Shown here one piece after another: positions 1 to 64,000 of a stretch of DNA of 64,000 bases. The position numbers were made by a program, and so were the translations under genes. Within the stretch, counting starts at the first letter, position 1. Every line of letters begins with the position of its first letter. The stretch is from the NCBI RefSeq assembly GCF_900143685.1, contig NZ_LT671675.1, positions 781,111 through 845,110 on the forward strand, read 5' to 3'. Below the pieces are notes generated by a model, which was not told where the DNA came from, did no database searches, and saw only the letters and a list, made by a program, of their open reading frames with translations. Source of the stretch: Parolsenella massiliensis. GTDB taxonomy: Bacteria > Actinomycetota > Coriobacteriia > Coriobacteriales > Atopobiaceae.

Positions 1-1
1 G

Positions 2-685
2 CGCATGGTCTCTGCCGGTACCGAGGACAAGCCGTTCAGCCGCGAGCTGTGCGGCGGCACGCACGCCCGCAACACCTCCGAGCTCGGCCTGTTCAAGATC
101 GTCTCCGAGTCCTCCACCGGCTCCAACGTGCGCCGCATCGAGGCCGTGACGAGCCTGGGCGCCCTGGCCTGGCTCGACGAGCGCAACGACGCGCTTGACG
201 CCGTGGCCGCCGAGCTCAAGTGCCGTCCCGAGGATGCCGCCGGCCGCATCGCCGACATCAAGGCCGGCGCCCGTGAGGCCGAGGCCAAGCTTAAGCAGGC
301 CCTTCTCGGCGGCTCTTCCGACAAGATCCAGACGGCCATGGGCGCGGCCATCGACTGCGGCGCCTACAAGGCCGTCATCGCGCGTATGGACGGCCTGGAG
401 GCCGGCGAGCTGCGCGAGGCCTGGGACGCCATTCGCGACAAGGCAAACGGCGGGGATGTCGCCTGCTTCCTGGCCACGGCCACGCCCGAGGGCAAGGTGG
501 CCCTTCTTGCCGCCGCCACCGACGGCGCGGTGAAGGCCGGCTTTGGCGCTGGCGACGTCATCCGCAAGGTTGCCGAGCACGTCGGCGGACGTGGCGGTGG
601 CCGTCCCAACATGGCCCAGGCCGGCGGCAAGGACGCCTCCGGCATCGAGGCGGCGCTGCAGGCCGCCCGCGAGATGCTGGCCTAG
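2..685 (+). CDS. alaS: Alanine--tRNA ligase, C-terminal part (5' truncated by window edge)
   Basis: AlaRS charges tRNA-Ala with alanine in the cytoplasm and edits mischarged Ser/Gly. Only the last ~227 residues are visible and the reading frame is open to the left edge. The LCGGTH motif of the editing domain (a zinc-binding Cys and His) is near the start of the fragment. The C-terminal DHHA1 domain closes with the GGRGGGRP...AQAGGKD signature about 20-30 residues before the stop. ruvX follows after 9 bp, so the two are probably co-transcribed. The true start lies outside the window. Confidence 0.97.
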   Translation, partial: RMVSAGTEDKPFSRELCGGTHARNTSELGLFKIVSESSTGSNVRRIEAVTSLGALAWLDERNDALDAVAAELKCRPEDAAGRIADIKAGAREAEAKLKQALLGGSSDKIQTAMGAAIDCGAYKAVIARMDGLEAGELREAWDAIRDKANGGDVACFLATATPEGKVALLAAATDGAVKAGFGAGDVIRKVAEHVGGRGGGRPNMAQAGGKDASGIEAALQAAREMLA

Positions 686-694
686 GTCGCTCGC

Positions 695-1126
695 ATGAGG
701 GCGCTTGCGCTGGACATCGGCGAGGTTCGCATCGGCATCGCCGCGAGCGATGCCTCGGGGCGCATCGCGGGCCCCGTGAAGGTGCTTCCCGCAGCGGAGG
801 TGCTGGGCCATGCCCGCACCTTCCGCCGCATCCTCGAGGACTATGAGCCCGAGGTGCTCGTCTGCGGCCGTCCCCAGACTATGTCTGGCGAGGACGGCCC
901 GCAGGCCGAGCGCATCATGGCACAGGCCCGGCAGATCGCAGACGCCTGCGACCTGCCCCTCGAGTTTGCCGACGAGCGGCTCTCCTCGTCGGAGGCCAAG
1001 CGGATACTGCGTGAGCAAGGTCTGCGCGAGAAGCAGATGCGTGGCAAGGTTGATATGATTGCTGCGTCGTTGTTCCTGCAAGCGTGGCTCGATTCCCATG
1101 CTCATGGGGACACGCTTACTGACTAG
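695..1126 (+). CDS. ruvX: RuvX/YqgF-family Holliday junction resolvase-like / pre-16S rRNA nuclease
   Basis: 143 aa, the usual length of this RNase H-fold family. Members are implicated in 16S rRNA 5' maturation and were first named as putative Holliday junction resolvases. The N-terminal LDIGEVRIG carries the first acidic residue. CGRPQTMSGEDG and FADERLSSSEAK are the middle motifs, and KVDMIAASLFLQAWLD at the C-terminus holds the last Asp. It sits between alaS and mltG, a common order in Gram-positive bacteria, and is probably in the alaS operon. Confidence 0.93.
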   Translation: MRALALDIGEVRIGIAASDASGRIAGPVKVLPAAEVLGHARTFRRILEDYEPEVLVCGRPQTMSGEDGPQAERIMAQARQIADACDLPLEFADERLSSSEAKRILREQGLREKQMRGKVDMIAASLFLQAWLDSHAHGDTLTD

Positions 1127-1176
1127 CAGACCGCCGCGGGTGCTTGGATGGGCCCACGTTTCGAGAGGGGCCTCAC

Positions 1177-2556
1177 ATGCCAGATTCCGCGCGCCGCCGT
1201 TCGCCGCGCTTCTCGAGCGAGGCGAACCCGTATAGCGCTTCGCGTCCCTCTACGGGTGGCAAGCGCTTCTCGGCGTCTGCGCCCGCGAACGGTGGCCGTG
1301 CCTCGAAGCCCGTTTCCTCCGCTCGCCATGCCGCGCGTCCCCGCCAGTCTGGCGCTGCGGCTCCTGCTCGCTCTGGGAGGGTGGCGACAGGTGGTGCCAC
1401 TCGCTCGCGCCAGGCCACGGCCGGCGGTGCCACTCGCTCGCGCCAGGCCACGGCCGGCATGCAGAGCTTGGCCACGCCCCGCTCTCGCTCGCAGCGCGAG
1501 GCCGCCCGTCGCGGTGGCCACACGAGGCGTGCACCCATCGTCGCAGGCGTCTTTGCCGCGGTCGTGGTCATTGCGGGCATCGTGTTTGCGGTTTCGCACT
1601 TTCTGCTGGCCAGGCCCGGCCAGGACACGCTTCCCAACCAGGGGACGCAGGTAGAGGTGGTCATCGACGACGGTTCGGGCGCCAACGCGGTTGCCGCGAA
1701 GCTCAAGGACGCCGGCGTCATCGCGAGCACGGACGAGTTCCTTTCGCAGGTGCAGAAGCAGAAGGCCGACTCCCAGATCAAGAGCGGCGCCTACGTGTTC
1801 ACGGTGGGGCAGGACCTCGACTCGATCATAAGCCAGCTCGTGAGCGGGCCAAACTCCACGACGGGCCGCCTCACCGTGCCTGAGGGCCTCACGGTGTCCC
1901 AGACCGCGCAGCTCGTCTCCGAGGCGCTCAGCGTCTCGAGCGACGACTTCACCGCCCAGGCGAAGGCCTCCAACTACGTGGCCGACTACCCCTTCCTGGC
2001 AGACGCCGCCAACGACTCGCTCGAGGGCTTCCTGTGTCCCAAGACCTATGACTTCTCCGGCCGCAGCGACGTCACGGCAGACGTGGTCATCCGCGCCATG
2101 CTCGACCAGTACCAGGCAGACGTGGCAACTCTGGACTTCGCTTCCGGCGAGGCGCTCATCGCCGACCGCTACGGCATCACGATGAGCGACTACGACGTCA
2201 TCAAGCTCGCCTCCATCGTCGAGCGCGAGGCCGTGACCGACGGGCAGCGCCCCAAGGTTGCCTCGGTGTTCCTGAACCGTCTCAAGGCGGGCATGGCGCT
2301 GCAGAGCGACGCCACGATGATGTACGTCACCGGCGGCGAGGTCACGGCAGACGACCTCAAGACCGAGAGTCCCTACAACACCTACCTCAACAACGGGCTT
2401 ACGCCCACGCCCATCTGCACCCCGTCCGTGGACTCCATCAAGGCGGTTCTTTCGCCTGACGACACGGACTACCTGTACTTCTACATCACCCAGACCGACG
2501 AGTGGTTCTCCTCGACCTACGACGAGCACCTCCAGGCCATTGAGGAGAACAAGTAG
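1177..2556 (+). CDS. mltG: Endolytic murein transglycosylase MltG (YceG-like)
   Basis: A membrane-anchored lytic transglycosylase that cleaves nascent glycan strands and so limits peptidoglycan chain length. About 459 aa from the ATG at 1177, chosen because GAGAGGGG lies just upstream; an in-frame ATG at 1144 has no such site. Residues 1-118 form a very basic, Ser/Ala/Arg-rich cytoplasmic tail that contains an exact 11-residue tandem repeat. One membrane helix spans about 121-144, and the YceG domain follows. The catalytic Glu is about residue 349, in the ASIVEREA motif. The long tail is unusual against the E. coli protein (~340 aa). The next gene starts directly after the stop. Confidence 0.95.
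   Translation: MPDSARRRSPRFSSEANPYSASRPSTGGKRFSASAPANGGRASKPVSSARHAARPRQSGAAAPARSGRVATGGATRSRQATAGGATRSRQATAGMQSLATPRSRSQREAARRGGHTRRAPIVAGVFAAVVVIAGIVFAVSHFLLARPGQDTLPNQGTQVEVVIDDGSGANAVAAKLKDAGVIASTDEFLSQVQKQKADSQIKSGAYVFTVGQDLDSIISQLVSGPNSTTGRLTVPEGLTVSQTAQLVSEALSVSSDDFTAQAKASNYVADYPFLADAANDSLEGFLCPKTYDFSGRSDVTADVVIRAMLDQYQADVATLDFASGEALIADRYGITMSDYDVIKLASIVEREAVTDGQRPKVASVFLNRLKAGMALQSDATMMYVTGGEVTADDLKTESPYNTYLNNGLTPTPICTPSVDSIKAVLSPDDTDYLYFYITQTDEWFSSTYDEHLQAIEENK
1393..1458 (+). repeat. Exact 33-bp tandem duplication inside mltG
   Basis: Two identical in-frame 33-bp units (1393-1425 and 1426-1458) encode GATRSRQATAG twice in the basic cytoplasmic tail of MltG. Perfect identity at the DNA level points to a recent slippage or recombination event, so copy number may vary between strains. 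Confidence 0.97.
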
Positions 2557-3042
2557 ATGAGCCTAGTCAGGCCCTGGCGCCGCGAGCGCGCCATCACCGA
2601 CGTTGACGTCGACGAGCTTGCCGCGAGCGGCGTGCGCTGTGTGCTGTTCGACCGCGACAACACCGTGGTTCCGCGCGACACCGGCGTGGCTCCCGAGTCC
2701 GTCATGGACTGGATCTGTCGCGTGCGCGAGGCGGGTATTGCCCTGTGCATGGTGTCGAACAACTTCCACTCGCAGCAGGTCGAGGCCAGTGCGGCTGAGC
2801 TTGGGTGCGCCGTGGTGCATCACGCCATGAAGCCGGCGCCGTTCGCCGTGCGGCGGGCGCTTGCGCTTGTGGGCGTGGACGCGAGCGAGGCCGTGCTCAT
2901 CGGCGACCAGGTGTTCACCGACGTCATGGCTGGCAACCTTGCGGGCGTGCGCACGATTCTCGTTGAGCCGCAGAGCACGAGCGACCTGTGGTACACGCAC
3001 ATCTTCCGCGTCTTCGAGCGGGCGATCGGCGCCCGCAGGTGA
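2557..3042 (+). CDS. yqeG: YqeG-family HAD phosphatase (class IIIA)
   Basis: 161 aa. The N-terminal half has the HAD nucleophile motif CVLFDRDNTVV (about residues 28-38). A later GDQVFTDVMAGN holds the acidic metal-binding motif. Related to phosphatidylglycerophosphate phosphatases and to YqeG of Bacillus, so a phosphatase on a phospholipid head group or phosphosugar is likely, but the substrate cannot be read from sequence. The ATG follows the mltG stop with no gap, and the stop overlaps the GTG of the next gene, so translation is probably coupled. Confidence 0.88.
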   Translation: MSLVRPWRRERAITDVDVDELAASGVRCVLFDRDNTVVPRDTGVAPESVMDWICRVREAGIALCMVSNNFHSQQVEASAAELGCAVVHHAMKPAPFAVRRALALVGVDASEAVLIGDQVFTDVMAGNLAGVRTILVEPQSTSDLWYTHIFRVFERAIGARR

Positions 3043-3500
3043 TTGCCGCCTGGGCCATCGCTGCCGTGCTCGTGGGCCTGTCCGTGTGGGCGGGCATCGT
3101 TGACGCGCGGAGCCGCAGGATTCCCAACGCGTGCTGCGTGCTTGTGGCACTTTGCGGCGTGGCGCTTCAGGCCGCAAGGGCGCAGAGCCGCGTGGCTCCC
3201 GTGCTTGGCGAGCCGCTCGCATGCGTGTGGCTCGCCGCGGCTGTGCTGGTTGCGGGCGCGTGCCTGGAGCTTGCGTATCGGCGGCTGAGCGGGCACTCCG
3301 GCCTTGGGATGGGAGACATCAAGTACGTTGCCGCCTGGGCCGTCTCGCTTGGCTGGCTCGTGGCGCCCGCGCTTGTTGTGGCGTGCCTTCTGGGCGCCGC
3401 GTGGGGCCTGGCGACCCGCCAGCGCACGTTTGCGTTCGGCCCGTGGCTCTCGCTGGCGTTTTGTCTTCAGATGCTGATGGCCCTTGCGGCTTCGAGTTAG
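3039..3500 (+). CDS. Minimal prepilin peptidase (A24, CpaA/TadV-like)
   Basis: 153 aa, polytopic membrane protein. Both A24 aspartates are visible: D22 in VDARSRRIPN and D93 in the GMGDIK motif. It lacks the N-terminal methylase domain and cysteines of full-length PilD, so it resembles CpaA/TadV-type enzymes that only cleave leader peptides. The GTG at 3039 overlaps the stop of yqeG (GTGA), which decides the start. No pilin, ATPase or secretin gene is nearby; its substrates (tight-adherence or competence pseudopilins) must be encoded elsewhere. Confidence 0.86.
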   Translation: MIAAWAIAAVLVGLSVWAGIVDARSRRIPNACCVLVALCGVALQAARAQSRVAPVLGEPLACVWLAAAVLVAGACLELAYRRLSGHSGLGMGDIKYVAAWAVSLGWLVAPALVVACLLGAAWGLATRQRTFAFGPWLSLAFCLQMLMALAASS

Positions 3501-3838
3501 GCTTCCTGCAAAAGTGGACCTAGGTTTGTGCGCTCGGCTTGCCAATTCTGTCATTCTGACGAGGCAGGTCTTCTCAGTTTTCGAACACTTTTGAGACTCT
3601 GCTCGGAAACTCATGGCTTTCTGCCCCCTCAGAGGAGTTCTGCAGGGCTCACATATCAGTTTCGAGCGAATCCATCGCACAAACCTTGCCTGGTATTTGC
3701 AAGATTGCCAATTTGAATGTCGCGCGGTCTTTCCCAGGTCGAGACGCGGAGGTGCCCTGCGCTAGAATCGAGGGAAGCCATGCACGCATTGCCGGCGCAG
3801 CATCACGGGGCGCCGGCATTTCTATGAGAGGAGGCCAG
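3501..3838. other. Low-GC gap upstream of aroK
   Basis: No convincing gene is seen. The first ~220 bp are clearly richer in A/T than the surrounding genes and have no good ribosome site or codon bias in any frame. The last ~75 bp look like a leader: a -10-like TAGAAT at 3763-3768, and a 7-bp hairpin (GCCGGCG at 3791-3797 with CGCCGGC at 3811-3817) just before the aroK ribosome site. It could be a dispersed intergenic element or the remains of a lost gene. Confidence 0.5.
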
Positions 3839-4390
3839 ATGGACGAGGCGCGCCGCGCTCGCAACCGCGCGCACCACGGCTGCGACCACGTGTTCTTCAT
3901 CGGCTTCCTGGGTGCAGGCAAGACGACGGTCGCCAGAAACCTGGGTAACATGTTCCACCGCTCGTTCGTCGATGTGGACCGCATGGTTGAGCGAGACCTC
4001 CACGCCAGCGTGGCGCGCATCTTCGAGACGCGCGGCGAGCAGGCCTTCCGCGTGGCCGAGACACGCTCGCTCGAGAGCCTCAAGCGTCGCAGGAGCCTGC
4101 TCGTGAGCTGCGGCGGGGGCATCATCGAGAGCGAGCGCAACGCGGGCCTCATGCACGAGATGGGCAGCGTCGTCTTCCTTGACGGCACGCTCGAGGACTC
4201 GCTTCGCCAGATCCGTCGTCCCGAGAAGCGCCCCGACCTGGGCGACCTCGACCACGCACGCGAGCTGTACGCGCACCGAAGGCCCCTGTACGAGGCCGCG
4301 TGCGACTATCGCGTGACCATCTCCGGAAAGACGTTCGAGCAGGTTGCCTACGACGTGGGCGAGCTGCTCTGGGAAAGGGGACTGCTATGA
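3839..4390 (+). CDS. aroK: Shikimate kinase
   Basis: 183 aa. Transfers phosphate from ATP to shikimate, step five of the chorismate pathway. The residues that matter look intact: P-loop GFLGAGKTT (22-30), the shikimate-contacting Asp pair in FVDVD (45/47), Arg71 in FRVAE, the GGG loop (92-94), the lid Arg131 in KRPDL and Arg147/148 in HRRPLYE. The start is set by GAGAGGAGG ending 5 bp before the ATG. The stop overlaps the ATG of the next gene (ATGA). The neighbouring AroB-like protein appears inactive, so the pathway context is odd. Confidence 0.93.
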   Translation: MDEARRARNRAHHGCDHVFFIGFLGAGKTTVARNLGNMFHRSFVDVDRMVERDLHASVARIFETRGEQAFRVAETRSLESLKRRRSLLVSCGGGIIESERNAGLMHEMGSVVFLDGTLEDSLRQIRRPEKRPDLGDLDHARELYAHRRPLYEAACDYRVTISGKTFEQVAYDVGELLWERGLL

Positions 4391-5691
4391 GTGACGAGAA
4401 TACCGAGGCCGCGCAGCAGCCGGCGCCTACGCCCGACGCGCCCGCCGAGGCTGCGGCGGCCGCGCCAGCCCCCGAGGCCGCGGTCAGCGAGCCCGACCCC
4501 GCCCCGGCGCCCGTCGTGCGCAGGCAGTCCGTCGTCATGCGCACGGGCTCGTGTGACATGCGCGTGGGCACGGGGGCACTCGACCAGCTTGGCAACGCCG
4601 CAAGAATCGCCGCGGGCAAGCCCAGTCGCGCGCTTCTCGTGAGCGCCGCAGACGTTGCCCCCGAGCTCACCGAGCGCGCCCGCCGTCTGCTTGTGGACAC
4701 GGGCTTTGCCGTGAGCCTCGCGAGCGTCCCGGCCGGCCGCGCCGCCCGCAGCATCGAGCACGTCACCGAACTGTATGCCACGCTCGCCGCCGAGCACGTC
4801 ACCGCCGACGATCCCATCGTTGTCATCGGCGACGCCGACGCCATCTCGCTCGCGATCTTCGCCGGCGCCACGTGGCACACGGGCTGCCCCGTCGTTGCCG
4901 TGGCCACGACGCTCGACGCCGTGACCGACGTCACGGTGACGCCGCGAGCCATTGACGCGCCCGCCGCGCCCGACATGCTCGTCGCCCGCGGAAACGCCCG
5001 CTTCATGCTCGCGGACCCGTCCGTCTTCGCATCCGGCGAGCTCTCGAATGGCGAGCTCATGGGCCGCGCCGTCATGGTGGCCGGCGCTGTTGCGGCGGGG
5101 GAGAACTGCTTCAGTGAGCTCGCGGTTCGCGCCGGCGGCGTCGTTGACGCCGCCGAGGACACGCTTGTGGCGGCCATCCTCGACATCACGAAGGCCCGCG
5201 CCCGCGTGGTTTCCTCGTCGGCCCTCGCCATGCGTCAGGGCATCCTGTACGGCCAGGCCATCGGCCGCGCCCTCGAGCGCGCCCTTGCGCAGCAGCAGGC
5301 TGACCCCAGTCGCTACCTCGTGGACGAGAGGCCCGGGAGCGCCCGCCTGCTCGCCGAGGGGCTGCGCATCGCGGCGCGCCTGGCCGCCGCCAAGCAGGCG
5401 CCCGACGACAAGCTCGTGGACTTCGTATTCACCCAGGACGGCCTGCTCGAGAAGTTCGGCCTCGCCGAGGTCGCCTGCGTCGTCGACCCCCAGACGCTGC
5501 TCGACTGCCTCAAGGCCGAGGAGCTTGCCCGCTCGAACCGCTTCATGCTCGCGCTGCCGCTTGGCTTTGGCCGCGTGCGCCTCACGTCCGTGCCCGACGA
5601 GCTGCTGCTCGAGCACCTCGGCGGCTGGTGCAAGAGCCGTCGCAAGCTCGCCCGCCGCCGAGCTCGCGAGGCGCAGGCCGAGGCAAACTAG
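4387..5691 (+). CDS. Degenerate 3-dehydroquinate-synthase-like protein (probable pseudoenzyme)
   Basis: 434 aa. Residues 1-43 are an Ala/Pro/Glu-rich extension. The rest has the size, order and secondary-structure feel of AroB and sits directly after aroK (ATGA overlap), where aroB is expected. Some family blocks are traceable: ATTLDAVTD (173-181) for PTTLLAQVD, and ITKARARVV for the KxxVV helix. The functional residues are missing. The NAD-binding GGG becomes GDA (149-151). The GHTFGHAIE motif becomes GQAIGRALE (289-297), losing both His. The LLHGEAVA motif becomes LLAEGLRIA, losing the third. Real AroB needs these for Zn and catalysis, so synthase activity is unlikely. No stop or frameshift is present, so the frame is maintained. 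The family assignment rests on pattern matching by eye. Confidence 0.72.
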   Translation: MSDENTEAAQQPAPTPDAPAEAAAAAPAPEAAVSEPDPAPAPVVRRQSVVMRTGSCDMRVGTGALDQLGNAARIAAGKPSRALLVSAADVAPELTERARRLLVDTGFAVSLASVPAGRAARSIEHVTELYATLAAEHVTADDPIVVIGDADAISLAIFAGATWHTGCPVVAVATTLDAVTDVTVTPRAIDAPAAPDMLVARGNARFMLADPSVFASGELSNGELMGRAVMVAGAVAAGENCFSELAVRAGGVVDAAEDTLVAAILDITKARARVVSSSALAMRQGILYGQAIGRALERALAQQQADPSRYLVDERPGSARLLAEGLRIAARLAAAKQAPDDKLVDFVFTQDGLLEKFGLAEVACVVDPQTLLDCLKAEELARSNRFMLALPLGFGRVRLTSVPDELLLEHLGGWCKSRRKLARRRAREAQAEAN

Positions 5692-5699
5692 CATTCCCT

Positions 5700-5728
5700 G
5701 GCGTGGCCACCCGGCCACGCCTTTTCTT
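5700..5728 (+). terminator. Intrinsic terminator after the aroK/aroB-like pair
   Basis: Perfect 9-bp GC stem (5700-5708 with 5713-5721), ACCC loop, followed by TTTTCTT. It separates the aro pair from pepP. Confidence 0.88.
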
Positions 5729-5764
5729 GGTCTCGCGTATACACCTTCGTGGAAAGGAAGACCC

Positions 5765-6889
5765 ATGGCAGACGAGAAGGCCTGCGCCGCGCGCATCGCC
5801 AAGCTCCGCAACATCATGGAGGAGCGCGGCTATGACGCCGTGATCCTTCGCAACAACCCCGACCTGCGCTGGCTTACGGGCTGCGAGCGCACGTTCGACG
5901 ACGAGGTGGCCCACACGGTGGTCATCACGCCGACGCGCCAGCTGCTCCACACCGACTCTCGCTACTACAACACCTTCTGCGAGCGTCTGGGCGACAACAC
6001 CGCCTGGGAGCTCGACGAGACCATCATGGGCGCCCACGAGTGGGCCGCAGATCGCATCCGCGAGGCCCATGCCCGCGTCGTGGCCGTCGAGGACACGTGC
6101 ACCCTCGAGTTCTTCGACGCCCTGCAGGCGGCGCTTGCCGAGCGCTCCGTTGCGTGCCTGCTGCCGCGCCTGCATGGCGACCTCGTGAAGCTGCGCGCCG
6201 TGAAGGATGCCGAGGAGGTCGAGCTCATGCGCGCCGCCCAGAAGGTGACCGACGAGGCGTTCCGCCACATCTGCGGCTACATCAAGCCGGGCCTCACCGA
6301 GCAGCAGATTCGCGCCGAGCTCGAGAACTACATGCTCTCCCACGGCGCCGATGGCCTGTCCTTTGGCACAATCATCGCGAGTGGCCCCAATGGCGCCAAC
6401 CCGCACGCCCAGCCCGGTCCCCGCGTGGTCGAGAAGGGCGACATGATCGTCATGGATTACGGCGCCACCGTGGCCGACTATCACGCCGACATGACGCGCA
6501 CCGTCTGCGTGGGCGAGCCTACCGAGGAGCAGCGCCACGTCTATGACGTCGTGCGCCAGGCCCACGAGGAGTGCGCCGCCATGGCCCGCGCCGGCGTCAT
6601 TGGCAAGGACGTCTTCGACCACTCCGTGAAGGTCATCACAGACGCCGGCTACGGCGACTACTACAAGCACGGCCTGGGCCATGGCGTGGGCGTCGAGATC
6701 CACGAGGAGCCGAACTTCAACCGTCGCAACATGGAGCCCATTCCCGCAGGGGCTGTCATCACGATCGAGCCGGGCATCTACCTTCCGGGCAAGTTCGGCA
6801 TCCGCCTCGAGGACTTTGGCCTCGTCACTGAGGACGGATATGAGCCGTTTACCGAATCGCCGCACGAGCTCACGGTCGTTCCGTGCTAG
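5765..6889 (+). CDS. pepP: Xaa-Pro aminopeptidase (M24 family)
   Basis: 374 aa, cytoplasmic dimetal peptidase that releases N-terminal residues before proline. It has an N-terminal creatinase-like domain (~1-130) and a C-terminal pita-bread domain. All five metal ligands are visible: D231 in VMDYG, D242 in HADMTRT, H306 in GLGHGVG, E335 in TIEPG and E349 in RLEDFG. The ATG at 5765 follows GGAAAGGAAG. In many relatives efp comes next; here a PTS operon lies between the two. Confidence 0.93.
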   Translation: MADEKACAARIAKLRNIMEERGYDAVILRNNPDLRWLTGCERTFDDEVAHTVVITPTRQLLHTDSRYYNTFCERLGDNTAWELDETIMGAHEWAADRIREAHARVVAVEDTCTLEFFDALQAALAERSVACLLPRLHGDLVKLRAVKDAEEVELMRAAQKVTDEAFRHICGYIKPGLTEQQIRAELENYMLSHGADGLSFGTIIASGPNGANPHAQPGPRVVEKGDMIVMDYGATVADYHADMTRTVCVGEPTEEQRHVYDVVRQAHEECAAMARAGVIGKDVFDHSVKVITDAGYGDYYKHGLGHGVGVEIHEEPNFNRRNMEPIPAGAVITIEPGIYLPGKFGIRLEDFGLVTEDGYEPFTESPHELTVVPC

Positions 6890-6994
6890 CGAGAAACAAT
6901 TTTTCTTGCGCCTGACCTGCGATGATGCCAAAGCAGAGCGCTCTGCGTGAGCTGAGCGGCATTTCTACAGAAATCTGTGAACGGCATCGAAAAG

Positions 6995-7036
6995 TTAAGT
7001 GACCGACCTGCACTATTTGCAGGTCGGTCTTTACTT
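6995..7036 (+). terminator. Intrinsic terminator after pepP
   Basis: Perfect 11-bp stem (7001-7011 with 7019-7029), 7-nt loop, then TTTACTT. Outer TTAAGT/ACTTAA can extend the pairing, so it may work in both directions. Confidence 0.9.
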
Positions 7037-7085
7037 AAGCAATTAAGTGTTCCAATTATGAGTGACAAATTGCTAGCATAGTCAA

Positions 7086-7150
7086 ACTGCAAAATTATAA
7101 ATATACTGCAAAATAAGCATAAATATTGCGAGCAACAGTTTCTGCAATAT
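7086..7150. promoter_or_regulatory. Direct repeats upstream of the PTS operon (candidate operator)
   Basis: ACTGCAAAAT occurs at 7086-7095 and again at 7105-7114, 19 bp apart. A related CTGCAATAT lies at 7142-7150. They overlap -10-like sequences in the AT-rich leader. Repeats of this kind often bind a regulator; which one is unknown. Confidence 0.45.
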
Positions 7151-7237
7151 TTGATAGCTTAATCTCCACATCACTAAGTCTGTGCCCTATTATTCAGACG
7201 TTCCGCATTGGACCCCATAAGTGCATGGGAGGTAGGA

Positions 7238-8227
7238 ATGGTAGGAATTGTCCTAGCAAGCCATGGCGAGCTTGCGGCGGGCGTTCGGCAGACGGGCTCC
7301 ATGGTCTTCGGTGACCAGGAGAACGTTGCCGTCGTGAGCCTCAAGCCCTCCATGGGCCCTGACGAGTTCAGGGCCAACCTCGAGGAGGCCGTTGGCACCC
7401 TCGAGGACCAGGAACAGGTCCTGTTCCTGGTGGACCTTTGGGGAGGCACGCCGTTCAATCAGACGAGCGCGCTGGTAAAGGGCCACGACACGTGGGCCAT
7501 CGTGACGGGTCTCAACCTGCCGATGCTCATCGAGGCGTACTCGGCCCGCATGGACGCCACTAAGACGGCCCACCAGATCGCCGCGCACCTCACGGCCGAG
7601 GCTCGCAAGGGCGTGCGCGTCCTTCCCGAGTCGCTCGAGCCCAAGGCGCCTGCGACGAATGCTGCGGTCGCCAAGGCCGGCGCCATCGCCCCGGGCACGG
7701 TGCTCGGCAACGGCAAGATCGACATCGCGGCCGTGCGCATCGACACGCGTCTGCTCCACGGTCAGGTGGCTACCGCCTGGACCAAGCAGATCGCGCCGAA
7801 CCGCATCATCGTGGTCTCCGACGGCGTCGCCCACGACGAGCTGCGCAAGACCATGATCGAGCAGGCCGCGCCTCCAGGAGTTCCGGCCAACGTCGTGCCC
7901 ATCTCCAAGATGGTCGAGGTCGCCAAGGACCCGCGCTTCGGCGCCACCAAGGCGTTCCTGCTGTTCGAGACCCCGCAGGACCTTCTCAAGTGCATCGAGG
8001 GCGGCGTTGACATCAAGAACGCCAACATCGGCTCCATGGCGCACTCCGTCGGCAAGGTCGTCGTCACGAACGCCATCGCCATGGGCGAGGACGACGTCAA
8101 GACTATCGAGAAGCTCAAGGAGCTCGGCGTCAAGTTCGAGGCTCGCAAGGTTCCGTCCGACGCGTCCGAGAACATCGACGAGATGCTCAAGAAGGCCAAG
8201 ACAGACTTGGCCGCCCAGGCTAAGTAA
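7238..8227 (+). CDS. manX: PTS mannose/sorbose-family EIIAB component
   Basis: 329 aa, cytoplasmic. The EIIA domain (~1-135) begins VGIVLASHGELAAG with the phosphorylated His9. A linker leads to an EIIB domain (~160-325) with the phosphorylated His174 in RIDTRLLHGQV. It relays phosphate from HPr to the incoming sugar. The ATG at 7238 is preferred over a TTG at 7208 because GGGAGGTAGGA sits just upstream of it. It heads an operon with IIC, IID and DUF956. The sugar cannot be told from sequence; mannose, glucose and glucosamine are usual for the family. Confidence 0.95.
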   Translation: MVGIVLASHGELAAGVRQTGSMVFGDQENVAVVSLKPSMGPDEFRANLEEAVGTLEDQEQVLFLVDLWGGTPFNQTSALVKGHDTWAIVTGLNLPMLIEAYSARMDATKTAHQIAAHLTAEARKGVRVLPESLEPKAPATNAAVAKAGAIAPGTVLGNGKIDIAAVRIDTRLLHGQVATAWTKQIAPNRIIVVSDGVAHDELRKTMIEQAAPPGVPANVVPISKMVEVAKDPRFGATKAFLLFETPQDLLKCIEGGVDIKNANIGSMAHSVGKVVVTNAIAMGEDDVKTIEKLKELGVKFEARKVPSDASENIDEMLKKAKTDLAAQAK

Positions 8228-8242
8228 GGGAGGGTCTGACAC

Positions 8243-9061
8243 ATGTCTCCAATCACGATTATCCTGATCGTCATCGTTGCCTTCCTTGCTGGTATGGAGG
8301 GCATCCTCGATGAGTTCGAGTTCCACCAGCCCCTGGTGGCGTGCACGCTCATCGGCCTTGTCAGCGGCCACCTGCAGGAGGGCATCCTCCTTGGCGGTCA
8401 GCTCCAGATGATTGCCCTCGGCTGGGCGAACATCGGCGCCGCCGTGGCGCCTGACGCCGCGCTTGCCTCCGTCGCCTCGGCCATCATCATGGTCCTGGCC
8501 CTCAACGGCGGCAACGCTGATGCGAGCAACGCCATCACCACCTCCGTGGCCCTGGCCATCCCGCTGTCCGTCGCCGGCCTCTTCCTCACGATGATCTGCC
8601 GTACGCTCGCCACGGGCATCGTCCACGCCATGGACGCCTGCGCCGAGAAGGGCGACTTCAAGGGCATTGAGGCCTGGCAGATCGTCGCCATCTGCATGCA
8701 GGGCGTTCGTATTGCCATTCCGGCCGCGCTGCTCTGCGTCATCCCTGCTGAGGCCGTCACGAACGCGCTCAACGCTATGCCCGCATGGCTCTCCGGCGGC
8801 ATGGCCGTCGGCGGCGGCATGGTCGCTGCCGTGGGCTACGCCATGGTCATCAACATGATGGCCACCAAGGAGACCTGGCCGTTCTTCATCCTCGGCTTCG
8901 TCCTCGCTGCCATCTCCCAGCTCACCCTCATCGCCCTTGGTCTCATCGGCATCTCGCTCGCCCTCATCTACCTTGGCCTCAAGGACATGGCCAAGCAGGG
9001 TGGCGGCAACGGCGGCGGCTCCGGCGACCCGCTGGGCGACATCCTGAACGACTACGAGTAG
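8243..9061 (+). CDS. manY: PTS mannose/sorbose-family EIIC component
   Basis: 272 aa integral membrane protein, one half of the transport channel for the phosphorylated sugar. Hydrophobic segments run through most of the protein, with the family stretch EGILLGGQLQMIALGWANIG near residue 50-70 and a glycine-rich polar tail. The gene starts 15 bp after manX, behind GGGAGG, and is followed after 18 bp by manZ. Confidence 0.94.
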   Translation: MSPITIILIVIVAFLAGMEGILDEFEFHQPLVACTLIGLVSGHLQEGILLGGQLQMIALGWANIGAAVAPDAALASVASAIIMVLALNGGNADASNAITTSVALAIPLSVAGLFLTMICRTLATGIVHAMDACAEKGDFKGIEAWQIVAICMQGVRIAIPAALLCVIPAEAVTNALNAMPAWLSGGMAVGGGMVAAVGYAMVINMMATKETWPFFILGFVLAAISQLTLIALGLIGISLALIYLGLKDMAKQGGGNGGGSGDPLGDILNDYE

Positions 9062-9079
9062 GAAGGGAGAGTGACTACC

Positions 9080-10000
9080 ATGGCAGAGAACAAGATCGAG
9101 CTTTCCGCTGCTGACCGCAAGAAGGTTTGGTGGCGCCACCAGTTCCTCCAGGGCTCCTGGAACTACGAGCGCATGCAGAACGGTGGCTGGTGCTACTCCA
9201 TGATCCCCGCGATCAAGAAGCTGTACCCCGCCAAGGAGGACCAGGTCGCTGCCCTTAAGCGTCACCTCGAGTTTTACAACACGCACCCCTACGTCTCCAG
9301 CCCGGTCATCGGCGTCACGCTCGCCCTCGAGGAGGAGCGCGCCAACGGTGCCGCCGTGGACGACGCCGCCATCCAGGGCGTCAAGGTGGGCATGATGGGC
9401 CCGCTGGCCGGCGTTGGCGACCCGGTGTTCTGGTTCACCGTGCGCCCGATCCTCGGTGCCCTCGGCGCGTCGCTGGCGCTCGGCGGCTCCATCGTGGGCC
9501 CCATTCTCTTCTTCGTCGTGTGGAACATCATCCGCATGGCCTTCGAGTGGTACACGCAGGAGTTTGGCTACAAGGTGGGCTCCTCCATCGCCAAGGACCT
9601 CTCCGGTGGCCTCATGGGCAAGGTCACCGAGGGCGCTTCCATCCTCGGCATGTTCATCATCGGCGCGCTCGTCCAGCGCTGGGTGTCCATCTCCTTCACG
9701 CCGATCGTCTCCCAGATCCCGCAGTCTGAGGGCGCCTATATCGACTGGAGCTCGCTGCCCAGCGGTTCCGACGGCATCAAGGAGGCCCTGACCCAGTACA
9801 ACTCCATCGGCGCAACTGCCCTGGACGCCACGAAGGTCACGACGCTGCAGCAGAACCTCGACCAGCTCATCCCCGGCCTTGCCGCCGTGCTGCTGACGCT
9901 TCTGTGCTGCAAGCTCCTCAAGAAGAAGGTCAGCCCGATCGTCATCATCCTGGCCCTCTTCGCCGTGGGCATCATCGGACGCCTCCTCGGCTTCATGTAG
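9080..10000 (+). CDS. manZ: PTS mannose/sorbose-family EIID component
   Basis: 306 aa membrane protein that pairs with EIIC. The N-terminal cytoplasmic part carries the family pattern WNYERMQNGGWCYSMIPAI; the membrane helices lie mainly in the C-terminal part. The ATG at 9080 is chosen over a GTG at 9071, since GGAAGGGAGA directly abuts the GTG but is well spaced from the ATG. A hairpin 50 bp downstream separates it from manO. Confidence 0.94.
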   Translation: MAENKIELSAADRKKVWWRHQFLQGSWNYERMQNGGWCYSMIPAIKKLYPAKEDQVAALKRHLEFYNTHPYVSSPVIGVTLALEEERANGAAVDDAAIQGVKVGMMGPLAGVGDPVFWFTVRPILGALGASLALGGSIVGPILFFVVWNIIRMAFEWYTQEFGYKVGSSIAKDLSGGLMGKVTEGASILGMFIIGALVQRWVSISFTPIVSQIPQSEGAYIDWSSLPSGSDGIKEALTQYNSIGATALDATKVTTLQQNLDQLIPGLAAVLLTLLCCKLLKKKVSPIVIILALFAVGIIGRLLGFM

Positions 10001-10050
10001 GTCATCGCACGTTCGCGCGAGCGCTCGCCGCATGAGTTGAGCCTCGCTCT

Positions 10051-10091
10051 GGCGGGCCGCACCCTGCTACAGTGGTGTGGCCCGCCTCTTT
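10051..10091 (+). terminator. Hairpin between manZ and manO, with a promoter-like motif in its loop
   Basis: An 8-bp stem (10051-10058 with 10079-10086) is followed by TCTTTTGTT, so it should end or reduce PTS operon transcripts. The 20-nt loop contains TGCTACAGT (10065-10073), an extended -10 element that could restart transcription into manO. Confidence 0.7.
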
Positions 10092-10112
10092 TGTTAGAAG
10101 GGATGCACGCGC

Positions 10113-10511
10113 ATGGCGCAGTCGCAGAACACAAAGGTCGAGTACACGGAGAAGGCGTCGTTCCTCTCTGGCCTCGGCGAGTACGGAGACGTCATGGTGG
10201 GGGACCGCGCGTTCGAGTTCTACAACGAGCGCAACCGCGAGGACTTCGTCCAGATTCCCTGGGAGGAGGTCGACTACGTGGCCGCCGAGGTGCTCCCCGG
10301 CAAGAAGATCAGCCGCTTCGCCATGTTCGTGAGGGATGGCAACAAGTTCATCTTCTCCACGAGGGACAACAAGGCCACGCTCCGTGCCGTGCGCGAGCAC
10401 ATCCCCGAGGACCGCATCCAGCGCAGCCCGTCGCTGCTCGACGTCATGAAGGCCGGCGTGCGCGCCATCCCCAAGATTCCCTCGATGCTTCGCCGCGACA
10501 AGGACGAGTAG
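10113..10511 (+). CDS. manO: DUF956 family protein (ManO-like)
   Basis: 132 aa soluble protein. The N-terminal half (about residues 1-100) fits DUF956, a family found almost only beside mannose-family PTS operons in low-GC Gram-positives and suspected to regulate them; the C-terminus is basic. It follows manZ by ~110 bp behind AGAAGGG. Its role in the PTS is inferred from context. Confidence 0.85.
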   Translation: MAQSQNTKVEYTEKASFLSGLGEYGDVMVGDRAFEFYNERNREDFVQIPWEEVDYVAAEVLPGKKISRFAMFVRDGNKFIFSTRDNKATLRAVREHIPEDRIQRSPSLLDVMKAGVRAIPKIPSMLRRDKDE

Positions 10512-10581
10512 CGCAAGACGCTGCGCTTGTGTGCAGCTCTTGGGAGGATGGGCTGCGAGCGTGTAGGGCCTATATCGGCCG

Positions 10582-10590
10582 TGCTACAAT
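10582..10590 (+). promoter_or_regulatory. Extended -10 promoter of efp
   Basis: TGC-TACAAT is a textbook extended -10 element; no strong -35 is seen at 17 bp. It lies about 65 bp before the efp start. Confidence 0.65.
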
Positions 10591-10655
10591 TCCAGATTGC
10601 ATGAACGTATGTGGCCTGCGCGATCGCGGGCCAAAGACAGGAAGAGAGTCTTTAG

Positions 10656-11222
10656 ATGCAGCAGATCAGCACCGCCGAGTTCAAGAACGGCATGGGCCTC
10701 AAGATCAAGGACAAGATCTACACGCTCGTTGAGTTCCAGCACGTCAAGCCGGGCAAGGGCGGCGCCTTCGTTCGCTACAAGATCAAGGACCTCCGTTCCG
10801 GCCGCGTCATCGGCGACCAGACCTGCAACGCCGGCTCCAAGTTCGACTCCGTCATGCTCTCCACCAAGGAGATGCAGTACCTCTACAACGACGGTGACAA
10901 CTACTACTTCATGGACATGACGACCTACGAGCAGATCCCCGTGCCCGCCGACTTCATCGGCGACAACTCCAAGTGGCTCAAGGAGAACGACGTCTGCCAG
11001 CTCATGTACGCCGACGAGGACCTTCTCACCGTCCAGCCGCCCATGTTCATCGAGGTCGAGATCACCAAGACCGACCCGGGCTTCAAGGGCGACACCGTCC
11101 AGGGCGGCGGCAAGCCGGCCACGGTCGAGACGGGCGCCGTCATCCAGGTGCCGATGTACCTCAACGAGGGTGAAGTCATCAAGGTCGACACCCGTGAGGG
11201 CAAGTTCGTCGCGCGCGTCTAG
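10656..11222 (+). CDS. efp: Elongation factor P
   Basis: 188 aa, standard length. EF-P binds ribosomes stalled at polyproline and restores peptide-bond formation. The N-terminal KOW-like domain carries Lys34 at the tip of the loop in VKPGKGGAF, followed by two OB domains. The tip residue is Lys, as in forms either modified by EpmA or used unmodified; no modification gene is visible here. A perfect 10-bp hairpin follows the gene. Confidence 0.97.
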   Translation: MQQISTAEFKNGMGLKIKDKIYTLVEFQHVKPGKGGAFVRYKIKDLRSGRVIGDQTCNAGSKFDSVMLSTKEMQYLYNDGDNYYFMDMTTYEQIPVPADFIGDNSKWLKENDVCQLMYADEDLLTVQPPMFIEVEITKTDPGFKGDTVQGGGKPATVETGAVIQVPMYLNEGEVIKVDTREGKFVARV

Positions 11223-11238
11223 CGTACTAGTCATACGG

Positions 11239-11270
11239 CCCGCGTGCCAGCTGCGGCACGCGGGCACTTT
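11239..11270 (+). terminator. Hairpin after efp
   Basis: Perfect 10-bp GC stem (11239-11248 with 11255-11264) and a 6-nt loop. The following CACTTTC has few T, so termination may be partial and asp23 may be reached by readthrough. Confidence 0.65.
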
Positions 11271-11289
11271 CACCTCGAAAGGGGCAGTC

Positions 11290-11652
11290 ATGAGCAATGA
11301 GCTGAGAATCGCGGGCATGGGCGTCTCCAAGAACGTCGTCACCACGATCGTGAGCGCCGCGGCCGAGAAGGTCGAGGGCGTTGCCTCCGTCTACGGCAAG
11401 GACATCGCGAGCGGCATCATCGCCATGCTGACCTCCAAGCCCCAGCCCACGACGAGCGCCGTCGAGTGCAGCGTGGTCGATGGCGACGCCATCGCCATCA
11501 CCGTACGTCTCGTCGTGTTCTTTGGCTACCCGTTCACCAAGCTCGCCGAGGAGGTCCGCGCCGCCGTTGCCGAGGCCGTGGACGCCCAGATCGGCGTTCG
11601 TGTCTCGAGCATCGACGTCTGCATCGATGAGCTCGTCTTCCCCAAGGAGTAA
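11290..11652 (+). CDS. Asp23/Gls24 family envelope stress protein
   Basis: 120 aa. Short Asp23/Gls24-type domain: an N-terminal strand-rich region, IAGMGVSKNVVTTIVSAAAEKVEGVASVYG, then a C-terminal VRLVVFFGYPFTKLAEEVR block and IDVCIDELVF. Family members help cell-envelope homeostasis under alkaline or other stress, and in many Gram-positives lie between efp and nusB as here. The ATG at 11290 follows GAAAGGGG. nusB starts 3 bp after its stop. Confidence 0.88.
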   Translation: MSNELRIAGMGVSKNVVTTIVSAAAEKVEGVASVYGKDIASGIIAMLTSKPQPTTSAVECSVVDGDAIAITVRLVVFFGYPFTKLAEEVRAAVAEAVDAQIGVRVSSIDVCIDELVFPKE

Positions 11653-11655
11653 GTC

Positions 11656-12231
11656 TTGTCTTCCAACCACAAGCACATCGGTGGCCGCACGCTCTCGCGC
11701 TGCAACGCCCTTCAGCTTCTGTTCCAGGCCGAGGCCTGCGGCCGCTCCGTGGCGGACGTCCTCTCCGGCGAGTACGCGCTCTCCGAGGGCCCACTCGATG
11801 AGTATGGCGAGCTTCTCGCCCGCGGCACCGACGAGCACCTGGCAGACATCGACGCCGTCCTCTCCGGCGCCACGCGTAACTGGAGCCTCTCTCGCGTCTC
11901 TGCGACCGACCGCAACCTGCTGCGCATCGCGCTGTACGAGATGCTGTTCGTAGACGAGGTCGCTCCCGCCGTGGCCATTGACGAGTGTGTTGAGCTTGCG
12001 AAGGCCTTTGGCAGCTCCGAGGAGTCCAACCACTTCGTCAACGGCGTGCTTGGCCGCATCCAGGCCGACATCGACGCCGGCGTTGACGTCGTTGCCCAGG
12101 CTCGCGAGCGCGAGGCCGCCGAGGCTTCCGCCTATGACGAGCAGGCGTCTGACGACTATGAGAGCGCAGACGCTTCGGATGACGAGCTCGCAGGCATGCC
12201 CGTGCCCGACTGGGCGAACGAGGGCGAGTAG
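11656..12231 (+). CDS. nusB: Transcription antitermination factor NusB
   Basis: 191 aa. Helical NusB core at about residues 10-140 (RCNALQLLFQAE..., SATDRNLLRIALYEMLF, AIDECVELAKAFGSSEESNHFVNGVLG). With NusE/S10 it binds boxA RNA to keep polymerase going on rRNA operons. The start is a TTG 3 bp after the asp23 stop. An acidic tail of ~45 residues beyond the usual ~140-aa domain is unusual and has no recognised function. xseB begins 5 bp downstream. Confidence 0.94.
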   Translation: MSSNHKHIGGRTLSRCNALQLLFQAEACGRSVADVLSGEYALSEGPLDEYGELLARGTDEHLADIDAVLSGATRNWSLSRVSATDRNLLRIALYEMLFVDEVAPAVAIDECVELAKAFGSSEESNHFVNGVLGRIQADIDAGVDVVAQAREREAAEASAYDEQASDDYESADASDDELAGMPVPDWANEGE

Positions 12232-12236
12232 CCACC

Positions 12237-12548
12237 ATGGCCAAGGGTCCCGACACCTCCGGATACGAGCGCTTCAGCGACGTCACGGCTCGTCTCGATG
12301 AGATCATCGCAGACGTCCGCAACAAGGACACGTCGCTTGAGCGCTCGCTCGACCTGTTTGACGAGGCCATTGCGCTTGGTACGCGGGCTGTCGACCTTGT
12401 GGATAAGGCGGCCTTCTCGCCCGAAGAGCGCGAGCGGCTCGCGGAACCCGTCTCGCCCGAGCGGGACGCCGAGGATGGGGAGTCTTCTGATGACTCTGGC
12501 TCCTCGGATGCGTCCGATTCTGACCCTGCGGCCAACGAGGCCAAGTAG
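12237..12548 (+). CDS. xseB: Exodeoxyribonuclease VII small subunit
   Basis: 103 aa. Residues ~8-65 match the XseB helical hairpin (YERFSDVTARLDEIIADVRNK, LERSLDLFDEAIALG), with an acidic Ser/Asp/Glu-rich tail of about 40 residues. It should pair with XseA to degrade single-stranded DNA. xseA, usually next door, is not in this stretch. tlyA starts 2 bp after the stop, so the pair is translationally coupled. Confidence 0.88.
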   Translation: MAKGPDTSGYERFSDVTARLDEIIADVRNKDTSLERSLDLFDEAIALGTRAVDLVDKAAFSPEERERLAEPVSPERDAEDGESSDDSGSSDASDSDPAANEAK

Positions 12549-12550
12549 CC

Positions 12551-13318
12551 GTGCCTAAGCGCAGGCTTGACGAGGAGCTCGTGGCGCAGGGCTTCTTTCG
12601 TTCCAAGGATGACGCCATGCGCGCCGTCATGGCCGGTGACGTCTCCGGCCCCTCCATGCGCTACACCTCTGCCGGGACGCAGGTCCGTCCCGGCTGCGAG
12701 CTGCATGTTCGTGGCTCGCTTCCTTATGTGAGCCGCGGTGGGCTTAAGCTCGAGCGTGGTCTCGACTTCTTTGGCGTTGACCCCACCGGGCTCACCTGCG
12801 TTGACGTGGGTTGCTCCACCGGTGGCTTCACGGACTGCCTGCTGTCTCGAGGTGCGGCTCTCGTGACCTCGGTGGACGTGGGCTATGCCCAGTTCGACTG
12901 GTCGCTTCGCCAAGACGAGCGCGTGACGCTGCTCGAGCGCACGAACATCGTCGACGTTCCCAACGAACAGAATAGCGGCACGTATGACCTGGCGGTCTGT
13001 GACGTGTCATTCACCTCGGTGCTCACGGTGCTGCCGGCCGTGTGTGAGCTTCTCGGCCCATCTGGGCGCTTTCTCACGCTGGTGAAGCCCCAGTTCGAGG
13101 CGGCTCGCGAGGACGTGGGGGAGGGTGGCGTCGTGCGCCGCCCCGAGGTGCGTCGCGAGGCCGTGGAGCGCGTGGCTGGTGCCTTCGAGGAAGCTGGGCT
13201 TGCCGTGCAGGGCTGTTGCGAGAGCGCCATCACGGGCGCCAAGGGCAACCACGAGTACCTGCTGCTAGGCGTTCGTGGCGGCCAGTCCCGAGAGCTCGAC
13301 CTCTCGTTCATCGCCTAG
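12551..13318 (+). CDS. tlyA: TlyA family 2'-O-methyltransferase (16S/23S rRNA)
   Basis: 255 aa. N-terminal S4 RNA-binding domain (~1-60), then an FtsJ-like Rossmann methyltransferase. The SAM site is CVDVGCSTGGFTDCLL (~77-92). A K-D-K-E tetrad is visible: Lys in RGGLKLERG, Asp in the SAM motif region, Lys in LVKPQFE and Glu in GNHEYLL. In mycobacteria TlyA 2'-O-methylates rRNA cytidines and gives capreomycin sensitivity. The start is GTG at 12551. A strong bidirectional terminator follows. Confidence 0.93.
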   Translation: MPKRRLDEELVAQGFFRSKDDAMRAVMAGDVSGPSMRYTSAGTQVRPGCELHVRGSLPYVSRGGLKLERGLDFFGVDPTGLTCVDVGCSTGGFTDCLLSRGAALVTSVDVGYAQFDWSLRQDERVTLLERTNIVDVPNEQNSGTYDLAVCDVSFTSVLTVLPAVCELLGPSGRFLTLVKPQFEAAREDVGEGGVVRRPEVRREAVERVAGAFEEAGLAVQGCCESAITGAKGNHEYLLLGVRGGQSRELDLSFIA

Positions 13319-13405
13319 GCGCGTTCTAAATACGCAACTTTAGACTTGAATGGCTGCCCAAGTGTGGCCCTGAAGGCTAATACTGCGTAGCAAATCTCCA
13401 AATGA

Positions 13406-13447
13406 AAGTGCCCCGGAGCCGCATGATTCTGCGGTTCCGGGGCACTT
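13406..13447. terminator. Bidirectional terminator between tlyA (+) and yhgE (-)
   Basis: An 18-bp stem with one G-U pair (13406-13423 with 13430-13447) and a 6-nt loop lies between convergent genes. The flanks are CTTGTC on the plus side and CACTTTCATT on the minus side, so it can serve both. Confidence 0.88.
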
Positions 13448-13464
13448 GTCAATATGGTTGCGCG

Positions 13465-15747
13465 CTACATGAGCTTCGTGCTCTCGAGCTTTTCCTCCAC
13501 CCAGTCGTTGAGGCGGATGACGGGCCGGCGAAGCAGCAGGCCCAGTAGGAGCGCCGGGATGATGAAGGCCGCGAGCGTGGCCAGGCAGGTCCAGAAGTCA
13601 TTGCCGTACAGGCCGAACATCGCCGAGCGCATGGCGTTCTCGGCATGGACGAACGGCAGGAACGGGTAGATCGCCTGGAACGTCTCGGGAAGCATCTGGC
13701 GCGGGAACGTGCCGCCGGAGCCTGCCACCTGGATGACCATGAGCACGACGGCGATGGCCTTGCCCACGTCGCCGAACGAGGCCGTGAGCGCGTAGATGAT
13801 GTTCACGAACGCGAAGCTCGCCACCCAGCCCGCAAGGAAGAACAGCACGGGGTGGGCGCACTGGACACCAAGGAAGTACAGGTCACCGGCGCAGATGAGG
13901 CTGCTCTGCAGCAGGCCCACCAGCGCGAACAGCACGAGACGCGCGACATAGGCCTGCGTGTGCGAGGCGCCCGTCTCCTCCATGGCGCGCTCGCTGGCGT
14001 TGGTCTTCACGAGCGCGGCGAGCACCACGCCGCCGATCCAGATGGCGAGCGTCGTGTAGAACGGCGCCATGGCGCTGCCGTTGTTCTCGATGGCGTAGAC
14101 GGGGTTGCGGTCGACCGTCACGGGGGAGGAGATGAACGCCGCGAGGTCCGTCGGGTTGGCGGAGAGCACGGTCTTCACCTGCGAGACGTCATCGGAGTCG
14201 AGCGCGGCGCGCAGGCGTGCGTGCAGGTCGCTCATCTTGGAGGAGGCCTTGTCGAGGGCGTCTGCGGCGCTGTTGAGCGCGGTTGCGGCGTCGCCGATGG
14301 AGCTTGCGGCCTGGCCGGCGGTGGAGCTCACGGAGCTCAGCGTGTCGTTTAGGCTCGAGGTGATGCCGTCCGCGTTCGAGGCGGCGTCAGAGATCTGGCC
14401 TGCGAGCGTGGAGAGCGTGCCCTTGAGCGTGCTCTCGTAGGTGCCCTGCACGGAGCCGATGCTTGCCTTGGCGGCCGCGACGGTTGCCTGGAGGTCACTG
14501 CGCGTCTGGGCGGTGTTGGCCTTGATGGAGTCGATGTGGCTCGCGCCGTCACCAAGCTTGCCGGCAAGCTCGCTCATCTGGTCTGCGGCGGTCTGGACGC
14601 GCTGCTGGTTCTCGGTCGAGGTGTCCTTGAGCGCAGAGGCCGCGTTGTAGGCGCGCGTGAGCGCGGCGTAGCGGATGGCGTAGTCGGCGGCGTCGGGGTC
14701 GAGTTTGCTGCGCTCGTCATCGATCGCGGCCATGGCGGTCTTCGCGGCGCCTGCGGCGTCCCCGAGCTTTCCGGCCAGGCCAGAGAGCGTGCTTGCGTTC
14801 TTACTCGCGAGCCCCTGCGCGCTCTCGAGCGCGCTCTTGAGGTCGTCGGTGGGGCCATCTGCCGCGTCAAGCGCCTTGTCGATGGCGCTCGCGACGCCGT
14901 CGAGGCTCGCGGCGCTGCTCGCGAGCGTGTCGTTCAGGCTGTCGGTGGCGCCGTCGAGCGCGTCGCCGAGGCTGCGGACGTTGCCCGCGGTAGAGCGCAG
15001 CGTGTTGCCAACATCGAGCGTGGAGGAGAGCGAGGAGTCGAACGTGCCCGAGCCGCTGCCGAGCAACCCCTGCGTGGAGCTGAGCAGGCTCGCGAAGCCG
15101 CGCACGTCGGAGGCGGTGGAGGTGAGCGTCTCGCAGCCCTTGTCGATGGCCTCGTCAAGCTTCTGGGCCACCTCGGAGACCTTGTCGTCATCCAGGTAGT
15201 TGTCGAGCTGGTCGAGGACTCCCGCGCCCACCGTGGTGATGGACTCGGCGAACGACTCGTCGATGTCCTTCTCGATGGCAGAGCTCGCCTTGTTCGTGAC
15301 AATCTGGGCGATCGCGTTGGCCTTCTCGTTCTGATAGAACTTGACCTGCGGCTTGATTGGGTTCTCAGAAAGTGCGGTCATCATGTCGACCGAGAAGTCC
15401 TCCGGGATCACGACGGCGGCGTAGTACTCGCCGGAGCGCACGCCCTCGAGGGCGTCCTCCTCGCTCGTCACGGTATAGCCGATGGAGGTGGACTCGCGCA
15501 GGTCGCTCACGACGTGCTCGCCAAAGTTGAGCTCGATGGGCATGAGCTCGGAGGAGTAGCCGCGGTCGGAGTTGGCGACGGCCACCTTGAGGTTCTTGGT
15601 GTTGCCGTAGGGGTCCCAGCTGCCGGCGATGTTGAACCATGCGTAGAACGTGGGAACGACGATGATGCCCACGATCACGACGAGGCTGATGACGTTGCCG
15701 CGCAGGTTGTGGAAGTCGCGCCTGATGAGGCCCATGAGCTTGCTCAT
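13465..15747 (-). CDS. YhgE/Pip-domain membrane protein (second gene of pair)
   Basis: 760 aa. One N-terminal membrane helix with the family pattern VGIIVVPTFYAWFNIAGSWD (~27-46) is followed by a long extracellular Ala/Ser/Asp-rich coiled region (~100-560). The C-terminal ABC-2-like membrane domain (~565-745) has about six helices. Relatives are phage infection protein (Pip), YhgE and EsaA of type VII secretion; some may export lipids or proteins. No ESX genes are near, so the cargo is unknown. It abuts its longer paralogue upstream with no gap. Confidence 0.88.
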   Translation of the reverse strand: MSKLMGLIRRDFHNLRGNVISLVVIVGIIVVPTFYAWFNIAGSWDPYGNTKNLKVAVANSDRGYSSELMPIELNFGEHVVSDLRESTSIGYTVTSEEDALEGVRSGEYYAAVVIPEDFSVDMMTALSENPIKPQVKFYQNEKANAIAQIVTNKASSAIEKDIDESFAESITTVGAGVLDQLDNYLDDDKVSEVAQKLDEAIDKGCETLTSTASDVRGFASLLSSTQGLLGSGSGTFDSSLSSTLDVGNTLRSTAGNVRSLGDALDGATDSLNDTLASSAASLDGVASAIDKALDAADGPTDDLKSALESAQGLASKNASTLSGLAGKLGDAAGAAKTAMAAIDDERSKLDPDAADYAIRYAALTRAYNAASALKDTSTENQQRVQTAADQMSELAGKLGDGASHIDSIKANTAQTRSDLQATVAAAKASIGSVQGTYESTLKGTLSTLAGQISDAASNADGITSSLNDTLSSVSSTAGQAASSIGDAATALNSAADALDKASSKMSDLHARLRAALDSDDVSQVKTVLSANPTDLAAFISSPVTVDRNPVYAIENNGSAMAPFYTTLAIWIGGVVLAALVKTNASERAMEETGASHTQAYVARLVLFALVGLLQSSLICAGDLYFLGVQCAHPVLFFLAGWVASFAFVNIIYALTASFGDVGKAIAVVLMVIQVAGSGGTFPRQMLPETFQAIYPFLPFVHAENAMRSAMFGLYGNDFWTCLATLAAFIIPALLLGLLLRRPVIRLNDWVEEKLESTKLM

Positions 15748-18450
15748 CTATGCCTCGCCTCCCTTCTCGGGCTTGTCGTCCGTGGATGTGTCTTCCTTGC
15801 CGTCAGTGGATGCGTTCGTGCCGAGACCTGCGAGCCCCGAGTGGTCGAGGCGCATCTTGTCGATGGGGGCGAAGGCCATGAACTCCTGGCGCAGCTCGTC
15901 GTCGAGCAGGTCGTAGAGCTCGTCTCGGCTCATGTCGGCGAGCGTGGTCTTCTCGATCACGCGCGAGTGCAGGTACTCGACCACGATGAGGAACGTGCAG
16001 ATGATGACGAGCGAGGCGATCCACACCATGAGCGCGGCGAACTTGTGCGGCACCAGGAACAGCAGCGCGAGAAGCACGAGGGGCACCCAGATGAGGGCCG
16101 CGAACCCGCGCCTGATGAGCGTGGGGTACATGAGCTCGAACTTGGCGGCGCGCTCGGTGAACACGGTCTTGTACTCGCCGGAGTTCATGAGGAGCTTCAC
16201 GATAGTGGACAGGCGGAAGTGCGCGCCCTCCATGCCCGTGCGCTCGGTGATCATGAGGTCCGTGTCGCCGAGCCTGCGGTCGAACAGCGCGTTGATGTTG
16301 AGCAGGTGGCGCCTGGCCGTGACGCCGATGAGCAGCGCCGGGATGAGGAATACGAGCAGCATGAGGATGTTATCCAGGTAGTAGCTGCCGTAGAAGCCGG
16401 CGATGGCCTCGCGCATGGCGTTGATGCCGTAGGTGAACGGCAGCCATGGGTGCACGGCCTTGAAGAAGTTCGGCATCATCTCGATGGGGTAGGTGCCCGA
16501 GGCGCCCGGGATCTGCAGGATGACGAGCAGCACGGCGATGGCCTTGCCGATGTGCTTGAACGCCACCGAGATCGCGTAGATGAAGAACACATACACGAAG
16601 CTCTCGACCATGCCGGCGAAGACGAAGGCCACCGGGTTCAGGCACTGGATTCCCAGCATGATGTCACCCACGCAGCAGATGATGGCCTGGAGCTGGCCGA
16701 GCAGGTTCATGAGCAGCCAGCGGCCAAAGAAACCCTGCCACGGCTTGAACTTGCCGACGCCCTCCTCGTCCACCTCGAGCTTGTAGATGGCCACGAGGAC
16801 GAAGCCGCCCACCCACAGGGCGAGGTTCGTGTAGAAGGGGGCAACGCCGCTGCCGTAGTTCTCCACGGGGTAGATGGCCTGCGACACCATGTCCACGGGC
16901 GAGCCCATGAACTGGCCCACCTGGTCGGCGTCGAGGTCAAGCGCGTCCTTGAGCAGCGAGAACGTCTCGGCGCTCTGGATGGCGGAGACGTCTGTGGCAA
17001 GGCCGCCGACGCCCGAGGCGGCGTCTCTCAGCGAGCCCGACGTCTTGGAGACGGCGTCTGAGCTCTGGGAGAGCACGGTGTCGAGCTGGGCGAGCGTGCC
17101 GTCTGCCTGGTCGAGCATGGGGGAGAGCGCGCCGGTGAGGCCCACGAGCTGGCCGCCGGCGTCTGCGAAGGCGTCAAGCGAGTTCGAGAGGGCCGGCAGG
17201 GTGGTGGTGGCAAGCGTGCCCTGCATGCCGGAGAGGGTCTGGGCGCTCGACTGAACGGCGTCGTTCACGCTGGTGGAGAGGTTGCGCACCGAGTCGTTGG
17301 CACCCTTGATGTTGCTGGAGACGCCCTTGAGGTGCTCGATCTGGCCAGACGTCTGGGCGCTCAGGCCGTCGAGCGAGGAGATGGCCGAGTCGATGGCGGC
17401 AAGCGACTCGTCCTTGCCGGGCGTGCCGTCGGGGACGGCGGCGTTCACCTTGCTGCGGACGTCGACAAGGGCGGCGCGCACGGTTGCGAACGTGTTGGTG
17501 TTGAGGGCGTCTGCCTGCGAGATGGCGCCGTCGAGCTGGCCCTGGGCCCAGCCGATGTCGCCGGTGATGAGGCCGATGTCGTAGTTGGCGCGGCTCGAGA
17601 TGCCCGAGACGGTGGAGATGGACGTGCCAAGGGCGCTCGATAGCTGGGCGCCGAGCTGCTGGGCCTGCGTGCGCGTCTGGGAGAGCGTGCCCATGGACGT
17701 GGACAGCGCGCTCGAGAGGGACGTGGAGGTGCCCTTGATTTGGGAGAGCGTGCCGCGGGCGCTCGAGACGGTGTCGCGGGCGCTGGCGATGAGCCCCTGC
17801 GTGTCGTCGAGGTCGTCTGCCAGGTCGGAAAGCAGCGTCTGGACGTCCGTGAGGTCCTGCGTGGCGCTTGCCACGGCGTCGTCTGCCCCGTCGAGCACGC
17901 GTCCCGACAGGCCCTGGACTTTCTCGACGATCGTGGAGGCGGCGACCTCAACGAACTGGTTGGCGATCTGCGTCTCGAGCGTGGTGGAGCCGGTGTCGGT
18001 CACCTTGGGCGAGATGGCGTTGACCTTCTCGTTCACGTAGTAGGCGATGTGGGCCTGGTCGGTCTTGCCGTCGAGCACGCCGCCAAGCGTTGCCGTGAAG
18101 TCCTTGGGCACCACGAAGGCGGCATAGTAGGTGCCGGCGCTCACGCCGTCGAGGGCCTGCTGCTCGTCGTCGACGAACGTCCAGCCAAGCTGGGTGTTCT
18201 CCTTGAGCTGCTCCTCGATCATGTCACCGGCGTTTATCTCGCCCATGTCGCCGATCTGGGCGCCCTCGTCCTCGATCACGACGGCGATGGGCACCGTGCT
18301 CGTGTTCTCGTAGGGGTCCCAGTTCGCGAGGATGTTGAACCACGCGTAGAGGGAGGGGATGATCGCCACGCCGATGGCGATGACGATGGCGACGGGGTTC
18401 GCCAGTATTCGCTTGAGGTCGCGCTTGAAGATCTTGAACGCTGTTCTCAC
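15748..18450 (-). CDS. YhgE/Pip-domain membrane protein (first gene of pair)
   Basis: 900 aa, same plan as its neighbour: N-terminal helix with IPSLYAWFNILANWDPYENT, an extracellular helical repeat region (~180-510) and a multi-helix membrane domain. It continues into an extra ~170-residue section with two more helices (FAALIWVPLVLLALLFLVP, MVWIASLVIICTFLIVV) and an acidic tail. The start is GTG with AAGGAG 8 nt upstream. Its stop directly precedes the ATG of the second gene, so the two are co-expressed and may form a complex. The export role is inferred from the family. Confidence 0.88.
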   Translation of the reverse strand: MRTAFKIFKRDLKRILANPVAIVIAIGVAIIPSLYAWFNILANWDPYENTSTVPIAVVIEDEGAQIGDMGEINAGDMIEEQLKENTQLGWTFVDDEQQALDGVSAGTYYAAFVVPKDFTATLGGVLDGKTDQAHIAYYVNEKVNAISPKVTDTGSTTLETQIANQFVEVAASTIVEKVQGLSGRVLDGADDAVASATQDLTDVQTLLSDLADDLDDTQGLIASARDTVSSARGTLSQIKGTSTSLSSALSTSMGTLSQTRTQAQQLGAQLSSALGTSISTVSGISSRANYDIGLITGDIGWAQGQLDGAISQADALNTNTFATVRAALVDVRSKVNAAVPDGTPGKDESLAAIDSAISSLDGLSAQTSGQIEHLKGVSSNIKGANDSVRNLSTSVNDAVQSSAQTLSGMQGTLATTTLPALSNSLDAFADAGGQLVGLTGALSPMLDQADGTLAQLDTVLSQSSDAVSKTSGSLRDAASGVGGLATDVSAIQSAETFSLLKDALDLDADQVGQFMGSPVDMVSQAIYPVENYGSGVAPFYTNLALWVGGFVLVAIYKLEVDEEGVGKFKPWQGFFGRWLLMNLLGQLQAIICCVGDIMLGIQCLNPVAFVFAGMVESFVYVFFIYAISVAFKHIGKAIAVLLVILQIPGASGTYPIEMMPNFFKAVHPWLPFTYGINAMREAIAGFYGSYYLDNILMLLVFLIPALLIGVTARRHLLNINALFDRRLGDTDLMITERTGMEGAHFRLSTIVKLLMNSGEYKTVFTERAAKFELMYPTLIRRGFAALIWVPLVLLALLFLVPHKFAALMVWIASLVIICTFLIVVEYLHSRVIEKTTLADMSRDELYDLLDDELRQEFMAFAPIDKMRLDHSGLAGLGTNASTDGKEDTSTDDKPEKGGEA

Positions 18451-18593
18451 GTGGAGACTCCTTGTGCAGTGCGTTTTCGTTCCGCGTACATAATAAAGGG
18501 GCCTTTGCCCGCCAGGCCCCAGACTTGCGTTGTATACCCTATCAGCTTGACAATAAACGGCCCTTGAGCAGAGAAGTTTACATAATTTCTTTG

Positions 18594-18622
18594 TTTACAG
18601 CCACGCCGCGAGGGAATACACT
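18594..18622 (+). promoter_or_regulatory. Promoter of metK transcript
   Basis: -35 TTTACA (18594-18599), exactly 17 bp spacer, -10 TACACT (18617-18622). Transcription should begin near 18630, just before the riboswitch. Confidence 0.75.
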
Positions 18623-18642
18623 GTCTTGGCCCGATAAGGGCG

Positions 18643-18780
18643 CTCGTCAAGAGGCGTCAAGGCCACAGCGCCTGGACGCATAGAGCCGAGGGACCGAGCC
18701 CGATGACGCTCCGACAACCCACCCGCACCTGCGGGCAGGGTGCCAATTCTCGGCGGCCGCGGCAGCGGTCGGAAGACGGG
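18643..18780 (+). ncRNA. SAM riboswitch (SAM-I-like, with an inserted hairpin)
   Basis: The core matches the SAM-I family: GAGGGACC (18688-18695), GAGCCCGATGA, CCGACAACC, a P3 hairpin (CCGC/GCGG), GGTGCCAATTC (18739-18749) and a P4-like hairpin (18755-18760 with 18765-18770). Closing P1 can be CTCGTC (18643-18648) with GACGGG (18775-18780); an alternative inner closing stem GCCGAG/CTCGGC also exists. Between P1 and the core lies an extra stem-loop (GCGTC/GACGC) that standard SAM-I lacks. It sits between a promoter and a terminator ahead of metK, as expected for an OFF switch triggered by SAM. The exact subclass (SAM-I, IV or variant) is not certain. Confidence 0.85.
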
Positions 18781-18801
18781 GGAGGCATGACTTGCGTCAT
18801 C

Positions 18802-18837
18802 AACGTCCCCTTTGCAAAGGCACGGGGGACGTTTTTT
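18802..18837 (+). terminator. Riboswitch-controlled terminator before metK
   Basis: Stem AACGTCCCC (18802-18810) with GGGGACGTT (18825-18833), then an unbroken run of T. Placed 22 bp after the SAM aptamer and ~70 bp before metK, it is the likely expression platform. Confidence 0.88.
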
Positions 18838-18905
18838 CGTCTCCGGGGCGCCGGCGTGTCCGGCCGCCCATAGAGCTGGCGGGAGACCGCCGGAGAGGAG
18901 AGCCG

Positions 18906-20180
<1,275 letters not shown>

Positions 20181-20224
20181 CGGCGACATTGGTGCCGGGG
20201 TAAACTCTCACCTCTCTTTAGATG

Positions 20225-20262
20225 CGGGGCCGGGGCATGCTTGCCTCGGCCCCGTTGCCATT
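20225..20262 (+). terminator. Terminator after metK
   Basis: 13-bp stem with one G-U pair (20225-20237 with 20242-20254), 4-nt loop; the tail TTGCCATTT is only partly T-rich. Confidence 0.72.
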
Positions 20263-20294
20263 TACAGGCCGTCTGACCTCCCGATTTGATATGC

Positions 20295-20304
20295 GGGGGG
20301 GGGG
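20295..20304. repeat. Homopolymer of ten G between metK and priA
   Basis: Ten consecutive G residues flanked by GATTTGATATGC and TATTCC; the words TTTGATAT recur 24 bp on. Such tracts slip easily and can also be sequencing errors. It is intergenic, about 135 bp before priA. Confidence 0.9.
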
Positions 20305-20374
20305 TATTCCTTGCGGTTTTGATATACAGCCTCCCACGTATATCTAAAGAAGGGGTGCACTAGCGAGGATTGAG

Positions 20375-20411
20375 AATGGCGAGAGGGGAGCTTTCCCTTC
20401 TCGCCATTTTT
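20375..20411 (+). terminator. Terminator-like hairpin in the priA leader
   Basis: 14-bp stem with one G-U (20375-20388 with 20395-20408), AGCTTT loop, then TTTTG. It lies only ~29 bp before the priA start, so it either ends upstream transcripts or acts as an attenuator if priA transcription starts upstream of it. Confidence 0.75.
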
Positions 20412-20439
20412 GTCCCCGTGAGGTGGCACACTTGAGCAC

Positions 20440-22746
20440 ATGAGATACGCAAAGGTCGTTCCCGACATACCCACCCGTGCCATCGACGGGTGCTTTGACT
20501 ACGCCATCCCCGACGAGCTTGCGGATGCGTGCGCCGTTGGCTGCACCGTGCTCGTGAGCTTTGCGCACCGTGCGGTCGTGGGATATGTGGTGGATGTCGC
20601 AGACGAGCTCGCCGAGGGCGTGAACCCCCTGCGCGTGCTGCCCGTGGAACGCGTGCTTGCGGAGCCCGCCTTCGACCGTGCCGGAGCGTGCCTCGCCCAA
20701 TGGATGGGCCGGGAGTATGCGGCGCCCACGTCCGTGTGCCTGCGCCTCATGCTGGCGCCTGGCCAGACCACCCGCGTCTCGCGTGACGAGGCGGGCGAGT
20801 GGCGGCTCGTCGTTGATCGCACGAAGGCCGTTGACGACCGCTGGGCATCCCTCACGGTCGCGGGACGCGGCTTCGTGCCCCGCCGCAACGCGAGCCGCCA
20901 GCGCCAGGTCGTGGAGGCGCTCGCGGCAGGCCCCATGCGCATCGCCGAGCTCTCCGCCATGGTGCCCGGGGCCGGCAGCGTCGTCACCGCGCTCGCGAAG
21001 CGCGGGCTCGTCTCGGTCGAGCATCGCCGCCGCATCCGCGGGGGGCAGGAGGCCTCCACGCTCTCGAGCGCCGCCGCGCCGCGTCCAGCGCACCTCACGG
21101 AAGGTCAGGTCGAGGCGCTCGACGCCATCGCGCGGGCCACGGACGCCGGCGTCGGTGACGTGGTGCTCGTCGACGGCGTCACGGGCTCGGGCAAGACCGA
21201 GGTGTACCTGGACGCCATCGAGCGCGTCCGCGAGCAGGGAAAGGGCGCCATCGTCCTCGTGCCAGAGATCTCGCTCACGGCCCAGACCGTGGGGCGCTTT
21301 CGCAGCCGCTTCGGCGATGACGTCGCCATCCTGCACTCGCGCCTGTCCACCGGCGAGCGCTTCGACCAGTGGGACCTTGCCAGAAGCGGGCAGGTCCACG
21401 TGGTGGTGGGCGCGCGCTCGGCGCTGTTCGCCCCGCTTGCCAACGTGGGCCTCATCATCGTGGACGAGGAGCACGAGGGCTCCTACAAGCAGGACCAGGC
21501 GCCGCGCTACCACGCACGCGAGGCCGCGGCCGAGCTCGCCCGCCTGCGCGGGGCGGCGCTTGTACTTGGCAGCGCCACGCCCTCGCTCGAGAGCCTCGAG
21601 CGCTGCCGCGCGGGCAGCTGGCGCGGGGCCCGTTGGTGCCGCGTGCGCATGCCCGAGCGCCCCGGCATCTCCCAGCTGCCGTCCGTCCGCATCGTGGACA
21701 TGCGCTCGACGTTTAGCCCCAAGGGTGGCTCGGTGTTCTCCTCGCCCCTGAGAGAAGCCCTGCTCGACCGTGCCGAGAAGCGCGAGAAGTCGGTGCTTCT
21801 GCTCAACCGCCGCGGGTTTGCGAGCTTCCTCATGTGCCGTGAGTGCGGCTGCGTGCCCACGTGCCCGCACTGCTCCACGGCGCTCACCTACCACGAGCGC
21901 ACGCACAGCCTGGCCTGCCACACCTGTGGCAGCGTCTGGCCGGTGCGCGCCTATCCGGACCCCTCCACGAAGTGCCCCAACTGCGGCAGCCGCTACCTGG
22001 CCCAATATGGCGTGGGCACGCAGCGAGTCGAGGACGAGCTGCGGATGCTTCTGCCCGAGGACGTCGACGTCATTCGCATGGACGCGGACACTACGGCCAC
22101 GAAGGGCGCGCACACGCGTCTGCTCGAGCAGTTCGATGCCAGCGAGTGCGCCGTGCTCGTGGGCACGCAGATGATCGCGAAGGGCCTCGACTTTCCCGAG
22201 GTCACGCTCGTGGGCGTCGTGAACGCCGACACCACGCTGAAGCTCCCGGACTTTCGAGCCGGCGAGCGCACGTACCACCTGCTCGAGCAGGTGGCGGGCC
22301 GTGCCGGCAGGGGAGAGCGTCCCGGCGAGGTCATCATCCAGACCTACTGGGCCACCCACCCATCCATAACGGCCGTGGCCACGCACGACCGCGCCTCGTT
22401 CACCAGCTACGAGCTCGAGCAACGAGACGAGGCGTACTACCCGCCCTACTCGAGGCTCGCCAACGTCTCGCTCGCCGGGCTCTCCGAGCGCGCGGTCCGC
22501 GAGCGTGCGAGCGCGCTTGCGGCCGAGATTCGCTTGCGCGTGGAGGGCCTTTCGGGCGAGTGGGAGGTGCTGGGCCCTGCCGAGTGCGTGCGTGCCAAGG
22601 TGAAGGATCGCTGCCGCCGCCACATCGTGGTGAAGGCCCCGCCCGAGGCGGAGCTGGGGCCGCTGCTGGACGCGTCTGCCCGGGCGCTCCCGGCCTGCCG
22701 CGGCGTCACGCTCGCCATCGACGTGGACGCCTACGACATGCTCTAG
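20440..22746 (+). CDS. priA: Primosomal protein N' (replication restart helicase)
   Basis: 768 aa superfamily-2 helicase that recognises stalled forks and reloads the replisome. N-terminal DNA-binding domain (~1-110) and winged helix (~150-200), Walker A GVTGSGKTE (~246-254), DEEH box (~341), and a zinc-binding insertion from CRECGC (~465) to CPNCGS (~512) with eight cysteines. The C-terminal helicase lobe contains GTQMIAKGLDFP and QVAGRAGRG. All key motifs look intact. def starts ~170 bp downstream. Confidence 0.97.
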   Translation: MRYAKVVPDIPTRAIDGCFDYAIPDELADACAVGCTVLVSFAHRAVVGYVVDVADELAEGVNPLRVLPVERVLAEPAFDRAGACLAQWMGREYAAPTSVCLRLMLAPGQTTRVSRDEAGEWRLVVDRTKAVDDRWASLTVAGRGFVPRRNASRQRQVVEALAAGPMRIAELSAMVPGAGSVVTALAKRGLVSVEHRRRIRGGQEASTLSSAAAPRPAHLTEGQVEALDAIARATDAGVGDVVLVDGVTGSGKTEVYLDAIERVREQGKGAIVLVPEISLTAQTVGRFRSRFGDDVAILHSRLSTGERFDQWDLARSGQVHVVVGARSALFAPLANVGLIIVDEEHEGSYKQDQAPRYHAREAAAELARLRGAALVLGSATPSLESLERCRAGSWRGARWCRVRMPERPGISQLPSVRIVDMRSTFSPKGGSVFSSPLREALLDRAEKREKSVLLLNRRGFASFLMCRECGCVPTCPHCSTALTYHERTHSLACHTCGSVWPVRAYPDPSTKCPNCGSRYLAQYGVGTQRVEDELRMLLPEDVDVIRMDADTTATKGAHTRLLEQFDASECAVLVGTQMIAKGLDFPEVTLVGVVNADTTLKLPDFRAGERTYHLLEQVAGRAGRGERPGEVIIQTYWATHPSITAVATHDRASFTSYELEQRDEAYYPPYSRLANVSLAGLSERAVRERASALAAEIRLRVEGLSGEWEVLGPAECVRAKVKDRCRRHIVVKAPPEAELGPLLDASARALPACRGVTLAIDVDAYDML

Positions 22747-22918
22747 CGGTGCCTGGGGTGCTGCCCGCTTTTCTCGGCCAGCGCTCTTGTCGCGTGCGTC
22801 TCCCGAGCTGTGCGGATTCTCTCGGCTTTGTCGCGCTTGCCCCTCTTGCAGGTATGATGATTGATTGTGAACATCTGTGCCGCGCGCCCGCGCGGCTCGA
22901 ATACGCATGAGGAGAACC

Positions 22919-23467
22919 ATGAGCGCCAAGAAGGACATCCTGCTTACTCCGGACCCACGCCTGTCTCAGGTCTGCGAGCCCGTGAAGGAGATCAACGCCG
23001 ACATCTGCAAGCTCGCCAAGCGCATGCTCAAAGACATGTACGAGTCCGATGGCTGCGGCCTTGCGGCGCCCCAGATCGGCGAGATGATCCGCATGGTGGT
23101 CGTGGACTGCGACTACACCGACGAGCGCGGCAGTGAGAACCCCTACGTGCTCATCAACCCCAAGATTGTGAAGGCAGACGGCCCGATGCGCTCGTTCTCC
23201 GAGGGCTGCCTGTCGTTCCCGGGCATCTCCGTTGACATCGAGCGCCCGAGCCACGTCATCGTCCACGCCACGAACCTCGACGGCGACCTCATGCAGTACG
23301 AGGCCGAGGGCAACCTTCTGGCCGTGTGCCTTCAGCACGAGATCGACCATCTCGACGGCGTCACGATGGTGGACCACCTGCCCCCGCTCAAGCGCGCCCA
23401 GAAGCTGCAGGAGTGCGAGCAGGCCATCGCCTCCGGCGCCCGTCCCGGCGAGACCACGACCGACTAG
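22919..23467 (+). CDS. def: Peptide deformylase
   Basis: 182 aa. Removes the formyl group from nascent proteins. The three family motifs are GCGLAAPQIG, EGCLSFPG with the metal Cys97, and QHEIDHLDG with metal His140 and His144 and the catalytic Glu. The ATG at 22919 follows GAGGAG; an upstream in-frame start at 22877 has no ribosome site. A -10-like TATGAT is ~65 bp upstream. fmt begins 10 bp after the stop, so formylation and deformylation genes are coupled. Confidence 0.96.
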   Translation: MSAKKDILLTPDPRLSQVCEPVKEINADICKLAKRMLKDMYESDGCGLAAPQIGEMIRMVVVDCDYTDERGSENPYVLINPKIVKADGPMRSFSEGCLSFPGISVDIERPSHVIVHATNLDGDLMQYEAEGNLLAVCLQHEIDHLDGVTMVDHLPPLKRAQKLQECEQAIASGARPGETTTD

Positions 23468-23477
23468 GAGCCATAGC

Positions 23478-24392
23478 ATGCGCATCGTCTTCATGGGAAC
23501 GCCCGAGTTCGCCTGCCCGTCGCTTCGCGCCCTGAGCGAGGTGCATGACGTCTGCCGCGTGGTCACGCGCCCCGACGCCGTTAGGGGACGAGGAAAGCGC
23601 CTCGAGCCGAGCCCCGTGAAGGCGCTCGCCCAGGAGCTTGGCCTTCCGGTCATGGAGACCAGCCGCATGACGCCCGAGGTCATGGACGAGCTTCGCTCGT
23701 GCGAGGCCGCCCTGTGCGTCGTTGCCGCCTACGGCTGCATCCTGCCAGACGAGCTGCTCGAGATGTTCCCGCTCGGCTGCATCAACGTGCACGCGTCGCT
23801 TCTGCCCAGATGGCGAGGGGCCGCCCCCATCCAGCGCGCGGTGCTTGCCGGTGACGAGCGTGCCGGCGCCTCCATCATGCGCGTGGTCCACGAGCTCGAT
23901 GCGGGCGCCTACTGCTCCCAGGTGTCGACGCCGGTCGCGGGCAAGACGTCCTCCGAGCTTCTCGATGAGCTCGGCTGCCTTGGTGCCAAGGCCCTCGTCG
24001 AGGCCATCGAGCAGATCGAGGACGGCACGGTTGCGTGGGTCGAGCAGGACGAGAGCCAGGTGACCTACGCCCACAAGATCGAGAAGGCCGAGATGCGCCT
24101 TGACCCGGCAGACGGGGCGCTCGCCAACGTTCGCCGCGTCAACGCGAGCACGGACGCCGCGCCCGCGCGCTGCGAGGTCGCCGGCAAGGGCGTGCGCGTG
24201 ACGCGCGCCTGCGTTGGCTCCGAGGCGGTGGCGGCGGGCGAGGTGCTCGTTTCGCGTGGCCGCGTCCTTCTGGGATGCGCTGACGGCTCGCTCGAGGTCA
24301 TGGACGTCAAGCCCGATGGCAAGCGCGAGATGCAGGCCTGCGCCTGGGCCGCCGGCCTTCGTGGCGAGAACCTCACTTGGGGGCGAGTGTAG
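23478..24392 (+). CDS. fmt: Methionyl-tRNA formyltransferase
   Basis: 304 aa. Formylates initiator Met-tRNA using 10-formyl-THF. The N-terminal Rossmann domain starts VFMGTPEFACPSLRAL. The catalytic block INVHASLLPRWRGAAPIQRA carries the Asn-His pair, and ELDAG holds the Asp. The C-terminal OB domain is at ~205-300. The rsmB ATG follows its stop directly. Confidence 0.97.
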   Translation: MRIVFMGTPEFACPSLRALSEVHDVCRVVTRPDAVRGRGKRLEPSPVKALAQELGLPVMETSRMTPEVMDELRSCEAALCVVAAYGCILPDELLEMFPLGCINVHASLLPRWRGAAPIQRAVLAGDERAGASIMRVVHELDAGAYCSQVSTPVAGKTSSELLDELGCLGAKALVEAIEQIEDGTVAWVEQDESQVTYAHKIEKAEMRLDPADGALANVRRVNASTDAAPARCEVAGKGVRVTRACVGSEAVAAGEVLVSRGRVLLGCADGSLEVMDVKPDGKREMQACAWAAGLRGENLTWGRV

Positions 24393-25838
24393 ATGGCCGT
24401 CGCCAGTCCCGCCCGCACGACCGCGGTTCGCGTCCTGAGCTCCCAGCGCCGCCGTGGCGCCCGTGCCCGTGACCTCATGCGGGGCGCTCGCGAGATGGAC
24501 ATGCTTGGGCGCAAGGCTCGCTCGCTGGCCACGAGGCTCATCCTCGGGGTCAACGTGGCGTCTGGCGAGCTCGACCGCAGGATCGATGCCTTCGTCACCC
24601 ATGCCTCGTCGCTGCAGCCGCGCGTTCGAGACGCGCTGAGGCTTGCCGCCTTCGAGATCCTCTACCTCGAGACGCCGCGCCAGGTGGCCGTGAGCCAGGG
24701 CGTCGAGCTCGTGAGGGGCGTGCAGCCGCGTGCCGCACGCATGGCAAACGCCGTGCTCAGGCGCATCGCAGAGCTTCGAGACGAGGTCGATGGCGCCCGC
24801 GAGGCGGTGGCTGCCGCATCCCGTGGCGAGCGCGAGGACGTCTCGGCCTGCGAGCTTTCCGTGGCCTCCGGCTATTCCGAGTGGCTCGCCGCGCGCTTTC
24901 TGGCGGAGCTTGGCCTGCGACGCGCCGCCGCTATGTGCGCCTGCGCGCTCGACCCTGCGCCCGTCTACGTTGCTCGCGGCCGCTCTGGCGTCTCGGCTGA
25001 CCGGGTCTACTCCCGTCTTGGTGAGATTGGCGCCAACCCTGAGCCTACGGGGCTCCCCGACAGCTGGCGGCTCTCCTCGGGCGCTTCGCTTGCCGGAAGC
25101 GGGCTTGTGAGCTCGTGTGACGTTGCCGTGGCAGACCTCTCCGCGCAACTCGTCTGCCGCGTGGCAGCGCCCTGCACCGGTCGCGTCCTCGAGGTGGGGC
25201 AGGGACGTGGCACCAAGTCCCTGCTGCTGGCCCGTGCCATGGAGGAGCTGGGAGCCGAGCCGTGCGTCTGCGGATGCGAGCTTGTGGCGTCCAAGGTGCG
25301 CCAGTCTGCCGCGCGCATGGAGCGCGCCGGGCTCTCCTGCTCCGTGAGCTGCGTGGAGTTTGACGGCACGCGCCTGGCCGAGCAAGACGAGCTTCCCGAG
25401 GCGCTTTCGGGCTCGTTCGAGTCTGTGCTCGTTGACGCCCCGTGCTCCGGCGTGGGCACGATGCGCCGCCATCCCGAGATTGCCTGGGCACTCGATGAGT
25501 CCGCTCTCTCGGGCGGCCCCGAGACGCTCGCGTCCCTGCAGCTTTCCCTGCTGCGCGCGGCAAGCGCACGCGTGGCCTCGGGCGGCTCTCTGGTCTATGC
25601 CACCTGCTCTGTCCTCTCGTGCGAGAACGAGGACGTGGTCGATGCCTTTCTCGCAAGCGAGGAGGGGAGTGGCTTTGAGCTCGCGGGCGTGCTGGATGCC
25701 CCGGGCGTGGCTTCCCTGCCTGACGAGGGGCGCGCACTCGTCTTTCCCTGGGTGGACGAGCGCGGCATGTTCCAGTCCGTGCCTGCGGCAGACGGCCCTG
25801 ATGGCCACTTCTGCGCACGCCTCGTGCGCGTGAGCTGA
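24393..25838 (+). CDS. rsmB: 16S rRNA (cytosine-967-C5)-methyltransferase RsmB-like
   Basis: 481 aa. A NusB-like helical RNA-binding domain (~25-140) precedes a Rossmann methyltransferase. The SAM loop reads LEVGQGRGTKSLLLARAM (~267-284). The two catalytic cysteines are C351 in DAPCSGVG and C405 in YATCSVLS. It methylates C967 of 16S rRNA in E. coli. It ends the priA-def-fmt-rsmB cluster, followed by a strong hairpin. Confidence 0.94.
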   Translation: MAVASPARTTAVRVLSSQRRRGARARDLMRGAREMDMLGRKARSLATRLILGVNVASGELDRRIDAFVTHASSLQPRVRDALRLAAFEILYLETPRQVAVSQGVELVRGVQPRAARMANAVLRRIAELRDEVDGAREAVAAASRGEREDVSACELSVASGYSEWLAARFLAELGLRRAAAMCACALDPAPVYVARGRSGVSADRVYSRLGEIGANPEPTGLPDSWRLSSGASLAGSGLVSSCDVAVADLSAQLVCRVAAPCTGRVLEVGQGRGTKSLLLARAMEELGAEPCVCGCELVASKVRQSAARMERAGLSCSVSCVEFDGTRLAEQDELPEALSGSFESVLVDAPCSGVGTMRRHPEIAWALDESALSGGPETLASLQLSLLRAASARVASGGSLVYATCSVLSCENEDVVDAFLASEEGSGFELAGVLDAPGVASLPDEGRALVFPWVDERGMFQSVPAADGPDGHFCARLVRVS

Positions 25839-25880
25839 CGAGGGGACGGCCCCTTTGCCAACGTTTCCTTCGTAAAAGGC

Positions 25881-25926
25881 GGCGGGGGCGAGACGCTTGG
25901 ATTCGTCTCGTCCCCGCCCTTGTCTT
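25881..25926. terminator. Terminator between rsmB (+) and fmdB (-)
   Basis: 15-bp stem with one G-U pair (25881-25895 with 25904-25918), 8-nt loop, then CTTGTCTTG. The minus side continues TTTTACG, so it can stop both convergent transcripts. Confidence 0.85.
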
Positions 25927-25944
25927 GCGCGTCTTGCGCCTTTG

Positions 25945-26196
25945 CTAGTTTCCGCAGCTCGCGCAGTCGTGGCCGCTGCAGCCCGAGCAGCCGCTCGTGC
26001 CCTCGGTGGAGGAGCTGCCGCCGCGCTGGTCGGTGTTGTAGAAGCCCGAGCCCTTGAACGAGATGCCCGAGGCCGAGAAGACGCGCTCTGCCGGCTTGCC
26101 GCACGCGGGGCACGTGATGGCCGGGTGCTCGGACATGGGGTGCTCGACTTCGAACACGTTTCCGCAGCCGGTGCATCGGTAGTCATAACGAGCCAT
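25945..26196 (-). CDS. FmdB family zinc-ribbon protein
   Basis: 83 aa. The N-terminal zinc ribbon reads YDYRCTGCGNVFE...CPACGKPAERVF with two CxxC pairs. The tail has ASGISFKGSGFYNTD, typical of the FmdB family, then a Gly/Ser/Cys-rich end with four more Cys. The function is unknown; FmdB was named as a regulator of formamidase in Methylophilus. The ATG at 26196 has GGAGG 9 nt upstream. Single gene. Confidence 0.9.
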   Translation of the reverse strand: MARYDYRCTGCGNVFEVEHPMSEHPAITCPACGKPAERVFSASGISFKGSGFYNTDQRGGSSSTEGTSGCSGCSGHDCASCGN

Positions 26197-26406
26197 GTGG
26201 AACAACCTCCGTGGTGCCAGCCCTTCTCGGGCTTATCGTGTGCATAGAAATGCGGCCCCTTGGCCGCCTGGGTTACTTTACCCAATCTGCGCCCATATTT
26301 CAGCTGTGATGCGCTTCTCGCGCCATGTCCTCCCACAACGTATACTTGGCTTGCCAACCGAGACGACCAAGACGATTGCCCGCGCAGATGCGGGCTGGGA
26401 GGCCCC

Positions 26407-27111
26407 ATGTCCAAGATCTCCGGTGCCATCTTCGACTGCGATGGCACACTTCTCGACTCCATGCCCATGTGGCTTGGCATGTTCACCGAGCTCTTCAGTA
26501 CGTATGGGCGCCAGGCCACGGGCGAGGACCTCGCCAAGGTGGAGGCCATGACCATCCCGGCCACGTGCGAGTACCTCCACAGCGAGCTTGGCATGGGTGG
26601 CAGCGCGCAGGAGATCTTCGACCACGTCGAGCGCATCGTGACGTACAACTACGAGCACAAGGTGCACGAGATGCCCGGCGCCCGCGCCATGCTCGAGAGC
26701 CTGCGAGAGGCTGACGTCCCCATGGTGGTCGCGAGCTCGAGCCCCACCGCGTTCGTGCGCGAGGCGCTCGCCAGCCACGGCATGCTCGACTATTTCTCTG
26801 ACATCCTGTGCACGGCAGATGTCCGAGACGGGCGCGACAAGGACTTCCCCGACGTCTACCTCGAGGCCCTCGAGCGTCTGGGCGCGCCGCTTGAGGAGAC
26901 GTGGGTGTTCGAGGACGCACCGTTTGCCGTGCGCTCCGCGCGCCGCGTGGGCCTGCACGTCGTGGGCATCTACAACGACCACGACGGCCGCGACGAGAAC
27001 TTCATCCGCTCGTGGGCAGACATCTTCACGAACAACTATGACAACGTCTCGCTTGCGGCCATCGAGGCGTTCGACGACGCCACTCGTCGCCCCAACCCCG
27101 AGGAGGCATGA
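26407..27111 (+). CDS. HAD-superfamily phosphatase (beta-phosphoglucomutase-like)
   Basis: 234 aa. HAD motif I GAIFDCDGTLLDSMPMW (~5-21) with the nucleophile and acid Asp, an alpha-helical cap (~18-85), motif II VASSS, and a C-terminal VFEDAPFAVRSARRVG acidic motif. The cap class suggests small phosphosugars or phosphoglycolate. GGGAGG lies 4 nt before the ATG. The stop overlaps the start of the thiamine pyrophosphokinase gene (ATGA), so the two are coupled. Confidence 0.9.
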   Translation: MSKISGAIFDCDGTLLDSMPMWLGMFTELFSTYGRQATGEDLAKVEAMTIPATCEYLHSELGMGGSAQEIFDHVERIVTYNYEHKVHEMPGARAMLESLREADVPMVVASSSPTAFVREALASHGMLDYFSDILCTADVRDGRDKDFPDVYLEALERLGAPLEETWVFEDAPFAVRSARRVGLHVVGIYNDHDGRDENFIRSWADIFTNNYDNVSLAAIEAFDDATRRPNPEEA

Positions 27112-27866
27112 GGTCCGTGCGCCTGCTGCTTGTCGCCGGCTCCCCCGAGCCCTCCTCGCCTGTGCTCGTCTCGCGTCTTGCCGCCGAGGCAGACCAGGTG
27201 CTCGCCATCGATCGAGGTGCCGAGGCGTGTCGTGCCGCCGGCGTCGTGCCAGACGCATTCTGCGGAGACGCCGATACCGTGAGTCCCGAGACGCTCGCAT
27301 GGGTGCGCGAGCGCGCGGCGGCAGACGCCCCGGTGAGCGAGGGCACGCTTGGCGTGACGCCCGCCGACGGCGTGCGCGAGCGGCCGCTCATCCACGGCCT
27401 GCATGGGAGCCTGGGCATCCGGCTCTTTCCCCCGGCGAAGTACGACACCGATCTGTCCCTCGGATTCTCGTGCGCGCGCCAGATCGCTGCCGAGAGGGGA
27501 GAGGTGCTTGATGTCACCGTGACGTGCGCTAGCGCGGGTCGCATGGACCATGCGCTTGCGGTGTTCGGCGTGCTGGCGAGCAACGCCGACCTTGCGCCTG
27601 TGCTTGTCGAGGATGCCTCCGAGTGCCGCATCCTCTCGCCTGAGGGGCGCGCGAGCTGGACGTTTGGGGAGGAGGCCATGGGCGCCCACTTCTCGTTCGT
27701 AGCCCTTGCCGACGGCTCCGTTGTGAGCGAGGCGGGCATGCGCTGGGAGCTCGACCATTTCCGCGTCGATGCCTTGCGTGACCGAGGCATCTCCAACGTC
27801 ATCGACCGCGCTGGCGCCACCATCGAGTGCCACTCCGGCATCCTCGCCGCCTTTCTCATCCGGTAG
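27108..27866 (+). CDS. thiN: Thiamine pyrophosphokinase
   Basis: 252 aa. Transfers pyrophosphate from ATP to thiamine to give the cofactor TPP. The N-terminal domain has AIDRGAEACRAAGVVPDAFCGDADTVS (the GDxDS-type motif ends in Thr here). KYDTDLSLGF is the KDxTD-type metal and thiamine motif, and ASAGRMDHALA follows. The second domain ends SNVIDRAGATIECHSGILA. About 40 extra residues lie between the first two motifs. No thiamine transporter or TPP riboswitch is seen. Confidence 0.88.
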   Translation: MRSVRLLLVAGSPEPSSPVLVSRLAAEADQVLAIDRGAEACRAAGVVPDAFCGDADTVSPETLAWVRERAAADAPVSEGTLGVTPADGVRERPLIHGLHGSLGIRLFPPAKYDTDLSLGFSCARQIAAERGEVLDVTVTCASAGRMDHALAVFGVLASNADLAPVLVEDASECRILSPEGRASWTFGEEAMGAHFSFVALADGSVVSEAGMRWELDHFRVDALRDRGISNVIDRAGATIECHSGILAAFLIR

Positions 27867-27880
27867 GCGCCGAGTGAAGT

Positions 27881-27950
27881 CGCGAGTGTAGGTATTTGGT
27901 CAGTATCGGCTCGGTATTTGTCGCTATCTGACCAATTATCTACACTCGCG
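27881..27950. repeat. Palindromic intergenic repeat, copy A (70 bp)
   Basis: Begins CGCGAGTGTAG and ends CTACACTCGCG, exact inverted termini. Inside, TTGGTCAG (27895-27902) pairs with CTGACCAA (27928-27935). It would fold into a long hairpin. The same plan recurs at 29029-29098 and 34307-34377. Confidence 0.9.
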
Positions 27951-28029
27951 GCGAAAAACTGCGGTTGCGGTTTAGTTCGCCGCTTGATGCTGTAGCCTAC
28001 GGGCAAGCTTTGGCGAGGGGAGGCGTGCT

Positions 28030-28990
28030 ATGGGAAGACGGCGCAAGATTGGGTCTGAGCTTGCTGCTCGTTTCGAGCAGGAGGAGGGCCTGGGTCGTTG
28101 CCTTATTTCTAGAGGCCCGGCAGAGGCGCGGCGTCTTGCTCGGCTCTGTGAGGATGGTCTGCTGCTGAGGCCTGTGGACGGGCTGTACGTGCGGGCATCT
28201 TTCTGGGCCACGCTTGATCCAGCTGCCAAGTCTCGTGCAATCATTCGCGCGCTTGCGGAGAAGAACGCCGACTGGGTGTTCTCGCACGTTTCTGCGGTGT
28301 CGATATACGGACTTAGCGTCACGTATTCCTTTCTCGCAAAGATACACGTCATTTCGCGCTCGGGCAGCAAGAGGTCGGACGTTATCCAAAAGCACAGGAT
28401 GGCCCGTGCTGCCCGTTGCGTTGGGGGAGTCAGGCTAACGACCCCCGAGGAGACGGTCCTTGATTGTGCGGCGCTCATGCCATTTCCTGATGCCCTTGCC
28501 GTTGCGGACTCGGCTGTTGCCTCTCGTCTGACGTGCGAGAAGCATCTGAGAAACGCTGCAGTGCACCGTAGCGGGTATCGCGGCATCAGAGCTGGTCGAA
28601 GGGTTGTTTCCTGTGTCGACGGACGCTCGGAGAGCGGTGGCGAGTCCATCGTACGCGGGATACTTATCGAGCTTTGCTATCGGATTAACGGCATTCAGGT
28701 TCCGGTTGCCAGCATTGATGAAGCCAAAGGCCCCCCTACGACTCGACCTCGTCCTTGCCTCATCCGATGGAACGCTCATTGACCTTGAAGTCGACGGATC
28801 CGACAAGTACGTGAATCCTCAGATGAACGGTAGATCGCCTCTGAAGGCCCTCATGCGCGAGCGACAGCGCGAGGCCGGAATAACCTCCCGCGGCTATAAG
28901 GTCATGCGCGTCACCGTTGCTCAGGCGAGAGATCGTGAGTGGTTCAAGCAACGTCTGGCTGCCTACGGCGTGTTCCCCGAACTTCCCTAG
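28030..28990 (+). pseudogene. Frameshifted AbiEi-like / nuclease-fold protein
   Basis: Two overlapping frames read as one protein of ~320 aa if one base is removed from a run of six C (28731-28736). The N-terminal part (~residues 1-235) resembles AbiEi-type antitoxin or type IV TA transcriptional regulator proteins (winged helix, FSHVSAVSIYGLS, TTPEETVLDCA). The other frame supplies LRLDLVLASSDGTLIDLEVDGSDKY and a KVMRVT end, the D-ExD-like core of Vsr/DUF559 nuclease-fold domains. The gene is less GC-rich than its neighbours and lies between two copies of the palindromic repeat, which suggests transfer. It could be a decayed gene, a phase-variable gene or an assembly error. No AbiEii toxin gene is adjacent. 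Confidence 0.7.
28731..28736 (+). repeat. C6 tract at the frameshift point
   Basis: Six C residues; with five, the upstream frame would run on as KGPLRLDLVL and join the two halves of the AbiEi-like gene. Confidence 0.85.
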
Positions 28991-29028
28991 GCCTTATCGC
29001 CGTTGCGCGTCTTTTCGCCTACGAATAC

Positions 29029-29098
29029 CGCGAGTGTAGGTATTTGGTCAGATACGGGCCTATATGAGGCTCCAAATGACTAAATGACTACACTCGCG
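29029..29098. repeat. Palindromic intergenic repeat, copy B (70 bp)
   Basis: Exactly 70 bp like copy A, with CGCGAGTGTAG at the left and CTACACTCGCG at the right end. The left arm reads GTATTTGGTCAG as in copy A; the inner right arm is more diverged (TGACTAAATGA). It lies 38 bp after the AbiEi-like gene. Confidence 0.9.
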
Positions 29099-29144
29099 GT
29101 CTTGTCCTGATGTGGTGAGATCGGGTGTCGCCCAAGCAGCCCAA

Positions 29145-29172
29145 CAAAAAAGGGCCGCCCGGAGGCGACCCT
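29145..29172 (-). terminator. Terminator of rpmB
   Basis: On the minus strand a 9-bp stem with one G-U pair (29164-29172 with 29151-29159) and TCCG-type loop is followed by six T. Canonical. Confidence 0.9.
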
Positions 29173-29199
29173 AAGCAAAAGCTATGAGATGGTCTGCTA

Positions 29200-29388
29200 C
29201 TAGGAGCGGGCGACCTTGCCGGACTTCAGGCAGGTGGAGCAGACGTTCATCTTCTTCTTGTGGCCGTCGACGACAACCGTCACGTGCTGGATGTTCGGAC
29301 GGAACTTGCGGTTGGTGACGCGGTGCGAGTGGCTGATCGAACGACCGGCGACGGCGTGCTTGCCGCAGATGGCGCAAACCTTAGACAT
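29200..29388 (-). CDS. rpmB: 50S ribosomal protein L28
   Basis: 62 aa, the normal length. It begins MSKVCAICGKHAVAGRSISHSHR and ends CSTCLKSGKVARS. Two CxxC pairs make this the zinc-binding (C+) form. The ATG has GGAGGT 8 nt upstream. It ends in tandem TAG TAG stops and is a single-gene transcript with its own promoter and terminator. Confidence 0.97.
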   Translation of the reverse strand: MSKVCAICGKHAVAGRSISHSHRVTNRKFRPNIQHVTVVVDGHKKKMNVCSTCLKSGKVARS

Positions 29389-29445
29389 TGTGTACCTCCA
29401 TGTAAGCGGCGCATCTTGCGGCCGCCTTCGACGCATAGCTGGATA

Positions 29446-29473
29446 AGAATAGCACAGCTCCCGTGCCCTGCAA
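29446..29473 (-). promoter_or_regulatory. Promoter of rpmB
   Basis: On the minus strand: -35 TTGCAG (29468-29473), 16-bp spacer ending TGC, -10 TATTCT (29446-29451). The TGn in front of the -10 makes it an extended promoter. Confidence 0.7.
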
Positions 29474-29556
29474 GCAGTTTTCGCCGAGATGTTGTGTCCG
29501 TGGTGTGAAGTCTAACCCAATGCTGTGTTCCGCGCGAGCCCTCCGTTCATTTGGGC

Positions 29557-29593
29557 TATAAACCTAACGATGAAAACTAACACTAGAAACTAA
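29557..29593 (+). promoter_or_regulatory. marR promoter with three 13-bp-period direct repeats
   Basis: AACCTAA (29561), AAACTAA (29574) and AAACTAA (29587) start exactly 13 bp apart, immediately after and overlapping a -10-like TATAAA (29557-29562), and end ~20 bp before marR. The position fits an operator for self-regulation by MarR or for another factor; MarR sites are normally palindromic, which these are not. Confidence 0.5.
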
Positions 29594-29613
29594 TTTTGGA
29601 TCGAGGTGATTGC

Positions 29614-30099
29614 ATGGCCGAGAACATCGATGAGTTCGCCGAGTGGACGAACGACCTCATCGGCCTGAGCGAGGACATCCGCCGCATGAAGCCGGCGCCC
29701 GAGCTCAGCTCCGCCACGAAGGGCATGCCCGCCGTCATGCGCGCGCTGCTCATGGCCGACGGCCCCATGTCTCCCGGAGAGATCGCCCGCGCCTCTGGCG
29801 TCACGGACGCCCGCATCGCAAACACGCTGCGCGTGCTCGAGCAGAAGGGCCTCATCGTCCGCAGACCCGCCGAGCACGACAGGCGACGCGTCGAGGTGTC
29901 TGTCACCGACCGCGGCCGTGAGGTCTCGCTTGCCCACTTCAACGCCGCGAAGGGCATGGTCGAGAACTTCCTCCGCGAGATGGGCGAGCAGGACGCCCAG
30001 GACTTCGTCCGCGTGCTCACGCGCGTGAGGGACGTCATGGCCGCGCGCCGTCGCGAGGGCCGTCAGGTGTGCCCTCCCGCATCTCCGGGCGCCGAATAG
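29614..30099 (+). CDS. MarR family transcriptional regulator
   Basis: 161 aa. Winged-helix DNA-binding domain at ~45-115: MRALLMADGPMSPGEIARASGVTDARIANTLRVLEQKGLIVRRPAEHDRRRVEVSVTDRG in outline, with the DRRR wing typical of MarR. Helices at both ends give the dimer interface. The ATG at 29614 follows GAGGTGA. It lies 111 bp before an ABC exporter operon and probably controls it, as MarR proteins beside drug exporters often do. The ligand is unknown. Confidence 0.9.
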   Translation: MAENIDEFAEWTNDLIGLSEDIRRMKPAPELSSATKGMPAVMRALLMADGPMSPGEIARASGVTDARIANTLRVLEQKGLIVRRPAEHDRRRVEVSVTDRGREVSLAHFNAAKGMVENFLREMGEQDAQDFVRVLTRVRDVMAARRREGRQVCPPASPGAE

Positions 30100-30126
30100 T
30101 CACCGGGTACACCGCGCGTCACCAGC

Positions 30127-30157
30127 CGTCCCAAGGGGCTACGTCCCCTTTGGGACG
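30127..30157 (+). repeat. Hairpin between marR and the ABC exporter
   Basis: CGTCCCA/TGGGACG plus GGGG/CCCC inner pairing around CTACGT, without a T-run. It shares the GGGGACG word with hairpins near 18.8, 25.85, 37.0 and 55.5 kb. Confidence 0.5.
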
Positions 30158-30210
30158 TGCCGGGACGCGCAGCCCCGAAACCGCCGCAACCAACAGAAAG
30201 GAGTCAGCCC

Positions 30211-32433
30211 TTGAGGATCGTCAAGCTGTTCAAGAACCACATCCTTGCGCTCGTCGTTGCCATCGGTCTCATCACCATCAGCTGCAACGCAGACCTCACG
30301 CTGCCCACCTATATGAGTGAGATCGTCGACGTGGGCATCCAGCAGGGAGGCATCGCCTCGCCCGTGCCCGACACGATCCGTGCCACCTCGCTCGCAGACC
30401 TCGAGCTGTTCATGTCCGAGGAAGATGAGCAGGCCGTGGAGGCCGCCTATGCCCCGGTAGACGCCGACGGCGTGCGCACCTACCAGGGCAGCGAGGCCGA
30501 CCGTGCCGAGGACGGCGCGCTCGCCAGCGCCATGAGCCTTCCCGAGACCGTCGCGCTCTCCCTCGAGCAGGGCGTTGACGCCTCCACGCTGAACGACCAG
30601 ATGACGGGCACGCTCGACATGGACACCGTTCGCGCCGCCGTTGCCGCCGGCATGGTCTCCCGTGACCAGCTCGTCTCGGCCGCCAGCGCCATGAGCGACC
30701 AGATGGGCGCCATGGGCGGCTCCATCGTCAAGCAGCGCGCCATCTCCTACGTGAGTCAGGAGTACGAGGCCCAGGGCATCAGCCTCACGGACGTCCAGAA
30801 CTCCTACCTCGCGTCCATGTCGCTCAAGATGTTCGGCCTGTGCGCCGTGTCGCTCGTGGCCACGATCCTCACGGGTGCCGTGGCCTCGCACACCGCCTGC
30901 ACCATCGCGCGAGACCTGCGCCGCAAGACGTTCGACCGCGTCATGCACTTCTCGCCCGCCGAGGTGGGCAAGTTCAGCCAGGCATCGCTCATCACGCGCT
31001 GCACGAACGACATCCAGCAGATCCAGATGGCCACGACGCTGTTCATCCGCATGGTGCTCATGGCCCCCATCATGGGCGTCGTCGCCATCATGCGCGTGCT
31101 GGCCACCCACACGGGCCTCGAGTGGACCATCGGCGTGGCCGTCATCGCGGTCTCGGCCGTCGTGGGCGTGCTCATGGGCCTCACCATGCCCAAGTTCAAG
31201 CGCATGCAGAAGTACGTCGACCGCGTGAACCTCGTGGCCCGCGAGATGCTCGACGGCGTCATGCCCATCCGCGCCTTCGGTCGCCAGAAGCACGAGCTCG
31301 AGCGCTTCGACGACGCGAGCCTCGACCTCATGAACACGCAGCTGTTCACGAACCGCGCCATGAGCTTCATGATGCCGCTCATGATGTTCGTCATGAACTG
31401 CGTGACCGTCCTCATCGTCTGGGCGGGCTCCCACGGCGTGAACGACGGTGTCATGCAAGTGGGCGACATGATGGCGTTCATCTCCTACACCATGCAGATC
31501 GTCATGGCGTTCATGATCCTCACGATGGTCTCGGTCATGCTGCCGCGCGCCGAGGTGGCCGCCGAGCGCGTCGAGGACGTCCTTGCCACCGAGACCTCCA
31601 TCAAGGAGCCCACGCACCCCAAGCTGCCGGCCGCCAGCGCCCCGCATGGCGAGCTTGCCTTCCACAACGTGAGCTTCCAGTACCCCGACGCCCGCGAGGA
31701 CGTCATCGGCGGCGTGAGCTTCACGGTCCATGCCGGCGAGACGCTCGGCATCATCGGCTCCACGGGCTCGGGCAAGTCCACGCTCGTGCAGCTCATCCCG
31801 CGCCTGTATGACGTCACGGGCGGCAAGATCACGCTCGACGGCATCGACGTGCGAGACCTGTCCCTGTCCGAGCTCCGCCGTCGCGTGGGCTACGTGCCCC
31901 AGCAGGGCATGCTCTTCTCGGGTACGGTCGAGTCCAACCTCAAGTTCGCCGGCGACACCGTGAGCGACGACGACATGCGCCGCGCTGCCGACATCGCCCA
32001 GGCCACCGAGTTCATCGAGCAGCGCGAGGGCGCTTGGGACTCCGAGATAAGCCAGGGCGGCTCCAACGTCTCCGGCGGCCAGCGCCAGCGCCTCTCCATC
32101 GCCCGCGCGCTTGCCAAGAGGCCCGAGGTCATCGTCTTCGACGACTCGTTCTCCGCGCTCGACTACAAGACCGACGCGCTGCTTCGCGAGCAGCTCGCCC
32201 GCCACGAGAAGGACAGCGCCGTCGTCGTGGTGGCCCAGCGCATCGCCACGATCATGCACGCCGACCAGGTCATCGTGCTCGACGAGGGCCGCGTCGTGGG
32301 TCAGGGCACCCACGAGCAGCTGCTGCACAGCTGCCCCGCCTACCTCGAGATCGCCCAGTCTCAGCTCTCAGCCGCCGAGCTCGGCCTCACCGATGCCGAG
32401 ATTGCGGCCGTCATGGAAGGGGGTGAGCGCTAA
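30211..32433 (+). CDS. ABC exporter half-transporter, subunit with degenerate ATPase site
   Basis: 740 aa: six-helix membrane domain fused to an ATPase domain. Between the first two helices is a large outside insertion of ~140 residues (~40-195), known in some Gram-positive exporters. Walker A is GSTGSGKST, signature NVSGGQRQR, and Walker B VIVFDDSFSALD, with Asp in place of the catalytic Glu. That is the mark of the degenerate half of heterodimeric exporters such as LmrC and TM287. TTG at 30211 is chosen because AAAGGAG lies 8 nt upstream. Its stop overlaps the start of the second subunit (TAATG). Confidence 0.9.
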   Translation: MRIVKLFKNHILALVVAIGLITISCNADLTLPTYMSEIVDVGIQQGGIASPVPDTIRATSLADLELFMSEEDEQAVEAAYAPVDADGVRTYQGSEADRAEDGALASAMSLPETVALSLEQGVDASTLNDQMTGTLDMDTVRAAVAAGMVSRDQLVSAASAMSDQMGAMGGSIVKQRAISYVSQEYEAQGISLTDVQNSYLASMSLKMFGLCAVSLVATILTGAVASHTACTIARDLRRKTFDRVMHFSPAEVGKFSQASLITRCTNDIQQIQMATTLFIRMVLMAPIMGVVAIMRVLATHTGLEWTIGVAVIAVSAVVGVLMGLTMPKFKRMQKYVDRVNLVAREMLDGVMPIRAFGRQKHELERFDDASLDLMNTQLFTNRAMSFMMPLMMFVMNCVTVLIVWAGSHGVNDGVMQVGDMMAFISYTMQIVMAFMILTMVSVMLPRAEVAAERVEDVLATETSIKEPTHPKLPAASAPHGELAFHNVSFQYPDAREDVIGGVSFTVHAGETLGIIGSTGSGKSTLVQLIPRLYDVTGGKITLDGIDVRDLSLSELRRRVGYVPQQGMLFSGTVESNLKFAGDTVSDDDMRRAADIAQATEFIEQREGAWDSEISQGGSNVSGGQRQRLSIARALAKRPEVIVFDDSFSALDYKTDALLREQLARHEKDSAVVVVAQRIATIMHADQVIVLDEGRVVGQGTHEQLLHSCPAYLEIAQSQLSAAELGLTDAEIAAVMEGGER

Positions 32434-34277
32434 TGGCAGACGAGAAGACCGTCGCGGCGCCCAGGCGCCAGCGTGGCCCCATGGGCCGCATGGGCGGCCG
32501 CTCCACCGAGAAGGCCAAGGACTTCAAGGGCACGATGAGGCAGCTGCTTGGCTACATCGGCCAGCACAAGGTGGCCGTGTTCTTTGGCATCGCGTTCGCC
32601 GTGTGCTCCGTCATCTTCAACATCGTGGGGCCCAAGGTCTTGGGCCAGGTCACCACGAAGCTCTACGAGGGCCTTGTCGCCAAGGTGAGCGGCACGGGTT
32701 CGGTCGACTTCGACTGGATCGGCAAGACGCTGCTGTTCCTGCTGGGCCTCTACCTCGCGAGCTCGGCGTGCAACCTCATCCAGGGCTGGCTCATGACGGG
32801 CGTCACCCAGAAGATTTGCTACCGCATGCGCAAGGAGATCGCCGAGAAGATCTCGGTCGTTCCCATGAGCTACTTCAACGGCCACAGCAAGGGCGATGTG
32901 CTCTCCCGCATCACGAACGACGTCGACACCCTGGGCCAGAGCCTCAACCAGTCCATCACGCAGCTCATCACCTCGATCACCCAGATCGTGGGCGTGCTCG
33001 TCATGATGCTGTCCATCAGCCTGCCGCTCACGGGCGTCACCGTGCTCACGCTGCCGGCCGCCGCGCTCATCATGATTGTGATGATCCACTTCTCGCAGCC
33101 CTACTTCCGCGAGCAGCAGCAGGTGCTGGGTGCCGTGAACGGCATCATCGAGGAGGACTTCTCCGGCCAGAACGTCATCCAGGTCTTCGACCGCGCCGAC
33201 GCCGCCGTCTCCGAGTTCGACGAGAAGAACGACCGCCTGTTCATCTCCGGCTGGCGCTCCCAGTTCCTCTCGGGCCTCATGATGCCGCTCATGTCGCTCG
33301 TGGGAAACATGGGCTACGTGGGCGTCGTCGTGGTGGGCGCCCAGCTCGCGCTCACCGGCTCCGCCACCCCCGGTGACATCCAGAGCTTCATCCAGTACGT
33401 GCGCAACTTCACCCAGCCGGTCCAGCAGCTCGGCAACGTGAGCAACACGCTGCAGTCCATGGCCGCGGCCACCGAGCGCGTCTTCGAGTTCCTCGCCGCG
33501 CCCGAGGAGGCCCAGGCCGCCTCTCCGGTGGTGCCCGAGAGGTGCGACGGCCTCGTCGAGTTCGACCACGTGCGCTTTGGCTACACGCCTGACAAGACGA
33601 TCATCCACGACTTCTCCTGCACGGCCCTGCCCGGCCAGACCGTGGCCATCGTAGGCCCCACGGGCGCGGGCAAGACCACGCTCATCAAGCTGCTCCAGCG
33701 CTTCTATGACGTGGACGCGGGCTCGCTCAAGGTCGACGGCGTGGACGTCCGCGACTGGGACCGCGCCGAGCTACGCCGCCAGTTCGCGATGGTTTTGCAG
33801 GACACGTGGCTGTTCAACGGCACGATCCGCGAGAACATCCGCTACGGCCGCCCCGACGCCTCCGACGCCGAGGTGGAGGCCGCCGCGCGCGCCGCTCGCT
33901 GCGACCACTTCATCCACACGCTTGCCGGCGGCTACGACTTCGTCATCAACGAGGAGGGCACGAACCTCTCCCAGGGCCAGCGCCAGCTCGTGACGATCGC
34001 TCGCGCCTTCCTGGCGGACCGCCCAGCGCTCATCCTCGACGAGGCCACCTCGAACGTGGACACGCGCACCGAGGAGCTCATCCAGCGCGCCATGGACGCC
34101 CTCATGCAGGGCCGCACGAGCTTCGTGATCGCGCACCGACTGTCGACGATTCGCAATGCCGACGTCATCCTCGTCCTGCGCGACGGTGACATCGTGGAGC
34201 GCGGCACGCACGCCGAGCTTCTCGCCGCCGCCGGCTTCTACGCCGAGCTCTACAACTCCCAGTTCGCCGAGGAGTAG
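32433..34277 (+). CDS. ABC exporter half-transporter, subunit with canonical Walker B
   Basis: 614 aa. A basic N-terminal tail (~1-35), six membrane helices and an ATPase domain: Walker A GPTGAGKTT, signature NLSQGQRQL (SQ rather than SGG), Walker B ALILDEATSNVD with the catalytic Glu present. It complements the first subunit, so the two should form a heterodimer with one working ATP site. The substrate is probably a drug or lipid; the MarR gene upstream favours a drug or toxic metabolite. Confidence 0.93.
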   Translation: MADEKTVAAPRRQRGPMGRMGGRSTEKAKDFKGTMRQLLGYIGQHKVAVFFGIAFAVCSVIFNIVGPKVLGQVTTKLYEGLVAKVSGTGSVDFDWIGKTLLFLLGLYLASSACNLIQGWLMTGVTQKICYRMRKEIAEKISVVPMSYFNGHSKGDVLSRITNDVDTLGQSLNQSITQLITSITQIVGVLVMMLSISLPLTGVTVLTLPAAALIMIVMIHFSQPYFREQQQVLGAVNGIIEEDFSGQNVIQVFDRADAAVSEFDEKNDRLFISGWRSQFLSGLMMPLMSLVGNMGYVGVVVVGAQLALTGSATPGDIQSFIQYVRNFTQPVQQLGNVSNTLQSMAAATERVFEFLAAPEEAQAASPVVPERCDGLVEFDHVRFGYTPDKTIIHDFSCTALPGQTVAIVGPTGAGKTTLIKLLQRFYDVDAGSLKVDGVDVRDWDRAELRRQFAMVLQDTWLFNGTIRENIRYGRPDASDAEVEAAARAARCDHFIHTLAGGYDFVINEEGTNLSQGQRQLVTIARAFLADRPALILDEATSNVDTRTEELIQRAMDALMQGRTSFVIAHRLSTIRNADVILVLRDGDIVERGTHAELLAAAGFYAELYNSQFAEE

Positions 34278-34306
34278 GGTAGAGCGCCGTCCGGCGTCCG
34301 CCTTCT

Positions 34307-34377
34307 CGCGAGTGTAGCCTTTCGGTCACTTGGGAACCCAATTCGGGGCCCTAGGTGACCGATTTGCTGTACTCGCG
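34307..34377. repeat. Palindromic intergenic repeat, copy C (71 bp)
   Basis: CGCGAGTGTAG at the left, GTACTCGCG at the right, and an inner CGGTCAC (34323-34329)/GTGACCG (34355-34361) pair. The middle differs from copies A and B but the size and plan are the same. It lies 30 bp after the ABC exporter. Confidence 0.85.
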
Positions 34378-34533
34378 TTTTGTGTGCAGCGCCGGGGTGC
34401 CGCGTGCGCGAGGTAGCTGCCGTTATGGTAAGGTTGTCCAGATAGATGCGACTCGTGTCGCTACAGCATCGGTTTTCGAGGGGTCCCAAGCGCGCCTTTT
34501 GCTTTGCGGGCCATGCACGAAAGGAGCCTGCGC

Positions 34534-35016
34534 ATGCAGCCAGGTGAAGAGGTCAACGCCCTGTGCGACGAGCTCGAGGAGATTCTCAACGAGGGCAAGA
34601 AGCCCCTCATGGGCGGCTCGGGCAGCAACCCCAAGATCGTTGACGCCGACGCCATCTATGACATTCTCGACGAGATCCGCCGCGTCTTCCCCGAGGAGTT
34701 CAACGCCGCTCGTCGCGTCATGAAGGAGGAGGACGAGATTCTCGCCCGCGCCCACCAGACGGCAGACTCCATCGTGGCAGACGCCCAGCAGCAGGCCATG
34801 ATCCTCGCCGGCGACCAGGAGGTCGTCCGCCTCGCCAACCAGCAGGCCGAGGAGATTCGCGATCAGGCCTCCCAGTACGAACGTGACCTGCGCTATCACA
34901 TCAACGACTACGCCGAGGGCGTGCTCACCGGCATCGAGGACAACCTCAAGAGCGTTATCGGCCAGCTCGAGCGCAGCCGCCAGGCGCTCGACGACGGCTC
35001 CTCGTCTCGCAGGTAG
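34534..35016 (+). CDS. Coiled-coil protein (DivIVA / ATP-synthase-b-like), unknown function
   Basis: 160 aa, acidic and almost wholly helical. From ~55 to 150 it reads as a coiled coil rich in Glu, Gln, Ala and Arg (ARAHQTADSIVADAQQQA, DQEVVRLANQQAEEIRDQ). This resembles DivIVA C-terminal or F-type ATPase b-subunit helices, but there is no membrane helix or DivIVA N-terminus. AAGGAG sits 7 nt before the ATG. It is 4 bp upstream of yceD, in the run that leads to rpmF and plsX. I cannot name a function. Confidence 0.8.
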   Translation: MQPGEEVNALCDELEEILNEGKKPLMGGSGSNPKIVDADAIYDILDEIRRVFPEEFNAARRVMKEEDEILARAHQTADSIVADAQQQAMILAGDQEVVRLANQQAEEIRDQASQYERDLRYHINDYAEGVLTGIEDNLKSVIGQLERSRQALDDGSSSRR

Positions 35017-35020
35017 CCCC

Positions 35021-35596
35021 ATGGATCCCATCATCATCTCGGTAGACGAGCGCCTCGAGGGCGCCGGTTCGGTTCTTCCGGTCGCCGGCCACATCGACGA
35101 GGACTCCTACTCCCTCGGAGACCACGACTTCCGTCTGCCGTCGGGCATCGACTACGACCTGGTACTCACGAACGCCGGCGAGGGGATCCTTGCCTCGGGC
35201 ATCGTTCGCGCCCACGTGCTTGGCACGTGCGACCGCTGCCTGGAGGACGCCGAGTTCGACATCGCCTCAGAGGTAGACGAGTACTTCCTGTTCGAGGCCC
35301 CGGCCGAGCAGGACCTCTCCGATGACGAGGACGAGGTGGACTTCTCGCTCGTGAGCGAGGACCACACCATCGACCTGGCCGAGCCCATCATGGCCGCCAT
35401 CGTCATGGAGACGCCGTTCGTCGTGCTGTGCCGCGAGGACTGCAAGGGCCTGTGCCCGCACTGCGGAGCCAACCTCAACGAGGGAGACTGCGGCTGTGCC
35501 GAGAAGATGGCCTCGGTGGACGCCGCAGCCGGTCCGTTCGCGGCGCTTGCGGGCCTTCGTCTCGATGACGAGAGCGGAGACTCTGCGCAGGATTAG
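35021..35596 (+). CDS. yceD: YceD/DUF177 family protein
   Basis: 191 aa. DUF177 proteins precede rpmF in most bacteria and are linked to 23S rRNA/50S assembly. The core includes VLGTCDRCLEDAEFDI (CxxCL) and CREDCKGLCPHCGANLNEGDCGC, a Cys cluster that could bind zinc. The C-terminus is acidic. The ATG at 35021 is 4 bp after the previous stop. Confidence 0.9.
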   Translation: MDPIIISVDERLEGAGSVLPVAGHIDEDSYSLGDHDFRLPSGIDYDLVLTNAGEGILASGIVRAHVLGTCDRCLEDAEFDIASEVDEYFLFEAPAEQDLSDDEDEVDFSLVSEDHTIDLAEPIMAAIVMETPFVVLCREDCKGLCPHCGANLNEGDCGCAEKMASVDAAAGPFAALAGLRLDDESGDSAQD

Positions 35597-35646
35597 GGAT
35601 TTGCACCCCAAATCCTGTGTAATGGTGGTGATCATGCCACCAAACG

Positions 35647-35655
35647 TGCTATAAT
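35647..35655 (+). promoter_or_regulatory. Extended -10 promoter of rpmF
   Basis: TGC-TATAAT, perfect -10 with TGn extension; TGGTGA at 35626-35631 is a weak -35. About 65 bp before rpmF. Confidence 0.75.
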
Positions 35656-35719
35656 TCCCGTTTGTCTGTGAAAGACCGTCGCGCGCGTGGCGACGTGAGA
35701 TTCGTAAGAGAGGTCAACA

Positions 35720-35899
35720 ATGGCAGTACCCAAGCAGAAGAAGGGCCGCGGCGCGACCCACACCCGTCGCTCGGCCAACAGCAAGCTCGAGATGCCGGCT
35801 CGTTCCACGTGCCCGCAGTGCGGCGCTGTTAAGCTCCCACACCGTGTGTGCCCGAGCTGTGGCTACTACAAGGGCCGCGAGGTCATCGTCACCGAGTAG
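35720..35899 (+). CDS. rpmF: 50S ribosomal protein L32
   Basis: 59 aa, the usual length. Starts MAVPKQKKGRGATHTRRSAN and contains CPQCG...CPSCGYYKGR, the four-cysteine zinc form. AGAGAGG lies 8 nt before the ATG. Follows yceD as in most bacteria and has its own promoter and terminator. Confidence 0.97.
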   Translation: MAVPKQKKGRGATHTRRSANSKLEMPARSTCPQCGAVKLPHRVCPSCGYYKGREVIVTE

Positions 35900-35920
35900 C
35901 TGCCCAATCACAGAGTGGCC

Positions 35921-35953
35921 AGGAGGCCGGTCCTTCTCGGGCCGGCCTCCTTT
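35921..35953 (+). terminator. Terminator after rpmF
   Basis: Perfect 10-bp stem (35921-35930 with 35942-35951), 11-nt loop, then TTTCTG. It lies 22 bp after the rpmF stop and ~60 bp before plsX, so plsX is expressed by readthrough or its own promoter. Confidence 0.85.
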
Positions 35954-36012
35954 CTGTTACACCGCCGCCTTTCTGCGGCACGTACAAGCAGTCTCGGCAG
36001 AAGGGGAGACAC

Positions 36013-36999
36013 ATGGTGCGAGTTGTGGTTGACGCTATGGGTGGCGACGAGCCGCCCGAGGTCGTGCTCGAGGGCATCGCCAAGGCGCTTGAGGCCGATG
36101 AGGACCTCGAGGTCGTCGTCGCCGGCAACGAGGAGGTCGTCGTTCCCTTCTGCGCGAAGCACTCGCGCACCGAGGCCCTCGCGACCACCGAGGTCATCGA
36201 GATGGACGAGCACCCCACCCAGGCCGTGCGCTACAAGAAGGACTCCTCCATCGTCCGTGGCTGCCGAGCCGTGCGCGCGGGCGAGGCGGACGCGTTCTTT
36301 TCGGCGGGCTCCACGGGCGCCATCCTGGCTGCCGGCACACTGCTCGTCGGGCGCGTCAAGGGCGTCTCTCGAGCCGCCCTTGCCACGGCGATGCCCGGCA
36401 TCAACGGGCACATGACCACGTTTCTTGACATGGGCGCCAACGCCGACTGCACCACGGACATGATCGTGCAGTTCGCTCGCATGGGGCAGGCGTACTCCCA
36501 GATCGTGCTCGGCGTCGAGAACCCCACCGTGGGCCTTCTCAACAACGGCACCGAGCAGACCAAGGGCTCCGAGGCGGCCCTTGAGCGCCACGCCGCGCTG
36601 GTGGAGGCCGCAGACGTCAACTTCGTGGGCAACTGCGAGGGCCGAGACATCCTCACCGGTTCGCTCGACGTCATCGTTACCGATGGCTACACCGGAAACG
36701 TCGCCGTGAAGACCGTCGAGGGCACGGCCAAGTTCATCGTCTCCGCCCTCAGGGCCGAGGCGGCCAGGAGCAAGCGCGTGGCCGTGGGTGCGCTCATGGT
36801 GAAGCCCGCGCTCAAGGGCGTGGCCAAGCTGCTCTCCGGCGACCAGTACGGCGGTGCGGCGCTTCTCGGCCTCAAGGCGCCCGTGCTCGTGGGGCACGGC
36901 GCCACGAACCCCGAGGCCGTCATGAACGGCACGCTCACGGCCGCCCGCTGCGCCCGCGGGGACCTGTGCGGAAAGCTCGCCCTGACCCTCCAGCCGTGA
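36013..36999 (+). CDS. plsX: Phosphate acyltransferase PlsX
   Basis: 328 aa. Makes acyl-phosphate from acyl-ACP, the first step of phospholipid synthesis in Gram-positives. The N-terminus VVVDAMGGDEPPEVVLEGI is diagnostic; GSTGAILAAGTLLVGRVKGVSR and NNGTEQTKGSEAALERH follow. The ATG at 36013 comes after AAGGGGAGA. acpP, which often follows plsX, is absent here: rnc is next after ~160 bp. Confidence 0.95.
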   Translation: MVRVVVDAMGGDEPPEVVLEGIAKALEADEDLEVVVAGNEEVVVPFCAKHSRTEALATTEVIEMDEHPTQAVRYKKDSSIVRGCRAVRAGEADAFFSAGSTGAILAAGTLLVGRVKGVSRAALATAMPGINGHMTTFLDMGANADCTTDMIVQFARMGQAYSQIVLGVENPTVGLLNNGTEQTKGSEAALERHAALVEAADVNFVGNCEGRDILTGSLDVIVTDGYTGNVAVKTVEGTAKFIVSALRAEAARSKRVAVGALMVKPALKGVAKLLSGDQYGGAALLGLKAPVLVGHGATNPEAVMNGTLTAARCARGDLCGKLALTLQP

Positions 37000-37158
37000 C
37001 ACTCGGGTGACACTTGGGGACGGGGTCAAACTGTCGCCGTCGCCTGCCGTCCTCGCGCATAGCCGCCGCTACGGGTACAATCAAAAGTTGCTGTGGGCCG
37101 CCGTCCGGGCGGCCTGCGCGTATCTGGAGAACACTCACGCATAGATGGGGGAGCGCGC
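37000..37158. other. plsX-rnc intergenic region
   Basis: Holds a GGGGACGGGGTCAAACTGTC stretch of the recurrent GGGGACG type (37016-37036), a -10-like TACAAT at ~37076-37081 and a 7-bp hairpin (37096-37102 with 37108-37114). No acpP-like reading frame is present. Confidence 0.6.
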
Positions 37159-37875
37159 ATGCCCCAAAGCGCCGCCGCCGAGCGGATTGAACACATCGAG
37201 CGAATCTGCAACCACACGTTCAAGGACCGTGACCTCGTCACGGCCGCGATCACGCACCCAAGCGCCGTCGAGCACCTGCCTGTCACGGCGTCCTACGAGC
37301 GTCTCGAGTTCCTCGGAGACTCCATCCTGGGCGCCATCGTGGCCACGGACCTGTTCGAGCGCTTCAGCCAGATGGACGAGGGCGAGCTCACGCGCCTCAA
37401 GATCTCGCTCGTCTCGGGCAAGACCCTCTCCATGGTCTCCGAGCAGCTCGGCATCGGCGAGTGCATCGTCTTCGGTGAGTCCGAGAAGGGCACGGGAGCG
37501 CGAGGCATGCACTCTGCGCTCGAGAACGTCTACGAGTCCGTCGTGGGCGCGCTGTACCTGGACGGCGGCTATGACGTCACGCACGAGTTCGTCTCGCGCA
37601 CGCTTGGCCCCCACATGGTCCCTGAGCTCGCCGAGCGCCCGGTGAGCCCCAAGAGCCGCCTGCAGGAGATTACCCAGCGCGAGCTGCGCTGCGCCCCCGA
37701 GTACAAGCTCGAGGGCGAGCAGGGCCCCGCGCACAGCCCCACCTTCACGTCGGTCGTGCTCGTTGAGGGCAGGCGCGTCGGCCGTGGCAAGGGCTCCTCC
37801 AAGAAGGAGGCCGAGAGCATGGCTGCGGCCGATGCCATCGAGCGCCTTGCCGAGGAGGGCGTCAATTGTTCCTGA
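37159..37875 (+). CDS. rnc: Ribonuclease III
   Basis: 238 aa. Cleaves double-stranded RNA in rRNA and mRNA processing. The catalytic domain carries the signature ERLEFLGDSILG (~48-59) and a second acidic helix ENVYESVVGALYLDGG with the metal Glu and Asp. A double-stranded-RNA-binding domain fills ~165-235 (PKSRLQEITQ...GKGSSKKEAESMAA). Start chosen at ATG 37159 behind GGGGGAG. The end overlaps the TTG start of smc by 10 bp. Confidence 0.96.
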   Translation: MPQSAAAERIEHIERICNHTFKDRDLVTAAITHPSAVEHLPVTASYERLEFLGDSILGAIVATDLFERFSQMDEGELTRLKISLVSGKTLSMVSEQLGIGECIVFGESEKGTGARGMHSALENVYESVVGALYLDGGYDVTHEFVSRTLGPHMVPELAERPVSPKSRLQEITQRELRCAPEYKLEGEQGPAHSPTFTSVVLVEGRRVGRGKGSSKKEAESMAAADAIERLAEEGVNCS

Positions 37876-40800
37876 AGTCCCTCACGCTGAAGGGCTTCAA
37901 GTCCTTCGCCGACCGCACGCACATGGTCTTTGACCCCGGCCTCACCGTCGTCGTGGGCCCCAACGGCTCCGGCAAGTCCAACGTGAGCGACGCCATCCTG
38001 TGGGTGCTGGGCGAGCAAAGCGCCAAGATGCTGCGCGGCCAGGCCATGGAGGACGTTGTGTTCTCGGGCTCGTCTGCGCGTAAGCCCGTGGGCGTGGCCG
38101 AAGTCACGCTCGTGCTCGATAACACTGACCACACGCTGCCGGTCGACTTCACCGAGGTGGGCATCACCAGGCGCATGTATCGCTCCGGCGAGTCCGAGTA
38201 CCTCATCAACGGGGCGCCGGCACGCCTCATGGACATCCAGGACATCCTGCATGACTCGGGTCTTGGCAAGGACACCCACTCCATCATCTCCCAGGGCAAG
38301 CTCGACTCCATCCTGAGCAGCCGTCCCGAGGAGCGCCGCGCGCTCATCGAGGAGGCCGCCGGCATCTCAAAGCACCGCCGCCGCAAGGAGCGCTCGCAGC
38401 GCAAGCTCGCGGACATGGACAAGAACCTCGTGCGTGCCCGCGACGTGGCGCGCGAGCTCAACCGACAGCTGCGCCCGCTCGAGCGCCAGGTCGACCGTGC
38501 CAAGCGCTTCAACGAGCTTGACGCGCGCCTCTCCGAGCTCACCTGCCAGCTTGCCGTTGATGACGTTCGCCGGCTGCAGCAGCAGTGGGGCGACCTCCAG
38601 GGCAGGAGCAACGAGGCCGCCGCGGCCATCGAGCTCGCGCAGTTCCGCGTGGACGAGAAGACCCGCGAGCTCGAGAAGCTCCAGAGCATGCTCGAGCAGA
38701 AGGGCCTGTTCGTGGGAGACCTCGGCGAGCAGCGCCGCCGCTGCGCCGACATCCTGGGACGCCTCGAGAGCGACATGCGCCTGCTCGAGGAAAAGGGTCG
38801 CAACATGGTGGACCGCCTCTCCGAGACGCGCCTCACCCTCTCGCAGGTCGAGCGCCAGCGCACGGAGGCCACGGCCGAGCGAGAGGACGTCTTGGGGCGC
38901 CTGTGCGAGACGCGCGCGGCCGTTGACGGCCTCGCGAAGGACGTCTCCAGCCTCGAGCCGGCGGCGAAGGCCGCTACGGCGGCACGTCGCGAGGCGGGCG
39001 CCGAGCAGGCCAGGCTCACGAACGAGCAGCGCGACTGCCAGCGCGAGCTCGACCGCGCCACCCTCGACCACGCAAAGCTCTCCGACGAGATCTCGAACGC
39101 CGAGGTCGAGGACCAGATGTTCGCGAGCCGCATCGAGCAGATCGACGAGTCTCTCGAGACGGCCAAGGCCGCCCTTGCCAGCCGCACCGCCCGCCTCGAG
39201 GAGCTCGACGGAAAGCTTGCCGAGGCCGAGCAAGTGGCCGAGCAGGCCAAGGCGGCCATCTCCGAGCGCGCCTCCGAGCACGACGCCGCCAGAAGGGCCG
39301 CCAACGGCGCCCGCACCGAGCTCGACGAGGCGCACTCCGAGCTCGCCGGCGCCCATGCGACGCTCAAGGCCCTCAAGGACGTGGATGCCCAGCTTGGGCA
39401 CGGAAAGGACACGCTCGAGGGAGCGGTGCTCGCCTCCTCCGAGCTCGAGGGCCTCGTGCGCTGTCGCCTGGCAGACGTCGTGAGCGCCCCGGCAGAGCTC
39501 GACTCGCTTGTCGAGCGCCTGCTTGGAGATGTGCTCGCCGCTCCCGTCGTCGAGGGTCCCGAGGCGGTCTCTCGCCTCATGGACGCGGCCGTGGGCGTGG
39601 CTTCCGCCGCGGGCTCGCTCACGGTGCTCTCACTTTCCGAGGAGGCGCCGTCTCGCAGCTCCCAGGCAGGGGAGCGGCTCGTGGACTCCCTCGAGATCGA
39701 CGGGAAGGCTCGCGGGCTCATCGAGCGCTTGCTCGGCGACGTTTACGTCGTGGACACGCCCGACCAGGCCGTGCGCGCCCATGCCAAGAACCCTGAGCTC
39801 ACCTACGTCACCCGCAGCGGCGTCGTGGCGCTTCCTGACGGCCGCACGCAGGCCGGCATCTCTGCCGGCGCCGCCGCGGGCACGCTCGAGCGCAGGCGCC
39901 GCATGGCGGCCCTGGAGCAGCGGGTTCCCGAGCTCGAGCAGGCCGTCTCGGCACGCGAGGAGGCGCTTTCCCAGGCAAACGCCGCGCTCGACGAGGCTGC
40001 CGAGGCGCTCTCGCACGCACGCGAGGCCGCAAGCGAGGCTGCGGGCAACGTCTCTCGCCTCAGGGGCGAGCGCGACTCGGCGCGCTCCGAGATCGCCCGC
40101 CTCGAGTCCCAGGTGAGCCACGCCGCAGACGAGCGCACCCAGGTCATGGATCGCCGCGAGAAGGCGGCTGCGCGGGCCGAGCAGGCCCGTCCCAGGCTCG
40201 CTGAGCTCAAGGACACCATGGAGCAGGCTCGCGAGCGCCTTTCCGAGCTGGGGCACGCCGTGGAGGACGCGAGCTCGCGTCGCCGCGAGGCGTCACGCGC
40301 CGAGGACGAGGCCACGAAGAAGGCTGCCGACGCGCGCTTGTCGCTCGCGACGTCTCGCGAGCGCCTGCGCCACCTCGAGGAGCGAGACCGCGAGCTGGCC
40401 CGTCGCATCGACGAGCTTGCCGAGCGTGCTCGCGCGGCCGAGGAGGGCACGCGCTCCCTCGAGGTCCTGCGCCTGCGCATCGACCCGCTCCACGAGCGCT
40501 ACGAGGCGATCCACGCCTGCGCGCTCACGTGGGCCGAGCGCCTTCGCGACCGCGCGAGCCTGGCCGAGGCCGACTCCGACTCCCTCAAGAAGACGATTGG
40601 CGACGCCAAGCAGCAGGTGGCAGACGTCACCGCCGAGCTCGAGCGCGCCAAGTCCGAGCAAGGCGCCCTCAAGGTGGAGTCCGGCAAGCTCGAGGTCCGC
40701 GTGGAGCAGGCGATAGCCGCCATCACCGCAGATGGCCGCCACGTCCTGGAGGAGGCCCTCCAGATGCCCGAGCCCGAGGACCGCGAGGCCACGGAGCGCG

Positions 40801-41453
40801 ATGTGGACTCGCTGCGCCGCCAGATCGAGAACCTGGGTCCGGTGAACCAGGTCGCCATGGACGAGTACACGAAGCTCAAGGAGCGCGCGGACTACATCGC
40901 CTCCCAGCTCGCCGACCTCGAGAGCGCCCGCACGGCGCTCCAGAAGATCACGAGCGCCATCGACCGCAAGATGCGCCGCCAGTTCCTCCGGACGTTCGAG
41001 GCCGTGAACGCCAACTTCGTCGAGATCTTCGGCATGCTGTTCCCCGGTGGCAAGGCTCACCTCGAGATGACCGACCCCGACCATCCGGCCGAGACGGGCA
41101 TCGAGGTCGTGGCACAGCCGCGCGGCAAGCGCATCGCCAAGATGACGCTCATGAGCGGCGGCGAGAAGTCGCTCACGGCGCTTGCGCTGCTGTTCGCGGT
41201 CTATCGCACCCGCACGGTGCCCTTCTACGTGTTCGACGAGGTCGAGGCAGCTCTTGACGACTCGAACCTCGACAAGCTGCTCGACGCCATCGAGCAGCTC
41301 AAGGAGACGACGCAGCTTATCGTCATCTCCCACCAGCGCCGCACCATGGAGCAGGCAGACGTCCTTTACGGCGTCTCCATGCAGGCCGACGGCGTGAGCC
41401 ATGTTGTATCCCAGCGGCTTGACCGCGCGACAGGAAAGGTGGTCGATGCCTGA
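37866..41453 (+). CDS. smc: Chromosome segregation protein SMC
   Basis: 1195 aa, normal length. Head-half Walker A GPNGSGKSN (31-39), long coiled coil, hinge (~500-660, GLVRCRLADVV...ALPDGRTQAGISAGAA), second coiled coil, then signature LMSGGEKSLTALALL (~1095) and Walker B VFDEVEAALDD (~1125). Forms the condensin ring with ScpA/ScpB, which are not in this window. The TTG start inside rnc means translational coupling. ftsY begins on its last base (TGATG). Confidence 0.96.
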   Translation: MFLKSLTLKGFKSFADRTHMVFDPGLTVVVGPNGSGKSNVSDAILWVLGEQSAKMLRGQAMEDVVFSGSSARKPVGVAEVTLVLDNTDHTLPVDFTEVGITRRMYRSGESEYLINGAPARLMDIQDILHDSGLGKDTHSIISQGKLDSILSSRPEERRALIEEAAGISKHRRRKERSQRKLADMDKNLVRARDVARELNRQLRPLERQVDRAKRFNELDARLSELTCQLAVDDVRRLQQQWGDLQGRSNEAAAAIELAQFRVDEKTRELEKLQSMLEQKGLFVGDLGEQRRRCADILGRLESDMRLLEEKGRNMVDRLSETRLTLSQVERQRTEATAEREDVLGRLCETRAAVDGLAKDVSSLEPAAKAATAARREAGAEQARLTNEQRDCQRELDRATLDHAKLSDEISNAEVEDQMFASRIEQIDESLETAKAALASRTARLEELDGKLAEAEQVAEQAKAAISERASEHDAARRAANGARTELDEAHSELAGAHATLKALKDVDAQLGHGKDTLEGAVLASSELEGLVRCRLADVVSAPAELDSLVERLLGDVLAAPVVEGPEAVSRLMDAAVGVASAAGSLTVLSLSEEAPSRSSQAGERLVDSLEIDGKARGLIERLLGDVYVVDTPDQAVRAHAKNPELTYVTRSGVVALPDGRTQAGISAGAAAGTLERRRRMAALEQRVPELEQAVSAREEALSQANAALDEAAEALSHAREAASEAAGNVSRLRGERDSARSEIARLESQVSHAADERTQVMDRREKAAARAEQARPRLAELKDTMEQARERLSELGHAVEDASSRRREASRAEDEATKKAADARLSLATSRERLRHLEERDRELARRIDELAERARAAEEGTRSLEVLRLRIDPLHERYEAIHACALTWAERLRDRASLAEADSDSLKKTIGDAKQQVADVTAELERAKSEQGALKVESGKLEVRVEQAIAAITADGRHVLEEALQMPEPEDREATERDVDSLRRQIENLGPVNQVAMDEYTKLKERADYIASQLADLESARTALQKITSAIDRKMRRQFLRTFEAVNANFVEIFGMLFPGGKAHLEMTDPDHPAETGIEVVAQPRGKRIAKMTLMSGGEKSLTALALLFAVYRTRTVPFYVFDEVEAALDDSNLDKLLDAIEQLKETTQLIVISHQRRTMEQADVLYGVSMQADGVSHVVSQRLDRATGKVVDA

Positions 41454-42352
41454 TGGGGCTTGCTGACCGCTTGAGGAAGGGCCTCGAGAAGTCGAGGGAG
41501 GCCCTCAACCAGATCTTCTACATGGGCGGCGAGGTCGACGAGCAGTTCTGGGAGGACCTCGAGGATACCCTCGTCATGGGCGACATCGGCCCCGAGGTGG
41601 CCATGAAGGTCGTGGATGACCTCCGCGAGCTCTCGGCCAAGCAGGCCCTACGCACGGCCGACCAGATGCGCGAGGCCCTCGCCAAACGCCTCGCCGAGGT
41701 GTTCCCCACCGCCGAGCAAGACCCCTTCGACGACACGCCGAGCTGTGTGGTGTTCGTGGGCATCAACGGCGCCGGCAAGACCACGACCGTGGGCAAGCTC
41801 GCCGGTGCCGCCAAGCAACGCGGCACCTCGGTGCTCATCGGCGGCGCCGACACGTTCCGCGCCGCGGCCATCGAGCAGCTCAAGGTCTGGGGCGAGCGCT
41901 CCGGCGTGGAGGTCGTCACGCGCGAGCGCGGGGCAGACCCGGCAAGCGTGTGCTACGACGTCATCGAGAGCGCCGAGAAACAGGGCTCTGAGCTCGTACT
42001 TCTCGACACGGCAGGACGCCTGCACACGAGTCCCGAGCTCATGCGCGAGCTTGCGAAGGTCGTCTCGGTCACGCGCAAGCGCGCGAGCATGCCCGTGACC
42101 GTCGTGCTCGTCGTGGACGCAACGACCGGCCAGAACGGCCTCAACCAGGCCAAGGAGTTCAACGACGCGCTCGACCTCGACGGCCTTATCGTCACGAAGC
42201 TCGACGGCACGTCTAAGGGTGGCATCGCCGTCTCCATCGCAAACCGCCTGGGGCTGCCGATCTATCGCATCGGTGTCGGCGAGTCCATGGAGGACCTCCA
42301 GCGCTTCGACGCGCTCGAGTTCTGCCGCGCCCTCGTGGGCGAGAGCCTCTAG
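41453..42352 (+). CDS. ftsY: Signal recognition particle receptor FtsY
   Basis: 299 aa, NG domain only, without the long acidic A domain of E. coli. The GTPase motifs are G1 GINGAGKTTTVGKL (~103-116), DTFRAAAIEQL, LLDTAGRLHT, and TKLDGTSKGG. The N-terminal GLADRLRKGLEKSREAL helix can touch the membrane. Receives Ffh-ribosome complexes. Followed after 45 bp by ffh. Confidence 0.96.
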   Translation: MGLADRLRKGLEKSREALNQIFYMGGEVDEQFWEDLEDTLVMGDIGPEVAMKVVDDLRELSAKQALRTADQMREALAKRLAEVFPTAEQDPFDDTPSCVVFVGINGAGKTTTVGKLAGAAKQRGTSVLIGGADTFRAAAIEQLKVWGERSGVEVVTRERGADPASVCYDVIESAEKQGSELVLLDTAGRLHTSPELMRELAKVVSVTRKRASMPVTVVLVVDATTGQNGLNQAKEFNDALDLDGLIVTKLDGTSKGGIAVSIANRLGLPIYRIGVGESMEDLQRFDALEFCRALVGESL

Positions 42353-42397
42353 CGCACCCGCCGTACCCGTTTCAAGAACACTTTCGAGGAGACCCGC

Positions 42398-43792
42398 ATG
42401 TTCGATTCCCTCTCCGATCGACTCACAGACACCTTCGACAAGCTTCGCGGCAAGGGCAAGCTCACGGAGGACGACATCAACGTCGCCATGCGAGAGATTC
42501 GCATGGCCCTGCTCGAGGCCGACGTCAACTTCCGCGTCGTCAAGGACTTCGTGGCCCGCTGCAAAGAGCGCTGCCTCACGGCCGACATCCTGAGCTCGCT
42601 CACGCCCGCCCAGAACGTCGTGAAGGTCGTGCTCGACGAGCTCACCGAGCTCCTCGGCAGCTCCGAGAGCAAGCTCACGCTCATGCAGAACCGCATGCCC
42701 AACGTCATCATGCTCGTGGGCCTGCAGGGTTCCGGCAAGACGACGGCCGCGGCCAAGCTCGCCTACATGCTCAAGAAGCAGGGCCGCTCGCCCGAGCTCG
42801 CCGCCTGCGACACGCACCGTCCTGCCGCCGCAGACCAGCTCGAGACGCTCGGCGGCGAGATCGGCGTGCCGGTCTACCGTGGGGACGGCAAGGATGCCGT
42901 CGCCATCGCGAGCGAGGCCGTGAGAGACGCCATCGACCACCTTCGCGACGTGGTCATCGTCGACACGGCCGGACGCCTGCAGATCGACGAGCTCATGATG
43001 CAGGAGGCCGTCGACATCAAGCGCGCCGTGAAGCCCGACCAGGTGCTCATGGTGGTCGACGCCATGACGGGCCAGGACATCGTCAACGTCGTCACCGAGT
43101 TTGCCGAGCGCACGGACTTCGACGGCGTCATCATGTCCAAGCTCGACGGTGACGCCCGTGGCGGCGGCGCCCTGTCCGTGCGTGCCGTCACCGGCAAGCC
43201 CATCAAGTTCGTCTCCATGGGCGAGAAGCCCGACTCCCTCGAGGTGTTCCACCCCGACCGCATGGCCAAGCGCATCCTGGGCATGGGCGACGTCGTGGGC
43301 ATCATCGAGACGGCCCAGGCCAACGCCGACGCCGCGGCCGCCGAGGATGCCGAGCGCATGCTGCGCGAGGGCTTCACGATGGACGACATGCTTGCCCAGA
43401 TGAGGCAGATCCGCAAGATGGGCGGCGTGGGCAAGATCTTGGGCATGCTTCCCGGCGGCGACAAGGCGCTGCGCCAGATGGGCGGCGACAACACCGAGGA
43501 GCAGATGCGCTCAATCGAGGCCATCATCTACTCCATGACCAAGGAGGAGCGCGCCCGTCCCAAGACCATCAACGGCATGCGTCGCGCCCGCATCGCCCGC
43601 GGCTCTGGCCACTCCGTCCAAGAGGTCAACCAGCTCATGAAGCAGTGGGGCGAGATGAACAAGATGATGGGCAAGTTCCGCGGCATGATGGGTCCCGGCG
43701 CCAACCGCAAGCAGCAGAAGCGCCAGCTGCAGCAGATGATGAAGAACATGGGCATGGGTGGCGGCATGCCAGGCGGCAAGATGCCGTTCTAG
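42398..43792 (+). CDS. ffh: Signal recognition particle protein Ffh
   Basis: 464 aa. N domain (~1-90), G domain with GLQGSGKTTAAAKL (~107-120), DTHRPAAADQL, VDTAGRLQ and SKLDGDARGGG, and a Met-rich M domain (~325-464) ending in Met/Gly-rich residues. Binds signal peptides with 4.5S RNA (not seen here). The rnc-smc-ftsY-ffh run ends with a strong terminator. Confidence 0.97.
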   Translation: MFDSLSDRLTDTFDKLRGKGKLTEDDINVAMREIRMALLEADVNFRVVKDFVARCKERCLTADILSSLTPAQNVVKVVLDELTELLGSSESKLTLMQNRMPNVIMLVGLQGSGKTTAAAKLAYMLKKQGRSPELAACDTHRPAAADQLETLGGEIGVPVYRGDGKDAVAIASEAVRDAIDHLRDVVIVDTAGRLQIDELMMQEAVDIKRAVKPDQVLMVVDAMTGQDIVNVVTEFAERTDFDGVIMSKLDGDARGGGALSVRAVTGKPIKFVSMGEKPDSLEVFHPDRMAKRILGMGDVVGIIETAQANADAAAAEDAERMLREGFTMDDMLAQMRQIRKMGGVGKILGMLPGGDKALRQMGGDNTEEQMRSIEAIIYSMTKEERARPKTINGMRRARIARGSGHSVQEVNQLMKQWGEMNKMMGKFRGMMGPGANRKQQKRQLQQMMKNMGMGGGMPGGKMPF

Positions 43793-43838
43793 CGTGCCAT
43801 CGGGGGCGGGTTCTCCTGTCACGTTGTGCCATGAAAAC

Positions 43839-43880
43839 AGAGGGCCGCTCCCGTGCGCATGCGGGAGCGGCCCTCTTTTG
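43839..43880. terminator. Terminator between ffh (+) and Cof-type HAD (-)
   Basis: Perfect 15-bp stem (43839-43853 with 43862-43876), 8-nt loop, then TTTTG on the plus side; the minus side continues GTTTTCAT. Serves the two convergent genes. Confidence 0.93.
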
Positions 43881-43896
43881 TGCCTTTGACCTGCGG

Positions 43897-44724
43897 TTAA
43901 TTGCCCATGCTCGGGACGATGACCTCATTGACGAGCTCCATGAACGCGCCGTCCTCGCCACGCGTCTTGAGAACCATGTCGCACAGGGGCCGCACGTCGT
44001 CGGTGATGTTGGCCACGCCCACGCCAAGGCCCGCGGCCTCGATCATCTCGAGGTCGTTGGCCGAGTCGCCAATGCCGATCGTCTCGGAGACGTCGATGCC
44101 GAGCATCTGGGCGAGCTTCACGAGACCCGTGCCCTTGTTGGCGCCTGCGGGAATGACCTCGAGGTAACGGCCAGATGAGTAGGTAAGCTCGGCGCGTCCC
44201 TTGAGAAGCGGTCGCACCTCATTTTCGGCAAACTCATGCAGCCAGTCGAGGTCCTCCTTCATGAACAGCAGCTTGGAGATCACGGGGAACTTGTCCAGGT
44301 TGGGCTCGTCGTACTCGACGATGCGCTTGAGGCTTGCGAGGTAGGCCTGCTCGGAGGCGGTGAGGTCTCGCACGTAGATGTGGCAGTCGGGCGTGTAGGC
44401 GTGAAGTCCCAGGCCATGCTCGATGCCAAGCGCCCACAGCTCGTCTGCGAGCTCGTGGTCGAGCTCGCTCTCGCACAGGGGCGTGGGGTCTCCGAAGCGG
44501 TTGATGTTGGCGCCGTTGTAGGACAGGACGTAGGTGCCCTCCATGAGCGCGGGGTCAACGTCTGTGAAGTTGTCCATGATGGACAGGTAGCCGCGGCCCG
44601 AGCTTGGCACGAACAGCACGCCGAGCTCCCTCATGCGCGCGAGCGCCTCGAGGTTCGCGAGCGGGATCTCGTGGTTGCCGTCGAGGAACGTCTCGTCCAT
44701 GTCGCTGGCGACGATTCGGTACAT
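43897..44724 (-). CDS. Cof-type HAD-IIB family phosphatase
   Basis: 275 aa. Motif I IVASDMDETFLDGNHEIP (~4-21, nucleophile D8), motif II VPSSGRGY, the large C2B cap (~85-190) and motif IV IGIGDSANDLEMIEAAGLGVGVAN. Members dephosphorylate sugar phosphates or flavin/pyridoxal phosphates; the substrate is not clear. The ATG at 44724 has AAGGAG 6 nt upstream. Last gene of a seven-gene minus-strand run. Confidence 0.92.
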   Translation of the reverse strand: MYRIVASDMDETFLDGNHEIPLANLEALARMRELGVLFVPSSGRGYLSIMDNFTDVDPALMEGTYVLSYNGANINRFGDPTPLCESELDHELADELWALGIEHGLGLHAYTPDCHIYVRDLTASEQAYLASLKRIVEYDEPNLDKFPVISKLLFMKEDLDWLHEFAENEVRPLLKGRAELTYSSGRYLEVIPAGANKGTGLVKLAQMLGIDVSETIGIGDSANDLEMIEAAGLGVGVANITDDVRPLCDMVLKTRGEDGAFMELVNEVIVPSMGN

Positions 44725-44749
44725 CTTCTCTCCTTGCTGCGAGTGAGGC

Positions 44750-45841
44750 TTAGAGGTCTGCGGCCCCGGGAAGGCCATGGAGCGTGTGGGCGCTGCGGGC
44801 GCCGTCTGCGATGGCGTGCTCGAGGGCGCGCGTGGCCAGGATCCCCACGACGTCGACGGGCATGTCCACCTCTCCCGTGGCCATCACGAAGACGGTGTCA
44901 CCGTCGTTGGTCGTGTGCGTGGGACGGATTGCGTGGGCGTAGGCGTCGGCGGCCATCTGGGCCACCTTCGTGGCCTGGGCCTTCGTGAGCTTTGCGTTCG
45001 TTACGACGCACGAGATGGTCGTGTTCGTGCGCATCGGCGACTGCGCCTCGCCGCCCCTTGCGGCGTCGAGAGGCATGCGCGCCGCCATGGACAGGGCAAG
45101 CGCGCACTCGTCCACGAAGCCAGAGCCGTCCTGGGCGCGCATGCCGGCGATGACCTCGCCGGTGTCGGGGTCCACGACGTTTCCGCAGGCGTTCACGGCC
45201 ACCACGGCCCCGCAGACGAGAGGCCCCGCCTGCTCGACGTCCGTACCGAGGCCCGCCTTCATGGTAAGCGTGGGACCTCCCAGCTTGCCCACCGTGCAGC
45301 CCGTGCCCGCGCCCACGTTGCCGCGGGGAAGGGGCGTGGGCGCGTCGTCGAGTGCGAGGGCGCACGTGCGTGCGCCATCCTTGGCCGTGGGCCTCACGGA
45401 CGGGTTGCCAAATCCCAGGTCGAACAGGCACGCCGAGCTCACGATGGGCACGACGCCCACCTGGACGTCAAGGCCGATGCCGCGTCGTTCGAGCTCCTCG
45501 GCCACGCCCACGGACGCCGCGAGCCCGTAAGCGCTGCCACCCGAGAGCACGATGGCGTACAGCACGTCGACGGTCTCCTCGGGACGAAGCAGGTCCGTTT
45601 CGCGCGTCGCGGGCGCGCCTCCGCGCACGTCGACGCCCGCCGTGGCGCCTGCCGGGCACACGATGACCGTACAGCCGGTGCCATTCTCGGCGTCCGTGTG
45701 ATGCGCGATGCGGATGCCGGGTATCTGCGAGACGTCCGCGATGGCCGTGGCGGGCACGGATGCGTCCGTGCCCGCGAGGTCTGCGGGAGCCTTGAGGTTC
45801 CTTCCGTCAGAGACCGTGCGCCCTCCAAGTTGCTTGGACAT
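44750..45841 (-). CDS. P1 family peptidase (S58, DmpA/NylC-like)
   Basis: 363 aa. Ntn-fold hydrolase made as a precursor that cuts itself; relatives are DmpA aminopeptidase and 6-aminohexanoate oligomer hydrolase NylC. Family stretches: ETDLLRPEETVDVLYAIVLSGGSAYGL, GNVGAGTGCTVGK. The self-cleavage site is probably N273-T274 in RTNTTISCVVTNA, with Thr as the new N-terminal nucleophile as in NylC. GAGGAG lies 8 nt before the ATG. The substrate is likely a small peptide or amide. Confidence 0.9.
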   Translation of the reverse strand: MSKQLGGRTVSDGRNLKAPADLAGTDASVPATAIADVSQIPGIRIAHHTDAENGTGCTVIVCPAGATAGVDVRGGAPATRETDLLRPEETVDVLYAIVLSGGSAYGLAASVGVAEELERRGIGLDVQVGVVPIVSSACLFDLGFGNPSVRPTAKDGARTCALALDDAPTPLPRGNVGAGTGCTVGKLGGPTLTMKAGLGTDVEQAGPLVCGAVVAVNACGNVVDPDTGEVIAGMRAQDGSGFVDECALALSMAARMPLDAARGGEAQSPMRTNTTISCVVTNAKLTKAQATKVAQMAADAYAHAIRPTHTTNDGDTVFVMATGEVDMPVDVVGILATRALEHAIADGARSAHTLHGLPGAADL

Positions 45842-45847
45842 GAGTCG

Positions 45848-46456
45848 TCACTCCTCGACAAGATCTGCCATGGCGCGAAGCGTCGCTGCCACGGGCAATC
45901 CCACGACGTTGAAGTAGTCGCCATCGATGCTGCGGACGAGCGCGCGACCACGGCCCTGGATGCCATAGGCGCCCGCCTTGTCGAGCGGCTCGCCCGTGGC
46001 CACGTAGGCGTCGATCTCCTTAGGCGAGAGGTCGTAGAACGTGACGTGGGTTCCCTCCACGAGCGAACGCTCGGGCGTGGAGCCGTCCGGGCAGACGCGA
46101 ACGAGGTGGACGCCCGTGTAGACGTCGTGTCCCCGGCTGGACAGGGCCGTAAGCATGCACCTTGCGTCCTTTGCATCGATGGGCTTACCAAGCTCGGTGC
46201 CATCGAGCGCCACCGTCGTGTCTGCGGCGAGGATGACGTCTCCGGGCCGTGCGCCCGCGAGGGCGGAGCGCGCCTTGAGCGTGGAGAGGCGAGCGACGAG
46301 CTTGTCGGCAGGCTCGTCGGGAAGTGGGGTCTCGTCGACGTCCTGTGGCTTGACGACGGGCTCGAAGCCGGCCTCGCGTATGAGCTGGACGCGTCGCGGC
46401 GAGCCGCTTGCGAGCAGGAGCCTCTCTATGCGCGAGGGCAGGTCAAATACAACCAT
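45848..46456 (-). CDS. maf: Maf-like nucleoside triphosphate pyrophosphatase
   Basis: 202 aa from ATG 46456 (a GTG at 46465, right after the upstream stop, is also possible). Hydrolyses dTTP/UTP or modified nucleotides to monophosphates. Motifs: LLLASGSPRRVQLIREAGF, DETPLPDE, ILAADTTVALDGTELGKP and YGIQGRGRALVRSIDGDYFNVVGLPV. It sits 6 bp before the P1 peptidase gene. Confidence 0.93.
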   Translation of the reverse strand: MVVFDLPSRIERLLLASGSPRRVQLIREAGFEPVVKPQDVDETPLPDEPADKLVARLSTLKARSALAGARPGDVILAADTTVALDGTELGKPIDAKDARCMLTALSSRGHDVYTGVHLVRVCPDGSTPERSLVEGTHVTFYDLSPKEIDAYVATGEPLDKAGAYGIQGRGRALVRSIDGDYFNVVGLPVAATLRAMADLVEE

Positions 46457-46465
46457 GTGCTGCAC

Positions 46466-47017
46466 CTACCTGGCAACGAGCATGCCGGCGGCCACGTCAT
46501 CGGCGGCCTGCCTGCCCTCGAGAAGCGCGAGCAGCGCCAGGCCAAAGTCGACGGCAAAGCCAGGACCGGAGGCCGTGACGAGGTTTCCGTCCGTGTAGAC
46601 GCCCAGCTCGGCGGGACGAACGCCTGCGGGGAAGGCGCCCTCGCAGCCTGGGTAGCACGTGGCGACGCGGCCCTCGAGAAGGCCCAGCTCGGCAGGGATT
46701 GAGGGGGCCGCGCAAATGGCGCCGAGCTTCTTGTGACCCAGGAACTCGTGGGTAAGCTCGCATACGCGCTCGTTTGCCCTCAGGTTCGTGGTGCCCGGCA
46801 TGCCGCCGGGGAGCACGACCATGTCGCAGGCCGAGAAGTCGTAGGCCCCAATCGTGGCGTCGCAGTCGATGCCGATGCCGTGGGCCGTCGTGACGTGTGG
46901 CGCCTCATTGATCGTGACGAAGGCGACGTCCACGCCGCCGCGCCTCAGGACGTCTGCCGGGGCGAGCGCCTCGATCGTCTCGAACCCGTCAGCTAGCAGA
47001 ATCGCAACCTTGCTCAT
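46466..47017 (-). CDS. DJ-1/PfpI family protein
   Basis: 183 aa. Begins KVAILLADGFETIEALAPADVLRRGGVDV, typical of the DJ-1/ThiJ branch. The reactive C102 lies in the nucleophile elbow GAICAAPSIP, with E16 placed to pair with it. Possible roles are glyoxalase or deglycase chaperone-type activities, but functions in this family are disputed. The ATG at 47017 has GGAGG 5 nt upstream. Ends directly before the Maf gene. Confidence 0.92.
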   Translation of the reverse strand: MSKVAILLADGFETIEALAPADVLRRGGVDVAFVTINEAPHVTTAHGIGIDCDATIGAYDFSACDMVVLPGGMPGTTNLRANERVCELTHEFLGHKKLGAICAAPSIPAELGLLEGRVATCYPGCEGAFPAGVRPAELGVYTDGNLVTASGPGFAVDFGLALLALLEGRQAADDVAAGMLVAR

Positions 47018-47110
47018 GGCTACCTCCCGTGAACGCTTCCAATGCCTCCATGGTATCGCTCGGCTGCGGGCCGTTTGGCGTCGAGGTGCCATCTTGCGTG
47101 CTGTATGAGA

Positions 47111-47149
47111 CAAAGGGCGCCCAAAAGTGTCAGTCACCTTCGGGCGCCC
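47111..47149 (-). terminator. Hairpin after the rRNA methyltransferase gene
   Basis: GGGCGCCC occurs at 47115-47122 and 47142-47149 and pairs as a stem, with weaker pairing inside the loop; the minus-strand 3' side is TTTGTC. Probably ends the ppk-methyltransferase transcript before the DJ-1 gene. Confidence 0.7.
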
Positions 47150-47160
47150 CGATGGGCTTG

Positions 47161-48477
47161 CTAGCGGCGGCGGAGCCTCGTTACGGTCTCCACGTGGAAC
47201 GTCTGTGGGAACAGATCGACGGGCGTCACGCTCTCGGGCTCGAACGTGCCGACCTCGCGGAAGCGGGCGAGGTCGCGGGCGAGCGTGGCCGGGTCGCAGC
47301 TCACGTAGGCAATGGCGCGCGCCGGCTGGTCGGAGAGCTGCCGTACGACGTTTTCGGCAAGGCCGGCACGCGGCGGGTCCACGACGATGATGTCTGCCTC
47401 GTCATCGGGGAACTCCCGGTCTGCGTCGCCGCCCACGGCGTCGACGTTGTCGAGGCGCGCGTCCTCGAGGTTGCGGCGCAGGTCTCGCACGGCCGGGCCG
47501 TAGGACTCCACGGCGTCCACGAAGCTCGTGTAGCGTGCGAGTGGCAGCGTGAATGTGCCGGCACCCGAGTACAGGTCCATGGCGACGTCTCTCTCCTGCG
47601 GATCGAGCGCGTCGAGCACGAGGTCGACGAGCTTCTCGGCGCCGGCGGTGTTCACCTGGAAGAAGCTTGGGGCCGACAGGCGCATGACATTGCCGGCGAT
47701 GCGCTCGCTCCAGCTGCCCGCGCCCGACAGGCGCTCCACGCCCACGACCTTGCGGGCCTTTGAGGGCCCCTTCGTCATGACGCGAACGATGGACGTGGCG
47801 CCCACGCCCTCGAGCACGCGGCATGCCTGGGCGCGCGGGAACGGGCCCGTGGGCGTCCAGATGGCCACCTCCACATCTCCGGTGCGGCTCGAGCACCTGA
47901 TCCCCACGCGCTCGATGTCGAGGTCATGGTTGCCGGCGAGGTACCCCAGCGCGCCCGAGACGTTCTTCACGATCTTTGACGCGGGGCCCTTGGCGGGCGT
48001 GTCGAGCAGCGGGAACTCGTCCACCTTGACGACGGTGGTTCCATCCGCCGCATGCATGCCCAGCGTGGCCCTGCGCCCGTTTTTCACGAAGGCGAGCTCG
48101 GCCTTGTTGCGATAGCGCCACGGCTCACCCGGGGCCACGCAGGGCCTCACGAGCTGTTCGGCGTCTGCGAGGTGCCCCACGCGCGAGAGGGCGTCCACGA
48201 CGTTGGCCCGCTTTGCCTCGAGCTGTGCGTCATAGGCCATGCAGGCCCACGGGGCGCATCCGAGCGCTCCGGCGAGCGGCCAGTCGCAGCGGACGCGGAT
48301 GGGGGAGGGCTCGATGACGCTCGTGGCGCGGGCGCGCGAGAAGGACTTTCCGTCGCTCACGACCTCGGCCTCGACCACATCTCCCGCAACGGCACCGCTC
48401 ACGAAGACGGTCTTGCCCTCCTCGGTGTGGGCTATGGCGTCTGGGCCATAGGTCATGCGCTCGATGGTCAGCCTCAT
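47161..48477 (-). CDS. 23S rRNA (uracil-5-)-methyltransferase, TrmA/RlmCD family
   Basis: 438 aa. N-terminal TRAM domain (~1-55), a cysteine set CDW...GCAPWACM that is reduced from the usual Fe-S cluster, then a Rossmann methyltransferase: FFQVNTAGAEKLVDLV, DLYSGAGTFTLPLAR, VVDPPRAGL, and the catalytic Cys in AYVSCDPATLARDL. It makes m5U in 23S rRNA (RlmC/RlmD type); the exact base cannot be given. GAGGAG precedes the ATG. Confidence 0.9.
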   Translation of the reverse strand: MRLTIERMTYGPDAIAHTEEGKTVFVSGAVAGDVVEAEVVSDGKSFSRARATSVIEPSPIRVRCDWPLAGALGCAPWACMAYDAQLEAKRANVVDALSRVGHLADAEQLVRPCVAPGEPWRYRNKAELAFVKNGRRATLGMHAADGTTVVKVDEFPLLDTPAKGPASKIVKNVSGALGYLAGNHDLDIERVGIRCSSRTGDVEVAIWTPTGPFPRAQACRVLEGVGATSIVRVMTKGPSKARKVVGVERLSGAGSWSERIAGNVMRLSAPSFFQVNTAGAEKLVDLVLDALDPQERDVAMDLYSGAGTFTLPLARYTSFVDAVESYGPAVRDLRRNLEDARLDNVDAVGGDADREFPDDEADIIVVDPPRAGLAENVVRQLSDQPARAIAYVSCDPATLARDLARFREVGTFEPESVTPVDLFPQTFHVETVTRLRRR

Positions 48478-48512
48478 GTGGTTCTCCTCGCCGGCGGCCC
48501 CGCCAACGGGGC

Positions 48513-51050
48513 CTAGTGCCTGTCGCCTCTTCCAAACAGCGCCTTGAATCCTAACCCAAACAGGGCAAGCGCCGTTGAGACGCGTCCGTGGGGGCGCTTT
48601 GCGAGGGTGGTCGGAGCGCTGTCCTGCTCGGCGCGCGGTGGCTCCTCCTCGATGACGTGGGCGCTCACTTCGGCCGGCTCCTCGCAGATGCTCGCCGTGG
48701 GCTCGGGCGCCGCCGCGGGCTTCTCCTCGGGCTTAGCGGCAGGCTCTGGCGCGGCGCTCTTTTCCGGCTGGGCCTCCGCTGCCAGCTCCTCCTTCGCCGT
48801 TGCCTCGATGGCGGCCTCGACGGGAGCGGCGGTGGGGCGCCCGTTCGAGACGGCGGTTGCCTCCCCGGCGTTTCCGGCAGCGTCATAGGCCTCGGCGATG
48901 AGCAGCTCCTGGCAGTTGACGGCCGGCTCTCCCGCCTCGCGGGGGATGCGAGCCCACGTGCCCTTCTTCGTGAGGCGGCGGGCCTTCACGTTGTCGGCTA
49001 GCTGCAGGCCGATGTAGTGCCTCACGATGGCGCGGCAGGTCTCGTCGAGCACCGGGTAGGCGATCTCCACGCGGCGCTCGGTGTTTCTCGTCATCATGTC
49101 GGCGCTCGAGAGGTAGATCGTGTCGGCGTCCACGCCAAAGGAGTAGATGCGCGCGTGCTCGAGCAGCCTGCCCACGATCTGCCTGATCTCGATGCCTGTC
49201 GTGCGGCCCTTGACGTCGGGCAGCATGCAGCAGATGCCGCGGATGATCATGATGACCTCGACGCCGGCCTGGCTTGCCTCGGCCAGCCGGTCGATGACGT
49301 CGCGGTCGGTGAGCGAGTTCATCTTGAGCAGCACGCGCGCCGGCTGGCCCGCACGGGCGCGGCCGATCTCTCGGTCGATGCCGCTCATGACGAGGGGCTT
49401 GAGCGACAGCGGCGCCACGCCCAGGTAGCGATACGTGCCGCGCAGGTTTCCCAGCGAGAGGTTGCGGAAGAACGCGTTTCCGTCCTCGGCGATGCCGGGA
49501 TGCGCCGTGATGAGCATGAAGTCACTGTACAGTCGTGCGGTCTTCTCGTTGAAGTTACCCGTGCCCAGGCACGTGATGCGCGAGATGCCGTTGGCGTCGT
49601 GGTAGGTGATCTGGCAGATCTTCGAGTGGCACTTGAAGCCCTCGGAGCCGTAGATGACCGTGCAGCCGGCCTCCTCGAGCCGCTCGGCCCACTCGATGTT
49701 GTTCTGCTCGTCGAAGCGGGCGCGCAGCTCCATGAGGACCGTGACGTCCTTGCCGTTCTCCACCGCCGTCACGAGGCTCTCGCACAGGCGCGAGTGGCGT
49801 GCCACGCGGTAGAGCGTGATCTTGATGGAGATGCAGTCGTCGTCGTTGGCGGCCTCGTGGATGAGACGAAGCAGCGGCCCCATGCTCTCGTAGGGGTAGG
49901 TGAGCAGCACGTCGTGGTCCTCGACCTGCGGGCGCATGGGCTCGTTGGCACGCACCATGCGTGAGGGCTGCGGCTCGAACGGCGGGAACGTGAGCGCGGA
50001 CTTGGCGCGGGCCGGGAGCCTGTTCTCGAGGGCGTAGACGTACGAGAGATCGGCGGGCGTGGAGAGGCGGAACACGCGGCGCTTCTCGAGCCCGAGCTCC
50101 TTGCGAATGAGGGTCACGAGGGTCTCGTCGAGCGTTCCGGTGAGCTCGAGGCGAACGGGCTGCAGGCGACTGCGACGCTTCAGCACCTTCTTCATGTGCT
50201 GGCGGTAGTCCTCTTCCTCCTCGACGCCCTCGCCGTCCGGGTCGAGGTCGGCGTTTCTCGTGACGCGGGCCACGGCCGAGCTCGTGGGCATGTAGGCGCC
50301 GAAACAACGGCTGAGCATGGAGGTGATGACGTCCTCCACGAGCGTGTAGCGAACGCGTCCCTCGCTGGAAGGCAGCCAGACGATGCGCTGGGCGCTCGTG
50401 GGGACCTCGACGATGCCGAGCATGCCGTGCTCGTCGGTGCCCTCGAGCGAGCAGGCCACGTACATGACGTCGTTTCTCAGGTTGGGGAAGGGGTGCCTGG
50501 GGTCGATGATGATGGGCGAGAGGATGGGTGCCAGCGAGCTCTCGAAGCGCCTCGAGACGGCCACGAGGTCCGCGTCGGTGTAGGAGTCGGGCGATACGCG
50601 CTCCACGCCCTCGAGGGCGAGGCGCGCCTCGAGGTCGGTGAGGCAGGACTCGCGGCGCTCGTACATGCCCGGCAGCAGCTCGAAGACGCTCGCGAGCTGC
50701 TCGGCGGGCGTCTCGTCGCTCTTGTTGTCGGCCGGCTGGTGCTTGAGGCTCGCGAGGTCGGACAGGCCGCCGATGCGGATCATGAACCACTCGTCCATGT
50801 TGCTCTGGAAGATCGCGCAGAACTTGATGCGCTCGAACAGGGGGACGGTCTCGTCGAACGCCTCGTCGAGCACGCGGTCGTCGAAGCGAAGCCAGCTCAC
50901 CTCGCGGTTCTGCGTGTACGAGAAGTCCCTGTGGCCGCCGTGGCGCTCGGGCCTGCCCTCGTTGGCCGGGGTGCGCACCTCGTCGGCGAACTCGGCCGCG
51001 CGGCGGTCGAGTCCCTTGTCCTTCTTCTGCTTGTCCTTCTTCTTGCCCAT
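48513..51050 (-). CDS. ppk1: Polyphosphate kinase 1
   Basis: 845 aa, longer than the usual ~690-720. Makes inorganic polyphosphate from ATP. Core starts NREVSWLRFDDRVLDEAFD (~48-66). The phosphorylated His475 is in GFKCHSKICQ; the second conserved His is in LLEHARIYSFG, before LSSADMMTRNTERRVE. After the core (~690) comes an Ala/Glu/Pro-rich linker of ~130 residues ending in a basic, hydrophobic helix (ALALFGLGFKALFG). A Lys-rich start (MGKKKDKQKKDK) may also bind polyP or nucleic acid. ppx is not nearby. Confidence 0.95.
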   Translation of the reverse strand: MGKKKDKQKKDKGLDRRAAEFADEVRTPANEGRPERHGGHRDFSYTQNREVSWLRFDDRVLDEAFDETVPLFERIKFCAIFQSNMDEWFMIRIGGLSDLASLKHQPADNKSDETPAEQLASVFELLPGMYERRESCLTDLEARLALEGVERVSPDSYTDADLVAVSRRFESSLAPILSPIIIDPRHPFPNLRNDVMYVACSLEGTDEHGMLGIVEVPTSAQRIVWLPSSEGRVRYTLVEDVITSMLSRCFGAYMPTSSAVARVTRNADLDPDGEGVEEEEDYRQHMKKVLKRRSRLQPVRLELTGTLDETLVTLIRKELGLEKRRVFRLSTPADLSYVYALENRLPARAKSALTFPPFEPQPSRMVRANEPMRPQVEDHDVLLTYPYESMGPLLRLIHEAANDDDCISIKITLYRVARHSRLCESLVTAVENGKDVTVLMELRARFDEQNNIEWAERLEEAGCTVIYGSEGFKCHSKICQITYHDANGISRITCLGTGNFNEKTARLYSDFMLITAHPGIAEDGNAFFRNLSLGNLRGTYRYLGVAPLSLKPLVMSGIDREIGRARAGQPARVLLKMNSLTDRDVIDRLAEASQAGVEVIMIIRGICCMLPDVKGRTTGIEIRQIVGRLLEHARIYSFGVDADTIYLSSADMMTRNTERRVEIAYPVLDETCRAIVRHYIGLQLADNVKARRLTKKGTWARIPREAGEPAVNCQELLIAEAYDAAGNAGEATAVSNGRPTAAPVEAAIEATAKEELAAEAQPEKSAAPEPAAKPEEKPAAAPEPTASICEEPAEVSAHVIEEEPPRAEQDSAPTTLAKRPHGRVSTALALFGLGFKALFGRGDRH

Positions 51051-51162
51051 GGATGCGCTCCCGTCGGCGTCTTGGTGTTGTGCCCTAGATTCCTAGTATC
51101 TCGCATGCCAGGACACGTGGGCGCCCGCGGGTTGTTACGTTTCGGTAAGGTATGGGGCCCGG

Positions 51163-52131
51163 CTACTCCTTGAAGCAGTGGCGGGCGACGAACTCCGCCT
51201 GGACGGTCCTGAGCATGAGCTCGGTGTCGTCGAGGCCCTGGTGCACCTCGGCCTCGGTCTTGGCGAGCGTGCCGCGGCGGCGCGCCCAGTTCTCCAGAGA
51301 CGCCGGGCTGGACTCTCGCGGCAGCGTCTTGACCTCCGGGTCGAGCTGGCGGCAGATGTCTCGCGTGTCCACGGGCACGATCTTTCCGGCGCGGCGCGCC
51401 TCGGCGTAGCCCTCGATGTTCAGCATGAACCACGAGTCCTCGAAGGCCGCGTTGTGGGCCATGTAGGGGTACTTCTTCATGAGCTTGAGGAGCTTTGCCT
51501 GCAGCTTCTTGTCCTGGCGGAAGGGGGTCTTGCCTGCCACGTCGGCCCAGCCGATGTGGTGGATCCGCTCCAGGGGCACGCCCTTCTCGGCATAGAGGTC
51601 GGGGATGCCGCAGAAGTGCGCCTCGGCGTCATATGGCTCGGCGTCTGCGGTGAGCTCCATGAGCTCGAAGCCCACGTTGACGATGTAGCCACGGTCCGGG
51701 TAGCGGTCTGTCGTCTCGATGTCGATGCCCAGGACGGTGCCGCGGATGGGCTTGGTGACGTAGGCCACGCCCAGGTTGTTGCGGTCTCCGCCCACCTCGC
51801 GCATGACGGTCGAGGCCTTGCGCTTCTGCAGCGCCGCCACACCGGCGCACAGGTCCTGGTCGCTCATGCCGCGGGCCAGCGAGCTGTCGCGCGTGTTGTT
51901 GAGGCGCTCGATGCCCATCTGGTCGCACAGCTCTCGGTTGCGGTCGGCGAGGTCGAGGATGACGTCGTAGCCAAAGCCGGGGTTGTCGTTCTTGGCGAAC
52001 TCCTCGCGAAGCGTGGCGAGCGCCTCCTCGTTCTTCTGCCTCTCCGCGTCCATGGAGCTGAAGCCCCCGCAGTAGACGATTTCTGGGAATACGAGCGCGT
52101 TCGCGTGCTCGAGCGCCTGTGCCACGTTCAT
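51163..52131 (-). CDS. DnaQ-like 3'-5' exonuclease (DEDDh)
   Basis: 322 aa. An N-terminal helical part of ~135 residues of unknown role precedes the exonuclease fold: motif I GIDIETTDRY, motif II AHNAAFEDSWFML, motif III HQGLDDTELML. All four acids and the His are present. It may trim DNA or RNA ends; the genome's DnaQ epsilon function cannot be assigned. The ATG at 52131 has no clear ribosome site, so the start is uncertain. It is divergent from the flavoprotein gene. Confidence 0.85.
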   Translation of the reverse strand: MNVAQALEHANALVFPEIVYCGGFSSMDAERQKNEEALATLREEFAKNDNPGFGYDVILDLADRNRELCDQMGIERLNNTRDSSLARGMSDQDLCAGVAALQKRKASTVMREVGGDRNNLGVAYVTKPIRGTVLGIDIETTDRYPDRGYIVNVGFELMELTADAEPYDAEAHFCGIPDLYAEKGVPLERIHHIGWADVAGKTPFRQDKKLQAKLLKLMKKYPYMAHNAAFEDSWFMLNIEGYAEARRAGKIVPVDTRDICRQLDPEVKTLPRESSPASLENWARRRGTLAKTEAEVHQGLDDTELMLRTVQAEFVARHCFKE

Positions 52132-52309
52132 GTCATGCGTCCAATCTCGAATGCGGGACTTGCCCCGTCGCGTTTCACGGTTGGGAATCGTAGCACGATG
52201 GCTTCTGGCAGTTTTTGGCGCCGGCCACTCCGCTCGCCGATGCGTATCGCCTGCGAATACGCCGGATGGGCAGAATGGCCCCAACTGATTCGCGACGACG
52301 GGAGGGCCC

Positions 52310-55153
52310 ATGGCCGAGCACACCTGCGGAACGTCTTGCATTCCGGCCCCGAACCCCTCGAGGGACGCCTATGACGTGGCCGTCATAGGCGCGGGTGTCG
52401 CCGGCTGCTGCTGTGCCCGCGAGCTCGCACGCTATGACGCCTCGGTCATCGTGCTCGAGGCGGGAGACGACATCGCCTGCGGTGCCACGCGTGCAAACTC
52501 GGGCATCGTGCATGCCGGCTACGACCCGGAGCCGGGCACGCTCAAGGCACGCTACAACGTCGAGGGCTCGCGCCTCTATCCAACCTGGGCGCGGGAGCTG
52601 GGCTTTTCCTACATGAACAACGAATCGCTCGTCGTGGGCTTTGGCGAGGCGGACGAACGGGCCCTCCGAGAGCTCGAGCGCCGCGGTGCCGAGAACGGCG
52701 TGAGTGGTCTGTCTCTCATCGCGGGCGACGAGGCCCGAACGCTCGAGCCCAATCTCTCCCGTGAGGTGACCTGCGCCCTGCGCGTGCGGACGGGCGGCAT
52801 CTGCGACCCCTACGAGGTGGCGCAGCGCGCGCTCGAGAACGCGGTCGCAAACGGCGTCGAGGTGGCGTTTGACGCGCGCGTGACGTCGGTGAGGCGCCTG
52901 GATGCGGGCTACGAGCTTGGGCTCGAGGAGGGAAGGCGTCTGGTCGTGCGCGCCGTGGTGAACGCGGCGGGCGTCCACTCGGCCGAGCTCCACAACCTCG
53001 TGAGCAGCCGAAAGCTCTCGATCACGCCCGTCCGCGGCGACTACCTGCTCTATGACCCCATACTTGGCCAGACCTTCTCGCGCACGGTGTTCCAGGTGCC
53101 CACGGCGGCGGGCAAGGGCGTGCTCGTGAGTCCCACGGTGCACGGCAACCTCTTCGTTGGCCCCAGCGCCGAGCCGCAGGAGGACGCGGAGCGTACGGCC
53201 ACGTCTCGAGAGGGGCTCGCCTCCATCCTCGAGGGGGCGAGAAGGACGTGGCCCGCCGTCTCCACGCGCAACGTCATCACGAACTTCGCGGGCATCCGCG
53301 CCAAGGGCAGCACGCATGACTTCGTGGTGGGGGAGCCAGATGACGCCCCTGGCTTCTTTGACATCGCCTGCCTTGAGTCCCCGGGCCTCACGAGCGCTCC
53401 TGCCGTTGCGGTAGACGTCGTGAGCCAGGTGGCGAGCCGTCTTGACCTGGGGGCGAACGGGTCGTTCGAGCCGACCCTGCCGCCCAAGAGGCGCCTGGCT
53501 CGCATGAGTGCCGAGGAGCGCGCCGCCGCCATCGCCGAGGACCCCACGTGGGGCCACGTTGTGTGCCGTTGCTCGTGCGTGAGCGAGCACGAGATCGTGC
53601 GGGAGCTGCATGGACCGCTGCCCGTCCTGTGCCTTGATGCGCTCAAGTGGCGCACGAGCGCCACGATGGGCCGTTGCCACGGTGGCTTCTGCACGCCGGA
53701 GCTGCTGCGGCTCGTGTCCCGCGAGCTGGGAGTCGACCCCACGATGGTGGAGAAGCGCCTGCATGGCTCGTGGATGGTCTCTCGCGCGAGACCAGACTAC
53801 GTGAGTCTTGCGGCCAAGCCGGGCTCTACTGCGGAAATTGCCTCCGATGACGGGAAGACCGGCGCCTACGACGTTGCCGTCGTGGGCGCCGGCGCCGCCG
53901 GCATGGCCGCCGCGGCTGCCGCAAGGGATCGGGGCGCTCGCGTGCTTCTACTGGACCGCGAGGAGGGCCTTGGCGGCATCATGCGCCAGTGTATTCACAA
54001 CGGCTTTGGCCTCAAGCGCTTCTCGGAGGAGCTCACGGGCCCCGAGTTCGCCAGACGAGAGGCGGCGCATCTTGATGGGATCGACGTCTGGACCTCATCG
54101 AGCGTCCTTGCGCTTCGACCCGCCGCGGCTGCGGGCGCCGTTCACGAGCTCGAGGTCGTGCGTCCTGGCGGTGAGTGCCTCGTGCGTGCGCGCTCGGTCG
54201 TGCTTGCCTGCGGCTCGCGCGAGCGTGGCTTTGGCGCGCTCGGCATTGCGGGGGACCGCCCGTCTGGCATCTACACGGCGGGTTCCGCCCAGGCGCTCAT
54301 CAACCTGCAGGGCTGCCTTCTGGGCCAGCGCGCCGTCATCCTGGGCTCGGGGGACATCGGGCTCATCATGGCCAGGCGCATGACGCTCGAGGGCATGGAG
54401 GTCGTGGGTGTCTACGAGCTCCTCGACCATCCGAGCGGACTCAAGAGAAACATCGTGCAGTGCCTCGACGACTTTGGCATCCCCCTGCACCTCTCGCACA
54501 CCGTGGTGGCCACCCATGGCCGCGCCCGTCTGGAGTCCGTTGACATCGCCAAGGTGGACCCTGCCACGCATCGCCCCATCGAGGGCACCGAGGTCAGCGT
54601 CGCCTGCGACACGCTCGTGCTCTCGTGTGGCCTCATCCCCGAGAACGAGGTCGCGCGCGAGGCCGGCGTGGCGCTCAGCCCGGTCACGGGGGGCGCGATC
54701 GTCGACGAGCGCCTCGAGACGAGCGTCCGTGGCGTCTATGCGTGTGGCAACGCCCTGCACGTCCATGACCTGGCAGACCTCGCTGCGGCGGAGGGCGACG
54801 TTGCGGGAGCGTGTGCGGCCGCGGATGCCCTGTTAGGCCCGCACGCGAGCTCGGGCCCGGGCATACCCGTCGAGGCGGGCAATGGCGTTCGCTACGTGGT
54901 CCCGCAGCGTATGAACGAGGGTGTCTCCTCGGCCACGCTCTCGTTCAGGGTGTCCGAGGTTGCCCATGACATAGTGCTGGAGGCGGTGGCGTCGCTCGAG
55001 GATGGGAGCGAGCTCGCGCTTAGGTCGAGGAGGGCTCGCGTGGCCCTTCCTGCGGAGATGGAGCGCCTTGAGGTGGAGCTCCCGGAAGATGCGCGGGCAC
55101 GCGTCTCGCACGTGACCGTTCGCACGAGGCCCGTCGAGAAGGGGGTTGAGTAG
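52310..55153 (+). CDS. Fused flavoprotein: G3P-dehydrogenase-like + BFD [2Fe-2S] + NAD(P)/FAD oxidoreductase
   Basis: 947 aa, fusing what many anaerobes encode as two genes. Residues ~20-400: FAD amino-acid-oxidase/GlpA/LhgO-like domain with VIGAGVAGCC and GATRANSGIVHAGYD. Residues ~415-475: a BFD-like domain with CRCSC...MGRCHGGFC, four Cys for a [2Fe-2S] cluster. Residues ~520-850: a pyridine-nucleotide-disulfide-type domain with VVGAGAAGM and a second nucleotide site ILGSGDIGLIMARR (~678), ending VYACGNALHVHDLADLAAAEG. A ~90-residue C-terminal section follows. GGGAGGG precedes the ATG. With the DUF1667 gene downstream it matches the anaerobic glycerol-3-phosphate dehydrogenase-like trio; the substrate is inferred. 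Confidence 0.88.
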   Translation: MAEHTCGTSCIPAPNPSRDAYDVAVIGAGVAGCCCARELARYDASVIVLEAGDDIACGATRANSGIVHAGYDPEPGTLKARYNVEGSRLYPTWARELGFSYMNNESLVVGFGEADERALRELERRGAENGVSGLSLIAGDEARTLEPNLSREVTCALRVRTGGICDPYEVAQRALENAVANGVEVAFDARVTSVRRLDAGYELGLEEGRRLVVRAVVNAAGVHSAELHNLVSSRKLSITPVRGDYLLYDPILGQTFSRTVFQVPTAAGKGVLVSPTVHGNLFVGPSAEPQEDAERTATSREGLASILEGARRTWPAVSTRNVITNFAGIRAKGSTHDFVVGEPDDAPGFFDIACLESPGLTSAPAVAVDVVSQVASRLDLGANGSFEPTLPPKRRLARMSAEERAAAIAEDPTWGHVVCRCSCVSEHEIVRELHGPLPVLCLDALKWRTSATMGRCHGGFCTPELLRLVSRELGVDPTMVEKRLHGSWMVSRARPDYVSLAAKPGSTAEIASDDGKTGAYDVAVVGAGAAGMAAAAAARDRGARVLLLDREEGLGGIMRQCIHNGFGLKRFSEELTGPEFARREAAHLDGIDVWTSSSVLALRPAAAAGAVHELEVVRPGGECLVRARSVVLACGSRERGFGALGIAGDRPSGIYTAGSAQALINLQGCLLGQRAVILGSGDIGLIMARRMTLEGMEVVGVYELLDHPSGLKRNIVQCLDDFGIPLHLSHTVVATHGRARLESVDIAKVDPATHRPIEGTEVSVACDTLVLSCGLIPENEVAREAGVALSPVTGGAIVDERLETSVRGVYACGNALHVHDLADLAAAEGDVAGACAAADALLGPHASSGPGIPVEAGNGVRYVVPQRMNEGVSSATLSFRVSEVAHDIVLEAVASLEDGSELALRSRRARVALPAEMERLEVELPEDARARVSHVTVRTRPVEKGVE

Positions 55154-55154
55154 C

Positions 55155-55532
55155 ATGGCCTACCCAACGCGGCTCGAGCTCACCTGCGTCTGCTGCCCCA
55201 TGGGTTGCTCGCTTCTCGTGGAGAAGACTTCGGACGCCGAGGCCACCTACCTATCGGGCGCCGGATGCGCCCGTGGGAAGAAGTACGGGGTGCGCGAGGC
55301 GATCCGGCCCGAGCGCGTCGTCACGACCACGGTCTTTGTGGCGGGGGTGGCCGAGCCCCTGTCCGTGAGGACCTCCGCGCCGGTGCCCCGCGAGCTCATG
55401 GGCCAGGTCGTCGCGGCCGCCAAGCGCGCCGCCGAGGCCTGCGCGCTGCCGGTGCGCACGGGAGACGTCGTCGTGCGAAATGTCTGCGGCACCGGCGCAG
55501 ACGTCATCGCCACAAAGGACGTCGAGGCGTGA
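55155..55532 (+). CDS. DUF1667 family protein
   Basis: 125 aa. The N-terminus has LTCVCCPMGCSLLV (C11, C13, C14, C18) and a fifth Cys in GAGCARGKKYG, which could hold a cluster or metal; VCGTGADVIATKDV closes the protein. DUF1667 genes follow GlpA-like and NAD oxidoreductase genes in many anaerobes, so it is probably the small electron-transfer subunit. It starts 1 bp after the upstream stop. Confidence 0.88.
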   Translation: MAYPTRLELTCVCCPMGCSLLVEKTSDAEATYLSGAGCARGKKYGVREAIRPERVVTTTVFVAGVAEPLSVRTSAPVPRELMGQVVAAAKRAAEACALPVRTGDVVVRNVCGTGADVIATKDVEA

Positions 55533-55555
55533 ACAGGGGACGTGTCCCTGTTCAC
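55529..55555. terminator. Hairpin between DUF1667 (+) and pepC (-)
   Basis: Perfect 10-bp stem (55529-55538 with 55546-55555) around GACGTGT, starting at the DUF1667 stop. No T-run on either side, so it may protect 3' ends or stop transcripts only weakly. Carries the recurrent GGGGACG word. Confidence 0.55.
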
Positions 55556-55566
55556 GCCCCCTTGCC

Positions 55567-56925
55567 CTAGCGCGTGAGCGCAAGCGTTCCCATGGGGTCC
55601 CAGGGCGCGAGCACGCGGGGCTCCTCGGTCTCGTAGGTGTGGCGCTCCTCGTCGCTGAGGAAACGCTTGTCAACAACCACCTGGTAGACGTACTCGTCGA
55701 ACCAGGCGTCGGTGATGGAGTCGAAGCCGTCCTTGCCACGCTCGTCTCCCCAGCTGTTCTCGACCTTCCATAGCGTGGGGTGGCCCGCCTCGTCAAGGTT
55801 GACGCCCTCGAGCACCATGGCGTGCGTCATGACTGACTCGCCGTAGTCCAGGCGCTCGGAGCGGGTGAGCGCGCCCTCGACGGGAAAGCCGAACAGCGAG
55901 TCGACGTCGATGGAGGCCGTGTCCATGACGCCCTCCTTGGAAAGGTAGCTCTGGCAGACGTCGCACCCAAACCAGACGGGAAGCCCTGCCTCGAGCTGCG
56001 CCACCGCGAGCTGCTTCAGGCGCTTGACGGGAAGGTTCAGGTAACGGACGCCGCCGTCCTCCACGACGTTGCCCAGGCGGCTCACGGTGTAGGTGTGCCC
56101 AAAGGGCTTGTCGGCCGTGTTGGCCGAGATGACGCTTACGTAGTCGTCCACGTTCATGTCGACGACCTGGTCGAAGAAGCTCTTCGGGGTGAACGTGCCC
56201 TTGAGCACGAGCTTGTCGTCCTTGTCGCGCAGGCGCACGTCAAAGGTCGCCGACGGCTCGCCGAGGCAGGTCACGAGAAGGCTCGTGACCTCGCGCATCA
56301 TCTCGGCCTTCATGCTCTGCAGGTCGCAGGCGTCAACACCTGCCTCGTGGCTCTCGCGCAGCCGCCTGGCGGCGCCGCGCAGGTAGCGCGTGAGGTAGTC
56401 GTCCATCTCCCGGGTGTTCCTCGAGCAGGCCGTCTCGGGCATGGCCTCCTTGGGGCACACGCCGTACTTCTTCACGAGCGAGCGGAACATGTCCCACTGG
56501 CCGCCGTCGCCCACGGGGTCTGCGAGCAGATGTGCCATGAGGCGGCCGTCGAGCGGCTCGTCGAGCGTGTCGAGGACGTTCTCGAGGAACCAGTTGCTCT
56601 TCTCGACCTTGTCGTAGAACAGCGGGAACGCCTGGCTGAGCTCGAACGTCTTGAGCCCGAGGCGATCGATGACGCGAAAGCGCATCGTATTGAGGCTCGC
56701 GAACATCCAGCACCTGCCCGAGCGATCCTGGTCGCAGCGCTTGCCCTGGCGCACCTCCACGTCAAAGGTGCCGGTGTTTTTGGCAACCGCCTCCGGCACG
56801 CGCGCGACGGCCCTGATGCCCTGCGCGGTGACGGCGTTCTTCGCGATGACGCTCGCCCTCGATCCCGCGAGCTCCTCGAACGTCTCCTGAAGGTCTTGGC
56901 TTGTGACCTGGCGGTTCTCGTCCAT
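55567..56925 (-). CDS. pepC: C1B cysteine aminopeptidase (PepC / bleomycin hydrolase)
   Basis: 452 aa, normal for the family. Papain-fold cytoplasmic aminopeptidase, usually a hexamer. Active-site C72 in QDRSGRCWMFASLN, His in VMTHAMVLEGVN, Asn in VENSWGDERGK. The C-terminus of the family reaches into the active site and is present. GAGGAGG lies 4 nt before the ATG at 56925. Single gene, divergent from cca. Confidence 0.96.
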   Translation of the reverse strand: MDENRQVTSQDLQETFEELAGSRASVIAKNAVTAQGIRAVARVPEAVAKNTGTFDVEVRQGKRCDQDRSGRCWMFASLNTMRFRVIDRLGLKTFELSQAFPLFYDKVEKSNWFLENVLDTLDEPLDGRLMAHLLADPVGDGGQWDMFRSLVKKYGVCPKEAMPETACSRNTREMDDYLTRYLRGAARRLRESHEAGVDACDLQSMKAEMMREVTSLLVTCLGEPSATFDVRLRDKDDKLVLKGTFTPKSFFDQVVDMNVDDYVSVISANTADKPFGHTYTVSRLGNVVEDGGVRYLNLPVKRLKQLAVAQLEAGLPVWFGCDVCQSYLSKEGVMDTASIDVDSLFGFPVEGALTRSERLDYGESVMTHAMVLEGVNLDEAGHPTLWKVENSWGDERGKDGFDSITDAWFDEYVYQVVVDKRFLSDEERHTYETEEPRVLAPWDPMGTLALTR

Positions 56926-56998
56926 GCTTCCTCCTCTTGGCGCCCCGGTCTTGCGCGGGCGCGCCCCTGTGGCCTGTTCGCCCGAAAGGTTAGCACGG

Positions 56999-57004
56999 TA
57001 TACT
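56999..57004 (+). promoter_or_regulatory. -10 element of the cca gene
   Basis: TATACT about 34 bp before the ATG, with no clear -35. The intergenic space is shared with the divergent pepC promoter. Confidence 0.45.
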
Positions 57005-57037
57005 TTTGCAAATTCCAGCAATGCAGAGGGGATTCCC

Positions 57038-58447
57038 ATGCCACAAGCCTCGATATCTCGCGACCTCGCGCCGGCCCATGCGCTGCGCGCGCTTGATGCC
57101 CTCGAGGCGGCGGGCCACGAGGCGTGGATCGTGGGCGGCTGGGTGCGAGACGCGCTTCGCGGATGCCCGGCCCACGACGTCGACATCTGCACGGACGCCA
57201 TGTGGCAGCAGAGCGAGGCGGCGTTTGAGGCCGCCGGCATCGAGGTGCATGAGACGGGCGTCAAGCACGGCACCGTCACGGCCATCGTGTGCGGCGAGCC
57301 CGTGGAGGTCACGACGTATCGCGTCGACGGCGACTACTCGGACGCCCGCCACCCAGACTCGGTGACGTTCGTGCGAGACGTGCGCGAGGACCTGGCGCGT
57401 CGCGACTTCACGGTCAACGCCATGGCCTGGCATCCCGACCGTGGCTTGCTCGACCCCTTCGGTGGCCGGGAGGACCTTGCCGCCGGCGTCATACGCGCCG
57501 TAGGCGACCCAGCTCTTCGCTTCGAGGAGGACGCGCTTCGCATCCTTCGTGCCGTGCGCTTTGCCTGTCGCCTGGGCTTTGCCATTGAGCCAGCCACGCA
57601 AGCGGCGCTCTCGGACGCGGCGCCAACGCTTGACCACGTGGCCCAGGAGCGCATCGGCTCCGAGCTGAGGGGCATCGTGACCACGGGGAGGGCGAGCTGG
57701 GCCGTGCGTGAGCAGCGCCCGGTCATGTTCGCCGCGCTGCCCGAGCTCGTCCCCATGGAGGGCTTCGACCAGCGGAGCCCCTACCACGTCTATGACGTGC
57801 TCGAGCACACGCTGCGCGTCATGGAGGGGGTGGAGAGCCTCACGTCGGGCAGGGCGAGCGAGCGGCTTCGCTGGGCGGCCCTGCTCCACGACGTGGGCAA
57901 GCCCGCCTGCTTCTCGGTGGACGAGCATGGCCAGGGCCACTTCTTCGGCCACCCCGCCGAGGGCATGCGCATCGCGCGGGGCCTGCTGCGCCGCCTCGCC
58001 ATCCCGCACGAGCTCTCGCAGCCCGTCGTGGCGCTCGTGCGCTACCACGACCGCCCCACGCAGCCCACCGAGCCCTCGATGCTCTCGCTCATTGCCTCGG
58101 TGGATGCCATGAGCGGGCTTCACGAGCGCGACGAGGTCATAGGGCTCATGCGCGAGCTTTTGTGCCTGAGGCGGGCGGACGCCCTCGCGAAGGCCCCCGA
58201 GTGCAGGGGCTATGCCTATGAGCTCAACGAGCACGAGCGCGTCCTCGACCACATAGAGCGCACGCGGGCATGCTGGTGCGTGAGCGACCTTGCCGTGGGT
58301 GGGCGAGACGTCATCGAGGCGTGTGGTATTGCCCCGGGGCCTGCCGTGGGGGAGGCGCTCTCGCGTGCCCTTTCGGCGGTCATGGCTGGCGAGGTGGGTA
58401 ACAGTCGCGAGGCGATCCTGGTCTGGCTCAGCGGCTCTCAGAATTAA
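57038..58447 (+). CDS. cca: CCA tRNA nucleotidyltransferase (poly(A) polymerase family, HD domain)
   Basis: 469 aa. Adds or repairs the 3' CCA of tRNAs. The head carries GGWVRD (33-38) and the catalytic DVD (D47, D49), then DFTVNAMAW and EEDALRILRAVRFACRLGF. An HD phosphohydrolase domain follows (LLHDVGKP near 284). The three tRNAs just downstream already encode CCA, so repair is likely its main task for these. The ATG follows AGAGGGG. Confidence 0.93.
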   Translation: MPQASISRDLAPAHALRALDALEAAGHEAWIVGGWVRDALRGCPAHDVDICTDAMWQQSEAAFEAAGIEVHETGVKHGTVTAIVCGEPVEVTTYRVDGDYSDARHPDSVTFVRDVREDLARRDFTVNAMAWHPDRGLLDPFGGREDLAAGVIRAVGDPALRFEEDALRILRAVRFACRLGFAIEPATQAALSDAAPTLDHVAQERIGSELRGIVTTGRASWAVREQRPVMFAALPELVPMEGFDQRSPYHVYDVLEHTLRVMEGVESLTSGRASERLRWAALLHDVGKPACFSVDEHGQGHFFGHPAEGMRIARGLLRRLAIPHELSQPVVALVRYHDRPTQPTEPSMLSLIASVDAMSGLHERDEVIGLMRELLCLRRADALAKAPECRGYAYELNEHERVLDHIERTRACWCVSDLAVGGRDVIEACGIAPGPAVGEALSRALSAVMAGEVGNSREAILVWLSGSQN

Positions 58448-58513
58448 ACTGGCAGGTAAGAGCCGCCGTCAAAAAGATTTTTGCCTTCTCGCAAAATTTT
58501 TTCGGAAAAGTAC

Positions 58514-58542
58514 TTGCGCGCATGGGGGTGCTTCCGTATAGT
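58514..58542 (+). promoter_or_regulatory. Promoter of the tRNA cluster
   Basis: -35 TTGCGC (58514-58519), exactly 17 bp spacer, -10 TATAGT (58537-58542), preceded by A/T tracts at 58470-58508 that could act as an UP element. Start of transcription is about 30 bp before tRNA-Gln. Confidence 0.82.
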
Positions 58543-58579
58543 ATTTCCTCGCGCTGAGGCGCAGACAGGCATTGCACAT

Positions 58580-58653
58580 TGGGATGTCGTCTAATGGCAG
58601 GACAGCGGATTCTGGTTCCGTCAATGGGGGTTCGACTCCCTCCATCCCAGCCA
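58580..58653 (+). tRNA. tRNA-Gln (CTG)
   Basis: 74 nt. Acceptor stem TGGGATG pairs with CATCCCA, discriminator G, CCA encoded. The anticodon stem GCGGA/TCCGT closes a loop TTCTGGT with anticodon CTG, reading CAG. The T loop is GTTCGACT. Confidence 0.96.
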
Positions 58654-58677
58654 TTCGCCTGTCTAGCTTGAGCACAT

Positions 58678-58754
58678 GGCCCGTTCGTCTAGCGGTTCAG
58701 GACGCCGCCCTCTCAAGGCGGAGATCACCAGTTCGAATCTGGTACGGGCTACCA
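58678..58754 (+). tRNA. tRNA-Glu (CTC), copy 1
   Basis: 77 nt. Acceptor GGCCCGT with ACGGGCT (G-U first pair), discriminator A, CCA encoded. Anticodon stem CCGCC/GGCGG, loop CTCTCAA, anticodon CTC for GAG codons. The T arm is CCAG-TTCGAAT-CTGG. Confidence 0.96.
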
Positions 58755-58790
58755 TGAGTTCTCCGGGGCACTCCGAGCTCCTTCACATAT

Positions 58791-58867
58791 GGCCCGTTCG
58801 TCTAGCGGTTCAGGACGCCGCCCTCTCAAGGCGGAGATCACCAGTTCGAATCTGGTACGGGCTACCA
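58791..58867 (+). tRNA. tRNA-Glu (CTC), copy 2
   Basis: 77 nt, identical base for base to copy 1 and separated from it by 36 bp of unrelated spacer. A terminator follows 7 bp later. Confidence 0.96.
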
Positions 58868-58873
58868 ACTGCC

Positions 58874-58907
58874 AAACGGGTCGCGAGAGCGGCCCGTTTC
58901 TTGTTGT
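58874..58907 (+). terminator. Terminator of the tRNA cluster
   Basis: 11-bp stem with one G-U pair (58874-58884 with 58889-58899), GAGA loop, then CTTGTTGT. Confidence 0.85.
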
Positions 58908-59065
58908 CTACGCATGCGACTTGGCCTTATGAGACGACGCCTTCTGCATTCCCGCATGTAGCGGACGTGTTTCTAGTTCGTCACGTTTGGGTACCATCTA
59001 ACCCTATAGCTGAAAACGTACCGTACAGTTGTCCTCGTAAGGTCGAGAGAAAAGGGATGTGCGCT

Positions 59066-59806
59066 ATGGCCGAGGCCAAGAACATGATCGAGATTCACGA
59101 TCTCAACAAGTACTTCGGTGACGTTCATGTCCTCAAGGACATCAACCTCACGGTCAAGGAGGGCGAGAAGCTCGTCATCATCGGTCCGTCCGGGTCCGGC
59201 AAGTCGACGCTCATCCGCTGCGTCAACTACCTCGAGGAGCCCACGAGCGGCACCATCAAGATCGACGGCACCGAGCTCACGAAGAAGAACCACCTGGAGA
59301 TGGCCCGCAAGTACTCCTCGATGGTCTTCCAACAGTTCAATCTCTACCCGAACATGACGGTGCTCGGCAACCTCACCCTGGCGCCCATCAAGCTCCAGAA
59401 GAAGAGCAAGGAGGAGGCCACCAAGACCGCGCTCGAGGCGCTTCGCCGCGTTGGCCTCGAGGCCAAGGCGGGTGAGTACCCCCAGAACCTCTCCGGCGGC
59501 CAGCAGCAGCGCGTCGCCATTGCGCGCGCCCTGTGCACCAAGCAGCCCATCATCCTGTTCGACGAGCCCACGAGCGCCCTCGACCCCGAGATGGTCCAGG
59601 AGGTCCTGAACGTCATGGTCGAGCTCGCGCAGGAGAACATCACGATGATGTGCGTCACCCACGAGATGGGCTTCGCCCGCGAGGTCGCCGACCGCGTCAT
59701 CTTCGTCGAGGACGGCCAGATCATCGAGCAGGGCACGCCCGAGCACTTCTTCACCAATCCCCAGAGCGAGCGCACCAAGCTCTTCCTCAGCAAGATCTTG
59801 CGCTAG
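59066..59806 (+). CDS. Polar amino acid ABC transporter ATPase (GlnQ-like)
   Basis: 246 aa. Walker [11 protein letters not shown]-loop [12 protein letters not shown], signature [16 protein letters not shown], Walker [15 protein letters not shown] and the switch His in [13 protein letters not shown], all canonical for the GlnQ/HisP family. The ATG at 59066 is chosen since AAAGGG abuts the alternative ATG at 59057. First gene of a transporter operon with binding protein and two permeases. The amino acid is probably glutamine, glutamate or another polar one. Confidence 0.94.
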
Positions 59807-59879
59807 GTTCTCCCGCCGGCGAGGTTGGCCGGCGCCCTACATTCAGCCTTTGCGTCACCAATACGAAAGGGGTCCCACC

Positions 59880-60728
59880 ATGCGTACCATCTCCCGTCGT
59901 CAGTTCATCGGATCCATGGGCGTTGCCGCAGCGGCCGTCGCCGGCCTCGGCCTCGTTGGCTGTGGCGGCAGCAGCTCGAGCTCCGACTCGAACGCCTCCA
60001 AGGTGCAGACCATCAAGGATCGCGGCAAGCTCAAGTGCGGCGTCAAGAAGGACGTCGTGGGCTACGGCATGCTCGACACCGCCACGGGCAAGTACGAGGG
60101 CATGGAGATCGACCTGTGCTACCAGGTTGCCGCCAAGGTCTTTGACGTCTCCTACGAGGAGGCCAAGGACAAGGACCTCGTCGAGTTCACCGACGTCACG
60201 CCCAAGACGCGTGGCCCGCTCATCGACAACGACACGCTCGACCTGATCTGTGCCACCTACACGATCACCGACGAGCGCAAGCAGAGCTGGGACTTCACCG
60301 ACCCGTACCGCACCGACCACGTGGGCATCCTCGTCAAGAAGGGCACCATGTCCTCCATGGCCGACCTCGACGGCAAGCACATCGGCGTCTCCCAGGGTTC
60401 CACGACCAAGGACGCCGTCACCAAGATGCTGTCCGACAACGGTTTTACGGCCACTCCGCAGTTTGACGAGTACCCCGACTACCCCTCCATCAACAGCGCC
60501 CTCGATGCCGGTCAGATCGACGCGTTCGCCATGGACCGCTCGACGCTCAAGACCTACACCACCGACGACAAGGAGCTCCTGCAGCCCGAGATCGAGTTTG
60601 GTGCCCAGAACTACGGCATCGCCACGAAGAAGGGCTGCGACCTCTCCGAGGTCACCGAGGCCGTCGTGAAGGACGTCACCAGCAACGGCTGGATCGACGA
60701 GGAAGTCTCCACCTGGGGTCTGCTCTAA
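59880..60728 (+). CDS. Amino-acid-binding lipoprotein (family 3 solute-binding protein)
   Basis: 282 aa. The signal has a twin-arginine start (RRQFIG) and a lipobox GLVGC with the lipidated C28, so it may be a Tat-exported lipoprotein; a Ser-rich linker follows. The family-3 domain is seen in DRGKLKCGVKKDVVGYGM, EGMEIDLCYQVA, DLICATYTITDERKQSWDFTDPY and IGVSQGSTT. It feeds the permeases encoded downstream. Two hairpins after the gene may raise its level over the permeases. Confidence 0.94.
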   Translation: MRTISRRQFIGSMGVAAAAVAGLGLVGCGGSSSSSDSNASKVQTIKDRGKLKCGVKKDVVGYGMLDTATGKYEGMEIDLCYQVAAKVFDVSYEEAKDKDLVEFTDVTPKTRGPLIDNDTLDLICATYTITDERKQSWDFTDPYRTDHVGILVKKGTMSSMADLDGKHIGVSQGSTTKDAVTKMLSDNGFTATPQFDEYPDYPSINSALDAGQIDAFAMDRSTLKTYTTDDKELLQPEIEFGAQNYGIATKKGCDLSEVTEAVVKDVTSNGWIDEEVSTWGLL

Positions 60729-60738
60729 GTTGTGTGAG

Positions 60739-60792
60739 AGGCCCTTCCTCAGGGCCTTGACGGGTCGCCCGGGAGCTCTCTTCCGGGCGACC
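60739..60792 (+). terminator. Two hairpins between binding protein and permease genes
   Basis: A 7-bp stem (60739-60745 with 60751-60757) and a perfect 10-bp stem (60763-60772 with 60783-60792). Neither has a T-run, so they fit mRNA stabilisation or partial termination that favours the binding protein. Confidence 0.6.
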
Positions 60793-60818
60793 TCGCATAT
60801 GTTTATGAAGGGAACGAG

Positions 60819-61565
60819 ATGCTAGACGGACTCCTCGATCCAATGCGATGGTCTTTGACCTTCGCCGAGATGGACTCGCTGTGGACGGGCTTTGCGCTCA
60901 CGCTCAAGGTCGTCCTCGCGGGCCTGGCGCTGTCGCTTGTGCTGGGTACGGTCCTCGGCGTGTTCTCCACCACGCGCTCGCGCGTGCTTCGTGGCATCAG
61001 CCGCGTGTACGTCGAGTTCTTCCAGAACACGCCGCTGCCGGTGCAGGTCTTCTTCATGTACATGGCCGGCCCCAAGCTGCTTCAGGCGATTCTGGGAACG
61101 GCTGACCCGGTTCGCACGAGCGCGTTTGCCCTTGGCGTCCTGGGCGTGGGCCTGTATCACGCGGCCTACGTCTCCGAGGTCATCCGCACGGGCATCGAGT
61201 CGGTGCCGCGCGGCCAGTTCGAGGCGGCGCTCTCCCAGGGCTTCTCGCGCCTTCAGTCCTACGTCTACATCGTGCTTCCCCAGACGTTCAAGGTCATCCT
61301 GCCCCCGCTGTGCAACCAGGCGCTCAACCTCGTGAAGAACACGTCGGTGCTTGCGCTCATCGCGGGCGGCGACCTCATGTACAACGCGGACAACTTCGTC
61401 TCTACGTACGGCTACCTGCAGGGCTACATCATGGCCTGCGTGCTGTACTTCATCATCTGCTTCCCGCTGGCGATCCTCGTCCAGTGGCTCGAGGCTCGCT
61501 CCAAGAGGCGTCCGCGCGCCAAGGTCATCCCTGGCGTCACGACCGAGACCGCCAAGGAGGCCTAG
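60819..61565 (+). CDS. Amino acid ABC transporter permease 1 (HisM/GlnP type)
   Basis: 248 aa. About five membrane helices. The family EAA loop reads EAALSQGFSRLQSYVYIVLPQTFKVILPP, the ATPase contact site. GAAGGGA is upstream of the ATG. It pairs with the next permease, 3 bp downstream, to form a heterodimeric channel. Confidence 0.94.
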   Translation: MLDGLLDPMRWSLTFAEMDSLWTGFALTLKVVLAGLALSLVLGTVLGVFSTTRSRVLRGISRVYVEFFQNTPLPVQVFFMYMAGPKLLQAILGTADPVRTSAFALGVLGVGLYHAAYVSEVIRTGIESVPRGQFEAALSQGFSRLQSYVYIVLPQTFKVILPPLCNQALNLVKNTSVLALIAGGDLMYNADNFVSTYGYLQGYIMACVLYFIICFPLAILVQWLEARSKRRPRAKVIPGVTTETAKEA

Positions 61566-61568
61566 GAC

Positions 61569-62207
61569 ATGGAACTGTTCACCCCAGACAACGTGAGCTT
61601 CATGCTCGCAGGCTTCGGCAAGACGCTCGTGGTGTCGTTCTTCGCCATCATCTTCTCGCTCATCATCGGCACGGTGCTTGCACTTGTGAAGTCCTATGCG
61701 GCGCGTCCCCTTCGCTGGCTCGTGAGCGCCTACATCGAGCTGTTCCGCTGCACGCCTAACCTGCTGTGGATCCTGTTCATCTACTTTACGGTCAAGGGCA
61801 ACGACGTGGTGATCTCGGTCCTGGCGTTCACGATCTTCACCTCCGCCGTCATGGCAGAGATCGTGCGCGGCGGCCTGAACTCCATCCCCACGAGCCAGTT
61901 CGAGGCGGCACGCTCACAGGGCTTCGGCTTCTTTGCCACGATGCGCCTCATCATCCTGCCGCAGACGTTCAAGACGATCATCCCGGCCCTGTTCAGCCAG
62001 TGCACCACGGTCATCAAGGACAGCTCGTACCTTGCCGGCATCAACGTGGCCGAGTTCATGTACTGCTCCAAGGTCGTCATGGCCAAGACGACGAGCCTCA
62101 ACGACGTGCTGCTCGTGTATGGTTTTGTGTTCCTGCTGTACTTCGCGCTCAACTTTGGCATCTCGCTGCTTGTGCGCGCCTATCAGCGTCGCGTCGTCGC
62201 CGCCTAA
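61569..62207 (+). CDS. Amino acid ABC transporter permease 2 (HisM/GlnP type)
   Basis: 212 aa. Five helices and an EAA loop, EAARSQGFGFFATMRLIILPQTFKTIIPA. The N-terminal helix starts at once after MELFTPDN. It partners permease 1. The next gene follows after 9 bp, so it is likely in the same transcript. Confidence 0.94.
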   Translation: MELFTPDNVSFMLAGFGKTLVVSFFAIIFSLIIGTVLALVKSYAARPLRWLVSAYIELFRCTPNLLWILFIYFTVKGNDVVISVLAFTIFTSAVMAEIVRGGLNSIPTSQFEAARSQGFGFFATMRLIILPQTFKTIIPALFSQCTTVIKDSSYLAGINVAEFMYCSKVVMAKTTSLNDVLLVYGFVFLLYFALNFGISLLVRAYQRRVVAA

Positions 62208-62216
62208 GGAGAGACC

Positions 62217-62879
62217 ATGTCCGAGAAGAACCTCGTCGAGGTCAGCCCCGACACCAGCACCTATCCCGTCGTCATCACGATCGCCCGCGACTTTGGCGCC
62301 GAGGGTCACGAGATTGGCAAGATGCTCTCCACCGAGCTTGGCATCCCCCTGTATGACAACGAGATTCTCGTCCGTGCCTCCATGCGCGCCGGCGTGACGA
62401 CCGACCAGATCGCCGCCTATGACGAGAGCCTCGCCGCCGAGGTCGCTGCCTTCCTGCCAGACCGCGTCGACACCCGCTCTGCCGCCGACAAGCTCTTCAA
62501 GCAGATGGAGGGCGTCATCCGAGACCTGGGCTCCATGCAGAGCTGCATCATCGAGGGACGGCTCTCCGACTACATCCTGCGCGACAACCCCAATCGCATC
62601 TCGGTGCTCGTCACGGCGCCGCTCGAGGCCCGCGTGGAGATCGTTCGCGCCAAGCGTGGCATCACTGAGAAGAAGGCCAAGAAGCTCGTGAAGCGCATGC
62701 AGCGCGCCCGCGAGATGTTCTACAAGCGCTATTCCGCGGGCAAGTGGACCCTTCATTCCGAGAAGGACGTCGTGGTGAACCGCGCGAGGTTCGGTCGCCA
62801 GGGCTGCGTCGACATCCTCGCCGCGGCCTATCGCACCAAGGTGGCCGCCGTGGAGCGTGCCCAGCAGGCCGCCGAATAG
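62217..62879 (+). CDS. Cytidylate kinase-like family protein
   Basis: 220 aa. N-terminal ITIARDFGAEGHEIGKMLSTELGIPLYDNEI (~19-49) matches the cytidylate kinase-like (Cmk2) family, in which the P-loop is modified. CIIEGRLSDYIL and VLVTAPLEARVEIV follow, then a basic helical lid and C-terminus. Its substrate is unknown; it need not be CMP. AAGGAGAG precedes the ATG, and it lies 9 bp after permease 2, so it is co-transcribed with the transporter. Confidence 0.88.
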   Translation: MSEKNLVEVSPDTSTYPVVITIARDFGAEGHEIGKMLSTELGIPLYDNEILVRASMRAGVTTDQIAAYDESLAAEVAAFLPDRVDTRSAADKLFKQMEGVIRDLGSMQSCIIEGRLSDYILRDNPNRISVLVTAPLEARVEIVRAKRGITEKKAKKLVKRMQRAREMFYKRYSAGKWTLHSEKDVVVNRARFGRQGCVDILAAAYRTKVAAVERAQQAAE

Positions 62880-62902
62880 CTCGCCTGCCATTCGAATCGC
62901 GG

Positions 62903-62933
62903 GGGCGTCGGGCCATGGGCTCGGCGCCCTTTT
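62903..62933 (+). terminator. Terminator after the transporter operon
   Basis: 12-bp stem including two G-U pairs (62903-62914 with 62918-62929), tiny loop, then TTTTG. Confidence 0.8.
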
Positions 62934-63040
62934 GTTCATTCGCGGTACATACGCCCCGCATGCCCCGTCTCCCCATGCCATAGCGGTAGAATTTTGAATA
63001 TTACTTCGGGCGGCACGGACCGCATGGACACGGGAGCCTC

Positions 63041-64000
63041 ATGGCGAACAGCGAAGACAAGACGACGCATCCTGCTGGCACGGCTGGTTCGGGCGAGACC
63101 CAGGGCCATCCCCACAAGGCGCATGCGCCCAAGCCCAGGCTCGCTGGCACTCCTGTCCGCAGGCGTTCTTCCAATGCCGAGGAGAAGCCCGCGGACCCGG
63201 ACAAGAAGCAGGCTGCCCGCGGAGCCCAGTTCATCGGCCTTGTGTTTGGCGCCTACGTGGCGTTCTTGTTCTTCTCGGGCCAGATCGACGAGTTTGTCTC
63301 CGCATTTGCCAACGTCGAGATGAAGTGGCTCGTGGGTGCCGTCATCTGCGTGTGCCTGTACTTCCTGCTGGGCACGCTCGCCTACGTCACGGCGGTCTAT
63401 CTCGACCATGACTCGCCGGTGGGCTTTCGTGACCTCATGGCCGTAGAGGCGTCCGGCAACTTCTTTGGCAACCTCACACCCATGCAGATGGGCGCCCTGC
63501 CGTCCCAGATCTACCAGCTAACGAAGGCGGGGCTTTCGGTGGGAGCGGCGTCCGCCACGCAGTTCACGCGTTTCATCATGTTCCAGTTCGGCGTCGTCTT
63601 GTTTGCCGGCATCATGCTGTGGGCAAAGCTCGGGTTCTTTCTCATGAGCTATGGCGACATCGTCATTCTCAACCTGCTCGTCTTCGCTGGCCACGCGCTT
63701 GAGCTCATCGGCCTGTTCGTGGTGTGCTTGTGCCCCAACTTCGTGAGACGCGCGGGCAGTGGCGTCCTTCGCTGGGCGAATGGCCACGGCTGGGTCAAGA
63801 ACTACGACAAGTGGGACGAGATGATCAACGTCCAGGTGGCGCAGTTCTCCTCGGCGTTTCGTCGCTCGGCCGCGAACATCCCCGACATGGTGCTCACGCT
63901 CATTATCACGATGACGCAGCTGGGATTTCTCTACATGGTGCCGTGGTTCGTGCTCCACGCCTTTGGCATCGAGGCTGACTTCCTCACCTGCCTGGCCGCC
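63041..64000 (+). CDS. LPG-synthase-TM / UPF0104 membrane protein (3' end beyond window)
   Basis: At least 320 aa, open at the right edge. Residues 1-60 are hydrophilic (His, Pro, Lys-rich), then several membrane helices. The family core reads ASGNFFGNLTPMQMGALPSQIYQL, then TRFIMFQFGVV, as in lysylphosphatidylglycerol synthase membrane domains and UPF0104/YbhN proteins, which make or flip modified lipids. Whether a soluble MprF synthase domain follows cannot be seen. GGGAG lies 5 nt before the ATG; a -10-like TAGAAT is at 62987-62992. Confidence 0.85.
   Translation, partial: MANSEDKTTHPAGTAGSGETQGHPHKAHAPKPRLAGTPVRRRSSNAEEKPADPDKKQAARGAQFIGLVFGAYVAFLFFSGQIDEFVSAFANVEMKWLVGAVICVCLYFLLGTLAYVTAVYLDHDSPVGFRDLMAVEASGNFFGNLTPMQMGALPSQIYQLTKAGLSVGAASATQFTRFIMFQFGVVLFAGIMLWAKLGFFLMSYGDIVILNLLVFAGHALELIGLFVVCLCPNFVRRAGSGVLRWANGHGWVKNYDKWDEMINVQVAQFSSAFRRSAANIPDMVLTLIITMTQLGFLYMVPWFVLHAFGIEADFLTCLAA

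Follow-up and report, generated by a model that had tools for sequence, protein, structure and literature searches.

An AroB homologue without catalytic residues, conserved beside a diverged shikimate kinase in two families of Coriobacteriia

The window analyzed here is a stretch of 64,000 nucleotides from Parolsenella massiliensis, corresponding to bases 781111-845110 of a 2,009,306-base single contig. One gene slot of the window holds a shikimate-kinase-like gene, a homologue of the 3-dehydroquinate (DHQ) synthase gene aroB, whose reading frame is open across 434 codons, and a peptidase gene. We refer to the AroB homologue as dead AroB. The features of the slot are the following.

3839..4390 (+): slot shikimate-kinase-like protein, 183 aa, PF01202 match of 121.9 bits; second shikimate kinase of the genome
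4387..4390 (+): ATGA overlap of the kinase stop and the dead AroB start, suggesting translational coupling
4387..5691 (+): dead AroB, putative pseudoenzyme with a predicted DHQ synthase fold, 434 aa, assigned from its PF01761 match, AlphaFold model, PDB matches and lost catalytic residues
4387..4515 (+): N-terminal extension, residues 1-43, Ala/Pro/Glu-rich and of low confidence (pLDDT about 45-73)
4519..4569 (+): N-terminal beta hairpin, residues 45-61, candidate kinase-facing surface with conserved R46, Q47, S55, D57, R59, and G61
4828..4836 (+): GDA, residues 148-150, aligned where the NAD-binding GGG is expected
5251..5277 (+): GQAIGRALE, residues 289-297, in place of G-H-T-x-G-H-A-x-E, with the zinc ligand H271 and also H275 gone
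5765..6889 (+): M24 metallopeptidase (Xaa-Pro peptidase type), PF00557 match of 239.3 bits; conserved slot neighbour

The dead AroB protein matches PF01761 with 32.7 bits, above the gathering cut-off of 24.2, and thus falls inside the DHQ synthase superfamily, as the initial annotation had proposed. Its score against the AroB equivalog model TIGR01357 is 54.7 bits, below the cut-off of 305. The AlphaFold model, for which 66 relatives were used as input, has a mean pLDDT of 92.3 and a pTM of 0.88 and is predicted to adopt the full two-domain DHQ synthase fold. The top Foldseek match among solved structures is a DHQ synthase (PDB ID 3qbe, E 7.5e-20), and the VIA-align superposition with PDB ID 5eks covers 352 residues at 2.6 Å with a Z score of 39.5. 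DHQ synthases in general reach Z scores of 31 to 39.5, compared to about 26 for the iron-type alcohol and glycerol dehydrogenases. The N-terminal extension differs in length among species and is missing in some relatives. The six hairpin positions named above are conserved across 135 slot proteins.

The altered motifs GQAIGRALE, LLAEGL (at about residues 321-326), and GDA, which had been pointed out from the sequence, are present as described. To place them, we aligned 94 proteins, comprising 36 canonical AroBs and 58 slot proteins (46 from Atopobiaceae and 12 from a second family of the order), using residue numbers and roles that we take to be those of the A. nidulans enzyme. E81, K84, G115, D119, R130, K152, K161, N162, E194, K197, K250, R264, N268, H271, H275, H287, and K356 are retained in all 36 canonical AroBs and nearly all gone from the 58 slot proteins, the exceptions being R264, which 54 of them retain, and K250, which is Arg in 57. 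The zinc ligands Glu194, His271, and His287 are all three absent from the window protein and gone from most or all of the slot proteins, with E194 aligned as Glu in 3/58. The NAD-site residues (GGG-V, Glu81, Lys84, and Asp119) are likewise lacking; G115, V116, and D119 are not retained in the slot family, D119 being replaced by Ser in 55/58. Among the substrate residues Arg130, Lys152, Asn162, Lys197, Lys250, Arg264, Asn268, His275, and Lys356, the window protein keeps only Arg264 and has Arg for Lys250. Zinc ligands at shifted positions were also looked for, and the alignment of the slot proteins showed no conserved set of His or Cys residues fit for a relocated metal site.

The slot family has a conservation pattern of its own. 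R46, D142, S154, W163, C164, R271, R283, R327, R331, D351, P391, and R398 are near-invariant, and five of these (W163, S154, R271, D142, and R398) differ from canonical AroB, while many former active-site columns vary among the slot proteins. The same catalytic residues are lost in independent assemblies. As read from the alignment, the loss is a shared and conserved family trait and not due to chance, sequencing error, or a single decayed copy.

The slot kinase retains the P-loop, DxD, FRxxE, GGG, the LID Arg, and the RxPLY Arg. The P-loop, D34, R58, GGG, R117, and R136, with D34, R58, R117, and R136 presumably catalytic, are kept in 56/56 slot kinases, all of which also carry the clade-specific replacements RPD for RPL in the LID and D..S..Q for E..A..R. 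The kinase had been described as an apparently fully functional AroK. The retained catalytic residues agree with this description, but the protein is not simply the pathway AroK: by its sequence and gene context it is a second, diverged shikimate kinase paralogue which need not be the pathway enzyme, considering the altered LID, the second shikimate kinase in the aro operon, and the retention of the slot kinase where AroE and AroC are gone. The kinase and dead AroB genes overlap by exactly 4 nucleotides in all 29 loci of the family with a readable kinase and, among the matches listed, in 77 of 78 readable named loci, suggesting that translation of dead AroB is coupled to that of the kinase.

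A canonical AroB scoring above the TIGR01357 cut-off lies at about 864.4-865.6 kb, approximately 19 kb past the window. It belongs to an operon whose open reading frames read as DAHP synthase, TyrA, AroB, AroA, AroC, chorismate mutase-prephenate dehydratase (PheA), an AroE-AroK fusion, and an AroQ-like protein, so that the second aroB is found together with aroA, aroC, and aroE in one place. The P. massiliensis genome thus has two shikimate kinases, the window AroK and the AroE-AroK fusion. The initial annotation had considered that the organism makes dehydroquinate in another way or not at all; with a canonical AroB in a complete operon, dehydroquinate synthesis is not missing, and we rejected an absent or bypassed shikimate pathway. 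Pathway annotation is likely to be misled by such a slot, taking the gene in the aroB position for AroB when the real AroB is encoded elsewhere. The pathway shikimate kinase of P. massiliensis is encoded, fused to AroE, on locus L006 from 3469 to about 4750 (-), and the AroQ reading frame of the same locus (2377-3336) has an additional N-terminal part resembling a PTS EIIB domain.

The window protein has matches in 121/121 genomes of its own family, with two exceptions on closer reading: G047 has a canonical AroB only, having lost both slot kinase and dead AroB while retaining the aro operon, and G033 shows only weak matches and no pathway. Named loci from Olsenella, Thermophilibacter, Lancefieldella, Atopobium, Parafannyhessea, and Tractidigestivibacter place this family as Atopobiaceae, and a scan of named genomes using the kinase returned, among the matches listed, Atopobiaceae-type loci only. 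The same two-AroB arrangement occurs in the second family of the order, which we take to be Coriobacteriaceae. The two families consist of gut and mouth bacteria; nearly all of their sampled genomes carry dead AroB, and nearly all relatives carry a canonical AroB. In a third large family, which is probably Eggerthellaceae, most genomes have just one AroB, a canonical one located in the slot. A plasmid search gave no match.

The AroB tree unites the dead proteins of both families in one clade (100/100) with a long stem, separate from the slot AroBs of other families and from the operon AroBs. The slot kinases of both families also cluster together in the kinase tree, along with one from a further family, genome G299 (100/97). 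Long branches leave the exact attachment uncertain in both trees. In sister families the slot AroB has kept its catalytic residues, and the common position of the genes speaks for an origin from an ancestral aroK-aroB pair. The analysis shows that this ancestral Coriobacteriia pair remained in its old slot while a separate, complete aro operon, with an AroB and an AroE-K fusion of its own, serves the shikimate pathway in Atopobiaceae and the second family. The slot AroB there has lost its zinc, NAD, and catalytic residues, most simply in one event before the two families split, but has retained the DHQ synthase fold.

The ratio of dN/dS for dead AroB across relatives is 0.06-0.4 for close pairs (Nei-Gojobori, dozens of pairs). 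For the window compared with its sister species, the value is 0.18, against about 0.15 (0.116/0.774) for canonical AroB and 0.044 for the slot kinase, so that dead AroB evolves faster than the kinase in this genus. Dead AroB is under purifying selection and not decaying. It is both selected and retained after the loss of catalysis, as expected for a conserved pseudoenzyme, and the pseudoenzyme proposed from the sequence has stood up as an AroB homologue whose catalytic residues are gone. We regard it as almost certain that dead AroB is a pseudoenzyme under selection.

Some genomes have lost the pathway or one member of the pair, which provides natural experiments on their dependence. Genome G264 of the second family, a complete genome on one contig, is without AroE, AroC, the canonical AroB, and a second shikimate kinase. 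Its slot pair is intact and located between mltG/HAD phosphatase genes and the M24 peptidase-efp-nusB genes. The pair outlives the pathway in this one genome, which speaks against chorismate synthesis as the task of the pair and suggests a role apart from aromatic biosynthesis. G307 was discounted as a second pathway-free keeper of the pair, as a piece of AroE-K is in frame through unreadable sequence; the missing aroB and aroC are probably due to an assembly gap. G016 was likewise discounted as a genome with only the slot kinase, because the contig with its aro operon breaks off at 6,700 bases and both kinases are present in two species of the genus.

Kinase and dead AroB can also be found apart. 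In G299 (L209 245-817, -), a kinase of the diverged type, with RPD in the LID, directly precedes the M24 peptidase, and no AroB of any kind was found between the two. Conversely, genus g19 (G019, G045, G060, and G072, with the same slot in G088) has an intact dead AroB without a slot kinase, which was cleanly lost between a prepilin-peptidase-like reading frame and dead AroB (L230-L234). Neither protein strictly needs the other. Dead AroB outlives the kinase here, an argument for a task beyond serving the kinase, and we rejected a strict kinase regulator. The regulator of AroK that had been suggested initially is possible but cannot be the sole role everywhere.

The g19 proteins also indicate which surface might face the kinase. 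Seven of 37 strongly conserved dead AroB positions are changed in this genus, and five of the seven (55, 57, 59, 61, and 398) belong to the N-terminal hairpin or to a C-terminal strand, the four hairpin positions being lost in five proteins; for this clustering the Fisher p value is 0.005, in a test chosen after seeing the data and for a single kinase-loss event. The arginines of the old cleft are kept. Within g19, dN/dS is 0.18-0.7, with the highest values for comparisons with the distant G045 protein, so that dead AroB is less constrained there. Based on this one event, the N-terminal hairpin is a candidate for the kinase-facing surface.

Genus g47 of the third family shows a different content of the slot. 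The locus L210 (G184, 3467-5162, -) holds an AroC-like reading frame whose GESHG motif carries an Asn, together with a shikimate-kinase-like reading frame with GEG for GGG, and there is no aroB in the slot; the aro operon is located elsewhere. Ten g47 genomes have two chorismate synthase matches each. Dead copies of slot genes may therefore have been retained in a second lineage as well.

The best explanation overall, to which we give a little under an even chance, is a neofunctionalized pseudoenzyme in which the slot AroB has become a non-catalytic subunit associated with the slot kinase and the old cleft binds an anion. The 4-nucleotide overlap would allow dead AroB to be made in step with the kinase, and the two proteins would normally associate. 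The old active-site cleft, with R271 (old K250), R283 (R264), R327, and R331, might bind an anionic metabolite. Occupancy of the cleft would then modulate either the diverged kinase, which may act on a substrate other than shikimate, or some other target. The parts of this reading differ in strength, and we infer the ligand, the kinase complex, and the regulatory effect. Whether dead AroB acts as a partner to the slot kinase in the majority of species is an evenly balanced question, and an anion-binding regulatory subunit is plausible, if clearly less than even. Because one genus is without the kinase and one genome without the pathway, ligand binding is probably the core function. The most far-reaching version, a metabolite-sensing kinase-pseudoenzyme pair of Atopobiaceae and Coriobacteriaceae in which anion sensing by dead AroB controls a shikimate-kinase-like enzyme that has acquired a new substrate and has nothing to do with chorismate synthesis, seems rather doubtful to us.

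Two other functions are each unlikely, to a similar degree. Dead AroB could be an enzyme that catalyzes a new reaction without zinc or NAD and accommodates a different anionic substrate in the old cleft. The intact fold of the predicted model and the arginines together with D142/D351, conserved in all slot proteins including those of the kinase-less genus, would suit such an enzyme, but no conserved residue set resembles a new catalytic centre, and the variability of many former active-site columns suits binding more than catalysis. Dead AroB could also serve the slot kinase simply as a scaffold or chaperone and bind no ligand. The gene overlap, the joint loss of both slot genes in G047, and the loss of the hairpin positions where the kinase is gone are in line with a scaffold, whereas dead AroB alone in one genus and a kinase of the same type alone in G299 are not.

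A slowly decaying relic, redundant since the second operon and held in frame by its translation with the kinase, is very improbable. Its ancestral task is indeed covered by canonical AroB, and dead AroB is gone in G047 and absent beside the kinase in G299, and evolves faster than the kinase. A relic would, however, hardly show such low dN/dS values in dozens of pairs, family-specific invariants unlike those of canonical AroB, and retention in nearly all genomes of two families, nor would it stay intact after both kinase loss and pathway loss. The possibility that the protein is still a working AroB whose ligands have shifted, or an artefact of sequencing or frame, can practically be dismissed despite the sequence similarity to AroB, as the zinc and catalytic columns are lost over 58 proteins with no substitute His/Cys set, the genome encodes a canonical AroB elsewhere, and independent assemblies show equal loss.

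The neofunctionalized pseudoenzyme can be compared with known systems. With 3-dehydroquinate synthase (TIGR01357), it shares the whole-length fold, a shikimate kinase neighbour, and part of the sequence, but it coexists with a canonical AroB and lacks the zinc ligands, the NAD site, and almost all substrate residues. The bifunctional AroK-AroB proteins (NF010627, NF010556) also couple shikimate kinase and AroB modules in expression, whereas the slot pair consists of two proteins with a 4-nucleotide gene overlap and a dead AroB, scoring 49.1 bits against a cut-off of 565. The sugar phosphate cyclases 2-deoxy-scyllo-inosose synthase, ValA, and desmethyl-4-deoxygadusol synthase have the fold in common (Z 31.9-35.3); the solved examples among the matches bind Zn or Co and NAD, unlike the slot protein, which is without such residues. 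Dead paralogues beside an active enzyme are known, with catalytic residues lost, the fold kept, and purifying selection acting, and the slot AroB is alike. A literature search on residue roles, lineage, and AroB pseudoenzymes, limited to open-licence papers, gave nothing useful and no bacterial AroB pseudoenzyme. As a bacterial pseudoenzyme of the DHQ synthase family that is widely retained, dead AroB seems not to have been described before. If the role of the pair lies outside aromatic biosynthesis, it would be a defined and testable case of a biosynthetic pair recruited to a new task after another gene set took over its job.

In related slots, the M24 metallopeptidase gene comes after either dead AroB or the slot kinase; it is probably not part of the dead AroB function. 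In the window, mannose-type PTS genes (7208-10000) lie between the M24 peptidase gene and efp, which are neighbours in G264 (L113), and they are probably an insertion in the lineage of the window.
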